Source: Bacillus sp. J37
GTDB taxonomy: Bacteria; Bacillota; Bacilli; Bacillales; Bacillaceae
NCBI RefSeq assembly: GCF_000518865.1
Contig: NZ_KI912515.1
Coordinates: 145,843-209,842 of the forward strand
Reading direction: 5' to 3'
DNA length: 64,000 nucleotides
The translations under genes and the position numbers were made by a program. Below the pieces are notes generated by a model. That model did not search any database. It was not told the origin of the DNA and saw only the letters and a program-made list of their open reading frames with translations. The first letter of the stretch is position 1. Every line of letters starts with the position of its first letter. Below, piece by piece: positions 1 through 64,000 of this stretch.

Positions 1-110
1 TGCAAGAATAATCTCTTACGCTGCAAAAAAGAGCAGTAGGCTTGCAAAAATACAGACAAAGCTGCAAAAAATGAGGCGAACACTGCAAAATTAAGTACAG
101 TTGCAGAACT
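1..110. repeat. Degenerate ~21-bp periodic repeat, left edge cut by window
   Basis: TGCA(A) motifs begin at 1, 22, 43, 63, 84 and 102, so the steps are 21, 21, 20, 21 and 18 bp. The first seven to nine bases of each unit (TGCAAAAAN) are conserved and the rest varies. There is no coding potential. The YGCAAA core resembles the 20-bp units at 41.88 kb, so this may be a distant relative of that element, but the similarity is weak. The remaining stretch up to the gene at 343 shows nothing else I can name. Confidence 0.6.
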
Positions 111-342
111 AAAGTGACTAGTCAAAAGCAAGATAGCCCCACTTTTTAGATCCAATTCAAAAGTTTCCTACTAAAATAATAAATTACTTTTATAAAAGTG
201 GAAAAATCTATAATTAAACTGAATAAAATCAGGCTCCACCCCACGAAGACACAGCTAATATCCAGTTTTAAAAGTTACCAAAAATCTGTGAACCTATTTA
301 TAATGGTACAAAGCATGTCACTTACAAAGGTGGAATAGTACA

Positions 343-954
343 ATGATTGTTAAAAAACGAAAAGTACCTCTAATAAACCTAAAATTAGAAGCATTATTAA
401 GAAGAATTCCAACTACACATCCAAAGTACCTCCTAATAAAAGAAAATTTAGCAAAAAGAAGTTCAGGTTACCTAGGTGAATTGTCATTAAACTACCCTCT
501 GAGTTTCTTGGATGAAAAAGAGTACTTTATCTTTCATGATTTGAGGTTTAATATATCCGACCATTATTTTCAGATAGATACACTTGTTATTACTCAAAAA
601 TTCATTTTAATAATAGAAGTGAAACATATTACTGGTACACTTTTCTTCGATCAAGAGTTTCACCAACTAATAAGAACTCATAACGGAGAGGAAGCAGTCT
701 TTCCTGATCCAATCACTCAAATTAAGAGGCAAATGCTTCAGCTGAAGCAATGGTTATCTGATAAGCAAATTCCAGCGATTCCTATTGTGCCGCTAGTTGT
801 TGTCAGCCACCCCAATGCCATTATCCAAACGTCTCCAAAACATCAAAACATCAATCAAATTGTTGCAAACCGCTATTATCTAAGCAGTCGAATCAATCAA
901 ATAGAAAGAAACTATCCAAAAGACATGTTATCATCAAAAGATATAAAGAAATAA
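343..954 (+). pseudogene. NERD-domain protein, N-terminal part (frameshifted)
   Basis: This is the N-terminal 203 residues of a NERD (nuclease-related domain) protein. Diagnostic features are a GELSLNYPL segment near residue 45, FQIDTLVI near 76-83 and IIEVKHITG near 90-98; the Q-ID and E-V-K residues match the restriction-endonuclease-like core of the family. The frame ends at TAA 952-954. The +1-shifted frame is open from well upstream and continues as the typical C-terminal part (next entry). Adding one base in the A-rich run at 945-951 would read ...KKITRLLLKEH and rejoin the halves into a ~325-residue protein, the usual family length. The break is either a real frameshift or a sequencing error. 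NERD proteins are implied in nucleic-acid processing, but the substrate is unknown. Confidence 0.75.
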
Positions 955-1322
955 CTAGATTGCTTTTAAAAGAACATGCACCTTTAGATACTTCAGTGCT
1001 TGATCAGTATGAAATAAATTCGATAGAAGTAGGTAAAGGAGTCATTTGTTCAGGGTGTAGCCATCTTCCTATGATAAGAGTTAATGGAGCATGGTATTGT
1101 GAACAATGTAAAATAAGTGAAAAAGATGCACATGTTCAAGCGTTGAAAGATTATTATCTTTTATATGGATCACAGATATCCAACAAACACGCAAGAGAAT
1201 TTTTAATGAACTCTTCACCTTTTCTAGTCTCAAGAATACTAAGATCGATGAAATTGCCATCTTCAGGTATAACAAAAGCTAAAACCTACGAATTAACGTT
1301 TAAAGAATTCCAAAATTGTTAA
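955..1322 (+). pseudogene. NERD-domain protein, C-terminal zinc-ribbon part (frameshifted)
   Basis: This frame continues the preceding NERD gene. It contains a CSGC then CEQC pair about 16 residues apart (a zinc-ribbon pattern, VICSGCSHLPM and WYCEQCK), followed by a helical tail beginning near HVQALKDYYLLYGSQI. Firmicute NERD proteins commonly end with such a zinc ribbon and helical region. The possible TTG start at 960 has no ribosome site, and the frame is open through 921-959, so independent translation is unlikely. I treat it as the second half of a broken gene, or as a sequencing artefact of one base. Confidence 0.7.
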
Positions 1323-1648
1323 TTTCACACAATCCCAATTTTACCTCTATATCTTCTACCCACCCATGTAAGCAATATCTTTTCCAGAAAAGTGAACGTT
1401 TTATGAAGAAAGTATTACAAAATCGTGATCAACCGTTGAACGTTGCATGACAAATCCTAAAAGAAGTAAATTTCAGGTTAGTCCTCTGCTATGATGTGGG
1501 TAAAGAACATTGTGACATTCGTATGTGTGAGTTTCACTATGTTCAATTTTTCACAAAAGCAGTTCAAAACAATTTAAACTACATGTTAGTCAAACTAACT
1601 AAAGTATAGATCCTGTTGAGTCTATGCGATAAAGAAAGGAGTACTTTT
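1323..1648. other. Intergenic region upstream of qoxA
   Basis: No gene is seen in these 326 bp. Two short palindromes are present: GTGA-GTT-TCAC at 1527-1537 and GTTAGT-caa-ACTAAC at 1585-1599, the second about 50 bp upstream of the qoxA start. Either could be an operator or mRNA structure for the qox operon. I cannot assign a regulator or a convincing promoter. Confidence 0.4.
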
Positions 1649-2593
1649 ATGAAATTAAAATGGTCTTTGTTTGCAATGATGTTAACAATTGCTGCTGTTT
1701 TAACTGGATGTGAACCATTATTGGTTTTGGATCCAAAGGGGCCTCAGGCTGAAAGACTAGCAAGTGACATTCTATTAACTATGGGTATCATGCTATTTAT
1801 TGTTCTTGCTGTATTTGGACTTTTAATTTACATGCTAGTGAAATATCGTGCTTCTAAGCAACCTGCAGATTATGAGCCACCTCATATTCACGGGAATATA
1901 TGGGTTGAAACGATTTGCGTTGGTGTACCGATTTTAATCGTTGCTTACCTTTCTTTTGTATCTGTTCAAAGTAACTATATTGTAGAGGCAAAGCCAGAAG
2001 GTTACGGAGATAAAGAGCCTTTAGTTGTTTATGCATCATCTTCTAACTGGAAATGGCATTTTAGCTATCCTGAGGAAAACATTGAAACAGTTAACTACTT
2101 ATATATTCCAACTGATCGTCCACTGGAATTTAAGTTATATTCACATGGACCGATTACAAGTTTCTGGATTCCACAGCTTGGTGGTCAAAAATATGCGATG
2201 AATGACCACGTTACAACACTTCATCTTGCTGCAGATGCACCGGGCGAGTATATCGGACGTAACTCAAACTTTAGTGGTGAAGGATTTGCTGCAAATACAT
2301 TTAATGTAACAGCTATGTCACAGGAAGATTTTGATGAGTGGGTTGACGAGGTAAAAGAAACAGCTGACCCTCTTACAAAAGAAGAATTTACAGAGTTGTT
2401 AGAACCGGGACATCTTGGGCAATTAACATACACTGGAACTCATTTAGAATTCTCACCTCCAAATGAACATCATCATGGTGAGGCTGAGGAAGAAGAGGCT
2501 TCTGACACAGAAACAGAAACAGAAGAATCACATGAGGATCATTCAGAACATGAGGACATGACTCAATCAGAGCATGAACACATGAATCATTAG
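1649..2593 (+). CDS. qoxA: Cytochrome aa3 menaquinol oxidase subunit II (QoxA)
   Basis: Subunit II of the proton-pumping aa3-type quinol oxidase that passes electrons from menaquinol to oxygen. ATG 1649 is chosen because AAAGGAG lies 7 bp upstream; the longer frame from 1616 has no ribosome site. The start encodes a lipoprotein signal with lipobox LTGC (Cys21), then two membrane helices (about 40-65 and 85-105) and a cupredoxin domain. The CuA ligand set of cytochrome c oxidases is absent, as expected for a quinol oxidase. The C-terminal ~42 residues are strikingly His/Glu/Asp-rich (nine His), which is not needed for the fold and might bind metal. First gene of qoxABCD; 314 aa, close to the family length. 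Confidence 0.96.
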   Translation: MKLKWSLFAMMLTIAAVLTGCEPLLVLDPKGPQAERLASDILLTMGIMLFIVLAVFGLLIYMLVKYRASKQPADYEPPHIHGNIWVETICVGVPILIVAYLSFVSVQSNYIVEAKPEGYGDKEPLVVYASSSNWKWHFSYPEENIETVNYLYIPTDRPLEFKLYSHGPITSFWIPQLGGQKYAMNDHVTTLHLAADAPGEYIGRNSNFSGEGFAANTFNVTAMSQEDFDEWVDEVKETADPLTKEEFTELLEPGHLGQLTYTGTHLEFSPPNEHHHGEAEEEEASDTETETEESHEDHSEHEDMTQSEHEHMNH

Positions 2594-2637
2594 AAAATTT
2601 GTCTTACTCCAAGTCTTAATGTAACTTACTACCTTAC

Positions 2638-2669
2638 GAAGAAAACCGGGTTCGATCACAGTTTTCTTC
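2638..2669 (+). other. Intercistronic hairpin between qoxA and qoxB
   Basis: GAAGAAAAC (2638-2646) pairs perfectly with GTTTTCTTC (2661-2669) around a 14-nt loop, in the 114-bp gap between qoxA and qoxB. No T-run follows, so it is more likely an mRNA processing or stability element than a terminator. Confidence 0.5.
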
Positions 2670-2707
2670 TTACAAAATAATTCATTTCCGAAAGGAGTCA
2701 CAAACGT

Positions 2708-4651
2708 ATGGATTTCTTTGATCGTTTTGCCGTGCCTCATCCAAGTTTTGCGATCTATGCATCAATGGTTGCGATTGGATTAACTACAATTGCCATCCTT
2801 GCTGGATTAACATACTTTAAAAAATGGGGTTATTTATGGCGTGAATGGTTAACAACAGTTGACCATAAGCGTATCGGTATTATGTATTTAATTTCTGCAT
2901 TAGTTATGTTATTCCGCGGTGGCGTTGACGCAATTATGTTGCGTGCACAGCTTGCCGTTCCTGATAATACATTACTAGATTCACAGCATTATAATGAGAT
3001 TTTTACAACTCACGGGGTTGTGATGATTCTCTTTATGGCAATGCCGTTTATCATGTTTTTCATGAACTTGGTTGTTCCACTGCAAATTGGAGCACGTGAT
3101 GTTGCATTTCCACGTCTTAATGCATTAAGCTTCTGGTTGTTCTTTATGGGAGCTATGTTATTTAACATTTCATTCGTTGTAGGTGGATCACCTGACGCAG
3201 GTTGGACTTCGTATTTCCCACTGGCTAGTGAGGAATTCAGTAAATCTGTTGGAACGAATTATTATATGATTGCGATACAGATCGCCGGTATCGGTACCCT
3301 GCTGACGGGTATTAACTTTATAACGACGATCATGAAAATGAGAGCACCTGGTATGACTTTAATGAAAATGCCAATGTTCACATGGTCAGCACTTATTGCA
3401 AACTTAATCATCGTTTTCGCTTTCCCTGTTTTAACAGTAGCGTTGGCGATGGGAACAATGGACCGCCTATTTGGTACTCACTTCTTTACACTGGGTAACG
3501 GTGGTATGGATATGCTTTGGGCGAACCTTTTCTGGGTATGGGGACATCCTGAAGTATATATCTTGATTTTACCTGCATTTGGTCTTTACAGTGAGATTAT
3601 TTCAACATTCTCTGGACGTAACCTATACGGCTACAAGTCAATGGTTTGGTCTATGGTGTTAATTTCACTTCTTTCTTTCTTAGTATGGGCGCATCACTTC
3701 TTTACAATGGGTCAAGGTGCGTTTACAAACAGTATTTTCTCTATTACAACAATGGCAATTGCTGTACCAACGGGTGTTAAGATCTTTAACTGGCTGTTCA
3801 CACTGCGAAAAGGTAAGATTCGCATGACAACGCCAATGCTTTATTCAATGCTTTTCATCCCGCTTTTCACATTGGGTGGGGTAACAGGGGTTATGCTTGC
3901 GATGTCTGCAGCTGACTACCAATACCATAATACAATGTTCTTAGTTGCTCACTTCCACAATGTTATTATCCCTGGTGTAGTTTATGCTATGCTTGCTGGT
4001 TTAACATATTACTGGCCAAAAATGTTCGGCTTTATGTTGAATGAAAAAATTGGGAAATGGACAGCATGGTTACTTTCTATCGGATTCGTGCTAGCATTTA
4101 TCCCAATGTATATTACTGGTTTAGATGGTCAAGTTCGTCGTAGCTTCACATATTCAGAATCAACTGGATTTGGTCCATTAAATATGGTTTCATTTGTTGG
4201 AGCTGCAATTATGATGATCGGATTTGCATTAATTGTGTATAACATCTACTACAGCATTCGTTATGCTGAAAGAAACATCGGTTCAGATCCATGGGATGCG
4301 CGTACGCTTGAGTGGGCTACACACACTCCTGTTCCAGAGTATAACTTCGCGATTGTACCTGAAGTAAAAACGAGTGAAGCATTCTGGGATGCGAAGAAAC
4401 ATGGTCATGAACTATTTAATGGTAAAATTGAAAAAATTCATATGCCTAATAACAGTGGTATGCCTTTCATTATGAGTTGTTTCTTCTTTGCATGGGGCTT
4501 CTCGCTGATCTTTAGTCTATGGATTCCGGCAATTATTATGACAATTGGAATTTTCGTCTTTATGACTCTTCGTTCATTCGAAAAAGATCATGGTCGATAT
4601 ATTCCTGCTAAAGAAGTAGAAGAAACTGAATCAGAATTGCGAGGTGCTTAA
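2708..4651 (+). CDS. qoxB: Cytochrome aa3 menaquinol oxidase subunit I (QoxB)
   Basis: Catalytic heme-copper subunit of the quinol oxidase, an integral membrane protein of ~15 helices (647 aa, same as family). Seen directly: the low-spin heme His in TTHGVVMILFMAMPF, the CuB His and cross-linked Tyr motif WGHPEVYILILPAFGLYS, the CuB pair WAHHFFTMG, and the heme a3/low-spin ligands in LVAHFHNVI. AAAGGAG precedes ATG 2708. It lies downstream of qoxA and is followed by qoxC after 2 bp. Confidence 0.98.
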   Translation: MDFFDRFAVPHPSFAIYASMVAIGLTTIAILAGLTYFKKWGYLWREWLTTVDHKRIGIMYLISALVMLFRGGVDAIMLRAQLAVPDNTLLDSQHYNEIFTTHGVVMILFMAMPFIMFFMNLVVPLQIGARDVAFPRLNALSFWLFFMGAMLFNISFVVGGSPDAGWTSYFPLASEEFSKSVGTNYYMIAIQIAGIGTLLTGINFITTIMKMRAPGMTLMKMPMFTWSALIANLIIVFAFPVLTVALAMGTMDRLFGTHFFTLGNGGMDMLWANLFWVWGHPEVYILILPAFGLYSEIISTFSGRNLYGYKSMVWSMVLISLLSFLVWAHHFFTMGQGAFTNSIFSITTMAIAVPTGVKIFNWLFTLRKGKIRMTTPMLYSMLFIPLFTLGGVTGVMLAMSAADYQYHNTMFLVAHFHNVIIPGVVYAMLAGLTYYWPKMFGFMLNEKIGKWTAWLLSIGFVLAFIPMYITGLDGQVRRSFTYSESTGFGPLNMVSFVGAAIMMIGFALIVYNIYYSIRYAERNIGSDPWDARTLEWATHTPVPEYNFAIVPEVKTSEAFWDAKKHGHELFNGKIEKIHMPNNSGMPFIMSCFFFAWGFSLIFSLWIPAIIMTIGIFVFMTLRSFEKDHGRYIPAKEVEETESELRGA

Positions 4652-4653
4652 AC

Positions 4654-5250
4654 TTGAAAATTGATAACTCGCTTCCACTAGAATATAGTACAGAAGAAAA
4701 TCGATTAAAGATTTTTGGGTTTTGGATTTTCCTTGGTGCGGAAATCATGCTTTTCGCAACACTTTTCGCAACCTATTTTACCTTATATAACCGTACAGGT
4801 TCAGGCCCTGATGGAGCTGAAATCTTCGTTATTACGCCTGTTATCTTTGAAACATTCTTACTTTTAACAAGTAGTTTTACAATTGGTCTTGGTATTCATG
4901 CCATGCGTCTTGGCAGAGAAAAGGCGATGATCAATTTCTTTATTCTTACACTTATTCTTGGATTAGGGTTCTTAGGTATTGAGATCTATGAATTTATCCA
5001 TTATGCTCATGAAGGAGCAGGTATCGGAGCAAGTGCCTTTACGTCAATCTTATTGACAACATTAGGAACGCACGGTGCCCACGTAACACTCGGGTTTTTC
5101 TGGGGATTATTTATCGTCATGCAAGTGAAAAAGCGTGGCTTAACTCCGGAAACAGCGAATAAATCATTTATCTTTTCACTGTATTGGCATTTCCTAGATG
5201 TAGTCTGGATCTTTATCTTCAGCTTCATCTATCTGAAAGGAATGATGTAA
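4654..5250 (+). CDS. qoxC: Cytochrome aa3 menaquinol oxidase subunit III (QoxC)
   Basis: Five-helix COX3-family subunit that stabilises the oxidase complex. The start is TTG 4654, just 2 bp after the qoxB stop, with GAGGTG at 4641-4646 inside the end of qoxB as ribosome site, which implies coupled translation. Family signatures are FGFWIFLGAEIMLFATLFA near the N-terminus and the THGAHVTLG and YWHFLDVVWIF segments near the C-terminus. 198 aa. Confidence 0.96.
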   Translation: MKIDNSLPLEYSTEENRLKIFGFWIFLGAEIMLFATLFATYFTLYNRTGSGPDGAEIFVITPVIFETFLLLTSSFTIGLGIHAMRLGREKAMINFFILTLILGLGFLGIEIYEFIHYAHEGAGIGASAFTSILLTTLGTHGAHVTLGFFWGLFIVMQVKKRGLTPETANKSFIFSLYWHFLDVVWIFIFSFIYLKGMM

Positions 5251-5252
5251 AC

Positions 5253-5537
5253 ATGAGCGAATTATTTCCTCTTAAACAAGTTATGGGATTTGTTTTTTCA
5301 TTAGTCCTAACGGTCATTGCACTTGGTGTTTACTTCTTTGATATGTCGTTTCAAGCAGGGATGACTGTACTTCTTGTTACAGCGTTCATACAGGCTGGTC
5401 TTCAGCTTGTTGTCTTCATGCACGCAGGTGAAACGGAAGACAAAGCGGCAATTTACACAAACATCTACTACGGAGTAATCATTGCATTAGTAACTATTTT
5501 TGGTACGCTTCTAGCAATGGTTTGGGATATGGGCTAA
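5253..5537 (+). CDS. qoxD: Cytochrome aa3 menaquinol oxidase subunit IV (QoxD)
   Basis: Small subunit IV (94 aa) of the quinol oxidase with three hydrophobic helices. ATG 5253 is chosen over an upstream in-frame ATG that lies within qoxC: GAAAGGAATG precedes it, and the conserved protein starts MSELFPLKQVMGF. It is 2 bp past the qoxC stop and ends the operon at a strong bidirectional hairpin. Shorter than the B. subtilis protein, mostly at the N-terminus. Confidence 0.94.
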   Translation: MSELFPLKQVMGFVFSLVLTVIALGVYFFDMSFQAGMTVLLVTAFIQAGLQLVVFMHAGETEDKAAIYTNIYYGVIIALVTIFGTLLAMVWDMG

Positions 5538-5543
5538 AAATGA

Positions 5544-5580
5544 AAAAGGGTATGACTCTATGTGAGAGTCATACCCTTTT
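5544..5580. terminator. Bidirectional terminator between qoxD and ywcE
   Basis: AAAGGGTATGACTCT pairs with AGAGTCATACCCTTT around a 5-nt loop. T-rich on the plus side and A-rich on the minus side, so it can end both the qox operon and the convergent ywcE. Confidence 0.9.
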
Positions 5581-5584
5581 CTTA

Positions 5585-5863
5585 TTAGTGCAAATAATCT
5601 TCAGATCTGCTTTGTAAAAATTCCGGTAGTTCAGATTTCCAAAGGACATAAAGAACAGTTAAGTGGGCTGCAACGATATTAAAGATGAACATTGCCCCAA
5701 ATACCAGGTGGCCTGTTCCGAAATCAGAGTACATATAGAGAACTAATGTTGTCCACATTAAAATAATAAGTGGCACTTGTAAGATAGCAAGCTTTTTATT
5801 TTCTTTCCATAAAAACAATGGTGTGGCTGTTCCTATTAATAAATAAGCGAAAAATACATCCAT
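5585..5863 (-). CDS. ywcE: YwcE, holin-like spore morphogenesis membrane protein
   Basis: Small integral membrane protein (92 aa, three hydrophobic helices) matching YwcE, which B. subtilis needs for proper spore-coat and outer-membrane morphogenesis and which resembles holins. The N-terminus MDVFFAYLLIGTATPLF and the IILMW motif are the recognisable parts. ATG 5863 is chosen because AAAGGAG sits 10 nt upstream; the GTG at 5872 almost touches that ribosome site. It is convergent to qoxD, the same neighbourhood as in B. subtilis. Confidence 0.8.
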   Translation of the reverse strand: MDVFFAYLLIGTATPLFLWKENKKLAILQVPLIILMWTTLVLYMYSDFGTGHLVFGAMFIFNIVAAHLTVLYVLWKSELPEFLQSRSEDYLH

Positions 5864-6240
5864 ATTTGACACGCTCCTTTAACATTGACTGCGTTTACAA
5901 GTCTGTGTCTAAAAAAAGAATAATTTGTGAACTTTTTGTTACATTTAATATAACACACTTGCCAACAAGAAATAAAGAGAAAAGTGCATGGAGTGAAAAA
6001 GAATTTGGCATGTTAAGCAATATGAATTGACGACAAGAATTTGTATAGCGTATAAGTGAAGGTGGAGAGTAAAATAGTATATGCTTCGTTAGTTAGTAAA
6101 ATTCGGGTTTTCCTAAGATCCTTGTCGTGTTTCCTTTACCATTTCATGCACTTTTTGTGTATCTATTTATACGTTTCCCTGAGTGAAAAAGATGAAACAT
6201 GAATTTGACTTGGAAAAGACCTTAATGAAAGGTGGATGAC
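5864..6240. other. Intergenic region, ywcE / niaP-like gene
   Basis: 377 bp with no convincing gene. It must hold the promoters of ywcE (leftward) and of the permease (rightward). I see no strong sigma-A match and no recognised operator or riboswitch. Confidence 0.4.
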
Positions 6241-7449
6241 ATGAACACAACTCAAGAAATTTCAAGACGAAAGCTTCTGAGCATAGCGGGGTTAGGATGG
6301 ATGTTTGATGCCATGGATGTTGGGATCCTTTCGTTCATCATTGCTGCTCTACAAGTGGAATGGAATTTAACTTCCTCTCAAATGGGCTGGATCGGGAGTA
6401 TGAATTCGATCGGAATGGCTGTAGGGGCTTTAGTGTTTGGGTTAATGGCTGACAAAGTTGGTCGTAAGCAAGTATTTATTATCACTCTATTACTATTCTC
6501 GGTGGGAAGTGGACTGTCTGCATTTGTCACATCCTATGCACTATTCCTTGTTTTACGATTTTTTATCGGTGCTGGCTTAGGAGGAGAACTTCCGGTTGCC
6601 TCTACATTAGTGTCTGAAAGTGTTCCAGCCAATGAGCGAGGAAAGGTTGTTGTCTTATTAGAAAGTTTTTGGGCAGGCGGCTGGTTAATTGCTGCACTTA
6701 TCTCTTATTTTGTTATTCCAACTTACGGTTGGCAAGCTGCCCTATTATTAAGTGCTTTACCAGCATTCTATGCATTATATTTAAGAATGAAACTCCCGGA
6801 CTCTCCAAGATTTCAGGCAGTTGGGATGATGAAACAAAAAGAATCCTCGTTGACTAAAATTGCAAAAGTGTGGGCGAAGCCTTATGTTAAGCAAACAACG
6901 ATGCTTTGGATTCTATGGTTTTGCGTCGTTTTTTCTTATTACGGTATGTTCCTTTGGTTACCAAGTGTAATGGTGTTGAAGGGATTTAGTTTAATTAAAA
7001 GTTTTCAGTATGTGCTTATTATGACACTTGCACAGCTGCCAGGTTATTTTCTGGCCGCCTATCTAATTGAACGTGCAGGGAGAAAATTTGTTCTCGTTTC
7101 GTTCTTGATAGGGACAGCTCTTAGTGCCTATTTCTTCGGAAATGCTGATACTTTACCATTATTACTCACATCAGGTATCTTTTTATCATTTTTTAATCTC
7201 GGGGCGTGGGGTGCGCTTTATGCCTACACACCTGAGCACTATCCAACAGAGGTGCGCGGTACCGGAGCAGGATTAGCTGCATCATTTGGAAGAGTTGGAG
7301 GTATTTTGGGACCGTTAATTGTCGGCTATTTTGTTGCGGCTGATTACTCAATCAACACCATCTTCCTTATTTTTGCCATATCCATTATTATTGGGGCATT
7401 AGCTGTGATGCTGCTTGGCGAAGAAACGAAGCAAAAAGAATTAGTATAA
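6241..7449 (+). CDS. MFS permease, NiaP-like (nicotinate) transporter
   Basis: Twelve-helix major facilitator permease (402 aa). The start ATG 6241 is preferred over GTG 6232 because AAAGGTGG lies 6 bp upstream. The N-terminal block LGWMFDAMDVGILSFIIA, the first-loop signature ADKVGRKQ, and GLGGELPVASTLVSE are closely like Bacillus NiaP (YceI), the niacin transporter of the sugar/aromatic-acid porter subfamily. Substrate is therefore inferred as nicotinate; another aromatic acid is possible. Monocistronic, as no neighbour is close on the same strand. Confidence 0.75.
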   Translation: MNTTQEISRRKLLSIAGLGWMFDAMDVGILSFIIAALQVEWNLTSSQMGWIGSMNSIGMAVGALVFGLMADKVGRKQVFIITLLLFSVGSGLSAFVTSYALFLVLRFFIGAGLGGELPVASTLVSESVPANERGKVVVLLESFWAGGWLIAALISYFVIPTYGWQAALLLSALPAFYALYLRMKLPDSPRFQAVGMMKQKESSLTKIAKVWAKPYVKQTTMLWILWFCVVFSYYGMFLWLPSVMVLKGFSLIKSFQYVLIMTLAQLPGYFLAAYLIERAGRKFVLVSFLIGTALSAYFFGNADTLPLLLTSGIFLSFFNLGAWGALYAYTPEHYPTEVRGTGAGLAASFGRVGGILGPLIVGYFVAADYSINTIFLIFAISIIIGALAVMLLGEETKQKELV

Positions 7450-7517
7450 GCAAAACAGTATGTAATGAACAAAAAAAGAGTTATCCTTTTTATAATAGAA
7501 AAAAGGAGGCGGCAACA

Positions 7518-8267
7518 ATGAATGATGTAATTAAAACGATTTTAAATCATCGTTCCATACGCAAATTTGAGGATAAACCATTATCAGATGAACAAATTAA
7601 ACTGATTGTTCAAAGTGCCCAAGCTGCATCAACTTCAAGCTATATTCAGGCATATTCTATAATTGGTGTGAAAGATAAAGAGAAAAAGCGGAAATTAGCA
7701 GAGTTAGCCGGAGGGCAAAACTATGTAGCGGAAAATGGCCATTTTTTTGTTTTTTGTGCAGATTTACATAGGCATCAGTTGATTGCTGATCAATATAATC
7801 AGGATGCAAGTGAAATTCTCGAGAGTACGGAAAAGTTTATGGTTGCTGTGATAGATGCGGCTCTTGCGGCACAAAATGCTGTGCTCGCTGCTGAATCAAT
7901 GGAACTTGGAGCGGTATATATCGGAGGTTTAAGAAACCAACTGTCTGAAGTGGCGAGTTTATTAAAGACCCCTTCACATGTTTTGCCGCTTTTTGGTATT
8001 GCAGTAGGTTATCCGGCACAGGAGCCTGATCAAAAGCAAAGACTTCCGTTTGAACATGTGTATCATGAAGATGAGTATCAACAAGATCAGACAAGCTATT
8101 TAAGTCAACTAAAAGAATATGATCAACAAATTTCTGCGTATTATGAACAGCGTACAAATGGAGAAAGAAAAGACACATGGACTGGTCAAATGGCGCACTT
8201 ATTATCTAGACCGACTAGAATGTATATGAAAGAATTTGTGGAGAAAAAAGGCTTTAATAAGCGGTAA
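7518..8267 (+). CDS. nfrA: NfrA-type NADPH-dependent nitro/FMN reductase
   Basis: Oxygen-insensitive nitroreductase-family flavoprotein (249 aa) of the NfrA/FRP type, which uses NADPH to reduce FMN, nitro compounds and disulfides such as CoA disulfide. The FMN-binding HRSIRKFEDKPLS near the N-terminus, QAASTSSYIQAYSIIGV, and MELGAVYIGGLRN are family marks. AAAAGGAGG lies just upstream of ATG 7518. The gene corresponds to ywcG next to qox in B. subtilis, where it is Spx-controlled; no Spx evidence can be read here. Confidence 0.9.
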   Translation: MNDVIKTILNHRSIRKFEDKPLSDEQIKLIVQSAQAASTSSYIQAYSIIGVKDKEKKRKLAELAGGQNYVAENGHFFVFCADLHRHQLIADQYNQDASEILESTEKFMVAVIDAALAAQNAVLAAESMELGAVYIGGLRNQLSEVASLLKTPSHVLPLFGIAVGYPAQEPDQKQRLPFEHVYHEDEYQQDQTSYLSQLKEYDQQISAYYEQRTNGERKDTWTGQMAHLLSRPTRMYMKEFVEKKGFNKR

Positions 8268-8277
8268 ATTCATTATA

Positions 8278-8308
8278 GTCAGGTGCTTTTTGCATCTGGC
8301 TTTTTTAT
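8278..8308 (+). terminator. Terminator after nfrA
   Basis: AGTCAGGTGC pairs with GCATCTGGCT (with G-T pairs) and is followed by TTTTTTA. Confidence 0.8.
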
Positions 8309-8454
8309 TTATAAATTTCACTTGAAAGCAGTCCCATTGCTAGTAAATATAGTATAATTGGCTAAAAGAATAAGGAATTATTTGGATTTTCACTTTGTGT
8401 ACAAGTGAGATAGTTCCGTTACATAGGATAAAAATAGGAAGGAGTTGAGAACTG

Positions 8455-9753
8455 GTGAAAAATCAGCGAATACTCATAATCTTCACAGTGGTAAGTCTGC
8501 TCCTCATGATCGGTTCAATCCTGTACCAAACTCTACAGGACAGAGACCCATATCGTTTTTATACAGGCCTGGGACAGGAATTTGATATAGCCTCAGATGA
8601 TTCACAATTCGCTTTTTCTTACTTTTTAGATGGACGTGAAGCCATTTATATATCAAATCTGGATGGATCTAATGTAACTAGATTAAGTGAGAAAATAGAA
8701 GGAAGATCCCATTCACCAAAATTTTCACATGATGGAGAAGAACTGTTGTTTTTAACAGAGGATGATCAAGGAATTCAAACCATTACAGTAATGAATCATG
8801 ATGGAAGTGACGCAAATAGATTGACGCTGGATGGTCTTCACGTAACAGATGCTGTCTTCGCCTATGACAATGAGACCATATTCTTTACTGCAATGCTGGC
8901 CTCTGAGGTAGGAAAATTAGAAGGTGAAACAAAGGAAGGGTATGATCTTTATCAAGTAGATCGTCAAAGTGGTCAAATTCGTCAACTGACAGATAAAGAC
9001 CATTTTTCAATGAATAACCTGTCCATCTCGACGGATGGAGAAACCTTGTATTATAGTTTATTTGAAAGTAATGAACAGCCTGTTGCTTATTCTTTAGAGA
9101 AAAAAACCGAAACACCTGTTGCACAAGTCAATGGTGATATGTATTCGTCTGTTTTTTCCGAAGATGGAAGTTTACTCGCTTATACAGCAGTAACTGAGCA
9201 ATCAAAGAATAGTAGCTTGTTTCATTATGAGTTGTTCGTAAAAAATGTGGAAAGTAATAAAGTGAAGCAGTTAACAGATTTACAAGCAAATGTGCAGTCA
9301 CCGGTCTTTTTGCACAAGACAGATCATATTGCATTTCTACAGTATAAAAACTGGCCAGATGAACCCGGATATTTTCAATTAATGTCAGTCTCTCTCAAAG
9401 GTAATGTAAAGCCGAAGTTGATAGAGTTGGATCTTCCTGTCTCAAGTGAAACCTATTTTATTCCAAAGACAATAGAAGTTTTGTTAAGTGCACAAGCCAT
9501 TGCAGTTTACTATGTTCTTTTTTTTGTCGGACTGATCCTGGTTGCCAAGAGAAGATCGGGGAAAGTTTATTTGCCTTCATTGATTAGTCTTGCGCTTTCT
9601 GTTCTTACGTTTGTTGCCAGCTTCGTTGTTGGATTTTTGACAAATCCATGGTATGGAATTGGCTTGAGTATTGTGGCTATTACAATGTTTGTCTGTTCGA
9701 TCTTCCTTATTATCATTTCATTTATCATAAAAAAATTTATAGGAAAATCCTAA
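8455..9753 (+). CDS. Membrane-anchored TolB-like beta-propeller protein, function unknown
   Basis: 432 aa from GTG 8455, preceded by GGAAGGAG. Residues 6-24 form an N-terminal signal anchor. Residues ~35-320 carry repeated PD40/TolB-type beta-propeller blades (DGRE.IYISNLDGSNVTRLS, SPKFSHDGEELLFLT, and similar). The last ~90 residues contain three membrane helices separated by a short KRRSGK loop. Topology predicts an extracytoplasmic propeller held by helices at both ends. I recognise no catalytic motif, and no functional partner is in the operon; the next gene is separated by a hairpin. A sensor or protein-binding scaffold is plausible but unproven. Confidence 0.75.
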   Translation: MKNQRILIIFTVVSLLLMIGSILYQTLQDRDPYRFYTGLGQEFDIASDDSQFAFSYFLDGREAIYISNLDGSNVTRLSEKIEGRSHSPKFSHDGEELLFLTEDDQGIQTITVMNHDGSDANRLTLDGLHVTDAVFAYDNETIFFTAMLASEVGKLEGETKEGYDLYQVDRQSGQIRQLTDKDHFSMNNLSISTDGETLYYSLFESNEQPVAYSLEKKTETPVAQVNGDMYSSVFSEDGSLLAYTAVTEQSKNSSLFHYELFVKNVESNKVKQLTDLQANVQSPVFLHKTDHIAFLQYKNWPDEPGYFQLMSVSLKGNVKPKLIELDLPVSSETYFIPKTIEVLLSAQAIAVYYVLFFVGLILVAKRRSGKVYLPSLISLALSVLTFVASFVVGFLTNPWYGIGLSIVAITMFVCSIFLIIISFIIKKFIGKS

Positions 9754-9780
9754 GGGAATGATGATTTCTTTAGGATTTTT
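9744..9780 (+). terminator. Terminator after the beta-propeller gene
   Basis: AAAATCCTAA pairs with TTTAGGATTTT across the stop codon region, followed by T-rich sequence (GTTATTTTT). Confidence 0.7.
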
Positions 9781-9843
9781 GTTATTTTTACAAGCTATTT
9801 GTGAATAGATTTAAGCGAAGTAATTGAATGAGGGAGGGCGTTC

Positions 9844-10749
9844 ATGTATCCATATCCTGTTTATCCGTATTATGGGCAAAAACAACAAACAAAGATGCAG
9901 CCGATTGTATTTCCTCCGCAACATCAAAACCGCCAACCTGGTTTTGAATATGAAATGAATCCTCCGCCGATTTCAGAATGGGAAGGGTATAAAGGAAGTG
10001 GAAAGTTAAAAAATAAGGTGGCGATTATAACCGGAGGGGATAGTGGGATCGGGAGGGCGGTTGCTTATGCATTTGCGAAAGAAGGGGCTGCAATCGTAAT
10101 TCCTTATTATAATGAGCATCAAGATGCCCAGACAACGAAGCGCAGAATTGAGGAGTTGGGTGGAAACTGCTTATTATTTTCTGGAGATCTGTCCCGGGAG
10201 CAAACGTCTTATGACGTCGTGAAATTGGCCGTCCAAACCTTTGGTCGCTTGGACATTGTTATAAATAATCATGCTGTACAATTTGTGCAGAAAAGTATTC
10301 TGGATATTTCAGCTGAGCAACTGGAAAGAACGTTTAAAACAAATATTTTTGCCTTTTTCTATATGGTAAAAGCAAGTTTGCCTTATTTACAAAAGGGGAG
10401 CTCCATCATTAATACAACATCCATAACAGCGTATGAAGGAAATAAAACGTTAATTGATTATTCTGCAACAAAAGGAGCAATCACAACATTTACAAGATCT
10501 TTATCCTTATCACTTGTGGATAAAGGAATAAGAGTGAATGGAATAGCACCTGGTCCAATCTGGACTCCGTTAATTCCGGCGAGTTTTTCAGCGAAAAATG
10601 TATCAACATTTGGTTCAGATTCGGAAATGAAAAGACCAGGGCAACCTTTTGAGCTTGCACCTGCATATGTGTATCTTGCATCAGATGATTCACGCTATGT
10701 TACAGGCCAAGTATTACACGTAAATGGAGGTCAATTTCGCACTTCGTGA
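9844..10749 (+). CDS. SDR-family oxidoreductase with Tyr/Pro-rich N-terminus
   Basis: Classical-type short-chain dehydrogenase (301 aa). The Rossmann glycine motif TGGDSGIGRA is near residues 63-72, the active-site Ser lies in NTTSITAYEG, and YSATKGA gives the Tyr-x3-Lys pair. The NNAG motif is altered to NNHA. The first ~45 residues are unusual: MYPYPVYPYYGQKQQ and a proline-rich stretch, as seen in Bacillus general-stress and spore-associated SDRs of the YhdF/YdaD group. Substrate cannot be told. GGGAGGG precedes ATG 9844. Confidence 0.88.
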   Translation: MYPYPVYPYYGQKQQTKMQPIVFPPQHQNRQPGFEYEMNPPPISEWEGYKGSGKLKNKVAIITGGDSGIGRAVAYAFAKEGAAIVIPYYNEHQDAQTTKRRIEELGGNCLLFSGDLSREQTSYDVVKLAVQTFGRLDIVINNHAVQFVQKSILDISAEQLERTFKTNIFAFFYMVKASLPYLQKGSSIINTTSITAYEGNKTLIDYSATKGAITTFTRSLSLSLVDKGIRVNGIAPGPIWTPLIPASFSAKNVSTFGSDSEMKRPGQPFELAPAYVYLASDDSRYVTGQVLHVNGGQFRTS

Positions 10750-11115
10750 AAGAACTTAGTTACGACAAAACACCCTGTGAATAACTTGTTTATAGGAGAT
10801 AATAGTCCTATATATATTGTGGCGAACGAATGTACCCACACAAAATGTGGATAGAAATTGTGGATATGTTGATAACTTTTGTGGATAAGTTGTTGTTAAC
10901 TGGATAATAAGCTGTTAATATCTAAATTTTTACGTTATAAAAGGTAAATACCTCAAGAAATATCAACAATTTGCAAATGAAAGCGCAGTTATCCACAATT
11001 GAAAAATAAAATCTGAAGTATTTGAGGGGACCGATTATAAAAAGGTCCCTTTGTATTTGAATGAACAATTTTACTTTGACGCACGATAAGTAGTATCTAC
11101 TTCAAAGGACGTGTC
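10750..11115. other. Intergenic DnaA-box cluster
   Basis: Perfect TTATNCACA boxes occur at 10776-10784 (as TGTGAATAA), 10880-10888 (TGTGGATAA) and 10989-10997 (TTATCCACA, opposite orientation). One-mismatch boxes are at 10846-10854 (TGTGGATAG) and 10859-10867 (TGTGGATAT). A sixth perfect box, TTATCCACA, is at 11443-11451 within the next gene. B. subtilis has a known DnaA-binding cluster between ywcI and vpr, close to its nfrA (ywcG), so this looks like the positional counterpart. No dnaA or dnaN is nearby, so it is not oriC. Confidence 0.75.
11025..11052 (+). terminator. Hairpin ahead of the flavoprotein gene
   Basis: AGGGGACC pairs with GGTCCCTTT around a 12-nt loop, followed by a weak T-rich tail. 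It may end transcripts from the left or be leader structure of the gene at 11116. Confidence 0.5.
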
Positions 11116-12030
11116 ATGATGTCAAAGAATACATATGAATGTTTAATCGTTGGGGCAGGAATTGCCGGTTTGCAGGCTGCTATTCAATTAGGGAGATATA
11201 TGCATAAGGTAGTAGTCATTGATTCTGAAGATGGAAGGTCAAACTTATGCAGAGGCTATCATAATATTTTGGGATGGCCGGACGGCGTAAGTGGTGAAAC
11301 CCTTAGGGAATTAGGGAAAAAACAAGCAGCACAGTATGGGATTGAATTTATAAAAGATTATGTTATCGAAGCTAAAAAAGATCAAGAAAGAATAATGGTG
11401 AAAACGAAATCAGGTAAAACCTATGAATCCACAACACTTTTGTTATCCACAGGAATAAAAGATCGAATACCCGGAATTAAAAACATAAACCCGTGTTTAG
11501 GTGTTTCCATCTATGTTTGTCCGGATTGTGATGGCTATGAGGTAAGGGATCAGCATGTTCTCCTTTTAGGGGCAGGGAAAACAGGTGCAAATTTAGCGCT
11601 AACTCTTACTTATTGGACAGACAAGATTACGTTTATTAATCATGATGGAGAAATAGAGCTGTCATTATTAAATGAGCTCAAGCAAAAGAACATAGCTGTT
11701 ATCAATGAAGAGATTGACGGGATTATCACTGAAAATGAATCAGACTTTAAAGGTGTGACATTAAAAAATGGACAAATCGTACATGGGGATAAGGGATTTA
11801 TCGGATTTGGCGGAAATGCTGTTCATTCGGAGCTTGCAAAACAATTAGGTGTGGAGAGGCTTGAAAACAAACATGTCCTGGTAGATCCTCGAACAAAGGA
11901 AACAAATATAACAAATGTTTGGGCAGCGGGAGATCTTATTGCCCACTCAGAACAAGTGACCATTGCGATGGCAGATGGATGTCAAGCAGCCATATGGATT
12001 CATAAACGACTATTGAAAAACAATAAGTGA
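11116..12030 (+). CDS. Thioredoxin-reductase-like FAD/NAD(P)H oxidoreductase
   Basis: 304-aa class-II pyridine-nucleotide flavoprotein with the TrxB fold. The FAD-binding GAGIAGLQAAIQLGR is at the N-terminus, a redox CxxC in YVCPDCDGYE sits where TrxB has CATCDG, the NAD(P)-binding GAGKTGANLA follows, and the C-terminal FAD motif is WAAGDLI. The active-site loop differs from housekeeping TrxB, and GGWPDG-like first-domain residues resemble the paralogous TrxR-like family of bacilli. It is therefore probably not the essential TrxB; its electron acceptor is unknown. ATG 11116 and ATG 11119 are both possible, with AAAGGACG upstream. Confidence 0.82.
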   Translation: MMSKNTYECLIVGAGIAGLQAAIQLGRYMHKVVVIDSEDGRSNLCRGYHNILGWPDGVSGETLRELGKKQAAQYGIEFIKDYVIEAKKDQERIMVKTKSGKTYESTTLLLSTGIKDRIPGIKNINPCLGVSIYVCPDCDGYEVRDQHVLLLGAGKTGANLALTLTYWTDKITFINHDGEIELSLLNELKQKNIAVINEEIDGIITENESDFKGVTLKNGQIVHGDKGFIGFGGNAVHSELAKQLGVERLENKHVLVDPRTKETNITNVWAAGDLIAHSEQVTIAMADGCQAAIWIHKRLLKNNK

Positions 12031-12102
12031 AATCTCTGTTTTCCTTCTTCGTGATGTTTTGTATCATAGAAAGAGTAGGAAACAATAAGGGAGAGGTTGG
12101 AC

Positions 12103-12357
12103 TTGAAAAAAGAAATTGAGGAATTGTACGATGATGTGTATGAAAAACTGGCTGAATATCATCAAAAGTCTTTTGACTACACGGAAAAGCTCTCAGAATA
12201 CCCAATCACCCAATCTGAAGAAGTGACAGAGAAGCTGGAAAGAATCGAATTTGCCTTACAAGCAGCTAAGGATATTTTAGAAAATATCATGACACCTGGA
12301 ACTAAGATGACGATTATGCATCAAAAGGGGACCATACAAATAGATCTAAATAATTGA
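12103..12357 (+). CDS. Small helical protein, function unknown
   Basis: About 84 aa, starting at TTG 12103 (or TTG 12097) after GGGAGAGG. It is highly charged and predicted helical (KKEIEELYDDVYEKLAEYHQ), with a second helix near SEEVTEKLERIEFALQAAKDI and a short C-terminal beta-like segment. I see no signal peptide or known domain. It follows the flavoprotein by ~70 bp on the same strand and may be cotranscribed. Confidence 0.6.
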   Translation: MKKEIEELYDDVYEKLAEYHQKSFDYTEKLSEYPITQSEEVTEKLERIEFALQAAKDILENIMTPGTKMTIMHQKGTIQIDLNN

Positions 12358-12387
12358 GAGAAGAGTCGTTGCGGCACACGCCTCTAT

Positions 12388-12484
12388 TTTATACGATCAG
12401 AAAGTTAAAATTTTATGGATAATAGTATAAGAAAAACTAGGGCTTTCACCATTAGGACTTGGAGATAAGCCAAGTTTTTCTAAA
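12388..12484. repeat. Family E repeat, copy 1
   Basis: The left part TACGATCAGAAAGT and the right part ATTAGGACTTGGAGATAAGC followed by CAAGTTTTTCT match copies at 46700 and 56541. The right end is a short hairpin (ACTTGG / CCAAGT) followed by TTTTTCT, resembling a weak terminator. Family A follows after 14 bp. Confidence 0.75.
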
Positions 12485-12497
12485 TAGGTAAGGAAGA

Positions 12498-12634
12498 AGT
12501 ATAAAATTTTGTACTTAATGTGGATGTCTAGCTCCAGCACCTAGCCCAGAAGCAAAGGACGTGCAAGTGCAGTCTTTGCGAAAGGACGTCGCGTTCTTAG
12601 ACTGCCTCTAGGTCAAGGCGCTTGCGCTTTTCTT
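12498..12634 (+). repeat. Family A repeat, copy 1 (GCAGTC hairpin core)
   Basis: The left end AGTATAAAATTTTGTACTTA and GTCTAGC, and the right end GGTCAAGGCGCTTGCGCTTTT, match the other family A copies. The core pairs GCAGTC with GACTGC around GGACGTCGCG, the same core type as copy 3 at 30.6 kb. Confidence 0.8.
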
Positions 12635-12739
12635 ATAAAAAAGGGAAAATTTTCACCAAGTGAATAACTAGGAATAAAATGCAAATATCTTTTAAAATAT
12701 GTAGTTTTCTGTATAATGAAGACATAAACAAAATAACGA

Positions 12740-12872
12740 TCTATCTTCGGGGCAGGGTGAAATTCCCGATCGGCGGTATTAAGAAACTTTCTTTAAGCCC
12801 GCGAGCCTTTTAGGCAGGATTTGGTGCGATTCCAAAGCCGACAGTATAGTCTGGATGGGAGAAGATGGAGGT
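12740..12872 (+). promoter_or_regulatory. FMN riboswitch (RFN element) of ribU
   Basis: All conserved RFN blocks are present in order: TCTTCGGGGCAGGGTGAAAT, CCGATCGGCGGT, AAGCCCGCGAGC, GGCAGGATTTGGTG, AAAGCCGACAGTATAGTC and the closing GGGAGAAGATGGAG. FMN binding would favour the terminator that follows and so reduce riboflavin import. Confidence 0.97.
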
Positions 12873-12926
12873 TCAGCTAACGTTCAAAAAATAACTATAT
12901 GAACGTTTATTTAAGATGCCTTCAAC

Positions 12927-12957
12927 ACTCCCTCATACATTTGTGAGGGAGTTTTTT
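12927..12957 (+). terminator. Riboswitch-controlled terminator
   Basis: ACTCCCTCA pairs with TGAGGGAGT, followed by TTTTTT, ahead of ribU. It is the expression platform of the FMN riboswitch. Confidence 0.9.
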
Positions 12958-13042
12958 GTGGTAACTATATTTAACCGCATAAGGTATCTTATTTTGCGAA
13001 CACCTCTTCCAAACGCGATGGATCAATGGAGGAGAAAGACAA

Positions 13043-13603
13043 ATGATTAGAACAGTAAGATTTAGTGTAAGAACAATGGCTTCAGTTGCAATGCTTAGCA
13101 GTATATCGTATTTATTAATGCTATTAGTTTTCCCGTTGCCGTTATTTCCTACCTTTTTATTCATTGATTTTAGTGACATTCCTGCACTAATTGCAACCAT
13201 TATGTTCGGACCAGTGGCAGGTGTCTTAGTCGTTTTAATTAAAAATATCATTAATTTCTTAATGATGGGAAGCCCAACTGGGGTGCCTGTAGGTCACATG
13301 GCAAACTTCTTAGCAGGAGTTGTCTTTATCTTACCTACGTATTTTGTATATAAAAGAATGGAAACAAGAAAAGGAATGATAATTGCTCTTGCGGTTGGAA
13401 CACTTTCAATGGCGATTGTTATGAGTATATTAAACTATTTATTTATTCTTCCGGCTTATACCTACTTCATGCAGGCACCTGATATGCGCAATTTAGTTAT
13501 ACCTGCAATATTACCGTTTAATGTAGTAAAAGGTGTGCTGATGTCAACAATGTTTGTATTGGTATTTGTCCGACTTAAAAGTTGGATGACAAAAGTTGCA
13601 TAA
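13043..13603 (+). CDS. ribU: Riboflavin ECF transporter substrate-binding subunit RibU
   Basis: Six-helix S-component (186 aa) that binds riboflavin and works with the shared energy-coupling module EcfAA'T, which is not in this window. Family features are MLSSISYLLMLLVFPLPLFP at the first helix, FSDIPALIATIMFGP and the loop MGSPTGVPVGHMANFLAG. TGGAGGAG precedes ATG 13043. The FMN riboswitch upstream fixes the substrate with high confidence. Equivalent to B. subtilis YpaA. Confidence 0.96.
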   Translation: MIRTVRFSVRTMASVAMLSSISYLLMLLVFPLPLFPTFLFIDFSDIPALIATIMFGPVAGVLVVLIKNIINFLMMGSPTGVPVGHMANFLAGVVFILPTYFVYKRMETRKGMIIALAVGTLSMAIVMSILNYLFILPAYTYFMQAPDMRNLVIPAILPFNVVKGVLMSTMFVLVFVRLKSWMTKVA

Positions 13604-13615
13604 AAGAACTAAGAC

Positions 13616-13646
13616 ATCCCCGGTGATTTACTGGGGACTATTTTTT
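13616..13646 (+). terminator. Terminator after ribU
   Basis: ATCCCCGGT pairs with ACTGGGGAC (imperfect), followed by TATTTTTT. Confidence 0.8.
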
Positions 13647-13719
13647 GCCGAAAAAGCTATCCTCAGGGAAAACGAGGTAACCTTTATTAATAATGACAAA
13701 CGGTAACATGTGGATCAAC

Positions 13720-14574
13720 CTAAACAGTATGTTTCTCTTGCCTAATTTCTCCTGGCGATTTTCCGGTGAGTTTCCTGGTTATCTTATTTAAATAATTCGC
13801 ATTTTTATACCCGACTAACTGTGCAATTTCATCAACTGTATATCTTGTATGCTGCAAAAGCTCGATGGCCTTTTGTAGGCGAATATTTGTTAAATATTGA
13901 ATAGGCGTTGTCCCAGTTTCTTCTTTAAACAATCTTGTAAAGTGATACTTTGATAATTTTGAAGCCTCTGCCATTTCCTCTGCTCCAATATCATCCTGGT
14001 AATAGTTTTGGGCGAATAAAACAGCGCTTATAATTCCTTCTGACCAATCCTCCATAAATTTATCAACTGTTTTTAAGGATAAAGATAATTCCATTAAAAA
14101 TTGATAGGCAATGCTTGAGCCATGGTAGGCATTGGTGATTTTTTTTTCGATTGAATCATCGTAAATTTGCTTAAGCAGTTTAATGAGTGTTGACTCTGGA
14201 TGGAAACGAACAACCTGGTTGTCTGATTTTTTAACCTGCTCCCAACAGCGCTTTGCTTCGTTCCCATATAAGGTTAAATAGAGAAATTCCCATTTTGTTG
14301 ATTGTTGAGGTAAATAATAACGATAATTACTTGGACTGTTCACAATAAATGCATGACCTGCTTTTAGTTGATGAATACTTCCGTCAATATTGATTTCACC
14401 ATGTCCTGATAATGTATATTGAAAAATGTATTTATCTTGATCCTTTCTTTCTGTACCGCTCCAAGAATAAATCGATGAATCCTGTTCATCCCAACCAACA
14501 GACCAAATTTGTGCAACTTTGTTCACATTAGGTTCATTAAACCGAAAAACAATTGCGCCCTTTTTCTTTTCCAT
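13720..14574 (-). CDS. AraC-family regulator, divergent from gal operon
   Basis: 284-aa regulator with an N-terminal AraC-type cupin sensor (~20-160; GHGEINIDGSIHQLKAGHAF) and two C-terminal helix-turn-helix motifs (~190-280; IGAEEMAEASKLSKYHFTRL and YTVDEIAQLVGYKNANYLNK). ATG 14574 is chosen because AAGAAAGGGGGA lies upstream; the longer frame from 14670 has no ribosome site. It reads away from galK with 231 bp between them, so control of the Leloir genes by galactose or a related sugar is the natural inference. Confidence 0.85.
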   Translation of the reverse strand: MEKKKGAIVFRFNEPNVNKVAQIWSVGWDEQDSSIYSWSGTERKDQDKYIFQYTLSGHGEINIDGSIHQLKAGHAFIVNSPSNYRYYLPQQSTKWEFLYLTLYGNEAKRCWEQVKKSDNQVVRFHPESTLIKLLKQIYDDSIEKKITNAYHGSSIAYQFLMELSLSLKTVDKFMEDWSEGIISAVLFAQNYYQDDIGAEEMAEASKLSKYHFTRLFKEETGTTPIQYLTNIRLQKAIELLQHTRYTVDEIAQLVGYKNANYLNKITRKLTGKSPGEIRQEKHTV

Positions 14575-14727
14575 AGCAAAAAAATCCCCCTTTCTTACCC
14601 TTTTTCGTTGAGGTGAGCAAAAAAAGACTGAAGTATGATCATAAAACGTATGAAATATAGTTATATTCATTGTGTTTAAATAGAACTTCTAAGCAAATAA
14701 GTGCTAATGTATAAAATAATTTTACCA

Positions 14728-14772
14728 TTGTTCCAGGTGAAAATGGAACTTACAATAAAGATAACGTTATCA
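14728..14772 (+). promoter_or_regulatory. gal operon promoter with inverted repeat and cre
   Basis: TTGTTC (14728-14733), a 17-bp spacer and TACAAT (14751-14756) form a sigma-A-like promoter. The spacer holds an inverted repeat GTTCCA-N8-TGGAAC (14730-14749). AGATAACGTTATCA (14759-14772) matches the CcpA cre consensus TGWNANCGNTNWCA at 13 of 14 positions and covers the expected start site, so catabolite repression is likely. Confidence 0.65.
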
Positions 14773-14805
14773 CAAATAAAAACGCGAGATGAAGGGTGAT
14801 TTCCA

Positions 14806-15981
14806 ATGACAGAACAATTACTTCAACAATTTAAACAGATATTCAACAACGATCAGTCTGTTCGCACTTTTTTTGCGCCGGGCCGAGTGAATTTAATAGG
14901 AGAACATACAGATTATAATGGAGGTCATGTGTTTCCATGTGCGTTAACGTTTGGGACATACGCAGTCGTTGCTCCAAGAAATGACCAATCTATTCGTCTG
15001 TACTCCGTCAATTTTCCAAATGTAGGCATCATTGAACTATCAACTCAAGATCAGTTTGTACGTCAAAAAGAGCATGATTGGGCCAACTACCCTAAAGGTG
15101 TGATGAAAGAGTTTACTGATCGAGGCAATCAGCTTAAAACAGGATTTGATGTTTTATACTACGGTAATATTCCGAATGGTGCGGGATTATCTTCTTCAGC
15201 ATCTATTGAACTTGTTACAGCAGTTGCTTTACAATCAATCTTGGAAACAACGTTCAGTAGTGTGGATCTTGTTAAAATGAGTCAGCATGCAGAAAATGAA
15301 TTTATCGGCGTTAGCTGTGGCATTATGGATCAATTTGCGATCGGAATGGGAAAAGAAGACCATGCAATTTTGTTAAATTGTCAAACACTGGACTATCAAT
15401 ATAGCCCGATTGTCCTTGAAAATGCCTCACTTGTTATTGCCAACACAAATAAACGCAGAACACTTGCAGACTCTAAATACAATGAAAGACGCTCGGAATG
15501 TGAACGTGCTCTTTCACAATTACAAAGGGAACTATCGATTCAATCTTTAGGCGATTTAACACCAGAGCAATTTGAGCAACATCGACATTTAATTGAAAAC
15601 GAAGTTGATCAAAAGCGTGCAAAACATGCTGTTTATGAAAATGCGAGAACAATTCTGGCAGTTGAAAAACTTCAACAAGGTGATATTGAAAGCTTTGGTC
15701 AATTAATGTGTGATTCTCACACATCTTTACGAGATGATTATGAGGTAACTGGTTTTGAGCTTGATACTTTAGTAGAAGCAGCCCTTAGCCAAGAAGGTGT
15801 TATCGGCTCAAGAATGACAGGAGCTGGCTTTGGCGGTTGTACGGTATCGATTGTGAAAAATGATAAAATTGAAGAATTCATTCAAGATGTAGGCAAACGC
15901 TATAACGAAAAAACAGGATTAAAAGCTGATTTTTACGTAGCGAATGTTGGCGATGGAGCAAAAGAAATAAACATGAACTAA
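14806..15981 (+). CDS. galK: Galactokinase
   Basis: GHMP-superfamily kinase (391 aa) that phosphorylates galactose to galactose-1-phosphate, the first Leloir step. The galactokinase signature [19 protein letters not shown] is near residues 26-44, the ATP-binding GAGLSSSAS near 125-133, and the third motif [12 protein letters not shown] near 335-346. ATG 14806 follows GAAGGGTG. First gene of galK-galE-galT; the stop is 19 bp before galE. Confidence 0.97.
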
Positions 15982-16000
15982 ACAATTGGAGGATAAAAAA

Positions 16001-16990
16001 ATGGCAGTTTTAGTTTGCGGTGGAGCAGGATATATCGGTAGTCATGCGGTTTCCGAGCTGTTAGATCGAAATGAAGAGGTTGTAGTGGTTGATAATCTTC
16101 AAAAGGGACATCTACCGGCTGTTTTAGAAGGAGCAAAATTTTACAACGGTGATTTACGTGATGAAGCTTTCCTAAAAAACGTTTTCCAAGAAAATGATAT
16201 CGAAGCAGTCATCCACTTTGCGGCTGATTCACTAGTAGGCGAAAGTGTTGAAAAACCACTTCAATACTATGAAAACAATGTGTACGGAACAATGTGCCTT
16301 TTAAAGGTGATCCAAGAGTTTGGTGTAAAGAAGATTGTCTTTTCATCAACGGCTGCAACCTATGGTGAAGCAGAAAATATTCCAATTGTTGAGACTGACC
16401 CTACTGTTCCAACAAATCCATATGGCGAAACAAAGCTTGCAGTTGAAAAAATGCTGAAGTGGAGTGAACAGGCATACGGGTTAAAATATGTGGTGCTCCG
16501 CTATTTCAATGTTGCAGGTGCTCATATGGAAGGAAAACTTGGCGAAGACCATGATCCGGAAACACACTTAATTCCAATCATTTTACAAGTAGCATTGGGA
16601 GATCGTGAGAAAATTATGATCTTTGGTGATGACTACAACACAGAAGATGGAACATGTATAAGAGATTATATTCATGTGACAGACTTGGCAGATGCTCATA
16701 TTTTAGCGATTGAAAAACTGCGCAAAGATCATACAAGTGCTACGTATAATCTTGGAAATGGAAACGGCTTTTCGGTAAAAGAAGTGATCGAAACAGCTCG
16801 AAAAGTAACAGGTCATCCAATTCCTGCAGAAGTTGCACCGCGTCGTGCAGGTGACCCGGCTGTTTTAATTGCTTCATCCGAAAAAGCGATCAATGAGCTT
16901 GGATGGAAACCTAAATATGCAGATCTTCACACAATGATTGAAAGCGCCTGGAACTGGTTTCAAAAGAATCCTAAAGGCTATCAAAAATAA
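16001..16990 (+). CDS. galE: UDP-glucose 4-epimerase
   Basis: Extended-SDR epimerase (329 aa) interconverting UDP-galactose and UDP-glucose. The NAD-binding [14 protein letters not shown] starts at residue ~6, the active-site Ser is in [10 protein letters not shown], and [11 protein letters not shown] carries the Tyr-x3-Lys pair. ATG 16001 is chosen because GGAGGA lies 7 bp upstream; the longer frame begins without a ribosome site. It is the middle gene of the gal operon. Confidence 0.96.
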
Positions 16991-17020
16991 ATTTCTTGAA
17001 AAGACGGAAGGGTGTATACC

Positions 17021-18553
17021 ATGTCTATTCATATTGATGCTGAAATAGAAAGATTGCTTCAATTTGCTTTAAAAAAGGAAATAATTACAGTCTGGGACGT
17101 GGATTTAGCCCGCAATAAAATCTTAGAGGTGTTACAGCTTTCTGATGTGAAAGCTGTAACAGTTGATGAGGAAGTACCGGATTCTCCTGTATCCATTTTA
17201 GACACGATATTGGATTGGGCTGCTGAACAGGGACTTATCGAAGATAACACTGTTACCTACCGTGATTTATTTGATACAAAAATAATGGGCTGTCTTGTTC
17301 CTTCACAAGGGGAAATCATACGTCGCTTTGATGAACTTGTCTTTCAGGGCGGACCTAAACAAGCAACAGAATGGTTTTATCAGTTTTCACAGGATGTTCA
17401 TTATATTCGGACTGACCGCATAGCGAAAAATGAAAAATGGCTTGTTGGTACGAAATATGGTGATCTGCAAATGACAATCAATTTGTCAAAGCCAGAAAAA
17501 GATCCTGTTGCGATTGCTGCGGCAAGAAATATGCAAAAAAGTGAGTACCCTTCTTGCCTTTTATGTAAAGAGAATGTTGGATATGCAGGTCGTTTGGATC
17601 ACCCGGCAAGACAAAATCACCGCATTATTCCTGTTACACTGGATGATGAACAATGGTTTCTACAGTTCTCACCATATGTGTATTACAATGAGCATGCGAT
17701 TGTCTTTTCAGGTGAACATAAGCCGATGAAAATTTCCAAAGACTCATTTAAAAAGCTTCTGCATTTTGTTGAGCAGTATCCTCATTATTTCCTTGGATCA
17801 AATGCAGATTTACCGATTGTTGGAGGCTCTATTTTAAGTCATGATCACTTCCAGGGGGGACATCATACCTTCCCGATGGAAGTAGCAGAAAAAATGTATA
17901 CTTTTTCTGTAAGTAAATACCCATCCATTGATTTCGCCATCGTGAAGTGGCCGATGTCTGTGCTGCGTCTGCAAGGAAATAATCAAGAAGATTTAATTGC
18001 AGCAGCAGATGATATATTACATGAATGGAAGACCTATAGTGACGAGACTGTAGAAATACACGCTTTTTCCGGTGAAACTCCACATAACACGATCACACCG
18101 ATTGCCAGAAGAAGAGGCGAACTTTTTGAGCTTGATTTGGTATTAAGAAATAACCGGACTAGTGATGAACATCCTTTTGGAATTTTTCATCCTCATCAAG
18201 AGGTTCATCATATTAAAAAGGAAAATATCGGCTTAATCGAGGTAATGGGATTAGCTGTATTACCGGGAAGACTACTGGATGAGCTCAAAAAACTAGCAGA
18301 ATGCTTGGTTAAAGAAGATGGCTTAGGTAAGATTGAAAAAGATGACGAGGTTAACAAACATTATGAATGGGCGAAACAGGTATATAATAAATACCCAGAT
18401 CTAACAGAAGCCAATGTGTATGATGTACTGTTAAAAGAAGTAGGACATGTTTTTGCAACCATTTTAGAGCATGCAGGAGTATTCAAGCAGGATGAAGCCG
18501 GACAACAAGGATTTAAGCGCTTTGTTCAGCAACTGCAAACTTCATTAAAATAA
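17021..18553 (+). CDS. galT: Galactose-1-phosphate uridylyltransferase, class II
   Basis: Transfers UMP between UDP-glucose and galactose-1-phosphate. At 510 aa it belongs to the Firmicute class-II GalT group rather than the ~350-aa class I. The active-site region is GGSILSHDHFQGGHHTFPM (the His-x-His type motif). CLLCKENVGYAGR and HPARQNHRIIPV are also typical. ATG 17021 is preferred over GTG 17012 because GGAAGGGTG precedes it. Last gene of the operon. Confidence 0.96.
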   Translation: MSIHIDAEIERLLQFALKKEIITVWDVDLARNKILEVLQLSDVKAVTVDEEVPDSPVSILDTILDWAAEQGLIEDNTVTYRDLFDTKIMGCLVPSQGEIIRRFDELVFQGGPKQATEWFYQFSQDVHYIRTDRIAKNEKWLVGTKYGDLQMTINLSKPEKDPVAIAAARNMQKSEYPSCLLCKENVGYAGRLDHPARQNHRIIPVTLDDEQWFLQFSPYVYYNEHAIVFSGEHKPMKISKDSFKKLLHFVEQYPHYFLGSNADLPIVGGSILSHDHFQGGHHTFPMEVAEKMYTFSVSKYPSIDFAIVKWPMSVLRLQGNNQEDLIAAADDILHEWKTYSDETVEIHAFSGETPHNTITPIARRRGELFELDLVLRNNRTSDEHPFGIFHPHQEVHHIKKENIGLIEVMGLAVLPGRLLDELKKLAECLVKEDGLGKIEKDDEVNKHYEWAKQVYNKYPDLTEANVYDVLLKEVGHVFATILEHAGVFKQDEAGQQGFKRFVQQLQTSLK

Positions 18554-18634
18554 AAAATGTATATTTACTAGTATAAGATGTCTTAAATGTGTCAATGATG
18601 CTAGTAATCCCCCCCTAATTTTTATATATGTATG

Positions 18635-18667
18635 TTGCCTCCTTACTTGTAAGGGGGTATTTTTTTT
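18635..18667 (+). terminator. Terminator after galT
   Basis: CCTCCTTAC pairs with GTAAGGGGG (one G-T pair) around TT, followed by TATTTTTTTT. Confidence 0.85.
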
Positions 18668-18676
18668 GAATGTAAG

Positions 18677-18811
18677 AAAGTATAAATTTTGTACTTAGTA
18701 TTAGTGTCCAGCCCCGACAAGTATAAGCCACAAATGAATTGAAGACACAGAACGTCTTCTATTCATTTGCGTCTTAATTGCCCTAGGCTGATCAAGGCGC
18801 TTGCGCTTTTC
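18677..18811 (+). repeat. Family A repeat, copy 2 (ATGAAT/GAAGAC core)
   Basis: Left end AAAGTATAAATTTTGTACTTA, GTGTCCAGCCCCGAC; right end CTGATCAAGGCGCTTGCGCT. The core AAATGAATTGAAGAC pairs with GTCTTCTATTCATTT, one base different from copy 4 at 44.4 kb. Confidence 0.85.
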
Positions 18812-18850
18812 AACACCAAAAGGGACAGCTTTGAACTGTCCCTATCAATA

Positions 18851-19165
18851 TCATTGAGCTACAATAACGACTCTTCCCTCATCAAGCTCTTCCTCTAATT
18901 CATTTGCTTTTGTTTGTGAAACTCCTAATGATGTCATTCTCTCTCTCAGGCTATCTCCCCGAGATCGAAAAACATTGGCCATTTTATCAAAAAGACCTTC
19001 TTCTTTTAAACCGATATGACGAGTGTCTGTCTGTTCTGTTAAATGCTTGGAACGGGTAGTGTCATGTGCAAATAAATAGATGTGATCTTTATCATATCCT
19101 TGACCCTCAAGCTCCTGAATGATTTGAGTAGCTTGTACACCATTTTCTACAACATATGTTTTCAA
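18851..19165 (-). CDS. General stress protein 17M-like
   Basis: About 104 aa of the general stress protein 17M / YflT family: KTYVVENGVQATQIIQELE at the N-terminus and a conserved C-terminus MTSLGVSQTKANELEEELDE then GRVVIV. Biochemical function is unknown; B. subtilis homologues belong to the SigB general stress regulon. TTG 19165 is chosen because AAGGAG lies 9 nt upstream, while the ATGs before it overlap or touch that site. A SigB-type promoter precedes it. Confidence 0.85.
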   Translation of the reverse strand: MKTYVVENGVQATQIIQELEGQGYDKDHIYLFAHDTTRSKHLTEQTDTRHIGLKEEGLFDKMANVFRSRGDSLRERMTSLGVSQTKANELEEELDEGRVVIVAQ

Positions 19166-19199
19166 GTTCATCATCTCCTTTTGCATGATTAATAAACTT

Positions 19200-19225
19200 G
19201 TACCCCGTCTAAAAGGAAATGAAAC
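19200..19225 (-). promoter_or_regulatory. SigB-type promoter of the stress gene
   Basis: Read on the minus strand: GTTTCA (19225-19220), a 14-bp spacer, then GGGTAC (19205-19200). The SigB consensus is GTTTAA-N12-15-GGGTAT. It lies 35 bp upstream of the start codon. Confidence 0.8.
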
Positions 19226-19325
19226 ATAATGGGAAAATAAGTTATAGGCTAAAATGTTGTTTTAACTATAAAAGACAGTGAGCTCTTTGTTAAAATAGAA
19301 GAATATAAAAGAACAGGTGATGATA

Positions 19326-20129
19326 ATGAAAATATCCATTGTGATTGTGACACATAATCGACTGAGCGAATTAGCAGAGCTTCTTGAATCTATTTCCATC
19401 CAAACCGAAGCGCCATATGAAATCATTATTGTCAATGATTGTGGAGAGAGCATTGAGCCAGTCGTTACTCTTTATAAAGAGCTGCCAATAAAAACAGTTG
19501 AATTACTAGAAAATATGAAGCATGTTCGAGCCAGAAATATTGGGGTTGGTCATGTGACCGGAGATTATATCATGCTTTGTGATGATGATGATCTCCTTTC
19601 ACAAAAGCATATGGAATATGCAAAAGAAGCCTTACATGAGGCAGATTTTGTTTATTTTGATGCTGAAATTGTAAATTTTGAAAAGCACGGGAAAACCCGT
19701 ATTCCTTTAAAAAGACGAACGTTTGCCTATCATTATGATGAACAAGGAATGAGGAAGTTCTCCACCTATGTCCCCTCAGGCAGTGTGTATAAAAAGGATT
19801 TGCATGATAAAATCGGGATGTTTGATCCTAATGTACATAACTATTGGGATTGGGATTTTATGTTAAGAGCTGCACAGGCTTGTCAAGTGAAAAGGGTTCC
19901 TGTTGCCAGTGTCATTTACGCATTTGCAGAGAGTGGAACAAACCAATCAGCAAGCTTAAATGATAAGCGGAAAACCTATTTAGATAAGTTATGTGAAAAA
20001 CATCACTTAGGATCACTACCACAGAAAAATTTCTTTGTTTTGCTTGAAGAGCCGGAAATGAAAGATCGTGAAGCAAAAACAGCGATTGTATGGGATGGAC
20101 AACCAATTCATACCCGTTATAGCAGATGA
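19326..20129 (+). CDS. ywdF: Family 2 glycosyltransferase (YwdF-like)
   Basis: GT-A fold glycosyltransferase (267 aa), probably cytoplasmic. MKISIVIVTHNRLSEL opens the nucleotide-sugar-binding domain, MLCDDDDLLS supplies the Asp-rich metal site near residue ~85, and NYWDWDFMLRAA is the acceptor-side motif. ATG 19326 follows AGGTGAT. It lies 13 bp ahead of ung, as ywdF lies near ung in B. subtilis. The acceptor is unknown; a surface polymer is plausible. Confidence 0.8.
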   Translation: MKISIVIVTHNRLSELAELLESISIQTEAPYEIIIVNDCGESIEPVVTLYKELPIKTVELLENMKHVRARNIGVGHVTGDYIMLCDDDDLLSQKHMEYAKEALHEADFVYFDAEIVNFEKHGKTRIPLKRRTFAYHYDEQGMRKFSTYVPSGSVYKKDLHDKIGMFDPNVHNYWDWDFMLRAAQACQVKRVPVASVIYAFAESGTNQSASLNDKRKTYLDKLCEKHHLGSLPQKNFFVLLEEPEMKDREAKTAIVWDGQPIHTRYSR

Positions 20130-20142
20130 GAGGTACTAAAAG

Positions 20143-20814
20143 ATGAATGAGAAAATGGACCAAAGCTGGAGCAAGTTACTAAGTAAACAATTTGAAATGG
20201 ACTATTTTAAAAAATTAACAGATTTTTTAGATGATGAATATAAGCATCAAACTATATTTCCGAAGCGTGAGGATATTTTTCGTGCTTTAAATGAAACTCC
20301 TTATGAGGATGTGAAGGTGGTCATCATCGGACAGGATCCATATCATGGAGAAGGGCAGGCACAAGGGTTAAGTTTTTCTGTTCAACCAGGCGAAAAACTT
20401 CCTCCTTCCCTGCGAAATATTTTCACCGAGCTTTGTGAAGATATAAAGTGTAACAAGCCCGAAAATGGATCATTAGTCAAATGGTCAAAACAAGGTGTTC
20501 TGCTGTTAAACACGGTGCTCACCGTTAGGAAAGGTCAGCCTAATTCCCATAAAGGAAAAGGGTGGGAAATCTTAACCGATGAAATCATACATGTATTAAA
20601 TAACCGTGAAAAGCCGATTGTTTTTATTTTATGGGGGAAACATGCTCAAGCAAAAAAACAATTGATAACCTCACCAACCCATTTCATCATCGAGTCGGCT
20701 CATCCAAGTCCATTTTCGGCAAGAAAAGGATTCTTTGGCAGTAAACCTTTTTCAAAGGCAAATGAGTTTTTAAAGCAACATGGGCTAGGTGAAATTGACT
20801 GGACCTTAAGATGA
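20143..20814 (+). CDS. ung: Uracil-DNA glycosylase
   Basis: Family-1 UDG (223 aa) that removes uracil from DNA. The catalytic water-activating motif [18 protein letters not shown] is near residues 64-81, and the [18 protein letters not shown] loop, with the catalytic His, is near 187-204. Same strand as ywdF upstream, and followed within 15 bp by a small Cys-rich gene. Confidence 0.97.
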
Positions 20815-20827
20815 GGGAGTATGAATG

Positions 20828-21007
20828 ATGAAAGAAACACCAATTAATTGTGTGAAGTGTAAGCATTTCTATGTTACATGGGATACGAGATTTCCAAATG
20901 GCTGTCGGGCCTATGGGTTTAAATCTGCCGGAAGACCGGCAATCATGGTAAAGAAATCATCTGGAATGGCCTGCTTAAAATATGAACAAAAGTCCATGAA
21001 GGCATAG
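20828..21007 (+). CDS. Small Cys-motif protein downstream of ung
   Basis: 59-60 aa (ATG 20825 or 20828, with GAGGGAG upstream). INCVKCKHFYVTWDTRFPN then GCRAYGFKS and GMACLKYE give four Cys in a CxxC...C...C pattern, likely a small metal-binding or zinc-ribbon fold. It is tightly linked to ung; homologues in databases are often mislabelled uracil-DNA glycosylase because of this linkage. Function unknown. Confidence 0.75.
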   Translation: MKETPINCVKCKHFYVTWDTRFPNGCRAYGFKSAGRPAIMVKKSSGMACLKYEQKSMKA

Positions 21008-21020
21008 TGGAGGGATAAGA

Positions 21021-21320
21021 TTGGATATACCAATATCAAAGCTTCTTTCTAAAATGGAAGCAGAATTAACAAAAGCGAAAAACAGTCAATCAGAAAAGGA
21101 AAGAAGAGAGCGAATAGTTGTTATTCAATCTTTATGTGAGTTGATTTTAGATGAAAAATCACCACAGGTACAAACGATTACATCTCCTTCTTCAAACTCA
21201 ATAAGTCCTGCTGAGCTTCAAAAAATGATGGGAAATATGGCAACGGTTGTTAAAAATCCATCAAGCTCTGAGGCTAGAAAAGAAGATGATGCAAATGGTG
21301 ACTCATTATTTGATTTTTAA
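21021..21320 (+). CDS. ywdI: YwdI-like DUF5327 protein
   Basis: 99 aa from TTG 21021 with GGAGGG upstream. A helical N-terminal part (PISKLLSKMEAELTKAKNS, REERIVVIQSLCELIL-like) is followed by a Ser/Pro-rich linker and a short acidic end. This matches YwdI of B. subtilis in sequence type and position after ung. Function unknown. Confidence 0.75.
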   Translation: MDIPISKLLSKMEAELTKAKNSQSEKERRERIVVIQSLCELILDEKSPQVQTITSPSSNSISPAELQKMMGNMATVVKNPSSSEARKEDDANGDSLFDF

Positions 21321-21419
21321 TTGAAAATAGCTGGTTATCCTCTCCAAAGAAATCCATCATATTCTAAAACTAATCAGGACACAATGATAAGTAAAATTAT
21401 CTTAATGGAGGTTAGCGAA

Positions 21420-21719
21420 ATGGCATATGATGAATTTTTAAATGTAGGAAGAGGCAGATTTACAATGGGAGCGTTTGATGATTTCTCCTCAACAAAGCTC
21501 TCACATGACAGATATGATGTATATGTAAACCAAGATTTTGTTGGTCAAAAGTATTTATTAACCGCACAAGAATCTGTTCACGATATCGATGATTTCCTAA
21601 AAAACGAAGGAATTTCAAACTTTCAATCGGTAGTAGATGGAGATCACTATCATATAAAAGCAATCGAAAACGAACACAAAGTTGCAGACGTGCTAAAAGT
21701 GTATTTGCAAAATCGTTAA
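21420..21719 (+). CDS. Small cytoplasmic protein, function unknown
   Basis: 99 aa. ATG 21420 is chosen because ATGGAGG lies 9 nt upstream; the open frame extends back to 21321 but without a ribosome site. The protein begins MAYDEFLNVGRGRFTMGAFD and contains alternating beta-like and helical segments (HDRYDVYVNQDF, SVHDIDDFLKNEG). No signal peptide, membrane helix or known domain is seen. It closes the ywdF-ung cluster. Confidence 0.65.
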   Translation: MAYDEFLNVGRGRFTMGAFDDFSSTKLSHDRYDVYVNQDFVGQKYLLTAQESVHDIDDFLKNEGISNFQSVVDGDHYHIKAIENEHKVADVLKVYLQNR

Positions 21720-21743
21720 GGGCCTATTTGGCTCTTTTTAAGG
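21719..21743 (+). terminator. Weak terminator after the ung cluster
   Basis: AAGGGCC-tattt-GGCTCTTTTT: a short stem followed by T-rich sequence. Confidence 0.5.
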
Positions 21744-21868
21744 TTTTTTTGCAAAGATTGTTGCTTTTAAAATTCTATTTTAAACTCTATAGTGAAATGG
21801 AGCGTAATGGAACGAACTAATTGTTTTTAACTTCAATATATTAAGTAAAAAAGCATGAGAAAACAGCC
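21741..21868. repeat. Family B repeat, copy 1 (no GC-rich core)
   Basis: Shares GCAAAGATTGTTGCTTTTAA, CTCTATAGTGAAATGGAGCG and AATGGAACGAACTA with the copy at 25.6 kb but lacks its ~75-bp GC-rich core. The right end GAAAACAGCC is the complement of the GGCTGTTTTC left end seen at 30.8 kb. Confidence 0.7.
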
Positions 21869-21954
21869 TTTTGAAAATCTCCATCATTTAGTCAAGATTT
21901 CAAGTTGAATTTAAAAGATAGTAAGGTAAGATGAATGGGGGAGGTGTGTTTTTG

Positions 21955-22326
21955 ATGAAGCTTTTTCTTATTCTAGGTGTGATTAATGGATTTTTAGCCG
22001 TAGCATTAGGAGCCTTCGGTGCTCATGGATTAGAAGGGAAAATTCCTGAAAAATACCTAAAAACATGGCAAACAGGTGTGCAATATCAAATGTTTCATGC
22101 CGGAGCCCTCTTTGTTGTTGCCTTTTTAGTAGATAAGTTTACAAACATTGGGGCATTTACAACCGCAGGGTGGTTATTTTTAGCAGGGATTATTTTGTTC
22201 TCAGGAAGTCTATATGTGTTAAGTGTGACACAAATTAGTATTTTAGGTGCCATTACTCCACTTGGCGGCTTAGCATTTTTAGGCGGATGGCTATTGGTGG
22301 GATATGCGGCAATTCGATATTTATAA
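21955..22326 (+). CDS. ywdK: YwdK-like DUF423 membrane protein
   Basis: 123-aa four-helix membrane protein of the DUF423 family: MKLFLILGVINGFLAVALGA then FGAHGLEGK and YQMFHAGALFVV are characteristic. ATG 21955 is chosen because GGGAGGTG lies 8 nt upstream. Same position as ywdK in B. subtilis. Function unknown. Confidence 0.88.
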   Translation: MKLFLILGVINGFLAVALGAFGAHGLEGKIPEKYLKTWQTGVQYQMFHAGALFVVAFLVDKFTNIGAFTTAGWLFLAGIILFSGSLYVLSVTQISILGAITPLGGLAFLGGWLLVGYAAIRYL

Positions 22327-22345
22327 AGCAGAAATACATAAATCT

Positions 22346-22372
22346 AAAAGCCGATCCTAAAGATCGGCTTTT
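22346..22372. terminator. Bidirectional terminator between ywdK and gerQ
   Basis: AAAAGCCGATC pairs with GATCGGCTTTT around CTAAA. Symmetric, so it can serve both convergent genes. Confidence 0.9.
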
Positions 22373-22381
22373 AAACGACCA

Positions 22382-22846
22382 TTACCTCGGAGAAGCCGTT
22401 GCAAGTGTGAATTGTGGATCATAATTAAGCTCCTCATCAAATGTTACATAATCCAGGTACACCATCAATAGTAAGAACCGCTTACCCGTTTGAGGATCAC
22501 TTAAAATGAGATGATCTCTTCCTGCAGCTTCAACGACACCTTTAAAAATTTTCGCATTCCATTCACGATTGCCTTCAAATGTCATATAAACAGTTGCAAC
22601 TTTCCCACGGTTTAACCGCAAAATATTTTCAACATATGACTGTTCTAATGGCAGCATACCGGGAATATTTTGAGCTACCCCTTGCTGCTGTTGCTGTGGT
22701 AGCATTTGAGGCGGTTGAACTCCGTTTTGACCATATTGACCATATGGACTAGGATAGGCATATGTAGGATAAGGTTGTTGATAACCTGCTCCTTGTTGCA
22801 TGCCTTGCATTGGGTATCCATACTGCTGGTTTTGGTTCATTGCCAA
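22382..22846 (-). CDS. gerQ: Spore coat protein GerQ
   Basis: Spore coat protein (154 aa) required for normal function of the cortex-lytic enzyme CwlJ and cross-linked in the coat by transglutaminase. The first ~65 residues are a Gln/Tyr/Pro/Gly-rich coat-type low-complexity region. The C-terminal half is the conserved GerQ domain (LPLEQSYVENILRLNRGKVA, FEGNREWNAKIFKGVVEAAG, DYVTFDEELNYDP). TTG 22846 has AAGGAGGG about 8 nt upstream; ATG 22840 is possible. Formerly ywdL; expressed in the mother cell in B. subtilis. Confidence 0.95.
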   Translation of the reverse strand: MAMNQNQQYGYPMQGMQQGAGYQQPYPTYAYPSPYGQYGQNGVQPPQMLPQQQQQGVAQNIPGMLPLEQSYVENILRLNRGKVATVYMTFEGNREWNAKIFKGVVEAAGRDHLILSDPQTGKRFLLLMVYLDYVTFDEELNYDPQFTLATASPR

Positions 22847-23021
22847 AATGACCCCTCCTTAAAATATTAATAAACATAAGGACTGTTTGAAAAAATAAAT
22901 GAAGCAAGATGGTGGTGTAAGAAAAGACATTTCATTACTCAATCTTTGCTCATTCATACGTATGTAAAAGAAAAACAACTTATGACTTATCCATAAAAAA
23001 ATAAATAGAAGAGGATGAAAT

Positions 23022-23495
23022 ATGTCTTATTTTTCTTTAGAAAAAATCACAGAAGAAACCCTTCACATAGCAAGAGACATTGTGAATTCGAATAAAAGAT
23101 ATAATGTACTTGAAAACGGACGGGAAGAGCGCACTTTGAACGAGATGAAAGAAGAGTTTTTAAATGAAATAACAGAAAGCTTCTTTATAAAAGGAAACAA
23201 TGAGTATGTTGGTATCCTGGATTATTTAGTTAAAAATCCCAACGACCAATACCCATGGATTGGGTTACTTATGATTCATCATGATTATCAAGAGATAGGA
23301 TATGGAAAAAAGGCCTACTCTTTATTTGAAATTGAAGCAAGAAAAGCAGGGATGCAAATCGTACGTTTAGCAGTATTAACAGAGAATATCTCGGCAAGAA
23401 TCTTTTGGGAGTCACTAGGCTATAGAAGGTATGAAACAAAGCCTTATAAAGAGGGGGAAAAAGTAGACTGTTTTGAAAAGGTGATAAAAGAATAA
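23022..23495 (+). CDS. GNAT-family N-acetyltransferase
   Basis: 157-aa acetyltransferase. The acetyl-CoA-binding motif is in HDYQEIGYGKKAYSLFE (Q/R-x-x-G-x-G/A type, near residues 87-103), and RLAVLTENISARIFWESLGY is the typical C-terminal motif. Substrate cannot be predicted. Single gene between gerQ and hemQ, with GAAGAGGATG ahead of ATG 23022. Confidence 0.85.
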   Translation: MSYFSLEKITEETLHIARDIVNSNKRYNVLENGREERTLNEMKEEFLNEITESFFIKGNNEYVGILDYLVKNPNDQYPWIGLLMIHHDYQEIGYGKKAYSLFEIEARKAGMQIVRLAVLTENISARIFWESLGYRRYETKPYKEGEKVDCFEKVIKE

Positions 23496-23534
23496 ACAGA
23501 CTCAGAAATAGCTATTACATTCTGAGTCTGTTTA
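23494..23534. terminator. Terminator between GNAT gene and hemQ
   Basis: AAACAGACTCAGAA pairs perfectly with TTCTGAGTCTGTTT. It serves the convergent pair. Confidence 0.9.
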
Positions 23535-23546
23535 AAGATATAGTTT

Positions 23547-24299
23547 TTAGTTTACTTCAAAAAAGTTTTGAAGCTTTCCAGAATCCAGCAGGTTTCCGAC
23601 AAAGAAGGAACCAAACTCTCCATATCGTGCACTCACTTCATCAAATCTCATTTCATAAACAAGCTTTTTAAATTGAAGAACATCATCAGAGAATAGTGTT
23701 ACTCCCCACTCATAATCATCAAAGCCAACAGAACCGGTAATAATCTGCTTTACTTTTCCTGCGTAAGAACGACCGATTAGACCGTGACTTCTCATCATGT
23801 TACGGCGCTCTTCCATCGAAAGCATGTACCAGTTATCGTTTCCTTGACGACGCTTATCCATTGGATAGAAGCAAGCATATTTAGATTGTGGAAGTTTTGG
23901 ATAAAGTCTTGAGCGGATATGCGGGTTTTGATAAGGATCTTCATTACTTTCACCAGCAAGATAGTTACTAAGCTCAACAACTGAAACATAGGAATATGTC
24001 GGGAGCGTAAATTCAGCAAGCTTTGTTTTGTTGAATTCAAGCTCAATCTCATTAAGCTCCTCCATTGTAGGACGCAAGATCATCATCATGAAATCTGCTT
24101 TTTGACCAACAATTGAGTACAGCGCATGACTACCTTGCTCAGCATTTTCAGTGACAGTCCATTTTTCAAGTAAGCCTAAAAATTCGTTAATTGCTGCTTG
24201 TCTCTCATCACTTGATAAAAGTTTCCATGAAGACCAGTCAATCGAACGGAAATCATGCAGACAATACCAACCATCTAATGTTTGTGCTGCTTCACTCAT
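23547..24299 (-). CDS. hemQ: Coproheme decarboxylase HemQ
   Basis: Converts coproheme III to heme b by two oxidative decarboxylations, the last step of the Gram-positive coproporphyrin-dependent heme pathway. 250 aa, chlorite-dismutase fold. His172 (in [12 protein letters not shown]) is the expected proximal heme ligand; Tyr145 and Lys149 (in [10 protein letters not shown]) match the catalytic Tyr and Lys of the family. It provides heme to oxidases such as the qox product in this window. Formerly ywfI; lies divergent from pta, as in B. subtilis. Confidence 0.97.
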
Positions 24300-24487
24300 A
24301 TATATTCACTCCTAAAAAGTTAATGATTATGTACACAGTCTAACTATATCATAGTTTGTCCATGAACCCATGTGAATAAAACTTGAACTTCATGTAAGAC
24401 CGGGGGAGTAAAAAAACCAATCTGTGAGAAACTTAAAAAGGGATAAATAAAAAAGTTAGATTTTTTTGAAATGAAAGAAATTTATGA

Positions 24488-24543
24488 TGTAAGCGTTATA
24501 GCCTAACAGAACAGTTTGAAAACAGAAATAAGTGGAGTATGCT
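24488..24543 (+). promoter_or_regulatory. pta promoter with upstream cre
   Basis: TGTAAGCGTTATAG (24488-24501) is a cre-like site. A promoter TTGAAA (24516-24521), 16-bp spacer, TATGCT (24538-24543) follows. The cre centre is then ~56 bp upstream of the expected start, the spacing known for CcpA activation of B. subtilis pta. Confidence 0.7.
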
Positions 24544-24586
24544 AGATAAGGAAGCATTCTTTATACATATCAAGGAGGTTTTTTTC

Positions 24587-25555
24587 GTGTCAGATTTATT
24601 TGCTACGTTAAAAGAAAAAGTGAGCGGTCAACAAATTAAAATCGTATTTCCGGAAGGATTAGATGAGCGTATTCTAGCGGCAGTAAACCGTTTATCAGGT
24701 GAAGGCATCCTTCAACCGATCTTAATTGGGAATCAGCAGGAAATTACGAATAAAGCATCAGAACTTAACTTAACATTAGACGGTGTAGACATTTATGATC
24801 CGCAAAACTATCCGGAAATGGACGAGCTTGTTGCAGCGTTTGTTGAAAGACGTAAAGGTAAAGCAACAGAAGAAGATGCCCGCAACATTTTATTAGACGA
24901 AAACTACTTCGGAACAATGCTTGTTCACCTTGGAAAAGCTCATGGTCTTGTGAGTGGTGCAGCACATTCAACGGCTGATACGGTTCGTCCGGCTCTTCAA
25001 ATCATTAAAACAAAACCAGGCATTAAAAAGACGTCAGGTGTATTTATCATGGTCCGTGGGGACGAAAAATATGTATTCGCCGATTGTGCAATCAACATTG
25101 CACCAGATAGCCAGGATCTTGCAGAAATTGCAATCGCAAGTGCACAAACAGCAAAAATGTTTGACATCGATCCACGTGTGGCGATGCTAAGCTTCTCAAC
25201 AAAAGGCTCTGCTAAATCTCCTGAAACAGAAAAGGTAGCAAACGCAGTTGAAATTGCTAAAGAACTTGATTCAAGTGTTGTTCTAGATGGTGAATTTCAA
25301 TTTGACGCAGCATTTGTACCATCTGTAGCTGAGAAAAAAGCTCCGGATTCTGTTATTAAAGGTGACGCAAACATATTTGTATTCCCAAGCCTTGAAGCTG
25401 GAAACATCGGCTACAAAATCGCCCAACGCTTAGGAAATTTTGAAGCAGTTGGACCAATCCTGCAAGGTTTAAATAAACCAGTAAACGACCTATCCCGCGG
25501 ATGTAATGCAGAGGATGTTTATAAATTAGCATTGATTACAGCTGCACAGGCTTAA
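24587..25555 (+). CDS. pta: Phosphate acetyltransferase
   Basis: Interconverts acetyl-CoA and acetyl phosphate for overflow metabolism with acetate kinase (not in window). 322 aa, the short Firmicute form with only the catalytic PTA domain. GTG 24587 is chosen because AAGGAGG lies 8 nt upstream and the protein then begins SDLFATLKEKVSGQ, as in relatives; the longer frame to 24539 is untranslated leader. Motifs include KIVFPEGLDERIL, GLVSGAAHSTADTVRPALQI and FVFPSLEAGNIGYKIAQRL. Confidence 0.97.
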   Translation: MSDLFATLKEKVSGQQIKIVFPEGLDERILAAVNRLSGEGILQPILIGNQQEITNKASELNLTLDGVDIYDPQNYPEMDELVAAFVERRKGKATEEDARNILLDENYFGTMLVHLGKAHGLVSGAAHSTADTVRPALQIIKTKPGIKKTSGVFIMVRGDEKYVFADCAINIAPDSQDLAEIAIASAQTAKMFDIDPRVAMLSFSTKGSAKSPETEKVANAVEIAKELDSSVVLDGEFQFDAAFVPSVAEKKAPDSVIKGDANIFVFPSLEAGNIGYKIAQRLGNFEAVGPILQGLNKPVNDLSRGCNAEDVYKLALITAAQA

Positions 25556-25569
25556 TTTCATAATAGAGA

Positions 25570-25602
25570 AGAGTACCGGCTGAGTTAGTCGGTTCTTTTT
25601 TT
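25570..25602 (+). terminator. Terminator after pta
   Basis: ACCGGCT pairs with AGTCGGT (G-T pair) around GAGTT, followed by a TTCTTTTTTTT run. Confidence 0.75.
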
Positions 25603-25603
25603 T

Positions 25604-25801
25604 GAAAGTTTTTTTCCTAAGGCTTGTTGCGCATGATCAACATTTTAGCTCTATAGTGTAATGAAGCGGAAGACACTCGACTCCTGCGCGAAGCCGAGGA
25701 GGCTCAGCTTCCTCCCCGCGGAAAGCGAGTGTCTGGAGTGCAATGGAACGAACTATTTTTCACCTTAATTGGATTTGAAACAAATTATGCGAAAATAGCT
25801 T
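25604..25801. repeat. Family B repeat, copy 2 (with GC-rich core)
   Basis: The outer part matches the copy at 21.74 kb (GCTCTATAGTG.AATG.AGCG, CAATGGAACGAACTA). The core 25666-25742 is GC-rich and palindromic: GGAAGACACTCG pairs with CGAGTGTCT, and GAGGAGGCTC faces a CCTCCCCGCGG segment. The core resembles 55.51-55.61 kb. Fills most of the 366-bp gap between pta and the dehydrogenase gene. Confidence 0.8.
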
Positions 25802-25921
25802 TTTTGATTAAAAGGTTTGCCCACCAAATCACAAGGTAATTAAATAAAGTAACAGGAAGGTAAAAAAAAGTAGCGAATAATAGTATACATGAGCTACATA
25901 CAAAAGACATGAGGTGAAAAC

Positions 25922-27346
25922 ATGGAAACCAAACCAATGTACATTAACGGCAACTGGCATCAAACAGACACAACAATTGATGTAGAAAACCCTGCAACAA
26001 ATGAAGTTATCGCAAAAAGCGCCTATGGTGGAAAAAAAGAAGCAGCCATGGCAGTCGAAGCTGCATATGATGCTTTTTCAAGCTGGTCAAAGCTTGTCGC
26101 TGGAGAGCGTGCCGGCTACCTAAAAAAATGGTATCAACTAATTGATCAACATAAAGAGGAAATCGCAAAAATCATGACAAGTGAACAAGGGAAGCCTTTG
26201 AAGGAAGCCCTTGGAGAAGTTCAATATGCTAATAGTTTTATTGAATGGTATGCAGAAGAAGGCAAACGGATTTACGGTGAGACCATACCGAGCTCCCACC
26301 CGAATAAAAGACTGTTTGTGAGTAAGCAGCCGGTAGGCGTCATGGCAGCGATTACACCGTGGAATTTCCCAGCTGCCATGATTACCCGAAAAGTAGCACC
26401 CGCACTAGCCGCCGGCTGTACAGCTGTTATTAAACCGGCAGAACAAACGCCATTAACAGCCATTCGACTTATTGAACTGGCACATGAAGCAGGAATTCCA
26501 AAAGGTGTGCTCAATGTAGTTGTCGGAGATGCCCAGGAAATAGGCGATGTTTGGTTAAAGGATGACCGCGTACGCAAAATCTCCTTTACAGGCTCAACAG
26601 AAGTTGGAAAGCACTTAATGAGAGGAGCAGCTGAAACGGTTAAAAAAATCTCCTTAGAATTGGGGGGACATGCTCCACTGATTGTATTAGAGGACGCTGA
26701 CCTCGATCAGGCAGTTGAAGGAGTCATAAGCTCCAAATTCCGAAATGCCGGCCAGACATGTGTGTGTACGAACCGAGTGTATGTTCACCAAACAATCTAT
26801 GAGCCTTTCATGAACAAGTTGAAAGAGGCTTTTCAAAAGCTCCATGTTGGCGATGGGCTCCAAGATCAAACGACAATTGGGCCATTAATTGACCGTAATG
26901 CCTTAAAAAAAGTAAAGAACCATTTAGAAGATGCATCGGATAAAGGTGGAGATATTACCTATTTAGGACAATCATTAGACAGTGAGAATGGTTACTTTAT
27001 GACACCTGTTATTGTTGGTCAGGCAAGTGATGATATGCTTTGTATGAAAGAGGAAACATTTGGACCTGTTGCACCAGTCACAACGTTTGAAACAATTGAA
27101 GAAGTGGTCAAACGGGCAAATCAATCTCCATATGGCTTAGCGGCATATGTATTTACACAAAATATTTCCAAAGGTATCAGAATGGTAGAGGACCTTGAAT
27201 ATGGAATTGTTGGACTAAATGATGGATTACCATCTGTTGCGCAAGCACCGTTTGGCGGTTTTAAGGAAAGTGGACTTGGTCGTGAAGGCGGACATTATGG
27301 AATTGAAGAATATTTGGAAGTGAAATATATCTCATTGGGGCTTTAG
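25922..27346 (+). CDS. NAD(P)-dependent aldehyde dehydrogenase, succinate-semialdehyde type
   Basis: 474-aa aldehyde dehydrogenase. MYINGNWHQTDTTIDVENPA at the N-terminus, the cofactor motif SFTGSTEVGKHL, the catalytic Glu in SLELGGHAPLIV and the catalytic Cys in FRNAGQTCVCTNR (near residue 280) are all present. The QTCVC context and the AITPWNFPAAMITRKVAPAL block are those of GabD-type succinate-semialdehyde dehydrogenases, so oxidation of succinate semialdehyde is the best guess. No gabT or GABA permease is adjacent, so the physiological substrate is uncertain. GAGGTGA precedes ATG 25922. Confidence 0.85.
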   Translation: METKPMYINGNWHQTDTTIDVENPATNEVIAKSAYGGKKEAAMAVEAAYDAFSSWSKLVAGERAGYLKKWYQLIDQHKEEIAKIMTSEQGKPLKEALGEVQYANSFIEWYAEEGKRIYGETIPSSHPNKRLFVSKQPVGVMAAITPWNFPAAMITRKVAPALAAGCTAVIKPAEQTPLTAIRLIELAHEAGIPKGVLNVVVGDAQEIGDVWLKDDRVRKISFTGSTEVGKHLMRGAAETVKKISLELGGHAPLIVLEDADLDQAVEGVISSKFRNAGQTCVCTNRVYVHQTIYEPFMNKLKEAFQKLHVGDGLQDQTTIGPLIDRNALKKVKNHLEDASDKGGDITYLGQSLDSENGYFMTPVIVGQASDDMLCMKEETFGPVAPVTTFETIEEVVKRANQSPYGLAAYVFTQNISKGIRMVEDLEYGIVGLNDGLPSVAQAPFGGFKESGLGREGGHYGIEEYLEVKYISLGL

Positions 27347-27425
27347 GAGGTTCTGTTTAATAGGTTTATACTATAAAGCTGAAAGTGATATAATAAGCGA
27401 TAGTAAAAGTTAAGGAGTAAACAGC

Positions 27426-28277
27426 ATGAGCCTATTACAGCCGTTCTCATTAATCTACCAACCAAAATGGAGAGTCATTGATCAATCAAGCTTAGGACCG
27501 CAGTTTGACGCTAAGCATTCGTTTGCTATAGATGATACACTCTGTGCAAGTGTCGGAAAAAATGAATCACCAGCAACAGTCAGAACATGGGTGCACCATC
27601 AAACGATCGTGTTAGGAATACAGGATACAAAACTACCATTCTTAGAGGATGGACTTCAATTTCTTCATGATCAGGGCTATCAAGTGATTGTACGAAATTC
27701 CGGCGGGCTGGCGGTTGTGTTGGATAAGGATGTTTTAAACATTTCCCTCATCTTCCCTGAGTCTGAAAAGGGAATTGATATAGACCGTGGATATGACGCG
27801 ATGCTCGATTTAATCAAGCATATGCTAAAAGATTATGATGCAAACATTGAAGCAAGAGAAATCGTCGGCTCATATTGCCCGGGCAGCTATGATTTAAGTA
27901 TAAATGGTAAGAAGTTTGCAGGGATTTCACAAAGAAGACTACGCGGAGGAGTTGCGGTTCAAATCTATCTTTGTGTAACGGGCAGTGGAGAAGACCGTGC
28001 AGATCTTATTCGTCAATTTTACGAGCTCTCTCTTAAAAAGGAACAAACGAAATTTGTTTTTCCAACAATAAAGCCTGAGACAATGTCGTCTCTAAGTGAT
28101 TTATTGGGAGTCGACCTAACTGTTGAAAAGCTACTATATCAGTTGCTTTTCACATTAAAAGAACACAGCCAGGACCTAATCTCGTCATCTTTAACTGTTG
28201 AAGAACAGCTTTTATTTCAGCAAAATTTGCTTCGGATGATTGATCGAAATGAAAAGGTATTTACCAAAAAAGGCTAG
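27426..28277 (+). CDS. lipL: Octanoyl-[GcvH]:protein N-octanoyltransferase LipL
   Basis: Amidotransferase that moves octanoyl from GcvH to the E2 lipoyl domains in the Bacillus lipoate pathway. 283 aa, BPL/LplA fold. [17 protein letters not shown] is the conserved loop. Cys151 in [12 protein letters not shown] is the expected acyl-thioester Cys, and [12 protein letters not shown] carries the Lys motif. Formerly ywfL, located near pta in B. subtilis too. AAGGAG precedes ATG 27426. Confidence 0.95.
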
Positions 28278-28300
28278 CCGTTATTATTCGGCTAGCTCCT
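28270..28300. terminator. Terminator between lipL and ecsC-like gene
   Basis: GGCTAGCCG pairs with CGGCTAGC around TTATTATT, with A/T-rich flanks on both sides. Shared by convergent genes and overlapping both coding ends. Confidence 0.8.
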
Positions 28301-29105
28301 TTTCGTTTTCATTAATTTTTTCCAGAATTCTTCTTTTTCGATATAACATAATGCCGACTTCTGATAAATCATTGATCATGGAGCGGTTAGTGATCGCTCC
28401 AAATAAAATACCTGCAATAGGAACCATTTGCAACAGCTTTTTCCAGCCGAATTGATCACGGTACGTATAGACAACTTCACGCCATCCTTGGAGCTGTGAA
28501 ATCATTTCGTTATTTGTTACTTCTTTTCTATTATAAAAAGAAGATAATTCATTTAATATGGCCTGTTTTCCAACAATATCAGCAGAAGAAAACTGCAGGC
28601 ATTTTACAATGAAGATACGTTCGTCCCGATCTTTAGGATCGTAGCCATATGTAATGGCAATTTCCTGCAACGTTTTCAGCGACAGGCCCAATAAGACAGG
28701 GATATCAATGGCAAGGGTGAAAATACCTCCAACACCTGTTGTTGCCCCCTGAATGGTAGCTAGATTCCCCCGATTCGTTTTTAATTGATCACTAACCTCA
28801 TCCATAGTAGACAGAGGGAGGGAGGCAATATCTTGTATAGTCAGCTCTTGGTGTTGATTCGATTGTTTTTGAAGCCTTTTTAAGATTAATTTTTCTTGTG
28901 TTAAATATTGACCGCCAGTTTGTACGAATTGTCCAAGCTCATCTAAAAGGAGACCTATTTTCTTTTGGATAAATGCCGGTGTGATTTTATCTAATAGCTT
29001 AAATGGAAGTCTGCCAATTTTCTCCCAAAAAAATATTCCCTTCTGATCCTGCTCCCATTTTTCAATTGTTTTTAGCTCAGTTAATAGCCAGTCTTTGTTT
29101 TCCAT
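28284..29105 (-). CDS. EcsC-family protein
   Basis: About 273 aa of the EcsC family (C-terminal-domain homologues of the B. subtilis ecs ABC locus). Hallmarks are the hydrophobic, glycine-rich segment ATTGVGGIFTLAIDIPVLLG near residue 130 and LQEIAITYGYDPKDRDER just after. A second hydrophobic stretch (KLLQMVPIAGILFGAITNR) lies near residue 235. The biochemical role of the family is unknown; it may be membrane-associated. ATG 29105 follows AAAGGTTGG; ATG 29111 is also in frame. Confidence 0.85.
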   Translation of the reverse strand: MENKDWLLTELKTIEKWEQDQKGIFFWEKIGRLPFKLLDKITPAFIQKKIGLLLDELGQFVQTGGQYLTQEKLILKRLQKQSNQHQELTIQDIASLPLSTMDEVSDQLKTNRGNLATIQGATTGVGGIFTLAIDIPVLLGLSLKTLQEIAITYGYDPKDRDERIFIVKCLQFSSADIVGKQAILNELSSFYNRKEVTNNEMISQLQGWREVVYTYRDQFGWKKLLQMVPIAGILFGAITNRSMINDLSEVGIMLYRKRRILEKINENEKELAE

Positions 29106-29169
29106 GATCAAACCAACCTTTTTGAAATGTGATGTTAAAGTTAATACGTAGGAGGTCCTTTAATAGTTT

Positions 29170-29206
29170 CAAAAAAATAAAAAGGCGTGCCATAAATAGG
29201 CACACC
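29170..29206 (-). terminator. Terminator after rsfA
   Basis: On the minus strand GGTGTGCC pairs with GGCACGCC (one G-T pair) and is followed by TTTTTATTTTTTT. Confidence 0.85.
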
Positions 29207-29214
29207 ATTAGGTA

Positions 29215-29997
29215 TTACTCTGCCATCTTTTCCAAGTTTCCATTACGGTCCATTTTAAATGTTGTAGGTGCTGTGCGGTCTTCTTCATCAAATAGGACAA
29301 GCTTACGAGCACGGTTCATGATTTTCATTAGTGTTTCATAGTCTTCTTGAACGGTTACTGTGTCTTGTTCTAATTTTTCGACTTTTTTCATCAGCTCATC
29401 ATTTTGTAAAGATAAATCTTGGTTTTCTTTCTTTAATCGTTTATTTTCACTTACTAATGCTTCTGATTGTAGATTGTTTGTTTTATAAGACTGCAAGAAT
29501 GCAATAACATGATCCATTGTTAATCTGTTATTTATGCTTACAGGCTGCTTGATTTGCGGCATTTCTTTTGGTTGTGCTGCAGGTGCTTGATTACTGAATG
29601 GTGTTTTAACATCTTCGTCAGCCGGCATCACTTCAGCCATATGACTCTCTAAACTTGCCAACATGGTTTGCTCTTCATGTTGATCAAAATCATCGATTTC
29701 CATCTCCATAGTAGGTGTATCAGGCGTATATAAAAGCTGCTTTTTCACTGGTTGACCTTTTCCCAAAGCTCTCATCCGCTGTTTACGCTGTTTTTTAGCA
29801 AGTGATAACGCTTTCTCATAATCATGGCGAACAACGGCATTCCAGCGGAACCCACAAGCAGCAGACGTACGATTTAATTTGTCTCCTACTTCTTCAAAAG
29901 CATTTAATTGAGTACTGCCTTCCCTCACATGACGTAAAACCGTTTCAGCTAGTAATAAATCATTCTCTTCAGACCATGCGTCTTGTCTTTGTTTCAT
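29215..29997 (-). CDS. rsfA: Prespore transcriptional regulator RsfA
   Basis: 260-aa regulator of the RsfA/YlbO-type Myb-SANT-like family that in B. subtilis tunes SigF-dependent genes in the forespore. The N-terminal DNA-binding domain (residues 1-60) has [20 protein letters not shown] and the signature [10 protein letters not shown] low-conservation middle is followed by a coiled coil (~165-235; [20 protein letters not shown]). ATG 29997 is chosen because AGGGAG lies 9 nt upstream. Formerly ywfN. Confidence 0.93.
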
Positions 29998-30284
29998 TTT
30001 TTCCAACTCCCTATATAAATAGATTATTTACTTCCAACTGTTAGTAAGCATGGACAAGTTGAAGATGTTTTATACAAATTTGTTAAGAGGATAGTAGATT
30101 TTTTAAAAATGTTCATAGGTTTTTTTAAATCTACTGAAAACCGATGGTAAATCAACCCTTTGAAGGAAGTGAAAACTTTTTGTCCTTTGCCCAGCGTTAC
30201 TTGCATAGAGGGAAGAATAACGGTAAAATACCTCTTAGTGAAAAACGGTAGCACGCCTATTGTAAGGAAAGGATTGGGAAATCA

Positions 30285-30509
30285 ATGGCAAATGAATTTC
30301 GTATTTGTGATGATTGCCAAGCAACAAATATTAAAACACTTGTGCCTAAGTTAAAAAAGGTAGATTCAGAAGCTAAGATAGATATTGCCTGCCAATCTTA
30401 TTGTGGCCCGGGAAGAAAGAAATCATTCTGTTTTGTAAACAATCGTCCATTAGCAGCACCGTCAGAGGACGAATTAATTGAAAAGATCGTTCAGAAATTA
30501 TCAAAATAA
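30285..30509 (+). CDS. DUF1450 (YuzB-like) small protein
   Basis: 74 aa. [11 protein letters not shown] gives a CxxC pair, [20 protein letters not shown] a second Cys cluster; this is the DUF1450/YuzB pattern. Probably a small thioredoxin-like or metal-binding cytoplasmic protein; function unknown. AAGGATTGGG precedes ATG 30285. The 278 bp separating it from rsfA is divergent promoter space without other recognised signals. Confidence 0.85.
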
Positions 30510-30551
30510 CATCACCTTTGTGTTTGTATACATGGGTGATGTTTTATTTTG
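30508..30551 (+). terminator. Terminator after the DUF1450 gene
   Basis: ACATCACC pairs with GGTGATGT around a 17-nt loop, followed by TTTATTTT. Confidence 0.75.
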
Positions 30552-30565
30552 AGGGAGAACGGGTT

Positions 30566-30709
30566 TATAGTAATTAGTTTTGGTGTCCGAAGCACAGGAT
30601 GTGCAAGTGCAGTCAATGCGACAGGACGTCGCGTGTTTTGACTGCCAGCGCCCAGGCCCACGAGGTCATAAGCCAACTTAGTCTGATCAAGGCGCCTCCG
30701 CTTTTCTTA
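30566..30709 (+). repeat. Family A repeat, copy 3 (GCAGTC hairpin core)
   Basis: GTAATTAGTTTTGGTGTCC at the left and CTGATCAAGGCGCCTCCGCT at the right are family A ends. The core is like copy 1: GTGCAAGTGCAGTCA opposite TTGACTGC, around GCGACAGGACGTCGCG. It also carries a CGAGGTCATAAGCCAACTTA segment shared with copy 5. Confidence 0.8.
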
Positions 30710-30799
30710 TTGTCGAATGATTTTGCGGATTTTGGGTGTTATTGTCGATTGGAAGCCGATATAATAATAAGTGGAAGTTAGTGAATGGCGTCAAAATTT

Positions 30800-30906
30800 A
30801 GGCTGTTTTCTGCAAAGTTTGTTGCTTTCAAAGATTTATAAAAAGAATTGCGAAATGAAACGAACCTGTTCTTACGGTTAACGATCTTAAAAAACAGAAA
30901 GCAGCC
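30800..30906. repeat. Family B repeat, copy 3 (no GC-rich core)
   Basis: Left end AGGCTGTTTTCTGCAAAGTT then TGTTGCTTTCAAAG; right end AACAGAAAGCAGCC is an imperfect complement of the left end. The element ends ~22 bp upstream of ywfO, so it may form part of its leader. Confidence 0.65.
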
Positions 30907-30927
30907 AAAAGTTACTAAGTAGAACGG

Positions 30928-32238
30928 ATGTGGAAGACAATGGAAAATGGAAAGTTGTCTGAAGAAAAGGTTTTTAAAGATCCCGTTCACCGATATATAC
31001 ATGTGCGTGATAAAATCATTTGGGATCTCATTGGGACGAAAGAATTCCAACGATTAAGAAGAATACGCCAGCTGGGAACAACGTATTTAACATTTCACGG
31101 GGCTGAGCACAGCAGGTTCAATCACTCACTAGGAGTGTATGAAATTGTTCGCCGAATAGTGGATGATGTGTTCAATGGGAGACCTGAATGGGATGATGAA
31201 GAAAGGCTTTTATGCCTTTGTGCCGCGTTGTTGCATGATTTAGGTCATGGCCCATTCTCCCATTCCTTTGAAAAAGTATTCCACCTTGATCATGAGGATT
31301 TCACCCAAGCCATTATTCTGGGAGATACAGAGGTTAACAAGGTGTTAACATCGGTAGAAGTTGATTTTCCGAAGAAAGTAGCAGAGGTTATTGCCAAAAC
31401 CTATGAAAATAAACAGGTTGTGAGTTTAATATCTAGTCAGATTGATGCTGATCGTATGGATTATCTGCAGCGTGACGCCTACTATACAGGTGTTAGCTAC
31501 GGTCACTTTGATATGGAACGGATTTTAAGAGTGATGCGTCCGCGAGAAGAGCAGGTTGTCATAAAAAGCAGTGGTATGCACGCGGTTGAGGATTATATTA
31601 TGAGCCGTTATCAAATGTATTGGCAGGTTTATTTTCATCCGGTCACACGAAGTGCCGAAGTGATTTTAACAAAAATTCTTCACCGTGCAAAACAGCTGCA
31701 TCAAGAGTTTTATTCCTTCAAACATGATCCTGTTCATTTTTATTCTTTATTTGAAGAAGAGCTGTCACTTCAGGATTATTTAAAACTGGATGAGTCTGTT
31801 ATTATGTTTTATTTTCAGGCATGGCAGGAGGAAGAAGATCCAATTCTGCGTGACTTATGTACCCGCTTTATGAACCGCCAGCTTTTTAAATATGTGGAAT
31901 TTAACCCGAATGTACAGATGAAGACATTGATGGAATTAACATCATTATTTAAAAAAGCGGGAATCGATCCGGATTACTATCTGGTTGTTGATTCTTCCTC
32001 AGATCTTCCATATGACTTTTATCGTCCTGGTGAAGAAGAGGAAAGACTGCCGATCCATCTATTAATGTCAAATGGAGATTTGCGCGAATTGTCACGGGAA
32101 TCAGAGATTGTCGATGCGATTTCTGGGAAAAGAAGAACAGATCATAAATTGTATTTTCCATTAGACTTAATTGAAGATTTCTCTACAAAGCGTACGGCGA
32201 AAAAGAAAATACTTGAATTATTAAATATAAAGAAATAG
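30928..32238 (+). CDS. ywfO: YwfO, HD-domain dNTP triphosphohydrolase-like
   Basis: 436-aa HD-domain phosphohydrolase of the dGTPase/SAMHD1-like group. The metal ligands are seen as HSRFNHSLGVYE, ALLHDLGHGPFSHSFE (the HD pair) and DADRMDYLQRDAYYTG. Homologues of this subgroup hydrolyse deoxynucleoside triphosphates, so a role in dNTP pool control is inferred. The start is uncertain between ATG 30928 and ATG 30940; neither has a strong ribosome site. The gene precedes ywgA, as in B. subtilis. Confidence 0.9.
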   Translation: MWKTMENGKLSEEKVFKDPVHRYIHVRDKIIWDLIGTKEFQRLRRIRQLGTTYLTFHGAEHSRFNHSLGVYEIVRRIVDDVFNGRPEWDDEERLLCLCAALLHDLGHGPFSHSFEKVFHLDHEDFTQAIILGDTEVNKVLTSVEVDFPKKVAEVIAKTYENKQVVSLISSQIDADRMDYLQRDAYYTGVSYGHFDMERILRVMRPREEQVVIKSSGMHAVEDYIMSRYQMYWQVYFHPVTRSAEVILTKILHRAKQLHQEFYSFKHDPVHFYSLFEEELSLQDYLKLDESVIMFYFQAWQEEEDPILRDLCTRFMNRQLFKYVEFNPNVQMKTLMELTSLFKKAGIDPDYYLVVDSSSDLPYDFYRPGEEEERLPIHLLMSNGDLRELSRESEIVDAISGKRRTDHKLYFPLDLIEDFSTKRTAKKKILELLNIKK

Positions 32239-32269
32239 TGCTCTTAAGTTAGGAGATGACGGGGAATTG

Positions 32270-32788
32270 ATGAAAGAACATGCGAAGCTGATGAAGGTGA
32301 TCTCATCAGCAGGGGAAATCATTGGCCGGAAAAAATTGCAAAAAATGATTTATATCGCAAAGAAAATTGATTTACCTTTCTATGAAAAATACAATTTTCA
32401 CTTTTTTGGACCATACTCTGAAGAACTTACATTGCGTATCGAAGAGCTTTGTAACTTAGGGTTTATTGATGAGGTCCATGAAAAAAAGGGCGGATATTTT
32501 CAATATCGTTATACTTTAACAGAAGCAGGAAATGAATTTCTTGGCCATTATGATGTGGACATGCCCCCATTAAAGAACTGCATGCTGGATTTGAACGAGC
32601 AAAGCTCCAGATTTTTGGAATTAGTTTCAACCGTATTATATTTTGACGGACTTAGCAGAGAAGAAGTAAAAGAAAAGGTGTTTACGTTAAAAAGTAAGCA
32701 GCGTTACACAGAAGATGAAATTGCTGAGGCATATGATTATATTGAAAAAATCAAACAAGTCGCTCAAAACGAAACCGCCAATCATTAA
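32270..32788 (+). CDS. ywgA: YwgA family protein
   Basis: 172 aa. The region RKKLQKMIYIAKKIDL and NFHFFGPYSEELTLRIEEL is typical of YwgA and distantly of SocA-like winged-helix antitoxin proteins. It may act in protein-protein or nucleic-acid contacts; function unknown. 31 bp after ywfO on the same strand. ATG 32270 is preferred to TTG 32267. Confidence 0.85.
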   Translation: MKEHAKLMKVISSAGEIIGRKKLQKMIYIAKKIDLPFYEKYNFHFFGPYSEELTLRIEELCNLGFIDEVHEKKGGYFQYRYTLTEAGNEFLGHYDVDMPPLKNCMLDLNEQSSRFLELVSTVLYFDGLSREEVKEKVFTLKSKQRYTEDEIAEAYDYIEKIKQVAQNETANH

Positions 32789-32802
32789 TCTGGCGGTTTT
32801 TT
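32773..32802 (+). terminator. Terminator after ywgA
   Basis: AACCGCCA pairs with TGGCGGTT around a 10-nt loop, followed by TTTTTT; it starts within the ywgA coding end. Confidence 0.88.
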
Positions 32803-32888
32803 ACGTCTTTGTCAGTATCCATTAGTCGAAATTACCCCCTAATCATGGTAAGCTAAGAATGAGTACATTTATAACAGAGGAGCCAGTG

Positions 32889-33563
32889 ATGAATGAATTT
32901 AGCCAATTTTTAGCCTTTCCGTTAGAAATGATTCCATATGTGGTCATTACGCTAATGATTGCTTTTACATTACATGAGTTTGCACATGCCTATGTTGCTT
33001 ATAAGTTTGGGGACCCAACTGCAAAAAGACAAGGAAGATTAACGCTTTCTCCGTTAGCACATTTGGATCCATTTGGAACAATCTTAATTTTTATTGCAGG
33101 GTTTGGTTGGGCAAAACCTGTCCCGGTAAACCGATTTCATTTTAAACGGCCCCGATTAGCCGGAGTCTTAGTTTCTGTTGCCGGACCGCTAAGTAACTTT
33201 TTCTTAGCCTTCTTAGGAACTGCAATTTGGTATATACTATTAGCGACAAACGCAGTGACATATCTGCCATCACAATATGTAACAGGACTTGAGCAGTTTT
33301 TTAATATTTTTGTGTCACTTAATGTGATTTTGTTTATTTTTAATTTACTTCCATTTCCACCGCTGGATGGATATCGGATTATTGAGGATTTGGTCCCGGC
33401 ACATATTCGGCCAAAACTCGTTCAATTTGAGAGTTATGGAATTATTATTTTCTTAGTTTTAGTTATAACACCACTGGATGCCTATACGATTCAACCTATT
33501 TTTGAGATTGGCCGGGCAATTGTTATGAATATTTTTCATTTATTGCTTAGCCCATTATTATGA
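32889..33563 (+). CDS. ywhC: YwhC, M50 site-2-protease-like membrane metalloprotease
   Basis: 224-aa polytopic membrane protein of the M50 family. The zinc motif HEFAH (in FTLHEFAHAYVAYKFGD) is near residue 25-30 and the second metal motif is NLLPFPPLDGYRI near 150-162. These are the S2P-like protease residues, so intramembrane proteolysis is inferred; the substrate is unknown. ATG 32889 is chosen because AGAGGAG lies upstream; the longer frame starts inside weak sequence. Followed by ywhD. Confidence 0.9.
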   Translation: MNEFSQFLAFPLEMIPYVVITLMIAFTLHEFAHAYVAYKFGDPTAKRQGRLTLSPLAHLDPFGTILIFIAGFGWAKPVPVNRFHFKRPRLAGVLVSVAGPLSNFFLAFLGTAIWYILLATNAVTYLPSQYVTGLEQFFNIFVSLNVILFIFNLLPFPPLDGYRIIEDLVPAHIRPKLVQFESYGIIIFLVLVITPLDAYTIQPIFEIGRAIVMNIFHLLLSPLL

Positions 33564-33590
33564 TGTCTTACATATGAGGAGGTCCATGAT

Positions 33591-34103
33591 ATGGAACAAG
33601 AAAAAAAGAAAAAAAGCATTGGGTTTAATATAATAAAAAGCGATCCAACAGATGGCCATGGCGGTTTCGGTGTGGGTGCCCTTAGTTTGGATAATGTGTC
33701 CCCGGTTTTCATTGATATCGAAGAAGGAGAGGCCTTCGTTGATATCGGTGCCATGCATGCGAGAAGTGTCGTGGAAAAAGGAATTAAATTTTTGAAAACA
33801 AAAGAAGAGGTTCCAAACGGAAAACCATATTGGTTAGTTTGGGTCACAATTGACCGTAAAGAAGATGGTCCTTACTATGCAGGAGTAACCGCATGTGAAC
33901 TTACAGTTGACCGCTCAATAAGAAGGGGTTACAAATCACTGCCTGAACATGTAAACCGCATGGATAAATCAATGAAACGTCATATAATCGTTGATCATAT
34001 GGACGATCGTTCAAAAGAGATTTTAACCCACTTCTTAAAACATCACGATAAAAAAATGTGGGAACATTCCGAGCAAAAATTAAAAGACGATTTAAAAGTC
34101 TAG
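33591..34103 (+). CDS. ywhD: YwhD family protein
   Basis: 170 aa. The conserved stretch FGVGALSLDNVSPVFIDI and YWLVWVTIDRKEDGPYYAGV matches YwhD of B. subtilis, which lies at the same place. No catalytic motif or membrane segment is evident; function unknown. GAGGAGG precedes ATG 33591. A very strong terminator follows. Confidence 0.88.
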   Translation: MEQEKKKKSIGFNIIKSDPTDGHGGFGVGALSLDNVSPVFIDIEEGEAFVDIGAMHARSVVEKGIKFLKTKEEVPNGKPYWLVWVTIDRKEDGPYYAGVTACELTVDRSIRRGYKSLPEHVNRMDKSMKRHIIVDHMDDRSKEILTHFLKHHDKKMWEHSEQKLKDDLKV

Positions 34104-34211
34104 AATGTAAATTTGTCGAAAGTGTGAAGTTTTCGTGAACAAATTGGTAAAATCTTGTGGTTTTTCATGAAAATTAGTAGACTGAATATACAGTTTATAA
34201 AACTAGGACAC

Positions 34212-34248
34212 AAAAACCCCCGGGCATATTAGTTGCCCGGGGGTTTTT
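34212..34248 (+). terminator. Strong terminator after ywhD
   Basis: AAAAACCCCCGGGCA pairs perfectly with TGCCCGGGGGTTTTT around a 7-nt loop. Confidence 0.95.
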
Positions 34249-34260
34249 GATTTGCTGCTG

Positions 34261-34380
34261 GGAATTTATTTTCGATTCTGGGAATTTATCTACGATTTTG
34301 AAGATTTATCAACGATTATAAAGATTTATTTTCGATTTTAAGAATATATCAACGATTTGTCAATTTTCGACAAAAACCGA
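34261..34380 (-). repeat. Periodic ~118-bp element, copy 1 (minus orientation)
   Basis: Read on the minus strand, a leader (TCGGTTTTTGTCGAAAATTG then ACA) is followed by five units of exactly 20 bp with consensus AATCGNNRATAAATYYYNNA. CG dinucleotides lie at 34378, 34368, 34353, 34333, 34313, 34293 and 34273, i.e. steps of 10, 15, 20, 20, 20, 20. The copy at 41.85 kb has the same steps and the same unit order. It begins ~20 bp after the pbpG stop and ends ~12 bp from the ywhD terminator. Confidence 0.85.
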
Positions 34381-34399
34381 TCCGTCCACATTCTCAACT

Positions 34400-36469
34400 T
34401 CAATCCCACCATTTAAACTTATCTAGCCAGCTTTCTTTTTCCTTCTGATCTGATGACTGCTCCGCTTCCGAAGCTTCACCGTCACTCATATGTTCCTCAC
34501 AATACTCAGTCGGCTCAGTACCTTCAATAAAATACGTAAGACGCTTTGTTGGGCAGCCTTTTGTGGCGAGCTTTCCGCTGGCAGGATTAATATAAACCCC
34601 GACAACTCCATCCGGTGGGCGAAAAGCTTTCACAGATTGATCATCTAATGCTTCCTCCATAAAGGTGGACCATATTACCTTCGCATAACCGCGTTCTTGA
34701 ACAAGGTTGATCGTTTTTCCTTTGTCATACCCTGTCCAAACACCAACGGCAAGTTGTGGGGCAAATCCGATCATCCAGCTGTCTGATGAGGTTGTACCTG
34801 ATTTGCCTGCATAGTCCCGGGTGAGGGAGTCAGCAATGCTGTGACCTGTAACAGATGTATAATCATTTAATGTAGTATCAAACATTCCTTTCATCATATG
34901 TGTCGTGACGAAAGCTGCTTGTTCGCTCAATACTTGCTCTTTTGCCTGTTTCGATTCATAGATGACATTTCCAGCAGTGTCTTCAATTTTAGTCACGAAA
35001 GTAGGTTCAACTTTTTTTCCTCCATTACCCAGCATTCCGTACGCATTGACCATGTCAATCAAACGGACAGGTGACGTACCTAATGCCGCTGAAGGATTTT
35101 TCTTTATGCCTGTACTAAGACCAAGGAGTTTCCCTGTTTTGATAAGCTCCTCCATCCCGATAAACATATGTGTTTTCACGGCATAAATATTGTCAGACAA
35201 AGCGATGGCCTGGAGCATTGTAATAAAGTCGTTCGCATAATAGTCGTTATAATTACTCGGCTTATACGACGCTTTTCCATCATCATAGGTAAATGAAGTT
35301 GGTTCACTTTTCATCTCGGTAGATGGTGTAAAGCCGTTCATAATCGCAGAGTAGTAAAGAAAAGGCTTAATCGTTGAACCCGGCTGCCTTTTTGCCTGAG
35401 TAGCACGATTGAAAGGACTTTCCTCATAATTTCGTCCGCCGATTAATGCCCGAACATAACCGGTCTTAGGGTCCATTGCGACAATCCCTGTTTGAATGTC
35501 AGAGGACTCATCAATCGTTTCTTCAACCGTTTCTTCAGCAAGCTTTTGCATGTCTGCATCCAATGTTGTATAGATCTTTAACCCTTTTGTTTGGATAGCT
35601 TGTACGTCGATGCCTAACTTGTCGGATATCTCACTTAACATTGCATCCTGGAAATAAGGGGCTAATCTTGGTTGAATAGTGTCTGTTTTCTTTTTATATA
35701 CAAGCTCTGCTGTAAGTGCTGATTGGAATTGCTTTTCCGTAATATACCCTTCATTTTTCATCATTTTTAAAATGATGTCTTGTCTTTGTTTTGCTTTTTC
35801 CCTGTTTGCGTAAGGGGAATAGAGGGTTGGTCCCTTTGGAATGCCGGCAAGCATGGCAGCTTCAGCAAGGGTTAAGTCACTTGAGCTTTTTCCAAAGTAA
35901 TAATTAGCTGCTGCTTCAATGCCGTAAACACCATGTCCGTAATAAATGGTGTTTAAATAGCCTTCTAAAATCCGGTCCTTGCTATAGTTTTGCTCCAACC
36001 GAATGGTATATAAGGCTTCATTCGCTTTACGCTGCCATGTTTTTTCATGCTCTAAAAATAAATTCCGTGCGTATTGCTGGGTTATCGTACTGGCACCCTG
36101 TACCTTTGCCATAGCTTTTAAGTCGGCTAATGCAGCACCTGCAATTCGTTTATAATCAAATCCATCATGTTGATAAAAACTTCGATCTTCTATTGCGATG
36201 GTTGCTTCACGGACATGTGGGGAAATATGATCAATATCAACCCAGTACCGTTTTTGACCATTATGCAATTCACCTATTTTTGACCCATCACTTGCATAAA
36301 TGAGAGTTGATTGTGGAACTGATAAAGAAGGAGGTCCCAGCCACTTTGCATATAACACAATACTTAAAATAATCGTTGAAAAAAGCACTAAACATAATAA
36401 ACTTATAAAAATAAGTGCCCGCACTGTTTTAAGGGTGATGCGTAAACGTCTAGGTGTCATCACATCCAT
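34400..36469 (-). CDS. pbpG: Class A penicillin-binding protein PbpG
   Basis: Bifunctional peptidoglycan synthase (689 aa). A membrane anchor lies near residues 15-40. The glycosyltransferase-51 domain (~55-230) has EDRSFYQHDGFD with the catalytic Glu, QGASTITQQYARNLFLEH and RKANEAL. The transpeptidase domain (~310-600) has the active Ser in GSTIKP, the SDN triad and KSGTT. The C-terminal tail is acidic and Ser-rich. Length, position and order match YwhE/PbpG (PBP2d), a SigF-dependent sporulation PBP in B. subtilis. ATG 36469 is chosen because AGGAGGTG sits 6-8 nt upstream; GTG 36478 overlaps that site. Confidence 0.93.
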   Translation of the reverse strand: MDVMTPRRLRITLKTVRALIFISLLCLVLFSTIILSIVLYAKWLGPPSLSVPQSTLIYASDGSKIGELHNGQKRYWVDIDHISPHVREATIAIEDRSFYQHDGFDYKRIAGAALADLKAMAKVQGASTITQQYARNLFLEHEKTWQRKANEALYTIRLEQNYSKDRILEGYLNTIYYGHGVYGIEAAANYYFGKSSSDLTLAEAAMLAGIPKGPTLYSPYANREKAKQRQDIILKMMKNEGYITEKQFQSALTAELVYKKKTDTIQPRLAPYFQDAMLSEISDKLGIDVQAIQTKGLKIYTTLDADMQKLAEETVEETIDESSDIQTGIVAMDPKTGYVRALIGGRNYEESPFNRATQAKRQPGSTIKPFLYYSAIMNGFTPSTEMKSEPTSFTYDDGKASYKPSNYNDYYANDFITMLQAIALSDNIYAVKTHMFIGMEELIKTGKLLGLSTGIKKNPSAALGTSPVRLIDMVNAYGMLGNGGKKVEPTFVTKIEDTAGNVIYESKQAKEQVLSEQAAFVTTHMMKGMFDTTLNDYTSVTGHSIADSLTRDYAGKSGTTSSDSWMIGFAPQLAVGVWTGYDKGKTINLVQERGYAKVIWSTFMEEALDDQSVKAFRPPDGVVGVYINPASGKLATKGCPTKRLTYFIEGTEPTEYCEEHMSDGEASEAEQSSDQKEKESWLDKFKWWD

Positions 36470-36597
36470 GAAGCTCACCTCCTATTTTCGTCATGAAAGA
36501 CATACTGTTAGCCATTATGAGTTTTTTATCAGAATTTTAAACATTTTAAACATTTTAAACAAAAGTCATAGATTTTTTTCTCATTTTCTGCTATAAG

Positions 36598-36660
36598 GGA
36601 CAAGGGGACAGGTTCCGTGTCCCATAATGAACGGGACAGGGGACCTGTCCCTCTGTCCCA
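36598..36660. repeat. Family D repeat, copy 1, in speE leader
   Basis: GGGACAAGGGGACAGGTTCC at the left and GACAGGGGACCTGTCCCTCT at the right form a G/C-rich inverted repeat ending 20 bp before the speE start codon. A second copy lies at 39.56 kb. Confidence 0.8.
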
Positions 36661-36680
36661 GTTTTGAAAGGATGATTATA

Positions 36681-37511
36681 ATGAGTGAGTTATGGTATAC
36701 AGAGAAGCAAACGAAAAGTTTTGGGATTACGTTAAAAGTTAAGCAAACGTTACATACAGAACAAACTGATTTTCAGTACTTGGAAATGGTGGAAACAGAA
36801 GAGTTCGGAAATATGTTGTTCCTTGATGGTATGGTGATGACTTCACAGAAGGACGAGTTCGTTTATCACGAGATGGTGGCCCATGTGCCTTTATTTACAC
36901 ACCCAAACCCTGAGAACGTTCTAGTAGTTGGCGGCGGGGACGGTGGAGTTATTCGTGAAGTGTTAAAACACCCACAAGTGAAGAAAGCGACACTTGTTGA
37001 TATTGATGGTAAAGTAATTGAGTACTCAAAAAAGTACCTTCCTGAAATTGCTGGAAAACTTGACGACCCTCGAGTGGAAGTAAAAGTAGGCGACGGCTTC
37101 ATGCATATCGCTGAAAGTGAAAATGAATACGATGTGATCATGGTTGATTCAACAGAACCAATGGGCCCTGCAGTGAACCTATTTACTAAAGGCTTCTATG
37201 CAGGTATCTCCAAAGCACTAAAAGAAGACGGTGTGTTCGTTGCCCAAACGGACAACCCTTGGTTCACGCCGGAATTAATCACAAATGTTCAACGTGATGT
37301 GAAAGAAATTTTCCCGATCACACGCCTATACACAGCGAACATTCCAACATACCCAAGCGGTCTATGGACATTCACGATTGGGTCAAAAAAATACGATCCA
37401 CTAGAAGTAAGTGAAGATCGCTTCCATGAAATCGAAACAAAATACTACACAAAAGAATTACACAAAGCTTGCTTTGTATTACCTAAATTTGTAAGTGATT
37501 TAATTAAATAA
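36681..37511 (+). CDS. speE: Spermidine synthase
   Basis: Aminopropyltransferase (276 aa) making spermidine from putrescine and decarboxylated S-adenosylmethionine. The N-terminal beta domain starts [19 protein letters not shown]; the nucleotide-binding [18 protein letters not shown] and the catalytic [14 protein letters not shown] loop are present. ATG 36681 is chosen because GAAAGGATG is 8-10 nt upstream and the conserved N-terminus begins here; the frame upstream runs through a repeat. It precedes speB. Confidence 0.96.
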
Positions 37512-37521
37512 TGTAGAAATA

Positions 37522-37554
37522 AAAAAGTGAGAGAAGGGAAATCTCTCACTTTTT
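37522..37554 (+). terminator. Terminator-like hairpin between speE and speB
   Basis: AAAAAGTGAGAGA pairs with TCTCTCACTTTTT around AGGGAAA. It lies inside the speE-speB gap, so it would lower speB expression from upstream or allow read-through control. Confidence 0.85.
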
Positions 37555-37572
37555 GAATGGAGGTAATAATTA

Positions 37573-38451
37573 ATGAAATTTGATGAAGCCTATTCAGGTA
37601 ATGTATTTATTAAAAGCCATCCTAACTATGAAGAAAGCGAAGCTGTTATCTACGGCATGCCGATGGATTGGACGGTAAGCTATCGCCCGGGTTCCCGCTT
37701 CGGCCCTGCGCGCATTCGCGAAGTATCAATTGGTCTTGAGGAATACAGCCCATACTTAGATCGTGAGTTAGAGGAAGTAAAATACTTTGATGCAGGAGAT
37801 ATTCCATTGCCATTTGGAAACCCGCAGCGAAGCATCGACATGATTGAGGAATATATTGATCAGCTGCTCGCAGATGACAAATATCCACTAGGTATGGGTG
37901 GAGAGCACCTTGTATCATGGCCTGTTATGAAAGCCATGTACAAAAAATACCCTGATCTTGCAATCATTCATTTTGATGCACATACAGACCTTCGTGATGA
38001 CTATGAAGGAGAACCACTTTCCCACTCAACACCAATTAAAAAAATTGCTAATTTAATTGGACCAACAAATGTATTTTCTTTCGGAATCCGCTCAGGAATG
38101 AAGGAAGAATTCCAATGGGCCAAAGAAGTGGGCATGCACATCTCAAAATTTGAAGTGCTTGAGCCATTAAAAGAAATACTGCCAAAGCTGGCAGGACGTC
38201 CTGTCTACCTAACCATTGATATCGACGTTCTTGACCCGGCGCACGCCCCTGGAACAGGTACAGTAGATGCTGGTGGTATTACATCGAAAGAGCTTCTGGC
38301 TTCTATTCACGAGATTGCAAAATCAGATATACGTGTTGTAGGCTCTGACTTGGTAGAGGTTGCGCCAATTTATGATCACTCTGAACAAACAGCGAACACA
38401 GCAAGTAAAATTATAAGAGAAATGATTTTAGGATTAGTGCAGAAAAAATAG
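37573..38451 (+). CDS. speB: Agmatinase
   Basis: Ureohydrolase (292 aa) that splits agmatine to putrescine and urea, supplying putrescine for SpeE. The dimanganese ligands are in GGEHLVSWPVM, HFDAHTDLRDDYEG (the DAHxD motif) and TIDIDVLDPAHAPGTGT (the DxD motif). Length and neighbour match speB of B. subtilis. TGGAGGTAAT precedes ATG 37573. Confidence 0.97.
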   Translation: MKFDEAYSGNVFIKSHPNYEESEAVIYGMPMDWTVSYRPGSRFGPARIREVSIGLEEYSPYLDRELEEVKYFDAGDIPLPFGNPQRSIDMIEEYIDQLLADDKYPLGMGGEHLVSWPVMKAMYKKYPDLAIIHFDAHTDLRDDYEGEPLSHSTPIKKIANLIGPTNVFSFGIRSGMKEEFQWAKEVGMHISKFEVLEPLKEILPKLAGRPVYLTIDIDVLDPAHAPGTGTVDAGGITSKELLASIHEIAKSDIRVVGSDLVEVAPIYDHSEQTANTASKIIREMILGLVQKK

Positions 38452-38460
38452 ATGGATTGG

Positions 38461-38491
38461 AAGTCTGGTACTTGATGTATCAGGCTTTTTT
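38461..38491 (+). terminator. Terminator after speB
   Basis: AGTCTGGTAC pairs with GTATCAGGCT (G-T pairs) around TTGAT, followed by TTTTTTTATT. Confidence 0.8.
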
Positions 38492-38796
38492 TATTGAAAA
38501 AATTGTAACAATACCGATATATATGTAAAGAAACAGGCTGTTTTAAAACCTTGTCAACATGCTGTTTTAACCAAAATAGTGGGTTGTTTTCCAACTATTA
38601 GGTTATTTGGTGGAAGTTTTGCTTCTGCTAGTAAATCGGTGAAACCAATGATAGATTCCGAGGTTAAGTCAATCCACATAAGACCAACCGCCTATAACGG
38701 TAACAAACTGTTAAAATTATCCTCAAATATGACAAAAAAACACATGTTACGATATTCTCGTCAGCACATGAGTTGATTAAGGAGGATGACATATAC
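38492..38796. other. Intergenic region upstream of the CAP-domain gene
   Basis: About 305 bp without a convincing gene. It includes a small hairpin (GGTGGAAG-tttt-GCTTCTGC) near 38610-38630 and an A/T-rich stretch near 38700-38760 that may hold the promoter. I could not fit it to a c-di-AMP or other known riboswitch. Confidence 0.35.
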
Positions 38797-39507
38797 ATGA
38801 AGAAAAAAATCATTTTATCAGTTGTAGCGGGTGCGGCTCTATTAATGGCAAATCCACTTGCACAAAAAGCAGATGCTGCTTCAAACACAACACAAGCAAA
38901 AGTCTATTACTATCAATCAGGTAATCTAGACCAAGAACAAATCAATGAATTCATTAAAAAATACTTCAGCAACTATCAGAAATCTACTACTCAAAAAGAA
39001 GTAGAAGCACCAAAAGAAGAACAAACACAAACTGAGAAGCAGCCAGCAACCGAACAACCAGCAACACAGCAGCCTGCTCAACAGCAACCAGCACAAACTG
39101 AAGAAACAAAGGAACAAGCAAGCTATCAATTAAGTCAGTATGAGCAGCAAGTCGTTGATTTAACAAACCAAGAACGTGCTAAGCAAGGACTTCCTGCTTT
39201 AAAAGTAGATCTTGAATTAAGCAAAGTAGCACGTGAGAAATCACTAGATATGCAAAAAAACAATTACTTTTCACATACAAGTCCAACATATGGTTCACCA
39301 TTTGATATGATGAAAAAGTTTGGCATTTCATATAAAGCGGCAGGCGAAAACATTGCCAAAGGTCAACGCACTCCACAAGAAGTCGTTAACGCATGGATGA
39401 ACAGCTCAGGCCACCGCCAAAACATCCTAAGCTCAAACTTCACTCACATCGGAGTAGGCTACGTAGCAGAAGGTAACTACTGGACTCAACAATTTATAGG
39501 GAAATAA
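38797..39507 (+). CDS. Secreted CAP/SCP-domain protein (YkwD-like)
   Basis: 236 aa. A signal peptide (MKKKIILSVVAGAALLMANP, then cleavage near ADAA) leads to a ~60-residue Gln/Glu/Pro/Thr-rich linker (TEQPATQQPAQQQPAQTEET). The C-terminal CAP domain (~115-236) has LTNQERAKQGLPALKVD, the HTSPTYGSPFDMM His motif, GENIAKGQ and SGHRQNILS. This is the YkwD-type exported protein of bacilli; function is uncertain. ATG 38797 follows AAGGAGG. Confidence 0.9.
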   Translation: MKKKIILSVVAGAALLMANPLAQKADAASNTTQAKVYYYQSGNLDQEQINEFIKKYFSNYQKSTTQKEVEAPKEEQTQTEKQPATEQPATQQPAQQQPAQTEETKEQASYQLSQYEQQVVDLTNQERAKQGLPALKVDLELSKVAREKSLDMQKNNYFSHTSPTYGSPFDMMKKFGISYKAAGENIAKGQRTPQEVVNAWMNSSGHRQNILSSNFTHIGVGYVAEGNYWTQQFIGK

Positions 39508-39514
39508 TAATAGA

Positions 39515-39550
39515 ACGCGGCTAACCCTTTGATAGGGTTAGCCGCTTTTT
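39515..39550 (+). terminator. Terminator after the CAP-domain gene
   Basis: GCGGCTAACCC pairs with GGGTTAGCCGC around TTTGATA, followed by TTTTT. Confidence 0.93.
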
Positions 39551-39558
39551 GCCGTAAT

Positions 39559-39631
39559 TGGGACAGGGGGACAGGTACCGTGTCCCGTCATAAACTGGAA
39601 AATCGGGACAAGGAACCTGTCCCTCCGTCCC
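39559..39631. repeat. Family D repeat, copy 2, upstream of ywiB-argS
   Basis: GGGACAGGGGGACAGGTACC with CGTGTCCCGTC, then CGGGACAAGGAACCTGTCCC ending in CGTCCC. Same layout as copy 1 at 36.60 kb; the halves can pair into a strong hairpin. It ends 76 bp before ywiB. Confidence 0.8.
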
Positions 39632-39707
39632 AAACACCTCTTGCGCAGTTGCATTTGGTTCTTTATACTATTAAAGTTAAAGGAAATGATGGAAAGGGAG
39701 TGTCGAC

Positions 39708-40139
39708 ATGTCAGAAAGCACGCCTATTCAAATCCATGTTTTATCTGAAATCCGCAAAGAGCATGAACAAGATAAAGAAACAATTGAAATGAACACTGCA
39801 GGTGAGCAATTTCTAAAGGGGAACACCGTTTACCTGCGATATGATGAAGAGCATGAACTTGGATCTGTCAAAACAACAGTGAAAATCGCACCTGAAGAAG
39901 TCATGGTCATGAGATCAGGAGCTGTTACAATGAAACAGCGGTTCATTCAAGGACAAAAAACGATGACAGATTATGCGACACCATTTGGTAAGCTTCAGCT
40001 TGAAATCAACACAAACTCATTAACAATAGATAAAACAGAGCTTGAAGATAGGCTCGTTATTTTATATGATTTGCAAATAGACGAAAATGAGAAACATGTA
40101 CATAAACTGATGATCACATACAAGGAGGATAAAAAATGA
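39708..40139 (+). CDS. ywiB: YwiB family beta-barrel protein (DUF1934)
   Basis: 143 aa of the DUF1934/YwiB family (calycin-like barrel): [11 protein letters not shown] at the N-terminus, [32 protein letters not shown] and a final [18 protein letters not shown]. Function unknown. AAAGGGAG precedes ATG 39708. The stop overlaps the argS start by 4 bp (ATGA), so the two are translationally coupled. Confidence 0.92.
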
Positions 40140-41806
40140 ACATCGTTGAGCTAGTAAAAGAACGGTTAAAAGAAGAAATTAAAGCGGCAGTCATAAAAGC
40201 CGGTTTAGCAGAAGAAGCACAGATTCCTGAAGTGTTATTAGAGCTTCCTAAGGAAAAAGCACATGGAGATTACGCGACAAACATGGCAATGCAGCTTGCA
40301 CGTGTCGCAAAGAAAGCCCCGCGTATGATCGCAGAGGATATTGTGGCCAATTTTGATAAGCAAAAAGGCTCTATTGATAAAATTGAAATCGCAGGTCCTG
40401 GTTTTATTAACTTTTATATGAATAACAGCTATTTAACAGATTTGATTCCATCCATTCTAAAAGCTGGCACAAGCTATGGTGAAACAAATATTGGTAACAA
40501 TGAAAAAGTACAAGTTGAGTTCGTTTCGGCAAACCCGACAGGTGACCTTCACCTAGGTCATGCACGTGGAGCGGCTGTTGGTGATTCATTATGTAATGTG
40601 TTAGCGAAAGCAGGATATGATGTATCACGTGAATATTACATTAATGATGCGGGTAATCAAATCAATAACCTGGCTTTATCTGTAGAAGCACGTTATTTCC
40701 AAGCACTTGGTAAAGACGCTGAAATGCCTGAGGACGGCTATCATGGCGAAGACATCATTGGTATCGGGAAAAAGCTTGCCGAAGAGCACGGCGATAAATT
40801 TGTTGAGCAATCAAGTGATGAGCGTTTAGCATTTTTCAGAGAGTACGGCTTAAAATATGAAATGGCAAAATTAAAAGCAGACCTCGAGGAGTTTCGTGTA
40901 CCTTTTGACGTATGGTATTCGGAAACATCTCTTTACCATAACGGGAAAATTGACAATGCACTTTCCGCATTAAAAGAAAAAGGCCATATCTATGAAGAAG
41001 AGGGTGCAACATGGTTCCGTTCCACAACGTTCGGTGATGACAAGGACCGTGTATTAATTAAAAACGACGGCTCTTACACATATTTAACACCAGATATCGC
41101 GTATCACAAGGACAAGCTTGACCGCGGCTTCACAAAGCTGATTAATGTATGGGGTGCAGACCATCATGGTTATATTCCGCGTATGAAAGCAGCCATTGAA
41201 GCGTTAGGCTATGGCAAAGATACACTTGAAGTGGAAATCATTCAACTTGTTCACCTATATAAAAACGGTGAGAAGATGAAAATGAGCAAACGTACCGGAA
41301 AAGCTGTCACAATGAGAGACTTAATCGAAGAAGTTGGTCTTGATGCAGTACGTTATTTCTTTGCGATGAGAAGTGCGGACACACATATGGACTTTGACCT
41401 TGATTTAGCTGTTTCTAAATCAAACGAAAACCCGGTTTACTATGCACAATATGCTCATGCACGTATTTGCAGCATGCTGCGCCAAGGGGAAGAGCAAGGA
41501 CTTTCATATGAAGAGAATCTAAAACTAGATGAAATCACATCTGAAAAAGAATTCGACTTATTGAAAAAGCTTGGAGAATTCCCGCAAGCTGTCACAGAAG
41601 CTGCGCAAAAACGAATTCCACACCGTATTACAAATTATATTTATGACTTAGCATCCACACTACACAGCTTCTACAACGCTGAAAAAGTGTTGGATCCAGA
41701 AAATACAGAAAAAAGCCGAGCAAGACTTGGGCTAATGAAGGCAACACAAGTAACACTGCAAAATGCGTTAACAATTATTGGGGTATCTGCTCCGGAAAAA
41801 ATGTAA
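40136..41806 (+). CDS. argS: Arginyl-tRNA synthetase
   Basis: Class-I aminoacyl-tRNA synthetase (556 aa) charging tRNA-Arg. The N-terminal Arg-specific Add1 domain is followed by the HIGH-type motif [18 protein letters not shown] near residue ~130, the [10 protein letters not shown] motif near ~382 and a C-terminal DALR anticodon domain. AAGGAGG is 8 nt upstream of ATG 40136, within ywiB. No T-box leader is seen before the operon. Confidence 0.98.
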
Positions 41807-41810
41807 AAGA

Positions 41811-41846
41811 AAAACTCAGATGCTGGAAGGCATCTGAGTTTTGTTT
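41811..41846 (+). terminator. Terminator after argS
   Basis: AAAACTCAGATGC pairs with GCATCTGAGTTTT around TGGAAG, followed by GTTTTG. Confidence 0.92.
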
Positions 41847-41849
41847 TGC

Positions 41850-41969
41850 TCGAAATGAGTCGAAATTTGTCTAATCGCAAATAAATTTCTAAAATTGCAA
41901 ATAAAATATGAGAAACGCAAATAAATCTGCAAAATCGCAAATAAAATTTCAGAATCGCAAATAAGTAGC
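41850..41969 (+). repeat. Periodic ~118-bp element, copy 2 (plus orientation)
   Basis: A leader (TCGAAATGAGTCGAAATTTG then TCT) is followed by five units of exactly 20 bp with core AATCGCAAATAAATTT. Anchor dinucleotides lie at 41851, 41861, 41876, 41896 (TG), 41916, 41936 and 41956: steps 10, 15, 20, 20, 20, 20, identical to the copy at 34.26-34.38 kb. It begins straight after the argS terminator and ends ~25 bp from the uvsE stop. Confidence 0.85.
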
Positions 41970-41993
41970 CACAACCATTATTTCTCGTACAAG

Positions 41994-42950
41994 CTACCAC
42001 TGAATCGTAGCCCCTCCAATCCGTTTTACCCCGCGAATTCTCGAGATATCTTCACAAAGCTTCAGTGCCGCTTTATCTTTTTGCTTCGCTTCAATCATGA
42101 AATCGATATCGACATTCATTTCTTTCAAAACCTTTACTAAAGGCATTAAAAAATCAGCGTCTACATAATCAGCATGACTTCGAAATTCCTTCTCAGACTT
42201 AGGGGAAGAAACATGAATTTTAGGGTGCAGCCCAACCCAATCCCATGTTGGGAAGATCTTAGGCAGCAGCTCTTCCATTTTTTCATCCTCTTCATTATTC
42301 GCCATAAAATGGTGGTAATCAAAGAGAAGCGGGATTTGTTCCTTCTGGCAAATAGCCAATGTTTCTGAGGTTGTGTAGGTTTTGTCGTCATTTTCGAGTG
42401 TCATTCTCTTTTTGATATGTCCAGGCAAGCTTTTTATATTTTGATGGAAGCGCTCTGTTGCTTTTTGTTTGTCCCCATAGGCCCCGCCAACATGGATGTT
42501 AATAATGGCTTCATCAGCAAGACCCATCGCATCCAGAACATCATAATGATAAGACATGTCGCTAACAGCATTTTCGGTAATATGCTTTTTATCACTCGTA
42601 AATAGAGTAAATTGGTTTGGATGAAAGCTTACACGCAGCTTGTATTTTTTTATCAGTGTTCCAATTTCCAAAAGAAGTTCCTTAAATGGTGTCCGATAAT
42701 CCCAAAGCACCTCAGGATGTGTTGCTAGTGGAACAATGGATGAGGATAAGCGGTAAACCCATATTTCGTGGGCAATATTATAGTGGAGCATCCGCAGTGT
42801 ATGTTCCAGGTTCTGCTTTGTGACGTATAAAAGCTGATCATGCCGCTCTTGTTCGTCGAGTTTTTTCCAACGAGTAAACGTTAAGGATTTAGCAGGGGAG
42901 CAGTCCCAAAGGGAAAGAGCATGTGATACATATCCAAATCGAATAATCAT
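41994..42950 (-). CDS. uvsE: UV damage endonuclease UvsE
   Basis: UV damage endonuclease (318 aa, TIM-barrel like endonuclease IV) that nicks DNA 5' of photoproducts. Starts [20 protein letters not shown]. Metal ligands are expected in [41 protein letters not shown] and [10 protein letters not shown], all present. Formerly ywjD. It is downstream of clsB with a 24-bp gap, on the same strand. GGAGGAG precedes ATG 42950. Confidence 0.95.
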
Positions 42951-42974
42951 TGGACTCCTCCTTTGCTGATTTTT

Positions 42975-44177
42975 CTATAAAAAATGAGCTACTAGTGTAG
43001 CAAACGCCTCTTTTATCCGCTGAAAAACCGGTCGTTTTTGATACTTCTCATATGTTAATAGTTGTGAGCGACGAAAATCTGTGTAAACAAACTGTTTGAT
43101 CTCTCCAATTAACTTTTTATCGTAAATTAAACAGTTCATTTCATCATTTAAAAAAAAGCTGCGTTTATCAAAGTTTGCTGTCCCAATGTCACAAAAATGG
43201 TCATCTATCATAATCATCTTGGCATGATAAAATCCATGGAAAAATTGATGAATTTCACATCCTGCTAAGAGAAGGGGGCGGAAGTATGGATAAGATGCTT
43301 CCTTCACTAACGGATGATCTTTATTCATGGGTACTGTAATCTTAACCTTTACCCCTCTTGATAAAGCAGCTAACAATTCATTGAGTATTTTTTTCCCGGG
43401 AATAAAATAGGGAGAACATATGATGATTTCATATTTTGCGTTTTGGATAAATGAGATAAAATGTTTTTCCAGGTTTTCGCCATAGGTTGAAATAAACATG
43501 TGGGTGCTTTTACCTGCAACCTGTTCTGGAAAATACCGTGTTTCCTTCAGGTCATTTTCACCGGTTGAATCAAACCAATCGGTCAAAAATTGTGTCTGTA
43601 AATCTGTCACACCTTCACCGGTTAATTTGAGATGGAAGTCTCTCCAAAATCCAAGCTTTGGATCTTGTCCAATGTATTCCTTGCCGATATTAAAACCGCC
43701 TAAATAGCCGATCATGCCATCTATAACGGTAATTTTTCGATGATTTCGGGCTTGGAGTGTGTAAAAAAGAAACGGAACCTTTGGCTTATGAGAATAAACG
43801 ACCTTTACACCTTTTTCTTTTAAAAGGGTCATTTTCTTTTTTGTTAATTTAGAGCTGCCAATATAATCAATAAGAAGTCTGACCTCAACACCTTGACTGG
43901 CCTTTTCACCTAAAAGAGACAGGAATTCATGGCTAATCTGATCATTTTTTATGATAAAGAATAGCACGTGAACACTTTTCCGGCTATTTTTAATGTGCTC
44001 AAACAAGTCCTTGTATAAAGAATCACCATCGGTGAATAAGGTAATATCACTTTTTCTAGGTGGATATTGTGTATATTTAGACTTAAGAAGATGACTTTTT
44101 CGTCCAAGATGGTAATCGACAATACACCAACAAATAATCGCCACTATGATAAAGCTCAAGATGAAAAAAAGTTCCAA
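42975..44177 (-). CDS. clsB: Cardiolipin synthase / phospholipase D-like (YwjE)
   Basis: Phospholipase-D superfamily enzyme (400 aa) condensing two phosphatidylglycerol molecules to cardiolipin. An N-terminal membrane helix (ELFFILSFIIVAIICWCIV) is followed by two HKD motifs, RNHRKITVIDGMIGYLGGFN near residue ~155 and FYHAKMIMIDDHFCDIGTAN near ~325. It matches YwjE of B. subtilis, a sporulation-linked minor cardiolipin synthase. The rest of the family has one or two N-terminal helices; here only one is seen. First gene of clsB-uvsE. Confidence 0.9.
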   Translation of the reverse strand: MELFFILSFIIVAIICWCIVDYHLGRKSHLLKSKYTQYPPRKSDITLFTDGDSLYKDLFEHIKNSRKSVHVLFFIIKNDQISHEFLSLLGEKASQGVEVRLLIDYIGSSKLTKKKMTLLKEKGVKVVYSHKPKVPFLFYTLQARNHRKITVIDGMIGYLGGFNIGKEYIGQDPKLGFWRDFHLKLTGEGVTDLQTQFLTDWFDSTGENDLKETRYFPEQVAGKSTHMFISTYGENLEKHFISFIQNAKYEIIICSPYFIPGKKILNELLAALSRGVKVKITVPMNKDHPLVKEASYPYFRPLLLAGCEIHQFFHGFYHAKMIMIDDHFCDIGTANFDKRSFFLNDEMNCLIYDKKLIGEIKQFVYTDFRRSQLLTYEKYQKRPVFQRIKEAFATLVAHFL

Positions 44178-44300
44178 CCAGCATACCTCCTAGCAGCATT
44201 CCTGCACCATTTCATAATAGGTTTTGCGCAACTTCACATTTTTATGTACACGGCATATTTCCTATAGAAAAGAATACATTGTACAAAGAAACAAAAGGTA

Positions 44301-44330
44301 TTGACTGAATGCTCATTCATTTATTATGAT
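44301..44330 (+). promoter_or_regulatory. fadF promoter with FadR (YsiA) box
   Basis: TTGACT (44301-44306), 18-bp spacer, TATGAT (44325-44330). TGACTGAATGCTCATTCA (44302-44319) matches the Bacillus FadR consensus TGAATGAMTANTCATTCA at 16 of 18 positions and covers the -35 and spacer, a repressing position. Confidence 0.85.
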
Positions 44331-44355
44331 AGGAGTATATTGAAATGTTAAAGGT

Positions 44356-44477
44356 AGGGTAAAATTTTGTACTTAGTTTTAGTGTCTAGCCACAAATGAA
44401 TTGAAGACAAAGAACGTCTTCTATTCATTTGCGTCTTATTTGCCTGAGGCTGACCAAGGCGCCGCTTACGCTTTTCA
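44356..44477 (+). repeat. Family A repeat, copy 4 (ATGAAT/GAAGAC core), in fadF leader
   Basis: GGGTAAAATTTTGTACTTAG and GTGTCTAGC at the left, GACCAAGGCGCCGCTTACGC at the right. The core AAATGAATTGAAGAC pairs with GTCTTCTATTCATTT, nearly identical to copy 2. It lies between the fadF promoter and start codon, so it would be transcribed in the leader. Confidence 0.85.
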
Positions 44478-44527
44478 TATGGGAAAAGACATAGACCGCA
44501 ACAAACGGGAGATTGGGGGAAACAAAA

Positions 44528-46642
44528 GTGGATGCATTATTATGGATTAATTTTGTAGCATTTTTAATTGTAACCGCTTACGCAGTTCATCTTTTTGTTT
44601 ATTTAATCCGCACGAGGATGGCGTACATCAAGCTTGGGAAAAAGGTTGAATTTGAAGGGAAAGTGAAGGAGCGGCTTGAAAAAATATGGGTGAATGTATT
44701 TGGTCAAAAAAAGCTGTTAAAGGATAAAAAGAGCGGCATTATCCATGTGATGTTTTTCTATGGTTTTATTCTTGTTCAATTCGGAGCGATTGATTTCATT
44801 ATCAAGGGACTTATCCCGGGATCCCATCTACCGCTGGGACCTCTGTACCCTGCTTTCACATTTTTCCAGGAGATTGTCACATTTATGATTTTAGTGGCAG
44901 TTGTCTGGGCATTTCATCGACGCTATGTTGAAAAGCTTGTACGATTAAAAAGAGGCTTTAAATCAGGGCTTGTTTTACTTTTTATCGGCGGCCTTATGCT
45001 TTCGGTGTTACTGGGAAATGGAATGGGGCTCATTTGGCACGGTCATGATCTTACTTGGTCTGAGCCGCTCGCTTCTTCTTTTGCCTATATCCTGGGCTTT
45101 GTAGGGGAAACCGGATCGATCGTTATTTTCTATATCGCATGGTGGGTTCACTTACTGTTTTTATTAACGTTTTTAGTCTATGTACCTCAATCAAAGCATG
45201 CACACTTAATTGCAGGACCGGCAAATGTGTATTTTAACCGCACAACAAACCCGGGAAAGCTTGAAAAAATCGATTTTGAAGATGAAACACAGGAAACCTT
45301 TGGGGTCGGAAAAATTGAGGAATTCACTCAACCCCAATTAATTGATTTATATGCCTGTGTAGAATGTGGCCGTTGTACAAATATGTGCCCGGCAACAGGA
45401 ACAGGAAAAATGCTGTCACCAATGGATTTAATTATTAAACTGAGAGACCATTTAACCTATACAGGTGCCGCTGTGACACAAAAGCAACCATGGGTTCCGG
45501 CCGTTGCATTTAGTAACACAAAGGGAAATCAAATTGCGATGATGGCATCAAGCTCCGGTGCACAGGAATCTGCGGCCACAACTTCGGGATATCACGCATC
45601 TTTAATCGGAGATGTGATTACAGAAGAAGAGATCTGGGCTTGTACAACATGTCGTAATTGTGAAGATCAATGTCCTGTAATGAATGAGCATGTTGATAAA
45701 ATCATTGATATGCGCCGCTATCTTGTGCTGACAGAAGGAAAAATGGATGCAGATGCACAGCGGGCCATGACGAATATAGAACGACAGGGAAATCCGTGGG
45801 GGCTTAACCGTAAGGAAAAAGAAACATGGCGTGAAGCTCGTCCCGATGTAATCGTTCCTACAGTGAAAGAATTGAGCAAAGCCGGAGAAGAGTTTGAATA
45901 CTTATTCTGGGTGGGCTCAATGGGATCTTATGATAATCGCAGCCAAAAGATTGCCCTATCATTCGCCAAGTTATTAAATGAAGCAGGTGTGAAGTTTGCG
46001 ATTCTTGGCAATAAAGAAAAAAACTCCGGAGACACACCGCGCCGCTTAGGGAATGAATTTTTATTTCAAGAACTTGCAACAAAAAACATCGATGAATTTG
46101 TGAAAAATAATGTAAAAAAAATCGTTACAATTGATCCGCATGCTTACAATATCTTTAAAAATGAATACCCGGATTTTGGTCTAGAAGCTGAAGTTTATCA
46201 TCATACCGAATTACTTGCTGAGTTAGTGGCATCAGGAAAATTAAAACCTACACTTCCAGTTAACGAGACGATTACCTTCCATGATTCCTGTTATTTAGGA
46301 AGATACAATGAAGTGTATGATGCACCAAGAAATATTTTAAAAGCACTACCTGGTGTTAAGCTTGTTGAAATGGAACGAAATCGAGAAAAGGGCATGTGCT
46401 GTGGTGCAGGCGGGGGCTTAATGTGGACGGAGGAAGATACAGGAAGCCGCATAAATGTTGCAAGAACAGAGCAGGCTTTGGCTGTTAACCCGTCTGTTAT
46501 CAGTTCAGGGTGTCCGTACTGTTTAACAATGTTAAGTGATGGGACGAAGGCGAAGGAAGTGGAAGAAGCTGTGAGCACCTATGATGTAGCAGAACTATTA
46601 GAGAAGTCGATTTTTGGCGAACGAAATGAGCAAGTTTCATAG
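44528..46642 (+). CDS. fadF: FadF, membrane iron-sulfur ETF:menaquinone reductase-like
   Basis: 704-aa membrane Fe-S protein thought to pass electrons from fatty-acid oxidation (through ETF) to menaquinone. The N-terminal ~240 residues hold about six helices with a NarI-like cytochrome b fold (HVMFFYGFILVQF, HRRY). Then come two 4Fe-4S motifs, CVECGRCTNMCP and CTTCRNCEDQCP, and two CCG cysteine domains (HDSCYLGRYNE, MCCGAGGGLMW and SSGCPYCLTM). GTG 44528 is chosen with GGGGGAAA upstream; TTG 44513 is alternative. Matches YwjF of B. subtilis, a FadR-regulon gene. The FadR box at 44302 supports this. Confidence 0.93.
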   Translation: MDALLWINFVAFLIVTAYAVHLFVYLIRTRMAYIKLGKKVEFEGKVKERLEKIWVNVFGQKKLLKDKKSGIIHVMFFYGFILVQFGAIDFIIKGLIPGSHLPLGPLYPAFTFFQEIVTFMILVAVVWAFHRRYVEKLVRLKRGFKSGLVLLFIGGLMLSVLLGNGMGLIWHGHDLTWSEPLASSFAYILGFVGETGSIVIFYIAWWVHLLFLLTFLVYVPQSKHAHLIAGPANVYFNRTTNPGKLEKIDFEDETQETFGVGKIEEFTQPQLIDLYACVECGRCTNMCPATGTGKMLSPMDLIIKLRDHLTYTGAAVTQKQPWVPAVAFSNTKGNQIAMMASSSGAQESAATTSGYHASLIGDVITEEEIWACTTCRNCEDQCPVMNEHVDKIIDMRRYLVLTEGKMDADAQRAMTNIERQGNPWGLNRKEKETWREARPDVIVPTVKELSKAGEEFEYLFWVGSMGSYDNRSQKIALSFAKLLNEAGVKFAILGNKEKNSGDTPRRLGNEFLFQELATKNIDEFVKNNVKKIVTIDPHAYNIFKNEYPDFGLEAEVYHHTELLAELVASGKLKPTLPVNETITFHDSCYLGRYNEVYDAPRNILKALPGVKLVEMERNREKGMCCGAGGGLMWTEEDTGSRINVARTEQALAVNPSVISSGCPYCLTMLSDGTKAKEVEEAVSTYDVAELLEKSIFGERNEQVS

Positions 46643-46673
46643 ACATTTTCAAAGATTGATAAGCTAAAATAAA

Positions 46674-46694
46674 AGGAGGGGGCATACCCCTCTT
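46674..46694 (+). terminator. Possible terminator after fadF
   Basis: GGAGGGGG-cat-ACCCCTC with a short T-rich tail (TTTGACTT). Weak T-run, so only partial termination is likely. Confidence 0.45.
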
Positions 46695-46699
46695 TGACT

Positions 46700-46782
46700 T
46701 GTACTACCAGAAAGTATATAAATTTTAAGAAAAATTTAGGTTTTTTCCATTATGACTTGGCGACAGGCCAAGTTTTTCTAAA
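46700..46782. repeat. Family E repeat, copy 2
   Basis: TACTACCAGAAAGTATATAA at the left; TTATGACTTGGCGACAGGCC then AAGTTTTTCT at the right. The right-hand hairpin ACTTGGC / GCCAAGT with T-run may terminate fadF transcripts. Confidence 0.8.
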
Positions 46783-46790
46783 ACAGAAAT

Positions 46791-46826
46791 TGAGCGAGCG
46801 TTCAGTCAGGTTTGTAAGCGTTTACC
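46791..46826 (+). promoter_or_regulatory. FadR-like box and cre ahead of the thiolase operon
   Basis: TGAGCGAGCGTTCAGTCA (46791-46808) is an imperfect palindrome related to the FadR box (12 of 18 to consensus). TGTAAGCGTTTACC (46813-46826) matches the cre consensus TGWNANCGNTNWCA at 13 of 14. The pair implies induction by fatty acids and repression by good carbon sources. Confidence 0.65.
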
Positions 46827-46848
46827 AAAAACAAAGGGGAGATTATAT

Positions 46849-48027
46849 ATGGTCAAAACAGTCATTTTAAGTGGAGTGAGAACACCGATTGGAAAATTTG
46901 GTGGAGCATTGTCAACATTAACAGCCGCAGAACTGGGTGGAATTGCAATAAAAGAAGCACTATCAAGAGCAAAGGTTCAAGCTGAAGATGTACAAGAAGT
47001 GATTTTAGGAAATGTACTGCAAGGCGGGCAGGGACAAATTCCTTCACGGCAAGCCGCACGCGCTGCAGATTTACCTTGGAATGTGAAAACAGAAACCGTG
47101 AATAAAGTGTGTGCATCTGGTTTAAGAAGTGTCACAATGGCTGACCAAATCATTCGTGCCGGTGATGAAGAAGTGATAGTCGCAGGTGGGATGGAGTCAA
47201 TGAGCAATGCGCCTTATATCATGCCAAAGGCAAGATGGGGCTTAAGAATGGGTGATCATCCTGTGAAGGATTTAATGATTCATGACGGACTAACCTGCAG
47301 CTTTACTGGAGTCCATATGGGAACATACGGAAACAGCACCTCCAAGGAGCTCGAGATTACGAGAGAACAGCAGGATGAGTGGGCATTACGAAGTCATAAG
47401 CGGGCAGTTGCTGCCCAAGAGTCAGGGGTACTGGCAGAAGAAATCATTCCTGTATCAGTTCCGCAACGAAAGGGATATCCAATCATCGTGGACAAAGATG
47501 AAGCACCGCGAAAGGACACATCAATCGAACGGTTAGCTAAGTTGTCTCCTGTTTTTGACCATGACGGAACCATTACAGCCGGAAATGCCCCGGGAATAAA
47601 TGATGGAGCAGCTGCTCTAGTTCTTATGAGTGAGGAAAAGGCTCAAAAAGAAGGCAGAGAACCTCTCGCAACCATTTTAGCTCATACAGCCATCGCAGGT
47701 GAGGCAGAAGATTTCCCGAAAACACCTGGACTTGTCATTAATGAACTATTAAGGAAAACAGGGAAATCCGTTGAAGAGATTGACTTGTTTGAAATCAATG
47801 AAGCTTTTTCGACAGTGGCGTTGGCGGCAAACCAACTGGCAAATCTTGATCCTGAAAAGGTCAATGTAAATGGTGGAGCAGTAGCGCTCGGACATCCGAT
47901 TGGTGCGAGCGGAGCGAGAATTCTTATTACTCTTATCCACGAATTAAAGCGAAGAGGCGGTGGAATTGGGATTGCGGCAATCTGCTCAGGTGGCGGTCAA
48001 GGTGATGCGATTATGATTGAAGTTTAA
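46849..48027 (+). CDS. mmgA: Acetyl-CoA C-acyltransferase (thiolase), MmgA-like
   Basis: Thiolase (392 aa) for acetoacetyl-CoA or 3-ketoacyl-CoA. The nucleophile Cys lies in [11 protein letters not shown] near residue 88, the catalytic His in [11 protein letters not shown] near ~349 and the second Cys in [11 protein letters not shown] near ~379. [11 protein letters not shown] is also typical. Sequence is closest in style to B. subtilis MmgA. First gene of a six-gene operon with hydroxyacyl-CoA dehydrogenase, two acyl-CoA dehydrogenases, TetR and icmF; AAAGGGGAG precedes ATG 46849. Confidence 0.93.
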
Positions 48028-48062
48028 TAGAGATTGATCAAGTCAAATCAAGGAGGGTTTCG

Positions 48063-48914
48063 ATGACAATTCAAACAATCATGGTGATCGGCGCAGGACA
48101 AATGGGTTCAGGGATCGCCCAAGTATGTGCAATGGCAGGCTATGAGGTTATTCTTCATGATTTAAATGAGGAAATCGTCCATAAAGGTGTCAACTCTATT
48201 AAAAAGCAGCTCCAAAAACAGGTGGAGAAGGAAAAGCTAACAAACAGTGAAAAGGAAAAAATCATTCAAAGACTAAACGTTTTCTCAACTCTTGATCATG
48301 CGAAGAAAGCAGATCTAATTATTGAAGCAATCATCGAAAAAATGGAAGTCAAAACAAGTCTATTTGAAAAACTGGATCAGTTGGCGAGTGAAAACACAAT
48401 TTTAGCAACAAACACCTCATCATTGCCGATTACAGAAATCGCTGCCGCAACAACCAGACCTGATCGTGTCATTGGCATGCACTTTATGAATCCTGTTCCG
48501 GTCATGAAGCTGGTGGAAATCATTCGGGGATTAGCAACATCAGATGAGGTGTATGAGCAAATCGAAGCAGTGACAAGGAAACTTAATAAAACACCTGTTG
48601 AAGTCCAGGACTTCCCGGGATTTGTGTCAAACCGGATTTTAATGCCAATGATTAATGAGGCCATTTTTACGGTATATGAAGGTGTAGCAGAGCCGGAAGC
48701 AGTTGATGAAGTCATGAAGCTTGGCATGAATCATCCAATGGGACCGCTAACCCTTGCTGACTTTATTGGCTTAGATACGTGTCTTTATATTATGGAAACC
48801 CTTCACGAGGGCTTCGGTGATGATAAGTACCGACCATGTCCATTACTAAGAAAATACGTAAAAGCAGGGTGGCTCGGTCGAAAATCAGGCAGAGGCTTTT
48901 ATCAGTATTCGTAA
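48063..48914 (+). CDS. mmgB: 3-hydroxybutyryl-CoA dehydrogenase, MmgB-like
   Basis: NAD(P)-dependent 3-hydroxyacyl-CoA dehydrogenase (283 aa). The Rossmann motif VIGAGQMGSGIAQVCA is at the N-terminus, ATNTSSLPIT carries the active-site Ser region, GMHFMNPVPVMKLVEII holds the catalytic His, and HPMGPLTLADFIGLDTCL is the C-terminal domain. GGAGGG precedes ATG 48063. It stands 35 bp after the thiolase gene, forming a reversible acetoacetyl-CoA / 3-hydroxybutyryl-CoA couple. Confidence 0.95.
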   Translation: MTIQTIMVIGAGQMGSGIAQVCAMAGYEVILHDLNEEIVHKGVNSIKKQLQKQVEKEKLTNSEKEKIIQRLNVFSTLDHAKKADLIIEAIIEKMEVKTSLFEKLDQLASENTILATNTSSLPITEIAAATTRPDRVIGMHFMNPVPVMKLVEIIRGLATSDEVYEQIEAVTRKLNKTPVEVQDFPGFVSNRILMPMINEAIFTVYEGVAEPEAVDEVMKLGMNHPMGPLTLADFIGLDTCLYIMETLHEGFGDDKYRPCPLLRKYVKAGWLGRKSGRGFYQYS

Positions 48915-48946
48915 AACATCTGATATGACCAAAGGGGTGGACATCT

Positions 48947-50086
48947 ATGAATGTAGCGTTAACAGATGAACAAATGATGTTACGAAAAATGGTACGTGAT
49001 TTTGCAAAAACAGAGGTAGAGCCGTTTGTTGAGCAAATGGAAAAAGGGGTATTTCCCAGAGCAATTCTCAACAAAATGGCGGAATTGGGACTGATGGGAA
49101 TCCCGGTTCCAAGCAAATATGATGGAGCCGATCTGGATTTTACCTCCTATATGATGGTTATTCATGAACTGGCAAAAGTAAGTGCGACATTGGCAGTTAT
49201 TTTATCTGTTCATACATCGGTTGGAACGTATCCGATTTTGTCGTTTGGCACGGAAACGCAAAAAGAAAAGTACGTAAAAAAGCTGGCACGAGGGGAGCAT
49301 TTAGGAGCCTTTTGTTTAACAGAAGCGGGCTCAGGATCTGATGCGGCAAGCATGAAAACAAAAGCCGTCAAAAAGGATCAATTTTATGTGCTGAATGGAT
49401 CAAAGATGTTCATTACAAATGGCGGGGAAGCAGACACCTATATCGTGTTTGCCAGAACAGGCTCTGATGCAGCAAGTACCAGCATTTCTGCGTTTATTAT
49501 TGAAAAAGATACACCCGGTTTGATTATCGGCAAGGATGAACACAAGATGGGCTTGAATGGATCGAGAACGGTCCAGCTTATCTTTGAAGATGCACAGGTT
49601 CCAATTGAAAACCTTCTTGGACATGAAGGGGAAGGCTTTAAGATTGCGATGGCAAATCTTGATGGCGGTCGAATCGGCATCGCCGCACAGGCATTGGGCA
49701 TTGCAGAAGCCGCACTTGAAAAAGCAGTTCAATATGCCGGGGAGAGAAGGCAATTTGGCAAGCCCATTTCTGCTCAACAGGGTATTTCTTTTAAGCTTGC
49801 AGACATGGCAACAAATGTGGAGGCAGCGAAACTATTAGTCTATCAGGCAGCATGGCTTAAGGACCAGGGCATGCCTTGTGGAAAACAGGCGGCAATGGCC
49901 AAATTGTTTGCTTCCAAAACGGCAATGGACGTCACAACAGAGGCAATACAGGTGTTTGGAGGCTACGGCTATACTAAGGATTACCCTGTTGAACGGTATT
50001 TCCGTGATGCTAAAGTATGTGAAATCTATGAAGGCACAAGTGAAATCCAACGAATCGTCATCAGTAAGCATCTATTAAAAGAATGA
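48947..50086 (+). CDS. Acyl-CoA dehydrogenase (first of two)
   Basis: FAD acyl-CoA dehydrogenase (379 aa), probably short- or branched-chain. [17 protein letters not shown] and [15 protein letters not shown] are FAD/substrate motifs; the catalytic Glu is in [15 protein letters not shown] near residue 365. It resembles butyryl- or isobutyryl-CoA dehydrogenases, but chain length cannot be fixed by eye. Tandem with the next gene (same length and clearly homologous), which suggests an old duplication with split specificity. AAGGGGTGG precedes ATG 48947. Confidence 0.92.
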
Positions 50087-50117
50087 TAAATTAAGCGGTA
50101 ACAAAGGGGAGAGCAAA

Positions 50118-51257
50118 ATGTACTTTAAGCTATCTGAAGAGCATGAAATGTTAAGAAAAACAGTTCGTGATTTTGCGAAAAAAGAAGTTGAACCAACAGC
50201 AGCTGAACGAGATGAACAAGAACGTTTTGATATGAACATTTTTAAGAAAATGGCGGATTTGGGCTTAACGGGAATTCCATGGCCTGAAGAATATGGTGGA
50301 ATCGGCAGTGACTATTTAGCTTACGTGATTGCAGTTGAAGAGCTCTCAAGGGTATGTGCATCAACAGGTGTGACATTATCAGCCCACACGTCACTGGCTG
50401 GGTGGCCGTTATATAAATTCGGTACAGAAGAGCAAAAACAGAAATATTTAACACCGATGGCACTTGGAGAAAAAATTGGTGCTTACGGATTAACAGAGCC
50501 CGGTTCAGGATCAGATGCCGGCGGAATGCGCACACATGCCAAAGAAAACGGAGATCACTACGTATTAAATGGATCAAAAATCTTTATTACAAACGGTGGC
50601 ATTGCCGACCTCTATATTGTTTTTGCCATAACTGATTCTACAAGTAAACATAAAGGCACAACCGCATTTATTATTGAGAAAGACTTTGAAGGCTTTTCCA
50701 TTGGTAAGAAAGAAAGCAAGCTGGGCATTCGTTCCTCACCAACAACAGAAATTATCTTTGAAGAATGCAAGGTGCCAAAGGAAAACATCTTAGGGCAAAT
50801 TGGTGAAGGATTCAAAATTGCAATGATGACTTTAGATGGCGGAAGAAACGGAATTGCCGCTCAAGCAGTAGGAATCGCCCAAGGCGCACTAGATGCAGCG
50901 GTTGCCTATGCAAAGGAACGTGAACAGTTCGGAAAGCCCATTGCCGCGCAGCAGGGAATTAGCTTCAAGCTGGCTGATATGGCGACATGCATTGAGGCAG
51001 CACGTCTGTTAACCTATCAAGCGGCATGGCTCGAATCAAAGGGACTTCCATATGGAAAAGAATCGGCCATGTCCAAACTCTTTGCAGGAGACACAGCCAT
51101 GAAGGTCACAACAGAGGCAGTCCAAGTATTCGGAGGCTACGGCTATACAAAAGACTACCCTGTAGAACGTTACATGAGAGACGCAAAAATAACCCAAATC
51201 TACGAAGGAACCCAGGAAATCCAGCGATTAGTTATTTCTAGAATGCTAACGAAATAG
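50118..51257 (+). CDS. acdA: Acyl-CoA dehydrogenase AcdA-like (second of two)
   Basis: FAD acyl-CoA dehydrogenase (379 aa). [34 protein letters not shown] and the catalytic Glu in [16 protein letters not shown] near residue 365 are present. Overall it resembles B. subtilis AcdA (short/medium-chain), which also lies between fadF and rpoE; I assign the symbol on that basis. AAAGGGGAG precedes ATG 50118. Confidence 0.9.
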
Positions 51258-51286
51258 AAAGTGTCAATGTTAGGTGGGAAACACAG

Positions 51287-51931
51287 ATGAAAAAACGAGA
51301 AATTGTCGCATCTGTAAAAGATGAAAAATTAATTGAAAAACGTAGAGAGCAAATGATCAAGGGTGCAGTAACCCTTTTTAAAGAAAAAGGATTCCACAGA
51401 ACAACAACAAGAGAAATTGCCCGGGCGGCAGGCTTCAGTATCGGCACATTATATGAATACATCCGACAAAAAGAAGATGTGTTGTACCTGGTCTGTGACA
51501 GGATTTATGACCAGGTCCACATCCGTCTTGAGGAAAATTTCGATACAAAACAAGGAACAATTGAAAGCCTCAAGCAGGCGATTGAAAACTACTTTAACGT
51601 GATGGACGATATGCAGGATGAAGTCCTTGTCATGTACCAGGAAGCAAAATCTCTTTCAAAAGATGCTCTGCCTTATGTTTTAAAAAAAGAAATTGAAATG
51701 GTCGGGATGTTTAAACACATCATCGATTGCTGCGTAAAAAATGGAGAGCTCACACTTTCGGAAAAAGAATCTGAATTAATTGCCCATAACATCTTTGTAC
51801 AAGGACAAATGTGGGGCTTTCGCAGATGGGCTCTCCAAAAAATATATACAATAGACGAATATATTGAACTGCAAACAAAGGTGATTTTACAAGGGGTAGG
51901 AGAGGAACAGAACGAACAAAGGGGTGATTAG
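51287..51931 (+). CDS. TetR-family regulator of the acyl-CoA operon
   Basis: 214-aa TetR/AcrR regulator. The helix-turn-helix spans residues ~22-68 (GAVTLFKEKGFHRTTTREIA, AGFSIGTLYEYIRQKEDVL). The C-terminal domain is of the fatty-acyl-CoA-sensing FadR/KstR-like type (DEVLVMYQEAKSLSKDALPY). It is embedded between acdA and icmF and its TAG stop abuts the icmF ATG, so it probably represses its own operon in response to an acyl-CoA. Ligand unproven. Confidence 0.9.
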   Translation: MKKREIVASVKDEKLIEKRREQMIKGAVTLFKEKGFHRTTTREIARAAGFSIGTLYEYIRQKEDVLYLVCDRIYDQVHIRLEENFDTKQGTIESLKQAIENYFNVMDDMQDEVLVMYQEAKSLSKDALPYVLKKEIEMVGMFKHIIDCCVKNGELTLSEKESELIAHNIFVQGQMWGFRRWALQKIYTIDEYIELQTKVILQGVGEEQNEQRGD

Positions 51932-54900
51932 ATGGCAGTAGTTAAACGTTATAAACCAACACATCATATTCGATTTGTCACAGCTTCAAGCTTGTTTGAT
52001 GGTCATGATGCATCCATCAATATTATGCGGCGGATTTTACAGGCAAGTGGAGCAGAAGTGATTCACTTAGGACATAATCGTTCTGTAGAAGAAATTGTCT
52101 CTGCTGCTATTCAAGAGGATGTCCAAGGGATTGCGATTTCTTCTTATCAGGGAGGACATGTTGAATTTTTTAAGTACATGTATGATTTGCTACAGGAAAA
52201 AGGGGCTGGACATATCCGCCTTTTTGGTGGCGGAGGCGGAGTCATTATTCCCAGAGAAATAAAAGAACTTCACGAGTATGGAATTGCAAAGATTTTTTCA
52301 CCTGAAGATGGCCGGGAGCTTGGGTTACAGGGGATGATTGATTACATGTTAAAGGAATGTGATTTCTCACCGGTATGCCAAGGTGGTGGGAAGGTCGATC
52401 AGCTAACATCTGGTGATATAAAAACAGTTGCAAAGCTTATATCATATGCAGAAGCGAAGGTTTCACAGCAAGCATTACCTGAAAACGTAGAGTCTATTTT
52501 CCAGGAAATGATCTCACAAACCAAAAACATACCCGTTCTTGGCATTACGGGAACCGGTGGAGCGGGAAAAAGCTCGCTAACAGATGAATTAATCAGACGG
52601 TTTCTTAATGAAATAGAAGATATTCGAATTGCTGTTTTATCAGTCGATCCTACAAAGCAAAAAACAGGGGGAGCTCTACTAGGGGATCGAATTCGAATGA
52701 ATGCCATTTTCTCACCGCAAGTTTATATGAGAAGCTTGGCAACTCGTCAATCTAAGTCAGAGATTTCCCTTGCAATTCACGATGCAATTTCAATTGTGAA
52801 GGCGGCTGGATTTGATCTTGTGATTGTGGAAACGAGTGGAATCGGTCAAGGTGATGCAGAGATCGCTGAGATTTGTGATCTTTCAATGTATGTGATGACA
52901 AGTGAATTTGGAGCACCTTCTCAGTTAGAAAAAATCGATATGCTCGATTATGCCGACCTGGTCGTCATTAATAAATTTGAACGCAAAGGATCAGAGGATG
53001 CAAAGCGTCAAGTACAAAAGCAATATCAACGCAGCCGAATGCTGTATGATAAACCTTTAGAAGATATGCCCGTTTTTGGCACCATTGCAAGTCAGTTTAA
53101 TGATCTGGGAACAAACACATTATTTGCTGAAATTTTAGAGTTGATAAATGAAAGGTCGGGCTTGAATTGGCAGTCAACATTACCTGTCGTAAAAGAAGTT
53201 GAAAAGCAAAATGTCATCATCCCGCCGGAACGAAGATATTATCTAAGGGAAATCAGTGAAACCGTTAGAAACTATCATCACCATGCAGAAAAGCAGGCAG
53301 ATCTGGCCACTAAGCTTTTTCAAGTAAAAGGAACGATTGATGCTTTAACAGAGCATGAAAAAAATGAGGAAGTTATGACTTCATTACGGGCACTTCAACA
53401 TAATCTTGAACAGCAGTTGACACCAATATCAAAGGAATTGTTGGCTAAATGGTCGGATTTAAGAGAAAAGTATGCACAAACTGAATTTACAACCGTTATT
53501 CGCAATAAGGAAATTGTTACAAAGCTACGTACGACTTCACTTTCCGGTCTTTCAATACCAAAGGTTTCACTACCGACATACAAAAATGATGGTGATATTT
53601 TAACTTGGTTATACAAAGAAAATGTACCAGGGGCTTTTCCATATACTGCAGGAGTTTTCCCATTTAAACGAGAAGGTGAGGATCCGAAAAGACAATTTGC
53701 AGGTGAAGGCACACCTGCACGGACAAACCGGCGTTTTCATTATTTATCAAAAGATGATGCAGCAAAGCGTCTGAGCACAGCATTTGATTCAGTTACATTA
53801 TATGGTGAAGATCCTGCCTACCGCCCTGATATTTATGGGAAAATCGGTGAAAGCGGTGTGAGTGTATGTACGCTCGAAGATATGAAAAAGCTGTATGAAG
53901 GCTTTGATTTATGTGCACCATCCACCTCTGTTTCGATGACAATTAATGGTCCGGCTCCCATTATTTTAGCAATGTTTATGAACACAGCGATTGATCAGCA
54001 GGTGAAAAAGAAGGAAGCTGAGGTGGGTCGAGCTTTATCCGATGAAGAGGTAAACGAAGTGAAAGCGTACACCCTTCAAACCGTGAGAGGTACGGTTCAG
54101 GCTGATATTTTAAAAGAAGATCAAGGTCAAAATACATGTATTTTTTCAACGGAATTTGCCTTAAGGCTTATGGGGGATATTCAACAATACTTTATAGATC
54201 ATAATGTGAGAAATTATTACTCTGTGTCCATATCCGGTTATCATATTGCCGAAGCTGGCGCAAATCCTATTTCTCAGCTGGCATTTACTCTATCCAATGG
54301 ATTTACGTATGTAGAATATTATTTAAGCAGAGGAATGGATATCGATTCTTTTGCACCAAATCTGTCGTTCTTTTTTAGTAATGGATTGGATCCGGAATAT
54401 ACCGTTATCGGCCGGGTGGCAAGAAGAATTTGGTCTACGGTTATGAGAGATAAATACGGAGCAAATGAACGAAGCCAAAAGTTAAAGTATCATATCCAAA
54501 CATCAGGACGATCCCTGCATGCGCAGGAAATAGATTTCAATGATATTCGTACAACACTGCAGGCATTGATGGCTCTTCATGATAATTGTAACTCTCTCCA
54601 CACAAATGCCTACGATGAAGCCATAACAACGCCAACAGAGGAATCGGTTCGTCGTGCGATGGCCATTCAAATGATCATTACAAAAGAGCATGGATTAACC
54701 AAAAATGAAAATCCTCTTCAAGGTTCATTTATCGTAGAAGAATTAACAGACCTAGTAGAGGAAGCTGTCCTACAGGAATTTGATCGTATCAATGAACGCG
54801 GTGGTGTGCTGGGTGCAATGGAAACTCAATATCAGCGTGGAAAAATTCAAGACGAATCAATGCACTATGAAATGAAAAAGCACACTGGAGAACTCCCGAT

Positions 54901-55192
54901 CATTGGAGTCAACACCTACTTGAACCCAAATCCTCCATCAGAGGAAATGATGGACACAATGGAGCTTGCCCGCGCATCCAAAGAAGAAAAAGAAACCCAA
55001 ATTCAAAACCTAAAAGATTTCCATCAAACACATGCACACGAAGTAAAAGAAGCATTAGCAAAATTAAAACAAACATCTATTCACAACGGAAATATATTTG
55101 CAGAACTAATGGAAACAGTAAAAGTAGCAAGCCTCGGCCAAATCACACAAGCCCTATACGAAGTCGGCGGCCAATATAGACGGAATATGTAG
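51932..55192 (+). CDS. icmF: Fused isobutyryl-CoA mutase IcmF
   Basis: Adenosylcobalamin-dependent fused acyl-CoA mutase (1086 aa) interconverting isobutyryl- and n-butyryl-CoA; some homologues also act on isovaleryl/pivalyl-CoA. The N-terminal B12 domain has [13 protein letters not shown] with the cobalt-ligand His25. The central MeaB-like G-protein chaperone has the P-loop GTGGAGKSS at ~207-215 and [16 protein letters not shown]. The C-terminal TIM-barrel mutase (from ~530) has [20 protein letters not shown] and GEGTPARTN, typical of IcmF rather than methylmalonyl-CoA mutase, and [14 protein letters not shown]. It begins directly at the TetR stop. It links branched-chain degradation to the butyryl-CoA enzymes encoded upstream. 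Confidence 0.95.
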
Positions 55193-55357
55193 ATGAAAAT
55201 AAGTAAGAAACCGGCAGATAACGGTTTGCTTTCTAATTACTAAATCTAGAATTACTATGCCATTTTAGTTATTCTATCAGCAAAAACTTTTTATTTGTAC
55301 AATAAAAAATATCTCTATTAATTGTGTTTTAGAATGCTATAAACCAAACTGATTAGG

Positions 55358-55608
55358 TTGATTTCAGCGGAAGGTGTGATACTCCTGCTAGAAATGCGGA
55401 AGCGCCTTGATCAGCCCCGACAAGCATAAGACGATTTAGAATAGAAGGCGTTCTTTGCCTTCAATTCTAAATTGGCTTATGACCTCGAGGGGCTAGGCGT
55501 TGGAGCAAGACACGGGAGCTGTGGGACAGGTGAGACCCCACAGACGCAAAGCGTCGAGGAGGCTCACCGCCCACCCCGCGGAAAGCGAGCAACCTGGAGC
55601 TGAAATCA
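55358..55608. repeat. Family B element, copy 4, split by family A
   Basis: Bounded by TTGATTTCAGC (55358-55368) and its perfect complement GCTGAAATCAA (55598-55608). The interior GGAAGGTGTGATACTCCTGC is cut after 55388 and resumes at 55514 as GGGAGCTGTGGGACAGGTGA, ending with CCCCGCGGAAAGCGAGCAAC. The GAGGAGGCTC and CCGCGGAAAGCGAG blocks match the GC-rich core at 25.67 kb. Confidence 0.8.
55389..55513 (-). repeat. Family A repeat, copy 5, inserted in family B
   Basis: Reverse orientation: GCGGAAGCGCCTTGATCAGC at the left and GGGGCTAGGCGTTGGAGCAA then GACAC at the right. The core pairs TTTAGAATAGAAGGC with GCCTTCAATTCTAAA, a hairpin of the copy 2/4 shape but with different bases in both arms. 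Confidence 0.85.
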
Positions 55609-55844
55609 ACATGCACCTTACAAATTATGTTGAAACAACGTTAACGTAGACAAACAAGTTGAAACAACCAAATTTTTAAATGATAAAGGTGGCATAAACT
55701 GCTAGAAATTGTTTATAATGAATGGTATGATTTGTTAGGTTTATTTTGTACATAATCTTATGTTTACATGGCTGTCTTACCCTGCTAATAAGGTTAAGAA
55801 GTTAGCCGATAGATATTGATGACCTTGAAAGGGAGTGCCGGAAC

Positions 55845-56411
55845 TTGAGTCTAAAACAATTAACAGACGAACAAATAAAAGAAATGGCAATGGTAGAAGT
55901 TGCCTATGAGCTTTTTGAAGATAGCAAAAAGCCTTATATTTTCAGTGAATTAGTAGAGGAAATAAAAGGATTGCTAGGTTTAACAAAACAGCAGGTTGAA
56001 GATAAAATTGCACAATTCTATACAGATATTAACATTGATGGCCGCTTTATTTGTGTAGGTGAAAACATGTGGGGGCTGCGTACATGGTACCCATATGAGC
56101 AAATAGAGGAAGAAATTGTACCAGTCGCTAAACCGAAGAAGAAAAAAGCTAAGAAGACTGATGATGAAGAAGATCTCGATGATGTATATGATGAATTGGA
56201 AGAAGATCTGGATTATGATGATCTAGACGACTTCGATGATACAGATGAAGACGAAGAAGAAGATTTCGATGATCTGGATGACGCAGATGATGAAGATGAT
56301 GATGAAGATCTTGATGATGACGATCTCATTGACGATGATGATGAGGACTATGATCTAGATGACGCAGATGATGAAGATGAAGAGGACGATCTAGAAGACG
56401 ACGAAAAATAA
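55845..56411 (+). CDS. rpoE: RNA polymerase delta subunit
   Basis: Delta subunit (188 aa) of Gram-positive RNA polymerase, which speeds RNAP recycling and start-site discrimination. The N-terminal HARE-HTH domain (1-90) contains MVEVAYELFEDSKKPYIFSE and GRFICVGENMWGLRTWYPYE. A Lys-rich patch (KPKKKKAKKT) is followed by a C-terminal ~75 residues that are almost only Asp and Glu. The start is TTG 55845 with AAGGGAG upstream. It precedes pyrG, as in B. subtilis. Confidence 0.96.
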   Translation: MSLKQLTDEQIKEMAMVEVAYELFEDSKKPYIFSELVEEIKGLLGLTKQQVEDKIAQFYTDINIDGRFICVGENMWGLRTWYPYEQIEEEIVPVAKPKKKKAKKTDDEEDLDDVYDELEEDLDYDDLDDFDDTDEDEEEDFDDLDDADDEDDDEDLDDDDLIDDDDEDYDLDDADDEDEEDDLEDDEK

Positions 56412-56423
56412 AAGGAAATCGTC

Positions 56424-56540
56424 TTGACTTTCTTTTTCTAACTAGGTAGAATCTATTTTGGGCTCTTAAAAAAGCAATTGTTTTATCAATTACACAATTA
56501 CAGCTCCCTTTCAAATGGTTTTGGAAGGGAGCTTTCTTAT
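56424..56540 (+). promoter_or_regulatory. pyrG promoter and reiterative-transcription attenuator
   Basis: TTGACT (56424-56429), 17-bp spacer, TAGAAT (56447-56452), then GGGCTC at 56460-56465 at the expected start. A terminator follows: AGCTCCCTT (56502-56510) pairs with AAGGGAGCT (56525-56533) plus TTCTTATTTT. In B. subtilis pyrG, low CTP causes extra G residues at a GGGC start and the poly-G pairs with the C/U-rich 5' arm of the terminator to prevent termination. All parts are present. Confidence 0.93.
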
Positions 56541-56627
56541 TTTATACTATCAGAACGTATAAGATTTATTGATGATCGTATTAGAATTTCGCCATTAGTG
56601 CTTGGCGCTAAGCCAAGTTTTTCTACT
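56541..56627. repeat. Family E repeat, copy 3, in the pyrG leader
   Basis: TACTATCAGAACGTATAAGA at the left; GCCATTAGTGCTTGGCGCTA then AGCCAAGTTTTTCT at the right. It lies after the attenuator terminator and 120 bp before the pyrG start, so it is part of the full-length leader. Confidence 0.8.
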
Positions 56628-56716
56628 ATTTTTAAGTAATGCTTCTTTATTATCGTTTTTTCAGATGAATCCATTTTATGTTCTTAAATGATTTCTTCAT
56701 CTTTTGTACAAAATAA

Positions 56717-58351
<1,635 letters not shown>

Positions 58352-58395
58352 TAAAAATGCCTTAAAAGAGCTATCCGTTACGGTGGCTGTTGACA

Positions 58396-58429
58396 AAAGG
58401 AGAATAGAACATGATCTATTCTCCTTTTG
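58396..58429 (+). terminator. Terminator after pyrG
   Basis: AAAAGGAGAATAGA pairs with TCTATTCTCCTTTT around ACATGA. Confidence 0.9.
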
Positions 58430-58970
58430 CCATTTTTACATATAATAGCACATGTGCAGTGGGCGAATATACTTTATTGAAACTCCCTTTTTTTATATAA
58501 GTGAAGATTCCGTTCTGACTTAATGTGAAATAGATTAACGTTAAGTAACATGTTAATTTAAAAGGAAAGGATCAATTGACTTTCTACCAAGATTCAAATA
58601 ATGCTGTGCTATTTTGCATACAAAGGTCAAAGATAAAGTCTATTATTTCCAAAAGACGACATGAGATATGATGATAGGAAGGAACTTCTTTACGTTCCAT
58701 CATAGCTGTTAAATCTACATATGGATGAAAAATTCCTATTAATTTGTCAATAGCCCCCTCAGCTCAGGATGGCTTTTTTATAGGTAAGACACTTAAAATC
58801 TAGTAATTAATGTGGGTATCTATGCCTAGGTCAAAGGTCAATCCTCAAGGTTACAAGTTAATTTGAAATGGAGGAAGATATCCCGCTTTATTTAAGGCCA
58901 CCCTTGCTAGTGTGGGGCAAATTAACGTATTTAAGCTTTACTTAATCAAATATAAAAATTCAGGCTTTTA
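58430..58970. other. Intergenic region between pyrG and the sugar operon
   Basis: No gene is visible. A hairpin AGCC-ccctcagctcaggat-GGCTTTTTTA at 58751-58781 is terminator-like although no gene ends just upstream, which may mark a decayed gene or a small transcript. Segments near 58860-58920 (TGGAGGAAGATATCCCGC) contain a ribosome-site-like sequence with no open frame after it. Confidence 0.4.
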
Positions 58971-59115
58971 GGAAACCGGTTTATAAAAAATGTCAAATTT
59001 TTATAGAAAAAGGGTTGATTTTCCTAAGTCATGGTTATATAATCATAACTGAAAGCGGTTTCCGATCATGAAAACTACTTTTTTATTTTCGCTAATAACG
59101 AAATCGGTTTCGTTA
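58971..59115 (+). promoter_or_regulatory. Sugar ABC operon promoter with three LacI-type operators
   Basis: Promoter TTGATT (59015-59020), 17-bp spacer, TATAAT (59038-59043). Operators with consensus GAAANCGGTTTC: GGAAACCGGTTTA at 58971-58983 (upstream), GAAAGCGGTTTC at 59051-59062 (at the start site) and AACGAAATCGGTTTCGTT at 59098-59115 (leader). The LacI-family gene at 62436 is the likely cognate regulator; sites of this type may also be read by CcpA. Confidence 0.8.
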
Positions 59116-59153
59116 AGGAGACTGTTATAAACAAAATACAAGGGGGAAATTGT

Positions 59154-60452
59154 ATGAAAAGCAAGAAAAAGTGGTTAGCAACTGGTTTGTCTTTAGTTTT
59201 AGCATTTTCATTAGCTGCATGTAGTGGTGGGGATAAAAAAGAATCTACTTCAGCAGGCGGAAGTGGAGATGAAAAAGTAGAATTAAACTTCTGGGCTTTC
59301 GGTGCGACAGGCTATGAAGAACTAGTAAAAGAATACCAAGAGCAAAATCCAAATGTAACAATAAAGTTTAAATCTTCTGAAACAGCTGAACATCATGATG
59401 CATTATTCACAGCTTTATCTGCTGGTAGTGGTGCTCCTGATATCACAATGTTAGAAGTAGACCAATTTGATCGTTTCAAAGCAGCTCAAGATCGTTTTGA
59501 AAACTTATATGATCTTGGTGCAAAAGATATTCAAGATCAATACCTAGAGTGGAAATGGAATGCTGGTGAAAATGCAGATGGAGATTTCTTATTCGGTCTT
59601 CCAACTGATATTGGTCCTAAAGCATTATACTATCGTACAGATGTATTCGAAGCAGCTGGCCTACCAACTGAGCCTGCTGAAGTAGAAGCTTTAATCAATT
59701 CTCCTGAAGCATTTAAAGAAGCTGGATTACAAGTGAAAGAGAAAACTGGTAAACCTTTCGTAGACAGTATTGAAATGGCTTACAGAGCACTTCTTGATCC
59801 TGCAGTTGACACATACTTAAATCCTGAAGGCGAATTAATCCTTGACGAAGAGGGTAGTGCAGTTAAAAAAGCATACGATTATGCAGTTGAATTGGATAAA
59901 GCTGGAATCGTTGGTAAGTTTGATATGTGGTCTCCTGAATGGTCAAATGCAGTTAACACTGGTGAATTCGCTGCTGAATTAGGTGCTGGTTGGTTAAAAG
60001 GCTGGATGGAAGGTAATGCTCCAGATGCTTCTGGTAAATTCAGAGTAGCAACATTGCCAACAGAATTTGCTTCAAACTGGGGTGGATCTTACATCGCAAT
60101 CCCAAGTGAAACTGAAAATGCACAAGCTGCATATGACTTCGTTGAATGGTTAGTATCACCTGAAAATCAATTGAAATCATTCCAAAGCAGTGGATTATTC
60201 CCTTCTGCACCAGCTGTGTATGAAATGGAAGAATTCGCTTCTAACCAAGATGAGTTCTTTGGTGGTCAAGTAACATCTGAAGTATTTGCTCAAGCAGCAC
60301 AAGATATCGAAGGTGCCGTTTACAAAGGTGAAAAATACTTCCCGGTACACCAAGAAGTTCAAAATGCTCTTAAAAACGTCCAAGACGGTGCGGATCCAGA
60401 GAAAGAATGGAAAGCTGCTGTTAAACGTGCACAAGATCTAGTAAGTCGTTAA
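59154..60452 (+). CDS. Sugar ABC transporter solute-binding lipoprotein
   Basis: 432-aa family-1 extracellular solute-binding protein. The lipoprotein signal ends in the lipobox LAAC (Cys22) followed by SGGDKKES. The mature part has the MalE-like fold with LNFWAFGATGYEELVKEYQE, FKSSETAEHHDALFTALSAG, APDITMLEVDQFDRF and NWGGSYIAIPSETENAQAAY. Substrate is likely an oligosaccharide; the GH1 enzyme gene downstream suggests a beta-glucoside. AAGGGGGAAA precedes ATG 59154. Confidence 0.93.
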   Translation: MKSKKKWLATGLSLVLAFSLAACSGGDKKESTSAGGSGDEKVELNFWAFGATGYEELVKEYQEQNPNVTIKFKSSETAEHHDALFTALSAGSGAPDITMLEVDQFDRFKAAQDRFENLYDLGAKDIQDQYLEWKWNAGENADGDFLFGLPTDIGPKALYYRTDVFEAAGLPTEPAEVEALINSPEAFKEAGLQVKEKTGKPFVDSIEMAYRALLDPAVDTYLNPEGELILDEEGSAVKKAYDYAVELDKAGIVGKFDMWSPEWSNAVNTGEFAAELGAGWLKGWMEGNAPDASGKFRVATLPTEFASNWGGSYIAIPSETENAQAAYDFVEWLVSPENQLKSFQSSGLFPSAPAVYEMEEFASNQDEFFGGQVTSEVFAQAAQDIEGAVYKGEKYFPVHQEVQNALKNVQDGADPEKEWKAAVKRAQDLVSR

Positions 60453-60466
60453 TTCTAAAAATGAAT

Positions 60467-60508
60467 AAAGCTGGATATGGTGCGCATTGTTGCACCATAT
60501 CTAGTTTT
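60467..60508 (+). terminator. Hairpin between binding protein and permease genes
   Basis: AGCTGGATATGGTGC pairs with GCACCATATCTAGT (small mismatches), then TTTTTG. In ABC operons such a site commonly raises binding-protein levels over permease levels. Confidence 0.8.
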
Positions 60509-60529
60509 TGAAAGAAACGGGGAGTGAAA

Positions 60530-61471
60530 ATGGTTTCTGCAAACGAAAAAGTAGTCAAAAAGAAAAGGTTTCTATCAGAAGAAAAGAAAGACATGATTTC
60601 TGGCTATCTTTATGTTTCACCTTTCTTTATCATCTTTGCTGTTATAGGTTTATATCCAGCGTTATTCAGTTTGTATCTTGCTTTTCAAAAATGGAATGGA
60701 TTAAGTCCAATGGAGTTTGCTGGGCTAAATAATTTCAAGGTTGTATTAGCTGATCCACTGTTTTGGAAATCATTATATAACACAATTGTTATAGGATTAA
60801 TGGGTACTGCCCCTCAATTAGTAATTGGGATTATCCTTGCGTTTCTGTTAAATCTATCGTTTCTCCGCTTTAGAAATTTCTTCAGAGTTACGATCTTCAT
60901 GCCATATATTACGTCAATGGTTGCAGTAGCCCTCATTTTTAGTGTGTTATTTAGTAATCACGAAACTTCCTTAGCCAATTATGTACTAGGCGTGTTTGGA
61001 TTTGATCCAGTTAACTGGGCAACATCTGAATGGGGTACTAAAATTGCGATCTCTATTATGGTATTTTGGAGATGGGTTGGTTACAACACGATTATTTATC
61101 TAGCTGGTCTTCAAAGTATTTCAAATGACCTATATGAAGCAGCAACGATTGATGGAGCAAACAAGTTTCAACAAATGATTTATATCACAATGCCACTGTT
61201 AAAGCCGTTTATCATTTTAACTGTCTTCTTCTCAACAGTTGGTGCTTTGCAATTATTTGCAGAGCCAACCGTATTCTTAGGCGCATCAGCCTTTACAAGA
61301 GACGAAGCTATGACAGTTGTTATGTATCTGTATCGTGATGCCTTTAAATTACAATCATTTGGTACAGCATCAGCAACAGCGATTATCTTGTTGTTTATTA
61401 TCATCATCTTCTCTGCGATTAATACATTAGTAACATCCGGAGCTGGTAGAAAAAAGGAGGGAGCTAAATAA
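60530..61471 (+). CDS. Sugar ABC transporter permease (MalF/MsmF type)
   Basis: 313-aa six-helix permease of the carbohydrate CUT1 class. Helix 1 is GYLYVSPFFIIFAVIGLYPA; the EAA loop that contacts the ATPase is LYEAATIDGANKFQQMIYIT with MPLLKP after it. ATG 60530 is chosen because GGGGAG is 5-6 nt upstream. No ATPase gene is in the window, so the shared MsmX-type ATPase is probably used. Confidence 0.95.
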   Translation: MVSANEKVVKKKRFLSEEKKDMISGYLYVSPFFIIFAVIGLYPALFSLYLAFQKWNGLSPMEFAGLNNFKVVLADPLFWKSLYNTIVIGLMGTAPQLVIGIILAFLLNLSFLRFRNFFRVTIFMPYITSMVAVALIFSVLFSNHETSLANYVLGVFGFDPVNWATSEWGTKIAISIMVFWRWVGYNTIIYLAGLQSISNDLYEAATIDGANKFQQMIYITMPLLKPFIILTVFFSTVGALQLFAEPTVFLGASAFTRDEAMTVVMYLYRDAFKLQSFGTASATAIILLFIIIIFSAINTLVTSGAGRKKEGAK

Positions 61472-62313
61472 TGGGTGAAGTAGCAGGAACAAAAAAGTTT
61501 TCAAAAGGTAGAATATTAATCTATACCTTTCTTACTCTAGCATCACTTTTTTCATTGTTTCCATTCTATTGGATGTTTGTAATGGCAACACGCCCAAGTT
61601 CAGCTTACAACTCCATTCCACCAACGATTACTCCAGGTAACTTGTTAGTGGAAAACTTTCAGAAAGTATTGGGCGCTATTGATTTCTTCCAAGCAATGAT
61701 CAATACTGTCATTCTTTGTACATCCGTGACAATTATTGTATTAATCATTAGCTCACTAGCAGGATTTGCTTTTGCAAAATTTAAATTTCCGGGGAAAAAT
61801 GCACTGTTTGTTTCGATTCTGTTAACAATGGTCATTCCGCCGCAATTAGGGCTAATTCCGCAATACTATTTAATCTCTAAAGCAGGTTTGCTAGATACAT
61901 TACAAGGTGTTGGGATTCTATTTTTCTTAAATCCATTAGGAATCTTCTTAATGAGACAGTATGTAAGCAATTCGGTACCAGATGAATTAATTGAAGCAGC
62001 AAAACTTGACGGGTGTTCGAACTTTAGAATTTACCGCAGCATTGTGTTGCCGATCATTTTACCAGCATTTGCAACATTAGGTATTATCGTTTTCACAGCT
62101 GTATGGGGAGAATTTTTATGGCAATTTACGATTTTAAGAGATCCGGAAATGTATACTATTCAAGTGGCCTTGGCGACGTTAAGTAACACGTTCAACATTG
62201 ACTTCGGTATGATTTTATCTGGAGTATTCTGGGCAACAGTACCATTATTAATAATTTTCCTACTGTTTAACAAGTTATTTATTTCTAGTATTACAGATGG
62301 TGCGGTTAAATAA
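61471..62313 (+). CDS. Sugar ABC transporter permease (MalG/MsmG type)
   Basis: 280-aa six-helix CUT1 permease partner. SLFPFYWMFVMATRPSSAY is the first helix and its exit; the EAA loop is DELIEAAKLDGCSNFRIYRS with IVLPIILPA after it. Its ATG shares one base with the stop codon of the preceding permease (TAATG), so translation is coupled; GGAGG lies upstream. Confidence 0.95.
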   Translation: MGEVAGTKKFSKGRILIYTFLTLASLFSLFPFYWMFVMATRPSSAYNSIPPTITPGNLLVENFQKVLGAIDFFQAMINTVILCTSVTIIVLIISSLAGFAFAKFKFPGKNALFVSILLTMVIPPQLGLIPQYYLISKAGLLDTLQGVGILFFLNPLGIFLMRQYVSNSVPDELIEAAKLDGCSNFRIYRSIVLPIILPAFATLGIIVFTAVWGEFLWQFTILRDPEMYTIQVALATLSNTFNIDFGMILSGVFWATVPLLIIFLLFNKLFISSITDGAVK

Positions 62314-62435
62314 AATTCTGATTTTTTACCTTCCTTTTTTGCCCATTATCAAATTGTAAATTGCTTTAAATAATAGTAATCTAAACAGTAAATAAGCAAT
62401 CTATTACGAAGGTGAAAGGCAATTGAGGGACCGCT

Positions 62436-63437
62436 ATGAATTTAACGATTAAAGATATTGCGAAGATGGCTGGAGTATCTCCAGGAACTGTTTCAAAAAT
62501 TATTAATAACTATGGTGGCATTAGTGAAAAAACGAAGAAAAAGGTGCTGGATATTATCCAGGAAACAGGGTATCAGCCTACTTTTTCTGCAAAAGCACTT
62601 GCCACCAAGAAATCTAATTTAATTGGGTTAATTTATGCTGGTAAAGTAAATGTTGATTTTACACATCCTTACTTCAATGAAGTTGTCACTTCGTTTAAAA
62701 AAGCAATTGGCATGTTAGGCTATGACATTATCATGTTCTCAAATGAACAATTCTATAAAGATAATGGGAGTTATTTGGCCAGATGTCGCCATTTCCATGT
62801 AGATGGCTGTGTCATCATTGCTGGTGAAGAAATAGAAGATGCCATTTTTGAGCTTGTACGTGAAGATATACCTTGTATGGGAGTTGACCTTGAGCTTAGT
62901 GGACCAAAAGCTAGCTTCGTGATGAGTGATAATGTGAATTTATCTAGAAAGGTGATTCAGCACTTTTATTTGCAAGGAATTAGAGACATTGGGTATATTG
63001 GTGGTCAAGAAGATTCTGCGATCACGATGTTTCGCGAAAAAGGTTTAAGAGAAACAATGGATCAGCTTGGTATGGAGATTCATCAAGAATGGTTTCAATA
63101 TGGCGATTTCCATGAAGAAAGTGGATACCAAGCAATGAAAAAAATATTAGAAAAAAAGCCTTATCCACGAGCTATTTTTGCCGCATCGGATATGATGGCT
63201 TTTGGTGCAATTGATGCGATTAGAGAAAAGGGACTAAGGGTCCCTGAAGATATATCTGTGATTGGCTGCGATGATATTGACGCATGCCGACATAGCAGTC
63301 CCAGATTATCAACAGTAAGACAGGATAAAAAACAGCTAGGGAAACTGGCTGCTTACATGCTAAATGATTTAATCAATGGAAAATCAGAGTTAAAGCCGGT
63401 TTTTATCGATTCTGATTTAATTGTAAGAGAGTCATAA
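62436..63437 (+). CDS. LacI-family transcriptional regulator
   Basis: 333-aa repressor. The N-terminal helix-turn-helix with hinge is [20 protein letters not shown] and [16 protein letters not shown]. The periplasmic-binding-protein-like sensor follows ([67 protein letters not shown]). It stands between the permease and glycosidase genes and probably controls the operators at 58971-59115. GAGGGACC is upstream of ATG 62436. Confidence 0.95.
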
Positions 63438-63477
63438 TGCTATCATAAGAATAGAATTTGGTGGAGGGACAACAACA

Positions 63478-64000
63478 ATGGCAATTATACAATTTCCAAA
63501 AGAAATGAGATGGGGAGCAGCTACAGCTGCATACCAAATCGAAGGAGCAGCTAATGAAGATGGAAGAGGTCCTTCCATTTGGGATACTTTTGCCAAGACT
63601 CCTGGTAAAGTACTAAATGGCGATAACGGAGATGTAGCGTGTGACAGCTATCACCGCTATGAAGAGGATATTGCATTAATGAAAGAACTCGGCATTGATA
63701 TTTATCGTTTTTCCGTATCATGGCCACGTATTTTTCCAAATGGAACTGGAGAAATAAATGAAAAAGGTCTTCAGTTCTATCGTGATTTTGTAGACGCACT
63801 CATAGCAAACGGAATCGAGCCAATGTGTACGCTATATCACTGGGATCTGCCACAGGCTCTTCAAGATAAGGGTGGCTGGGATAGTCGTGATACAGTGGAT
63901 GCATTTGCTGATTATGCTGAGCTTATGTTTAAAGAGTTTAACGGAAAAATTAAAAAGTGGATAACAATTAATGAACCATGGTGTGTATCATTTCTATCAA
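63478..64000 (+). CDS. Glycoside hydrolase family 1 (beta-glucosidase), partial
   Basis: The start of a GH1 enzyme; the window ends after ~174 residues of a family that is usually ~450 aa. ATG 63478 follows GGTGGAGGGA. The N-terminal signature FPKEMRWGAATAAYQIEGAA is followed by DGRGPSIWDTFAKTPGKV, DSYHRYEEDI, YRFSVSWPRIFPNG, LYHWDLPQAL and the acid/base TINEPWC near residue 164. It hydrolyses beta-glucosides or related sugars (phosphorylated or free forms cannot be told here), which fits the ABC transporter upstream. Confidence 0.93.
   Translation, partial: MAIIQFPKEMRWGAATAAYQIEGAANEDGRGPSIWDTFAKTPGKVLNGDNGDVACDSYHRYEEDIALMKELGIDIYRFSVSWPRIFPNGTGEINEKGLQFYRDFVDALIANGIEPMCTLYHWDLPQALQDKGGWDSRDTVDAFADYAELMFKEFNGKIKKWITINEPWCVSFLS

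Follow-up and report, generated by a model that had tools for sequence, protein, structure and literature searches.

We conclude, with a probability of about 0.72, that the gap at positions 10750-11115 of the window (the whole analysed stretch of 64,000 nucleotides from Bacillus sp. J37) holds a functional DnaA-binding array away from the origin, which corresponds to the ywcI-vpr cluster of B. subtilis, was copied from the yyzF-rlmH segment, and would lower the amount of free DnaA by cooperative binding. The array lies between a gene for a short-chain dehydrogenase (SDR; 9844-10749, plus strand, Pfam PF13561) and one for an FAD/NAD(P) oxidoreductase (FADox; 11116-12030, plus strand, Pfam PF07992). 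The nfrA gene (7518-8267, plus strand) is the synteny anchor common with the B. subtilis group. The closest relatives of its product are the NfrA proteins of Metabacillus niabensis and M. halosaccharovorans, with 98% identity, and the genome is that of a Metabacillus. The original prediction had read the gap correctly as a DnaA-box cluster matching ywcI-vpr, and that identification is borne out by the nfrA/qox synteny and by a fixed core of boxes; the fixed spacing of this core and its origin as a duplicate had escaped it.

DnaA boxes were called by their mismatches to the consensus rather than by a published matrix. A motif scan of the window gave perfect boxes (TTATNCACA) at 10515(-), 10776(-), 10880(-), 10989(+) and 11443(+) and boxes with one mismatch at 10846(-), 10859(-) and 10867(-), the gap itself containing three perfect and three one-mismatch boxes. 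Three perfect and two near-perfect boxes within 222 bp had been expected; the perfect count and the span (10776-10997) stand, while the near-perfect boxes number three. The scan also located the further perfect box anticipated 446 bp on in the next gene, at 11443-11451 in the LLSTG codons of the FADox gene. A perfect box inside the upstream SDR gene (10515-10523, minus strand) had been overlooked. Boxes at or near the positions of these two coding boxes occur in some Metabacillus species, with synonymous codons in others; since the 11443 box has been lost in this way from part of the genus, we regard it as peripheral.

The centre of the cluster is a core of five boxes, all on the minus strand, at offsets 0, 13, 21, 34 and 67 (window 10846, 10859, 10867, 10880 and 10913). 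Core boxes 1 (10846-10854, CTATCCACA), 2 (10859-10867, ATATCCACA) and 3 (10867-10875, TTATCAACA) each have one mismatch, boxes 2 and 3 sharing one base; box 4 (10880-10888, TTATCCACA) is perfect and box 5 (10913-10921, ATATTAACA) is weak, with two mismatches. A weak two-mismatch box with conserved columns (TTAACAACA) occupies 10891-10899 on the same strand. Upstream of the core are the perfect box at 10776-10784 (minus strand, TTATTCACA) and, 11 bp further on, a two-mismatch box (10787-10795, minus strand) where several relatives have a one-mismatch box. Downstream is the perfect box at 10989-10997 (plus strand, TTATCCACA).

The conservation of the site was followed in nfrA regions no longer than 20 kb, drawn from 48 further members of the family and representing six genera: 16 Metabacillus genomes, 20 of the genus Bacillus and 12 from four further genera. 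The assignment of g2 to Bacillus in the strict sense was deduced from its vpr / ywcI / sacT-sacP-sacA layout. A DnaA-box cluster was present 1.1-7.7 kb downstream of nfrA in 48/48 genomes, and the site thus occupies a syntenic position beside nfrA/qox. Its flanks fell into at least nine different contexts. The neighbours are vpr and ywcI-sacT in Bacillus, chrA and sacT in g3, vpr and fruK in Bacillus sp. PAMC26568, and SDR or a Tol-like gene on one side and FADox on the other in Metabacillus, with others in g4-g6. Where dnaA and nfrA lay on one contig, the cluster was on one side of dnaA and nfrA on the opposite strand to dnaA in all cases (31/31 genomes); the distance from dnaA was 103-486 kb overall and narrowed to 172-206 kb for the eight Metabacillus genomes among them. 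One genome appears to be misnamed: labelled Peribacillus frigoritolerans strain F-D2 (L013), it grouped by layout and NfrA sequence with Metabacillus idriensis and fell in genus g3 (as G049).

The site resembles ywcI-vpr of B. subtilis (DnaA region 3, PMC4447404) in its nfrA/qox synteny, the side of oriC on which it lies, the core spacing and the CAAAA before the core, but differs in its flanks, which are vpr and ywcI-sacT there and SDR and FADox here. Since flanks vary across the family, those that give the B. subtilis site its name were not treated as defining. The core boxes here are also nearer to consensus than those of the genus Bacillus, in which core box 1 is degraded. As foreseen, vpr is absent: no vpr-like subtilase was found at the nfrA locus, and a copy with 44% identity sits elsewhere in the genome. 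This gene (contig C88, 244301-246310) is about 8 kb past the ywlB-ywlC DnaA cluster.

This turnover of neighbours bears on the possibility that bound DnaA represses or activates the adjacent FADox or SDR gene and so ties it to replication status. The array does lie upstream of a gene, in B. subtilis the ywcI-vpr site seems to be one at which DnaA represses both vpr and ywcI-sacT (PMC4447404), and both are listed as direct DnaA targets (PMC8203912). On one side of the cluster, however, are vpr, chrA, SDR, Tol-like or nfrA genes and on the other ywcI-sacT, fruK, FADox or others. The neighbours on both sides vary between genera and the family therefore has no common target gene, which makes local gene control unlikely as the common function. 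Because the five-box core persists while the genes beside it change, selection appears to act on the site itself and not on the flanking genes, as the original prediction held; in each of the 48 genomes compared, the cluster beside nfrA/qox contains this one core. The history of the array would be that of a site kept for its own sake rather than for a neighbouring gene.

Box maps showed that the core spacing of 13-8-13-33 bp is constant across the nfrA loci of the family. Scored over all five boxes, the core had 4-11 mismatches of 40 in 48/48 genomes; among 914,909 other positions none had fewer than 15, and other clusters in the same genome scored 15-19. Within Metabacillus the mean pairwise identity was 0.95 in box columns, 0.65 in spacer columns and 0.64 in the flanks. 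Conservation extended to letters outside the boxes. The CAAAA before core box 1 had an identity of 1.00 in Metabacillus and 0.98 over 46 family loci, and was retained in Bacillus even where core box 1 had decayed. It belongs to a near-invariant CACAAAA (10839-10845, plus strand) that is common to the clusters at nfrA and to the rlmH loci described below; CTTC and TGTTTGTAA are the other non-box letters conserved across families. The clusters therefore have sequence in common, in spacing and in non-box letters, beyond single boxes. Part of the boxes, those 21, 32 and 54 bp from core box 2, lie near whole helical turns from it.

A survey of 399 Bacillales genomes with a pattern of core boxes 2-4, allowing up to three mismatches, gave matches in 336/399, exactly one in about 318 of these, and almost none with the reversed control pattern. 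The core lies at the nfrA/qox locus in the family of this genome (f1) and in f32. In every other examined family (f3, f6, f11, f13, f14, f17, f23, f28, f29, f42 and f44, with some families from other orders of the class) it stands beside yyzF in the gap between htrC (yyxA) and rlmH (yydA). No such core was found at the NfrA loci of other families. At the rlmH locus of f1 a box cluster is still present with the full core degraded, and boxes are absent from the rlmH gap of two f32 genomes (G110 and G152). Families f2, f14 and f37 lacked the core wholly or nearly so in the boxes 2-4 survey. The yyzF-rlmH gap is a known DnaA site of B. subtilis, the yyzF/yydA cluster. That cluster has homologous core boxes and spacers and a yyzF 3' end in common with the array, but its locus is ancestral and widespread with intact yyzF and rlmH, whereas the truncated copy here lacks both genes.

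The relation between the two loci goes beyond the boxes. Over 39 non-box columns the likeness between loci was 18.45, compared with 10.93 (sd 1.0) in column shuffles. A profile of the whole element, made from the rlmH loci of other families, matched window 10770-10957 (plus strand) with an E value of 1.8e-27 in nhmmer. A second profile, covering the yyzF 3' end and spacer upstream of the core and built solely from rlmH loci of other families, matched the nfrA-locus clusters collinearly with a best E value of 7.8e-8 (2.3e-6 for window 10770-10844), compared with 3.3 for the best reversed decoy. A 32-bp profile free of boxes found window 10808-10833 (plus strand) with an E value of 0.0014, the best decoy reaching 0.61, at an offset from the core identical to that at the rlmH locus. 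In nfrA loci from other families, and in six further cluster regions within this genome, the best E value of either of these two profiles was no better than 1.1. In the alignment the window translates as PIYIVANE against a yyzF ending of xxYIVGN-stop; segment 10808-10833 is thus a yyzF 3'-end remnant that has lost its stop and has no DnaA box inside. The perfect box at 10776-10784 aligned to the TGTGAAT codons of yyzF and core box 5 to the region of the GTG start of rlmH at the ancestral locus. An extension of the duplication into the rlmH coding sequence was rejected, as a downstream-only profile gave an E value of 9 in the window with decoys down to 0.04, and the independent claim is therefore limited to the upstream yyzF part.

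By the yyzF remnant and the profile matches, we identify the array at nfrA as a duplicate of the segment from the yyzF 3' end to the rlmH intergenic region. The copy at nfrA appears to be the derived one, judging from distribution and structure: yyzF is intact at the rlmH locus, which occurs widely across the class, whereas the copy at nfrA is truncated and has a known range of f1 and f32 only. We found no description of this duplication in the open-access subset of the literature. It would explain the origin of the strong ywcI-vpr site of B. subtilis. An array that keeps exact spacing, is nearly always single in a genome and has been copied whole to another place also amounts to a natural experiment.

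Box enrichment, orthology, core spacing, duplication, neighbour turnover and position were established by sequence; we infer DnaA binding in this species, an ordered oligomer and an influence on initiation timing. After copying of the older yydA/rlmH cluster into the qox-nfrA neighbourhood, several DnaA molecules would bind cooperatively on the fixed, partly helically phased boxes. Lying near oriC, the array would be doubled soon after initiation; the doubled array would leave less free DnaA for oriC and initiation would be restrained, as has been reported in B. subtilis. The most likely role is thus cooperative binding of DnaA that cuts free DnaA after oriC has fired. Of 269 DnaA regions of B. 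subtilis, only the eight that bound most strongly in vitro were also occupied in vivo, and ywcI-vpr is one of them; it comprises 11 sites and binds ATP-DnaA with a Kd of 0.13 uM (PMC4447404). Deletion of six off-origin clusters caused early initiation, with partial relief when one was restored (Okumura 2012, as related in PMC5295017 and PMC13220808). Restraint of initiation is published for combined cluster deletion in B. subtilis only (PMC5295017, PMC13220808).

With its fixed spacing and its conserved letters outside the boxes, the array is more suggestive of an ordered complex than of a plain sink. A sink needs neither, and pure titration is therefore probably incomplete as an account of the array. 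The fixed spacing makes simple titration and an ordered DnaA complex testable alternatives. Bacillus-type bacteria count DnaA without datA, DARS, Hda or SeqA, none of which they are known to possess. More tentatively, and with the odds somewhat against it, the 13-8-13(-33) array may be a discrete, relocatable DnaA nucleoprotein module of which genomes of Bacillales and related families keep roughly one each, its ancestral home being the yyzF-rlmH gap. Bacillus, Metabacillus and f32 would then have the full core in the qox-nfrA copy and a decayed or boxless old copy, and geometry rather than box number alone would carry the function, perhaps together with another protein that recognizes CACAAAA/CTTC.

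The retention across families of the 13-8-13-33 spacing and of non-box letters, beyond the needs of a sink, could also point to a site at which the array and another factor alter the nucleotide or oligomer state of DnaA. This would be functionally like E. coli datA and DARS, which are likewise DnaA-box arrays away from the origin that affect initiation. Those sites are characterized by dependence on IHF or Fis and by a change in the nucleotide state of DnaA. B. subtilis is reported to have no IHF, datA or DARS and no known regulator of DnaA nucleotide exchange (PMC13220808), and the conserved letters could be mere weak boxes or reflect shared descent; we give such remodelling a small probability.

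With an A+T content of 68%, the gap might be thought to contain boxes by chance. Its density of boxes with at most one mismatch was 16.4/kb, compared with 2.3/kb (18 in 7.95 kb) for the remaining gaps of the window; it contained three exact boxes against one across all those gaps. None of 3000 dinucleotide shuffles matched either count. The cluster is therefore dense above background, and the comparison of box density with other gaps, by which the original prediction could have failed, favours it. With these shuffles and a fixed spacing conserved over 48 genomes, a chance cluster due to A+T richness is ruled out for practical purposes. Among other readings of the gap, a conserved small ORF was rejected, only short unsupported frames being present, as was an intrinsic terminator or promoter explanation: the gap scan gave no intrinsic terminator, and promoters no more numerous than in shuffles.

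The box array looks like part of an origin, but dnaA, dnaN and a box-rich rpmH-dnaA gap lie elsewhere (contig C20), the segment descends from the yyzF-rlmH gap and not from oriC, and the search of gap 10750-11115 for a DnaA-trio-like trinucleotide run found none, so that a secondary or former replication origin is highly improbable and membership of oriC, with its adjacent dnaA/dnaN and trio or unwinding element, was rejected.

A pattern search of the draft assembly gave at least 365 exact DnaA boxes in 5.34 Mb, with clusters of TTATCCACA at about nine places among the matches listed. Six of these correspond by their genes to strong DnaA regions of B. subtilis, namely rpmH-dnaA (oriC), trmE-jag, rlmH(yydA)/yyzF, ydiF-gcp, sda-yqeG and ywlB-ywlC; other strong regions, oriC included, thus also have counterparts in this genome. 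One further cluster is gap 10750-11115, the ywcI-vpr counterpart, and two are without known counterpart. Apart from these assignments, a 9-box cluster was observed upstream of an N-acetylmuramoyl-L-alanine amidase gene (L085:5763-6056; contig C36, about 13763-14056). It is kept in 20/20 Metabacillus genomes with a close orthologue (L239-L258), lies roughly 515-660 kb from dnaA on the other side in complete genomes, and is not a strong B. subtilis region. An alpha/beta-hydrolase gene has another cluster at its 3' end (L084:9349-9493; contig C31, about 29348-29492), conserved in Metabacillus with varying density (L264-L283). In complete genomes this cluster is about 190-234 kb from dnaA, on the side opposite to the nfrA-locus cluster (172-206 kb). 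The two positions nearly mirror each other, perhaps by chance.
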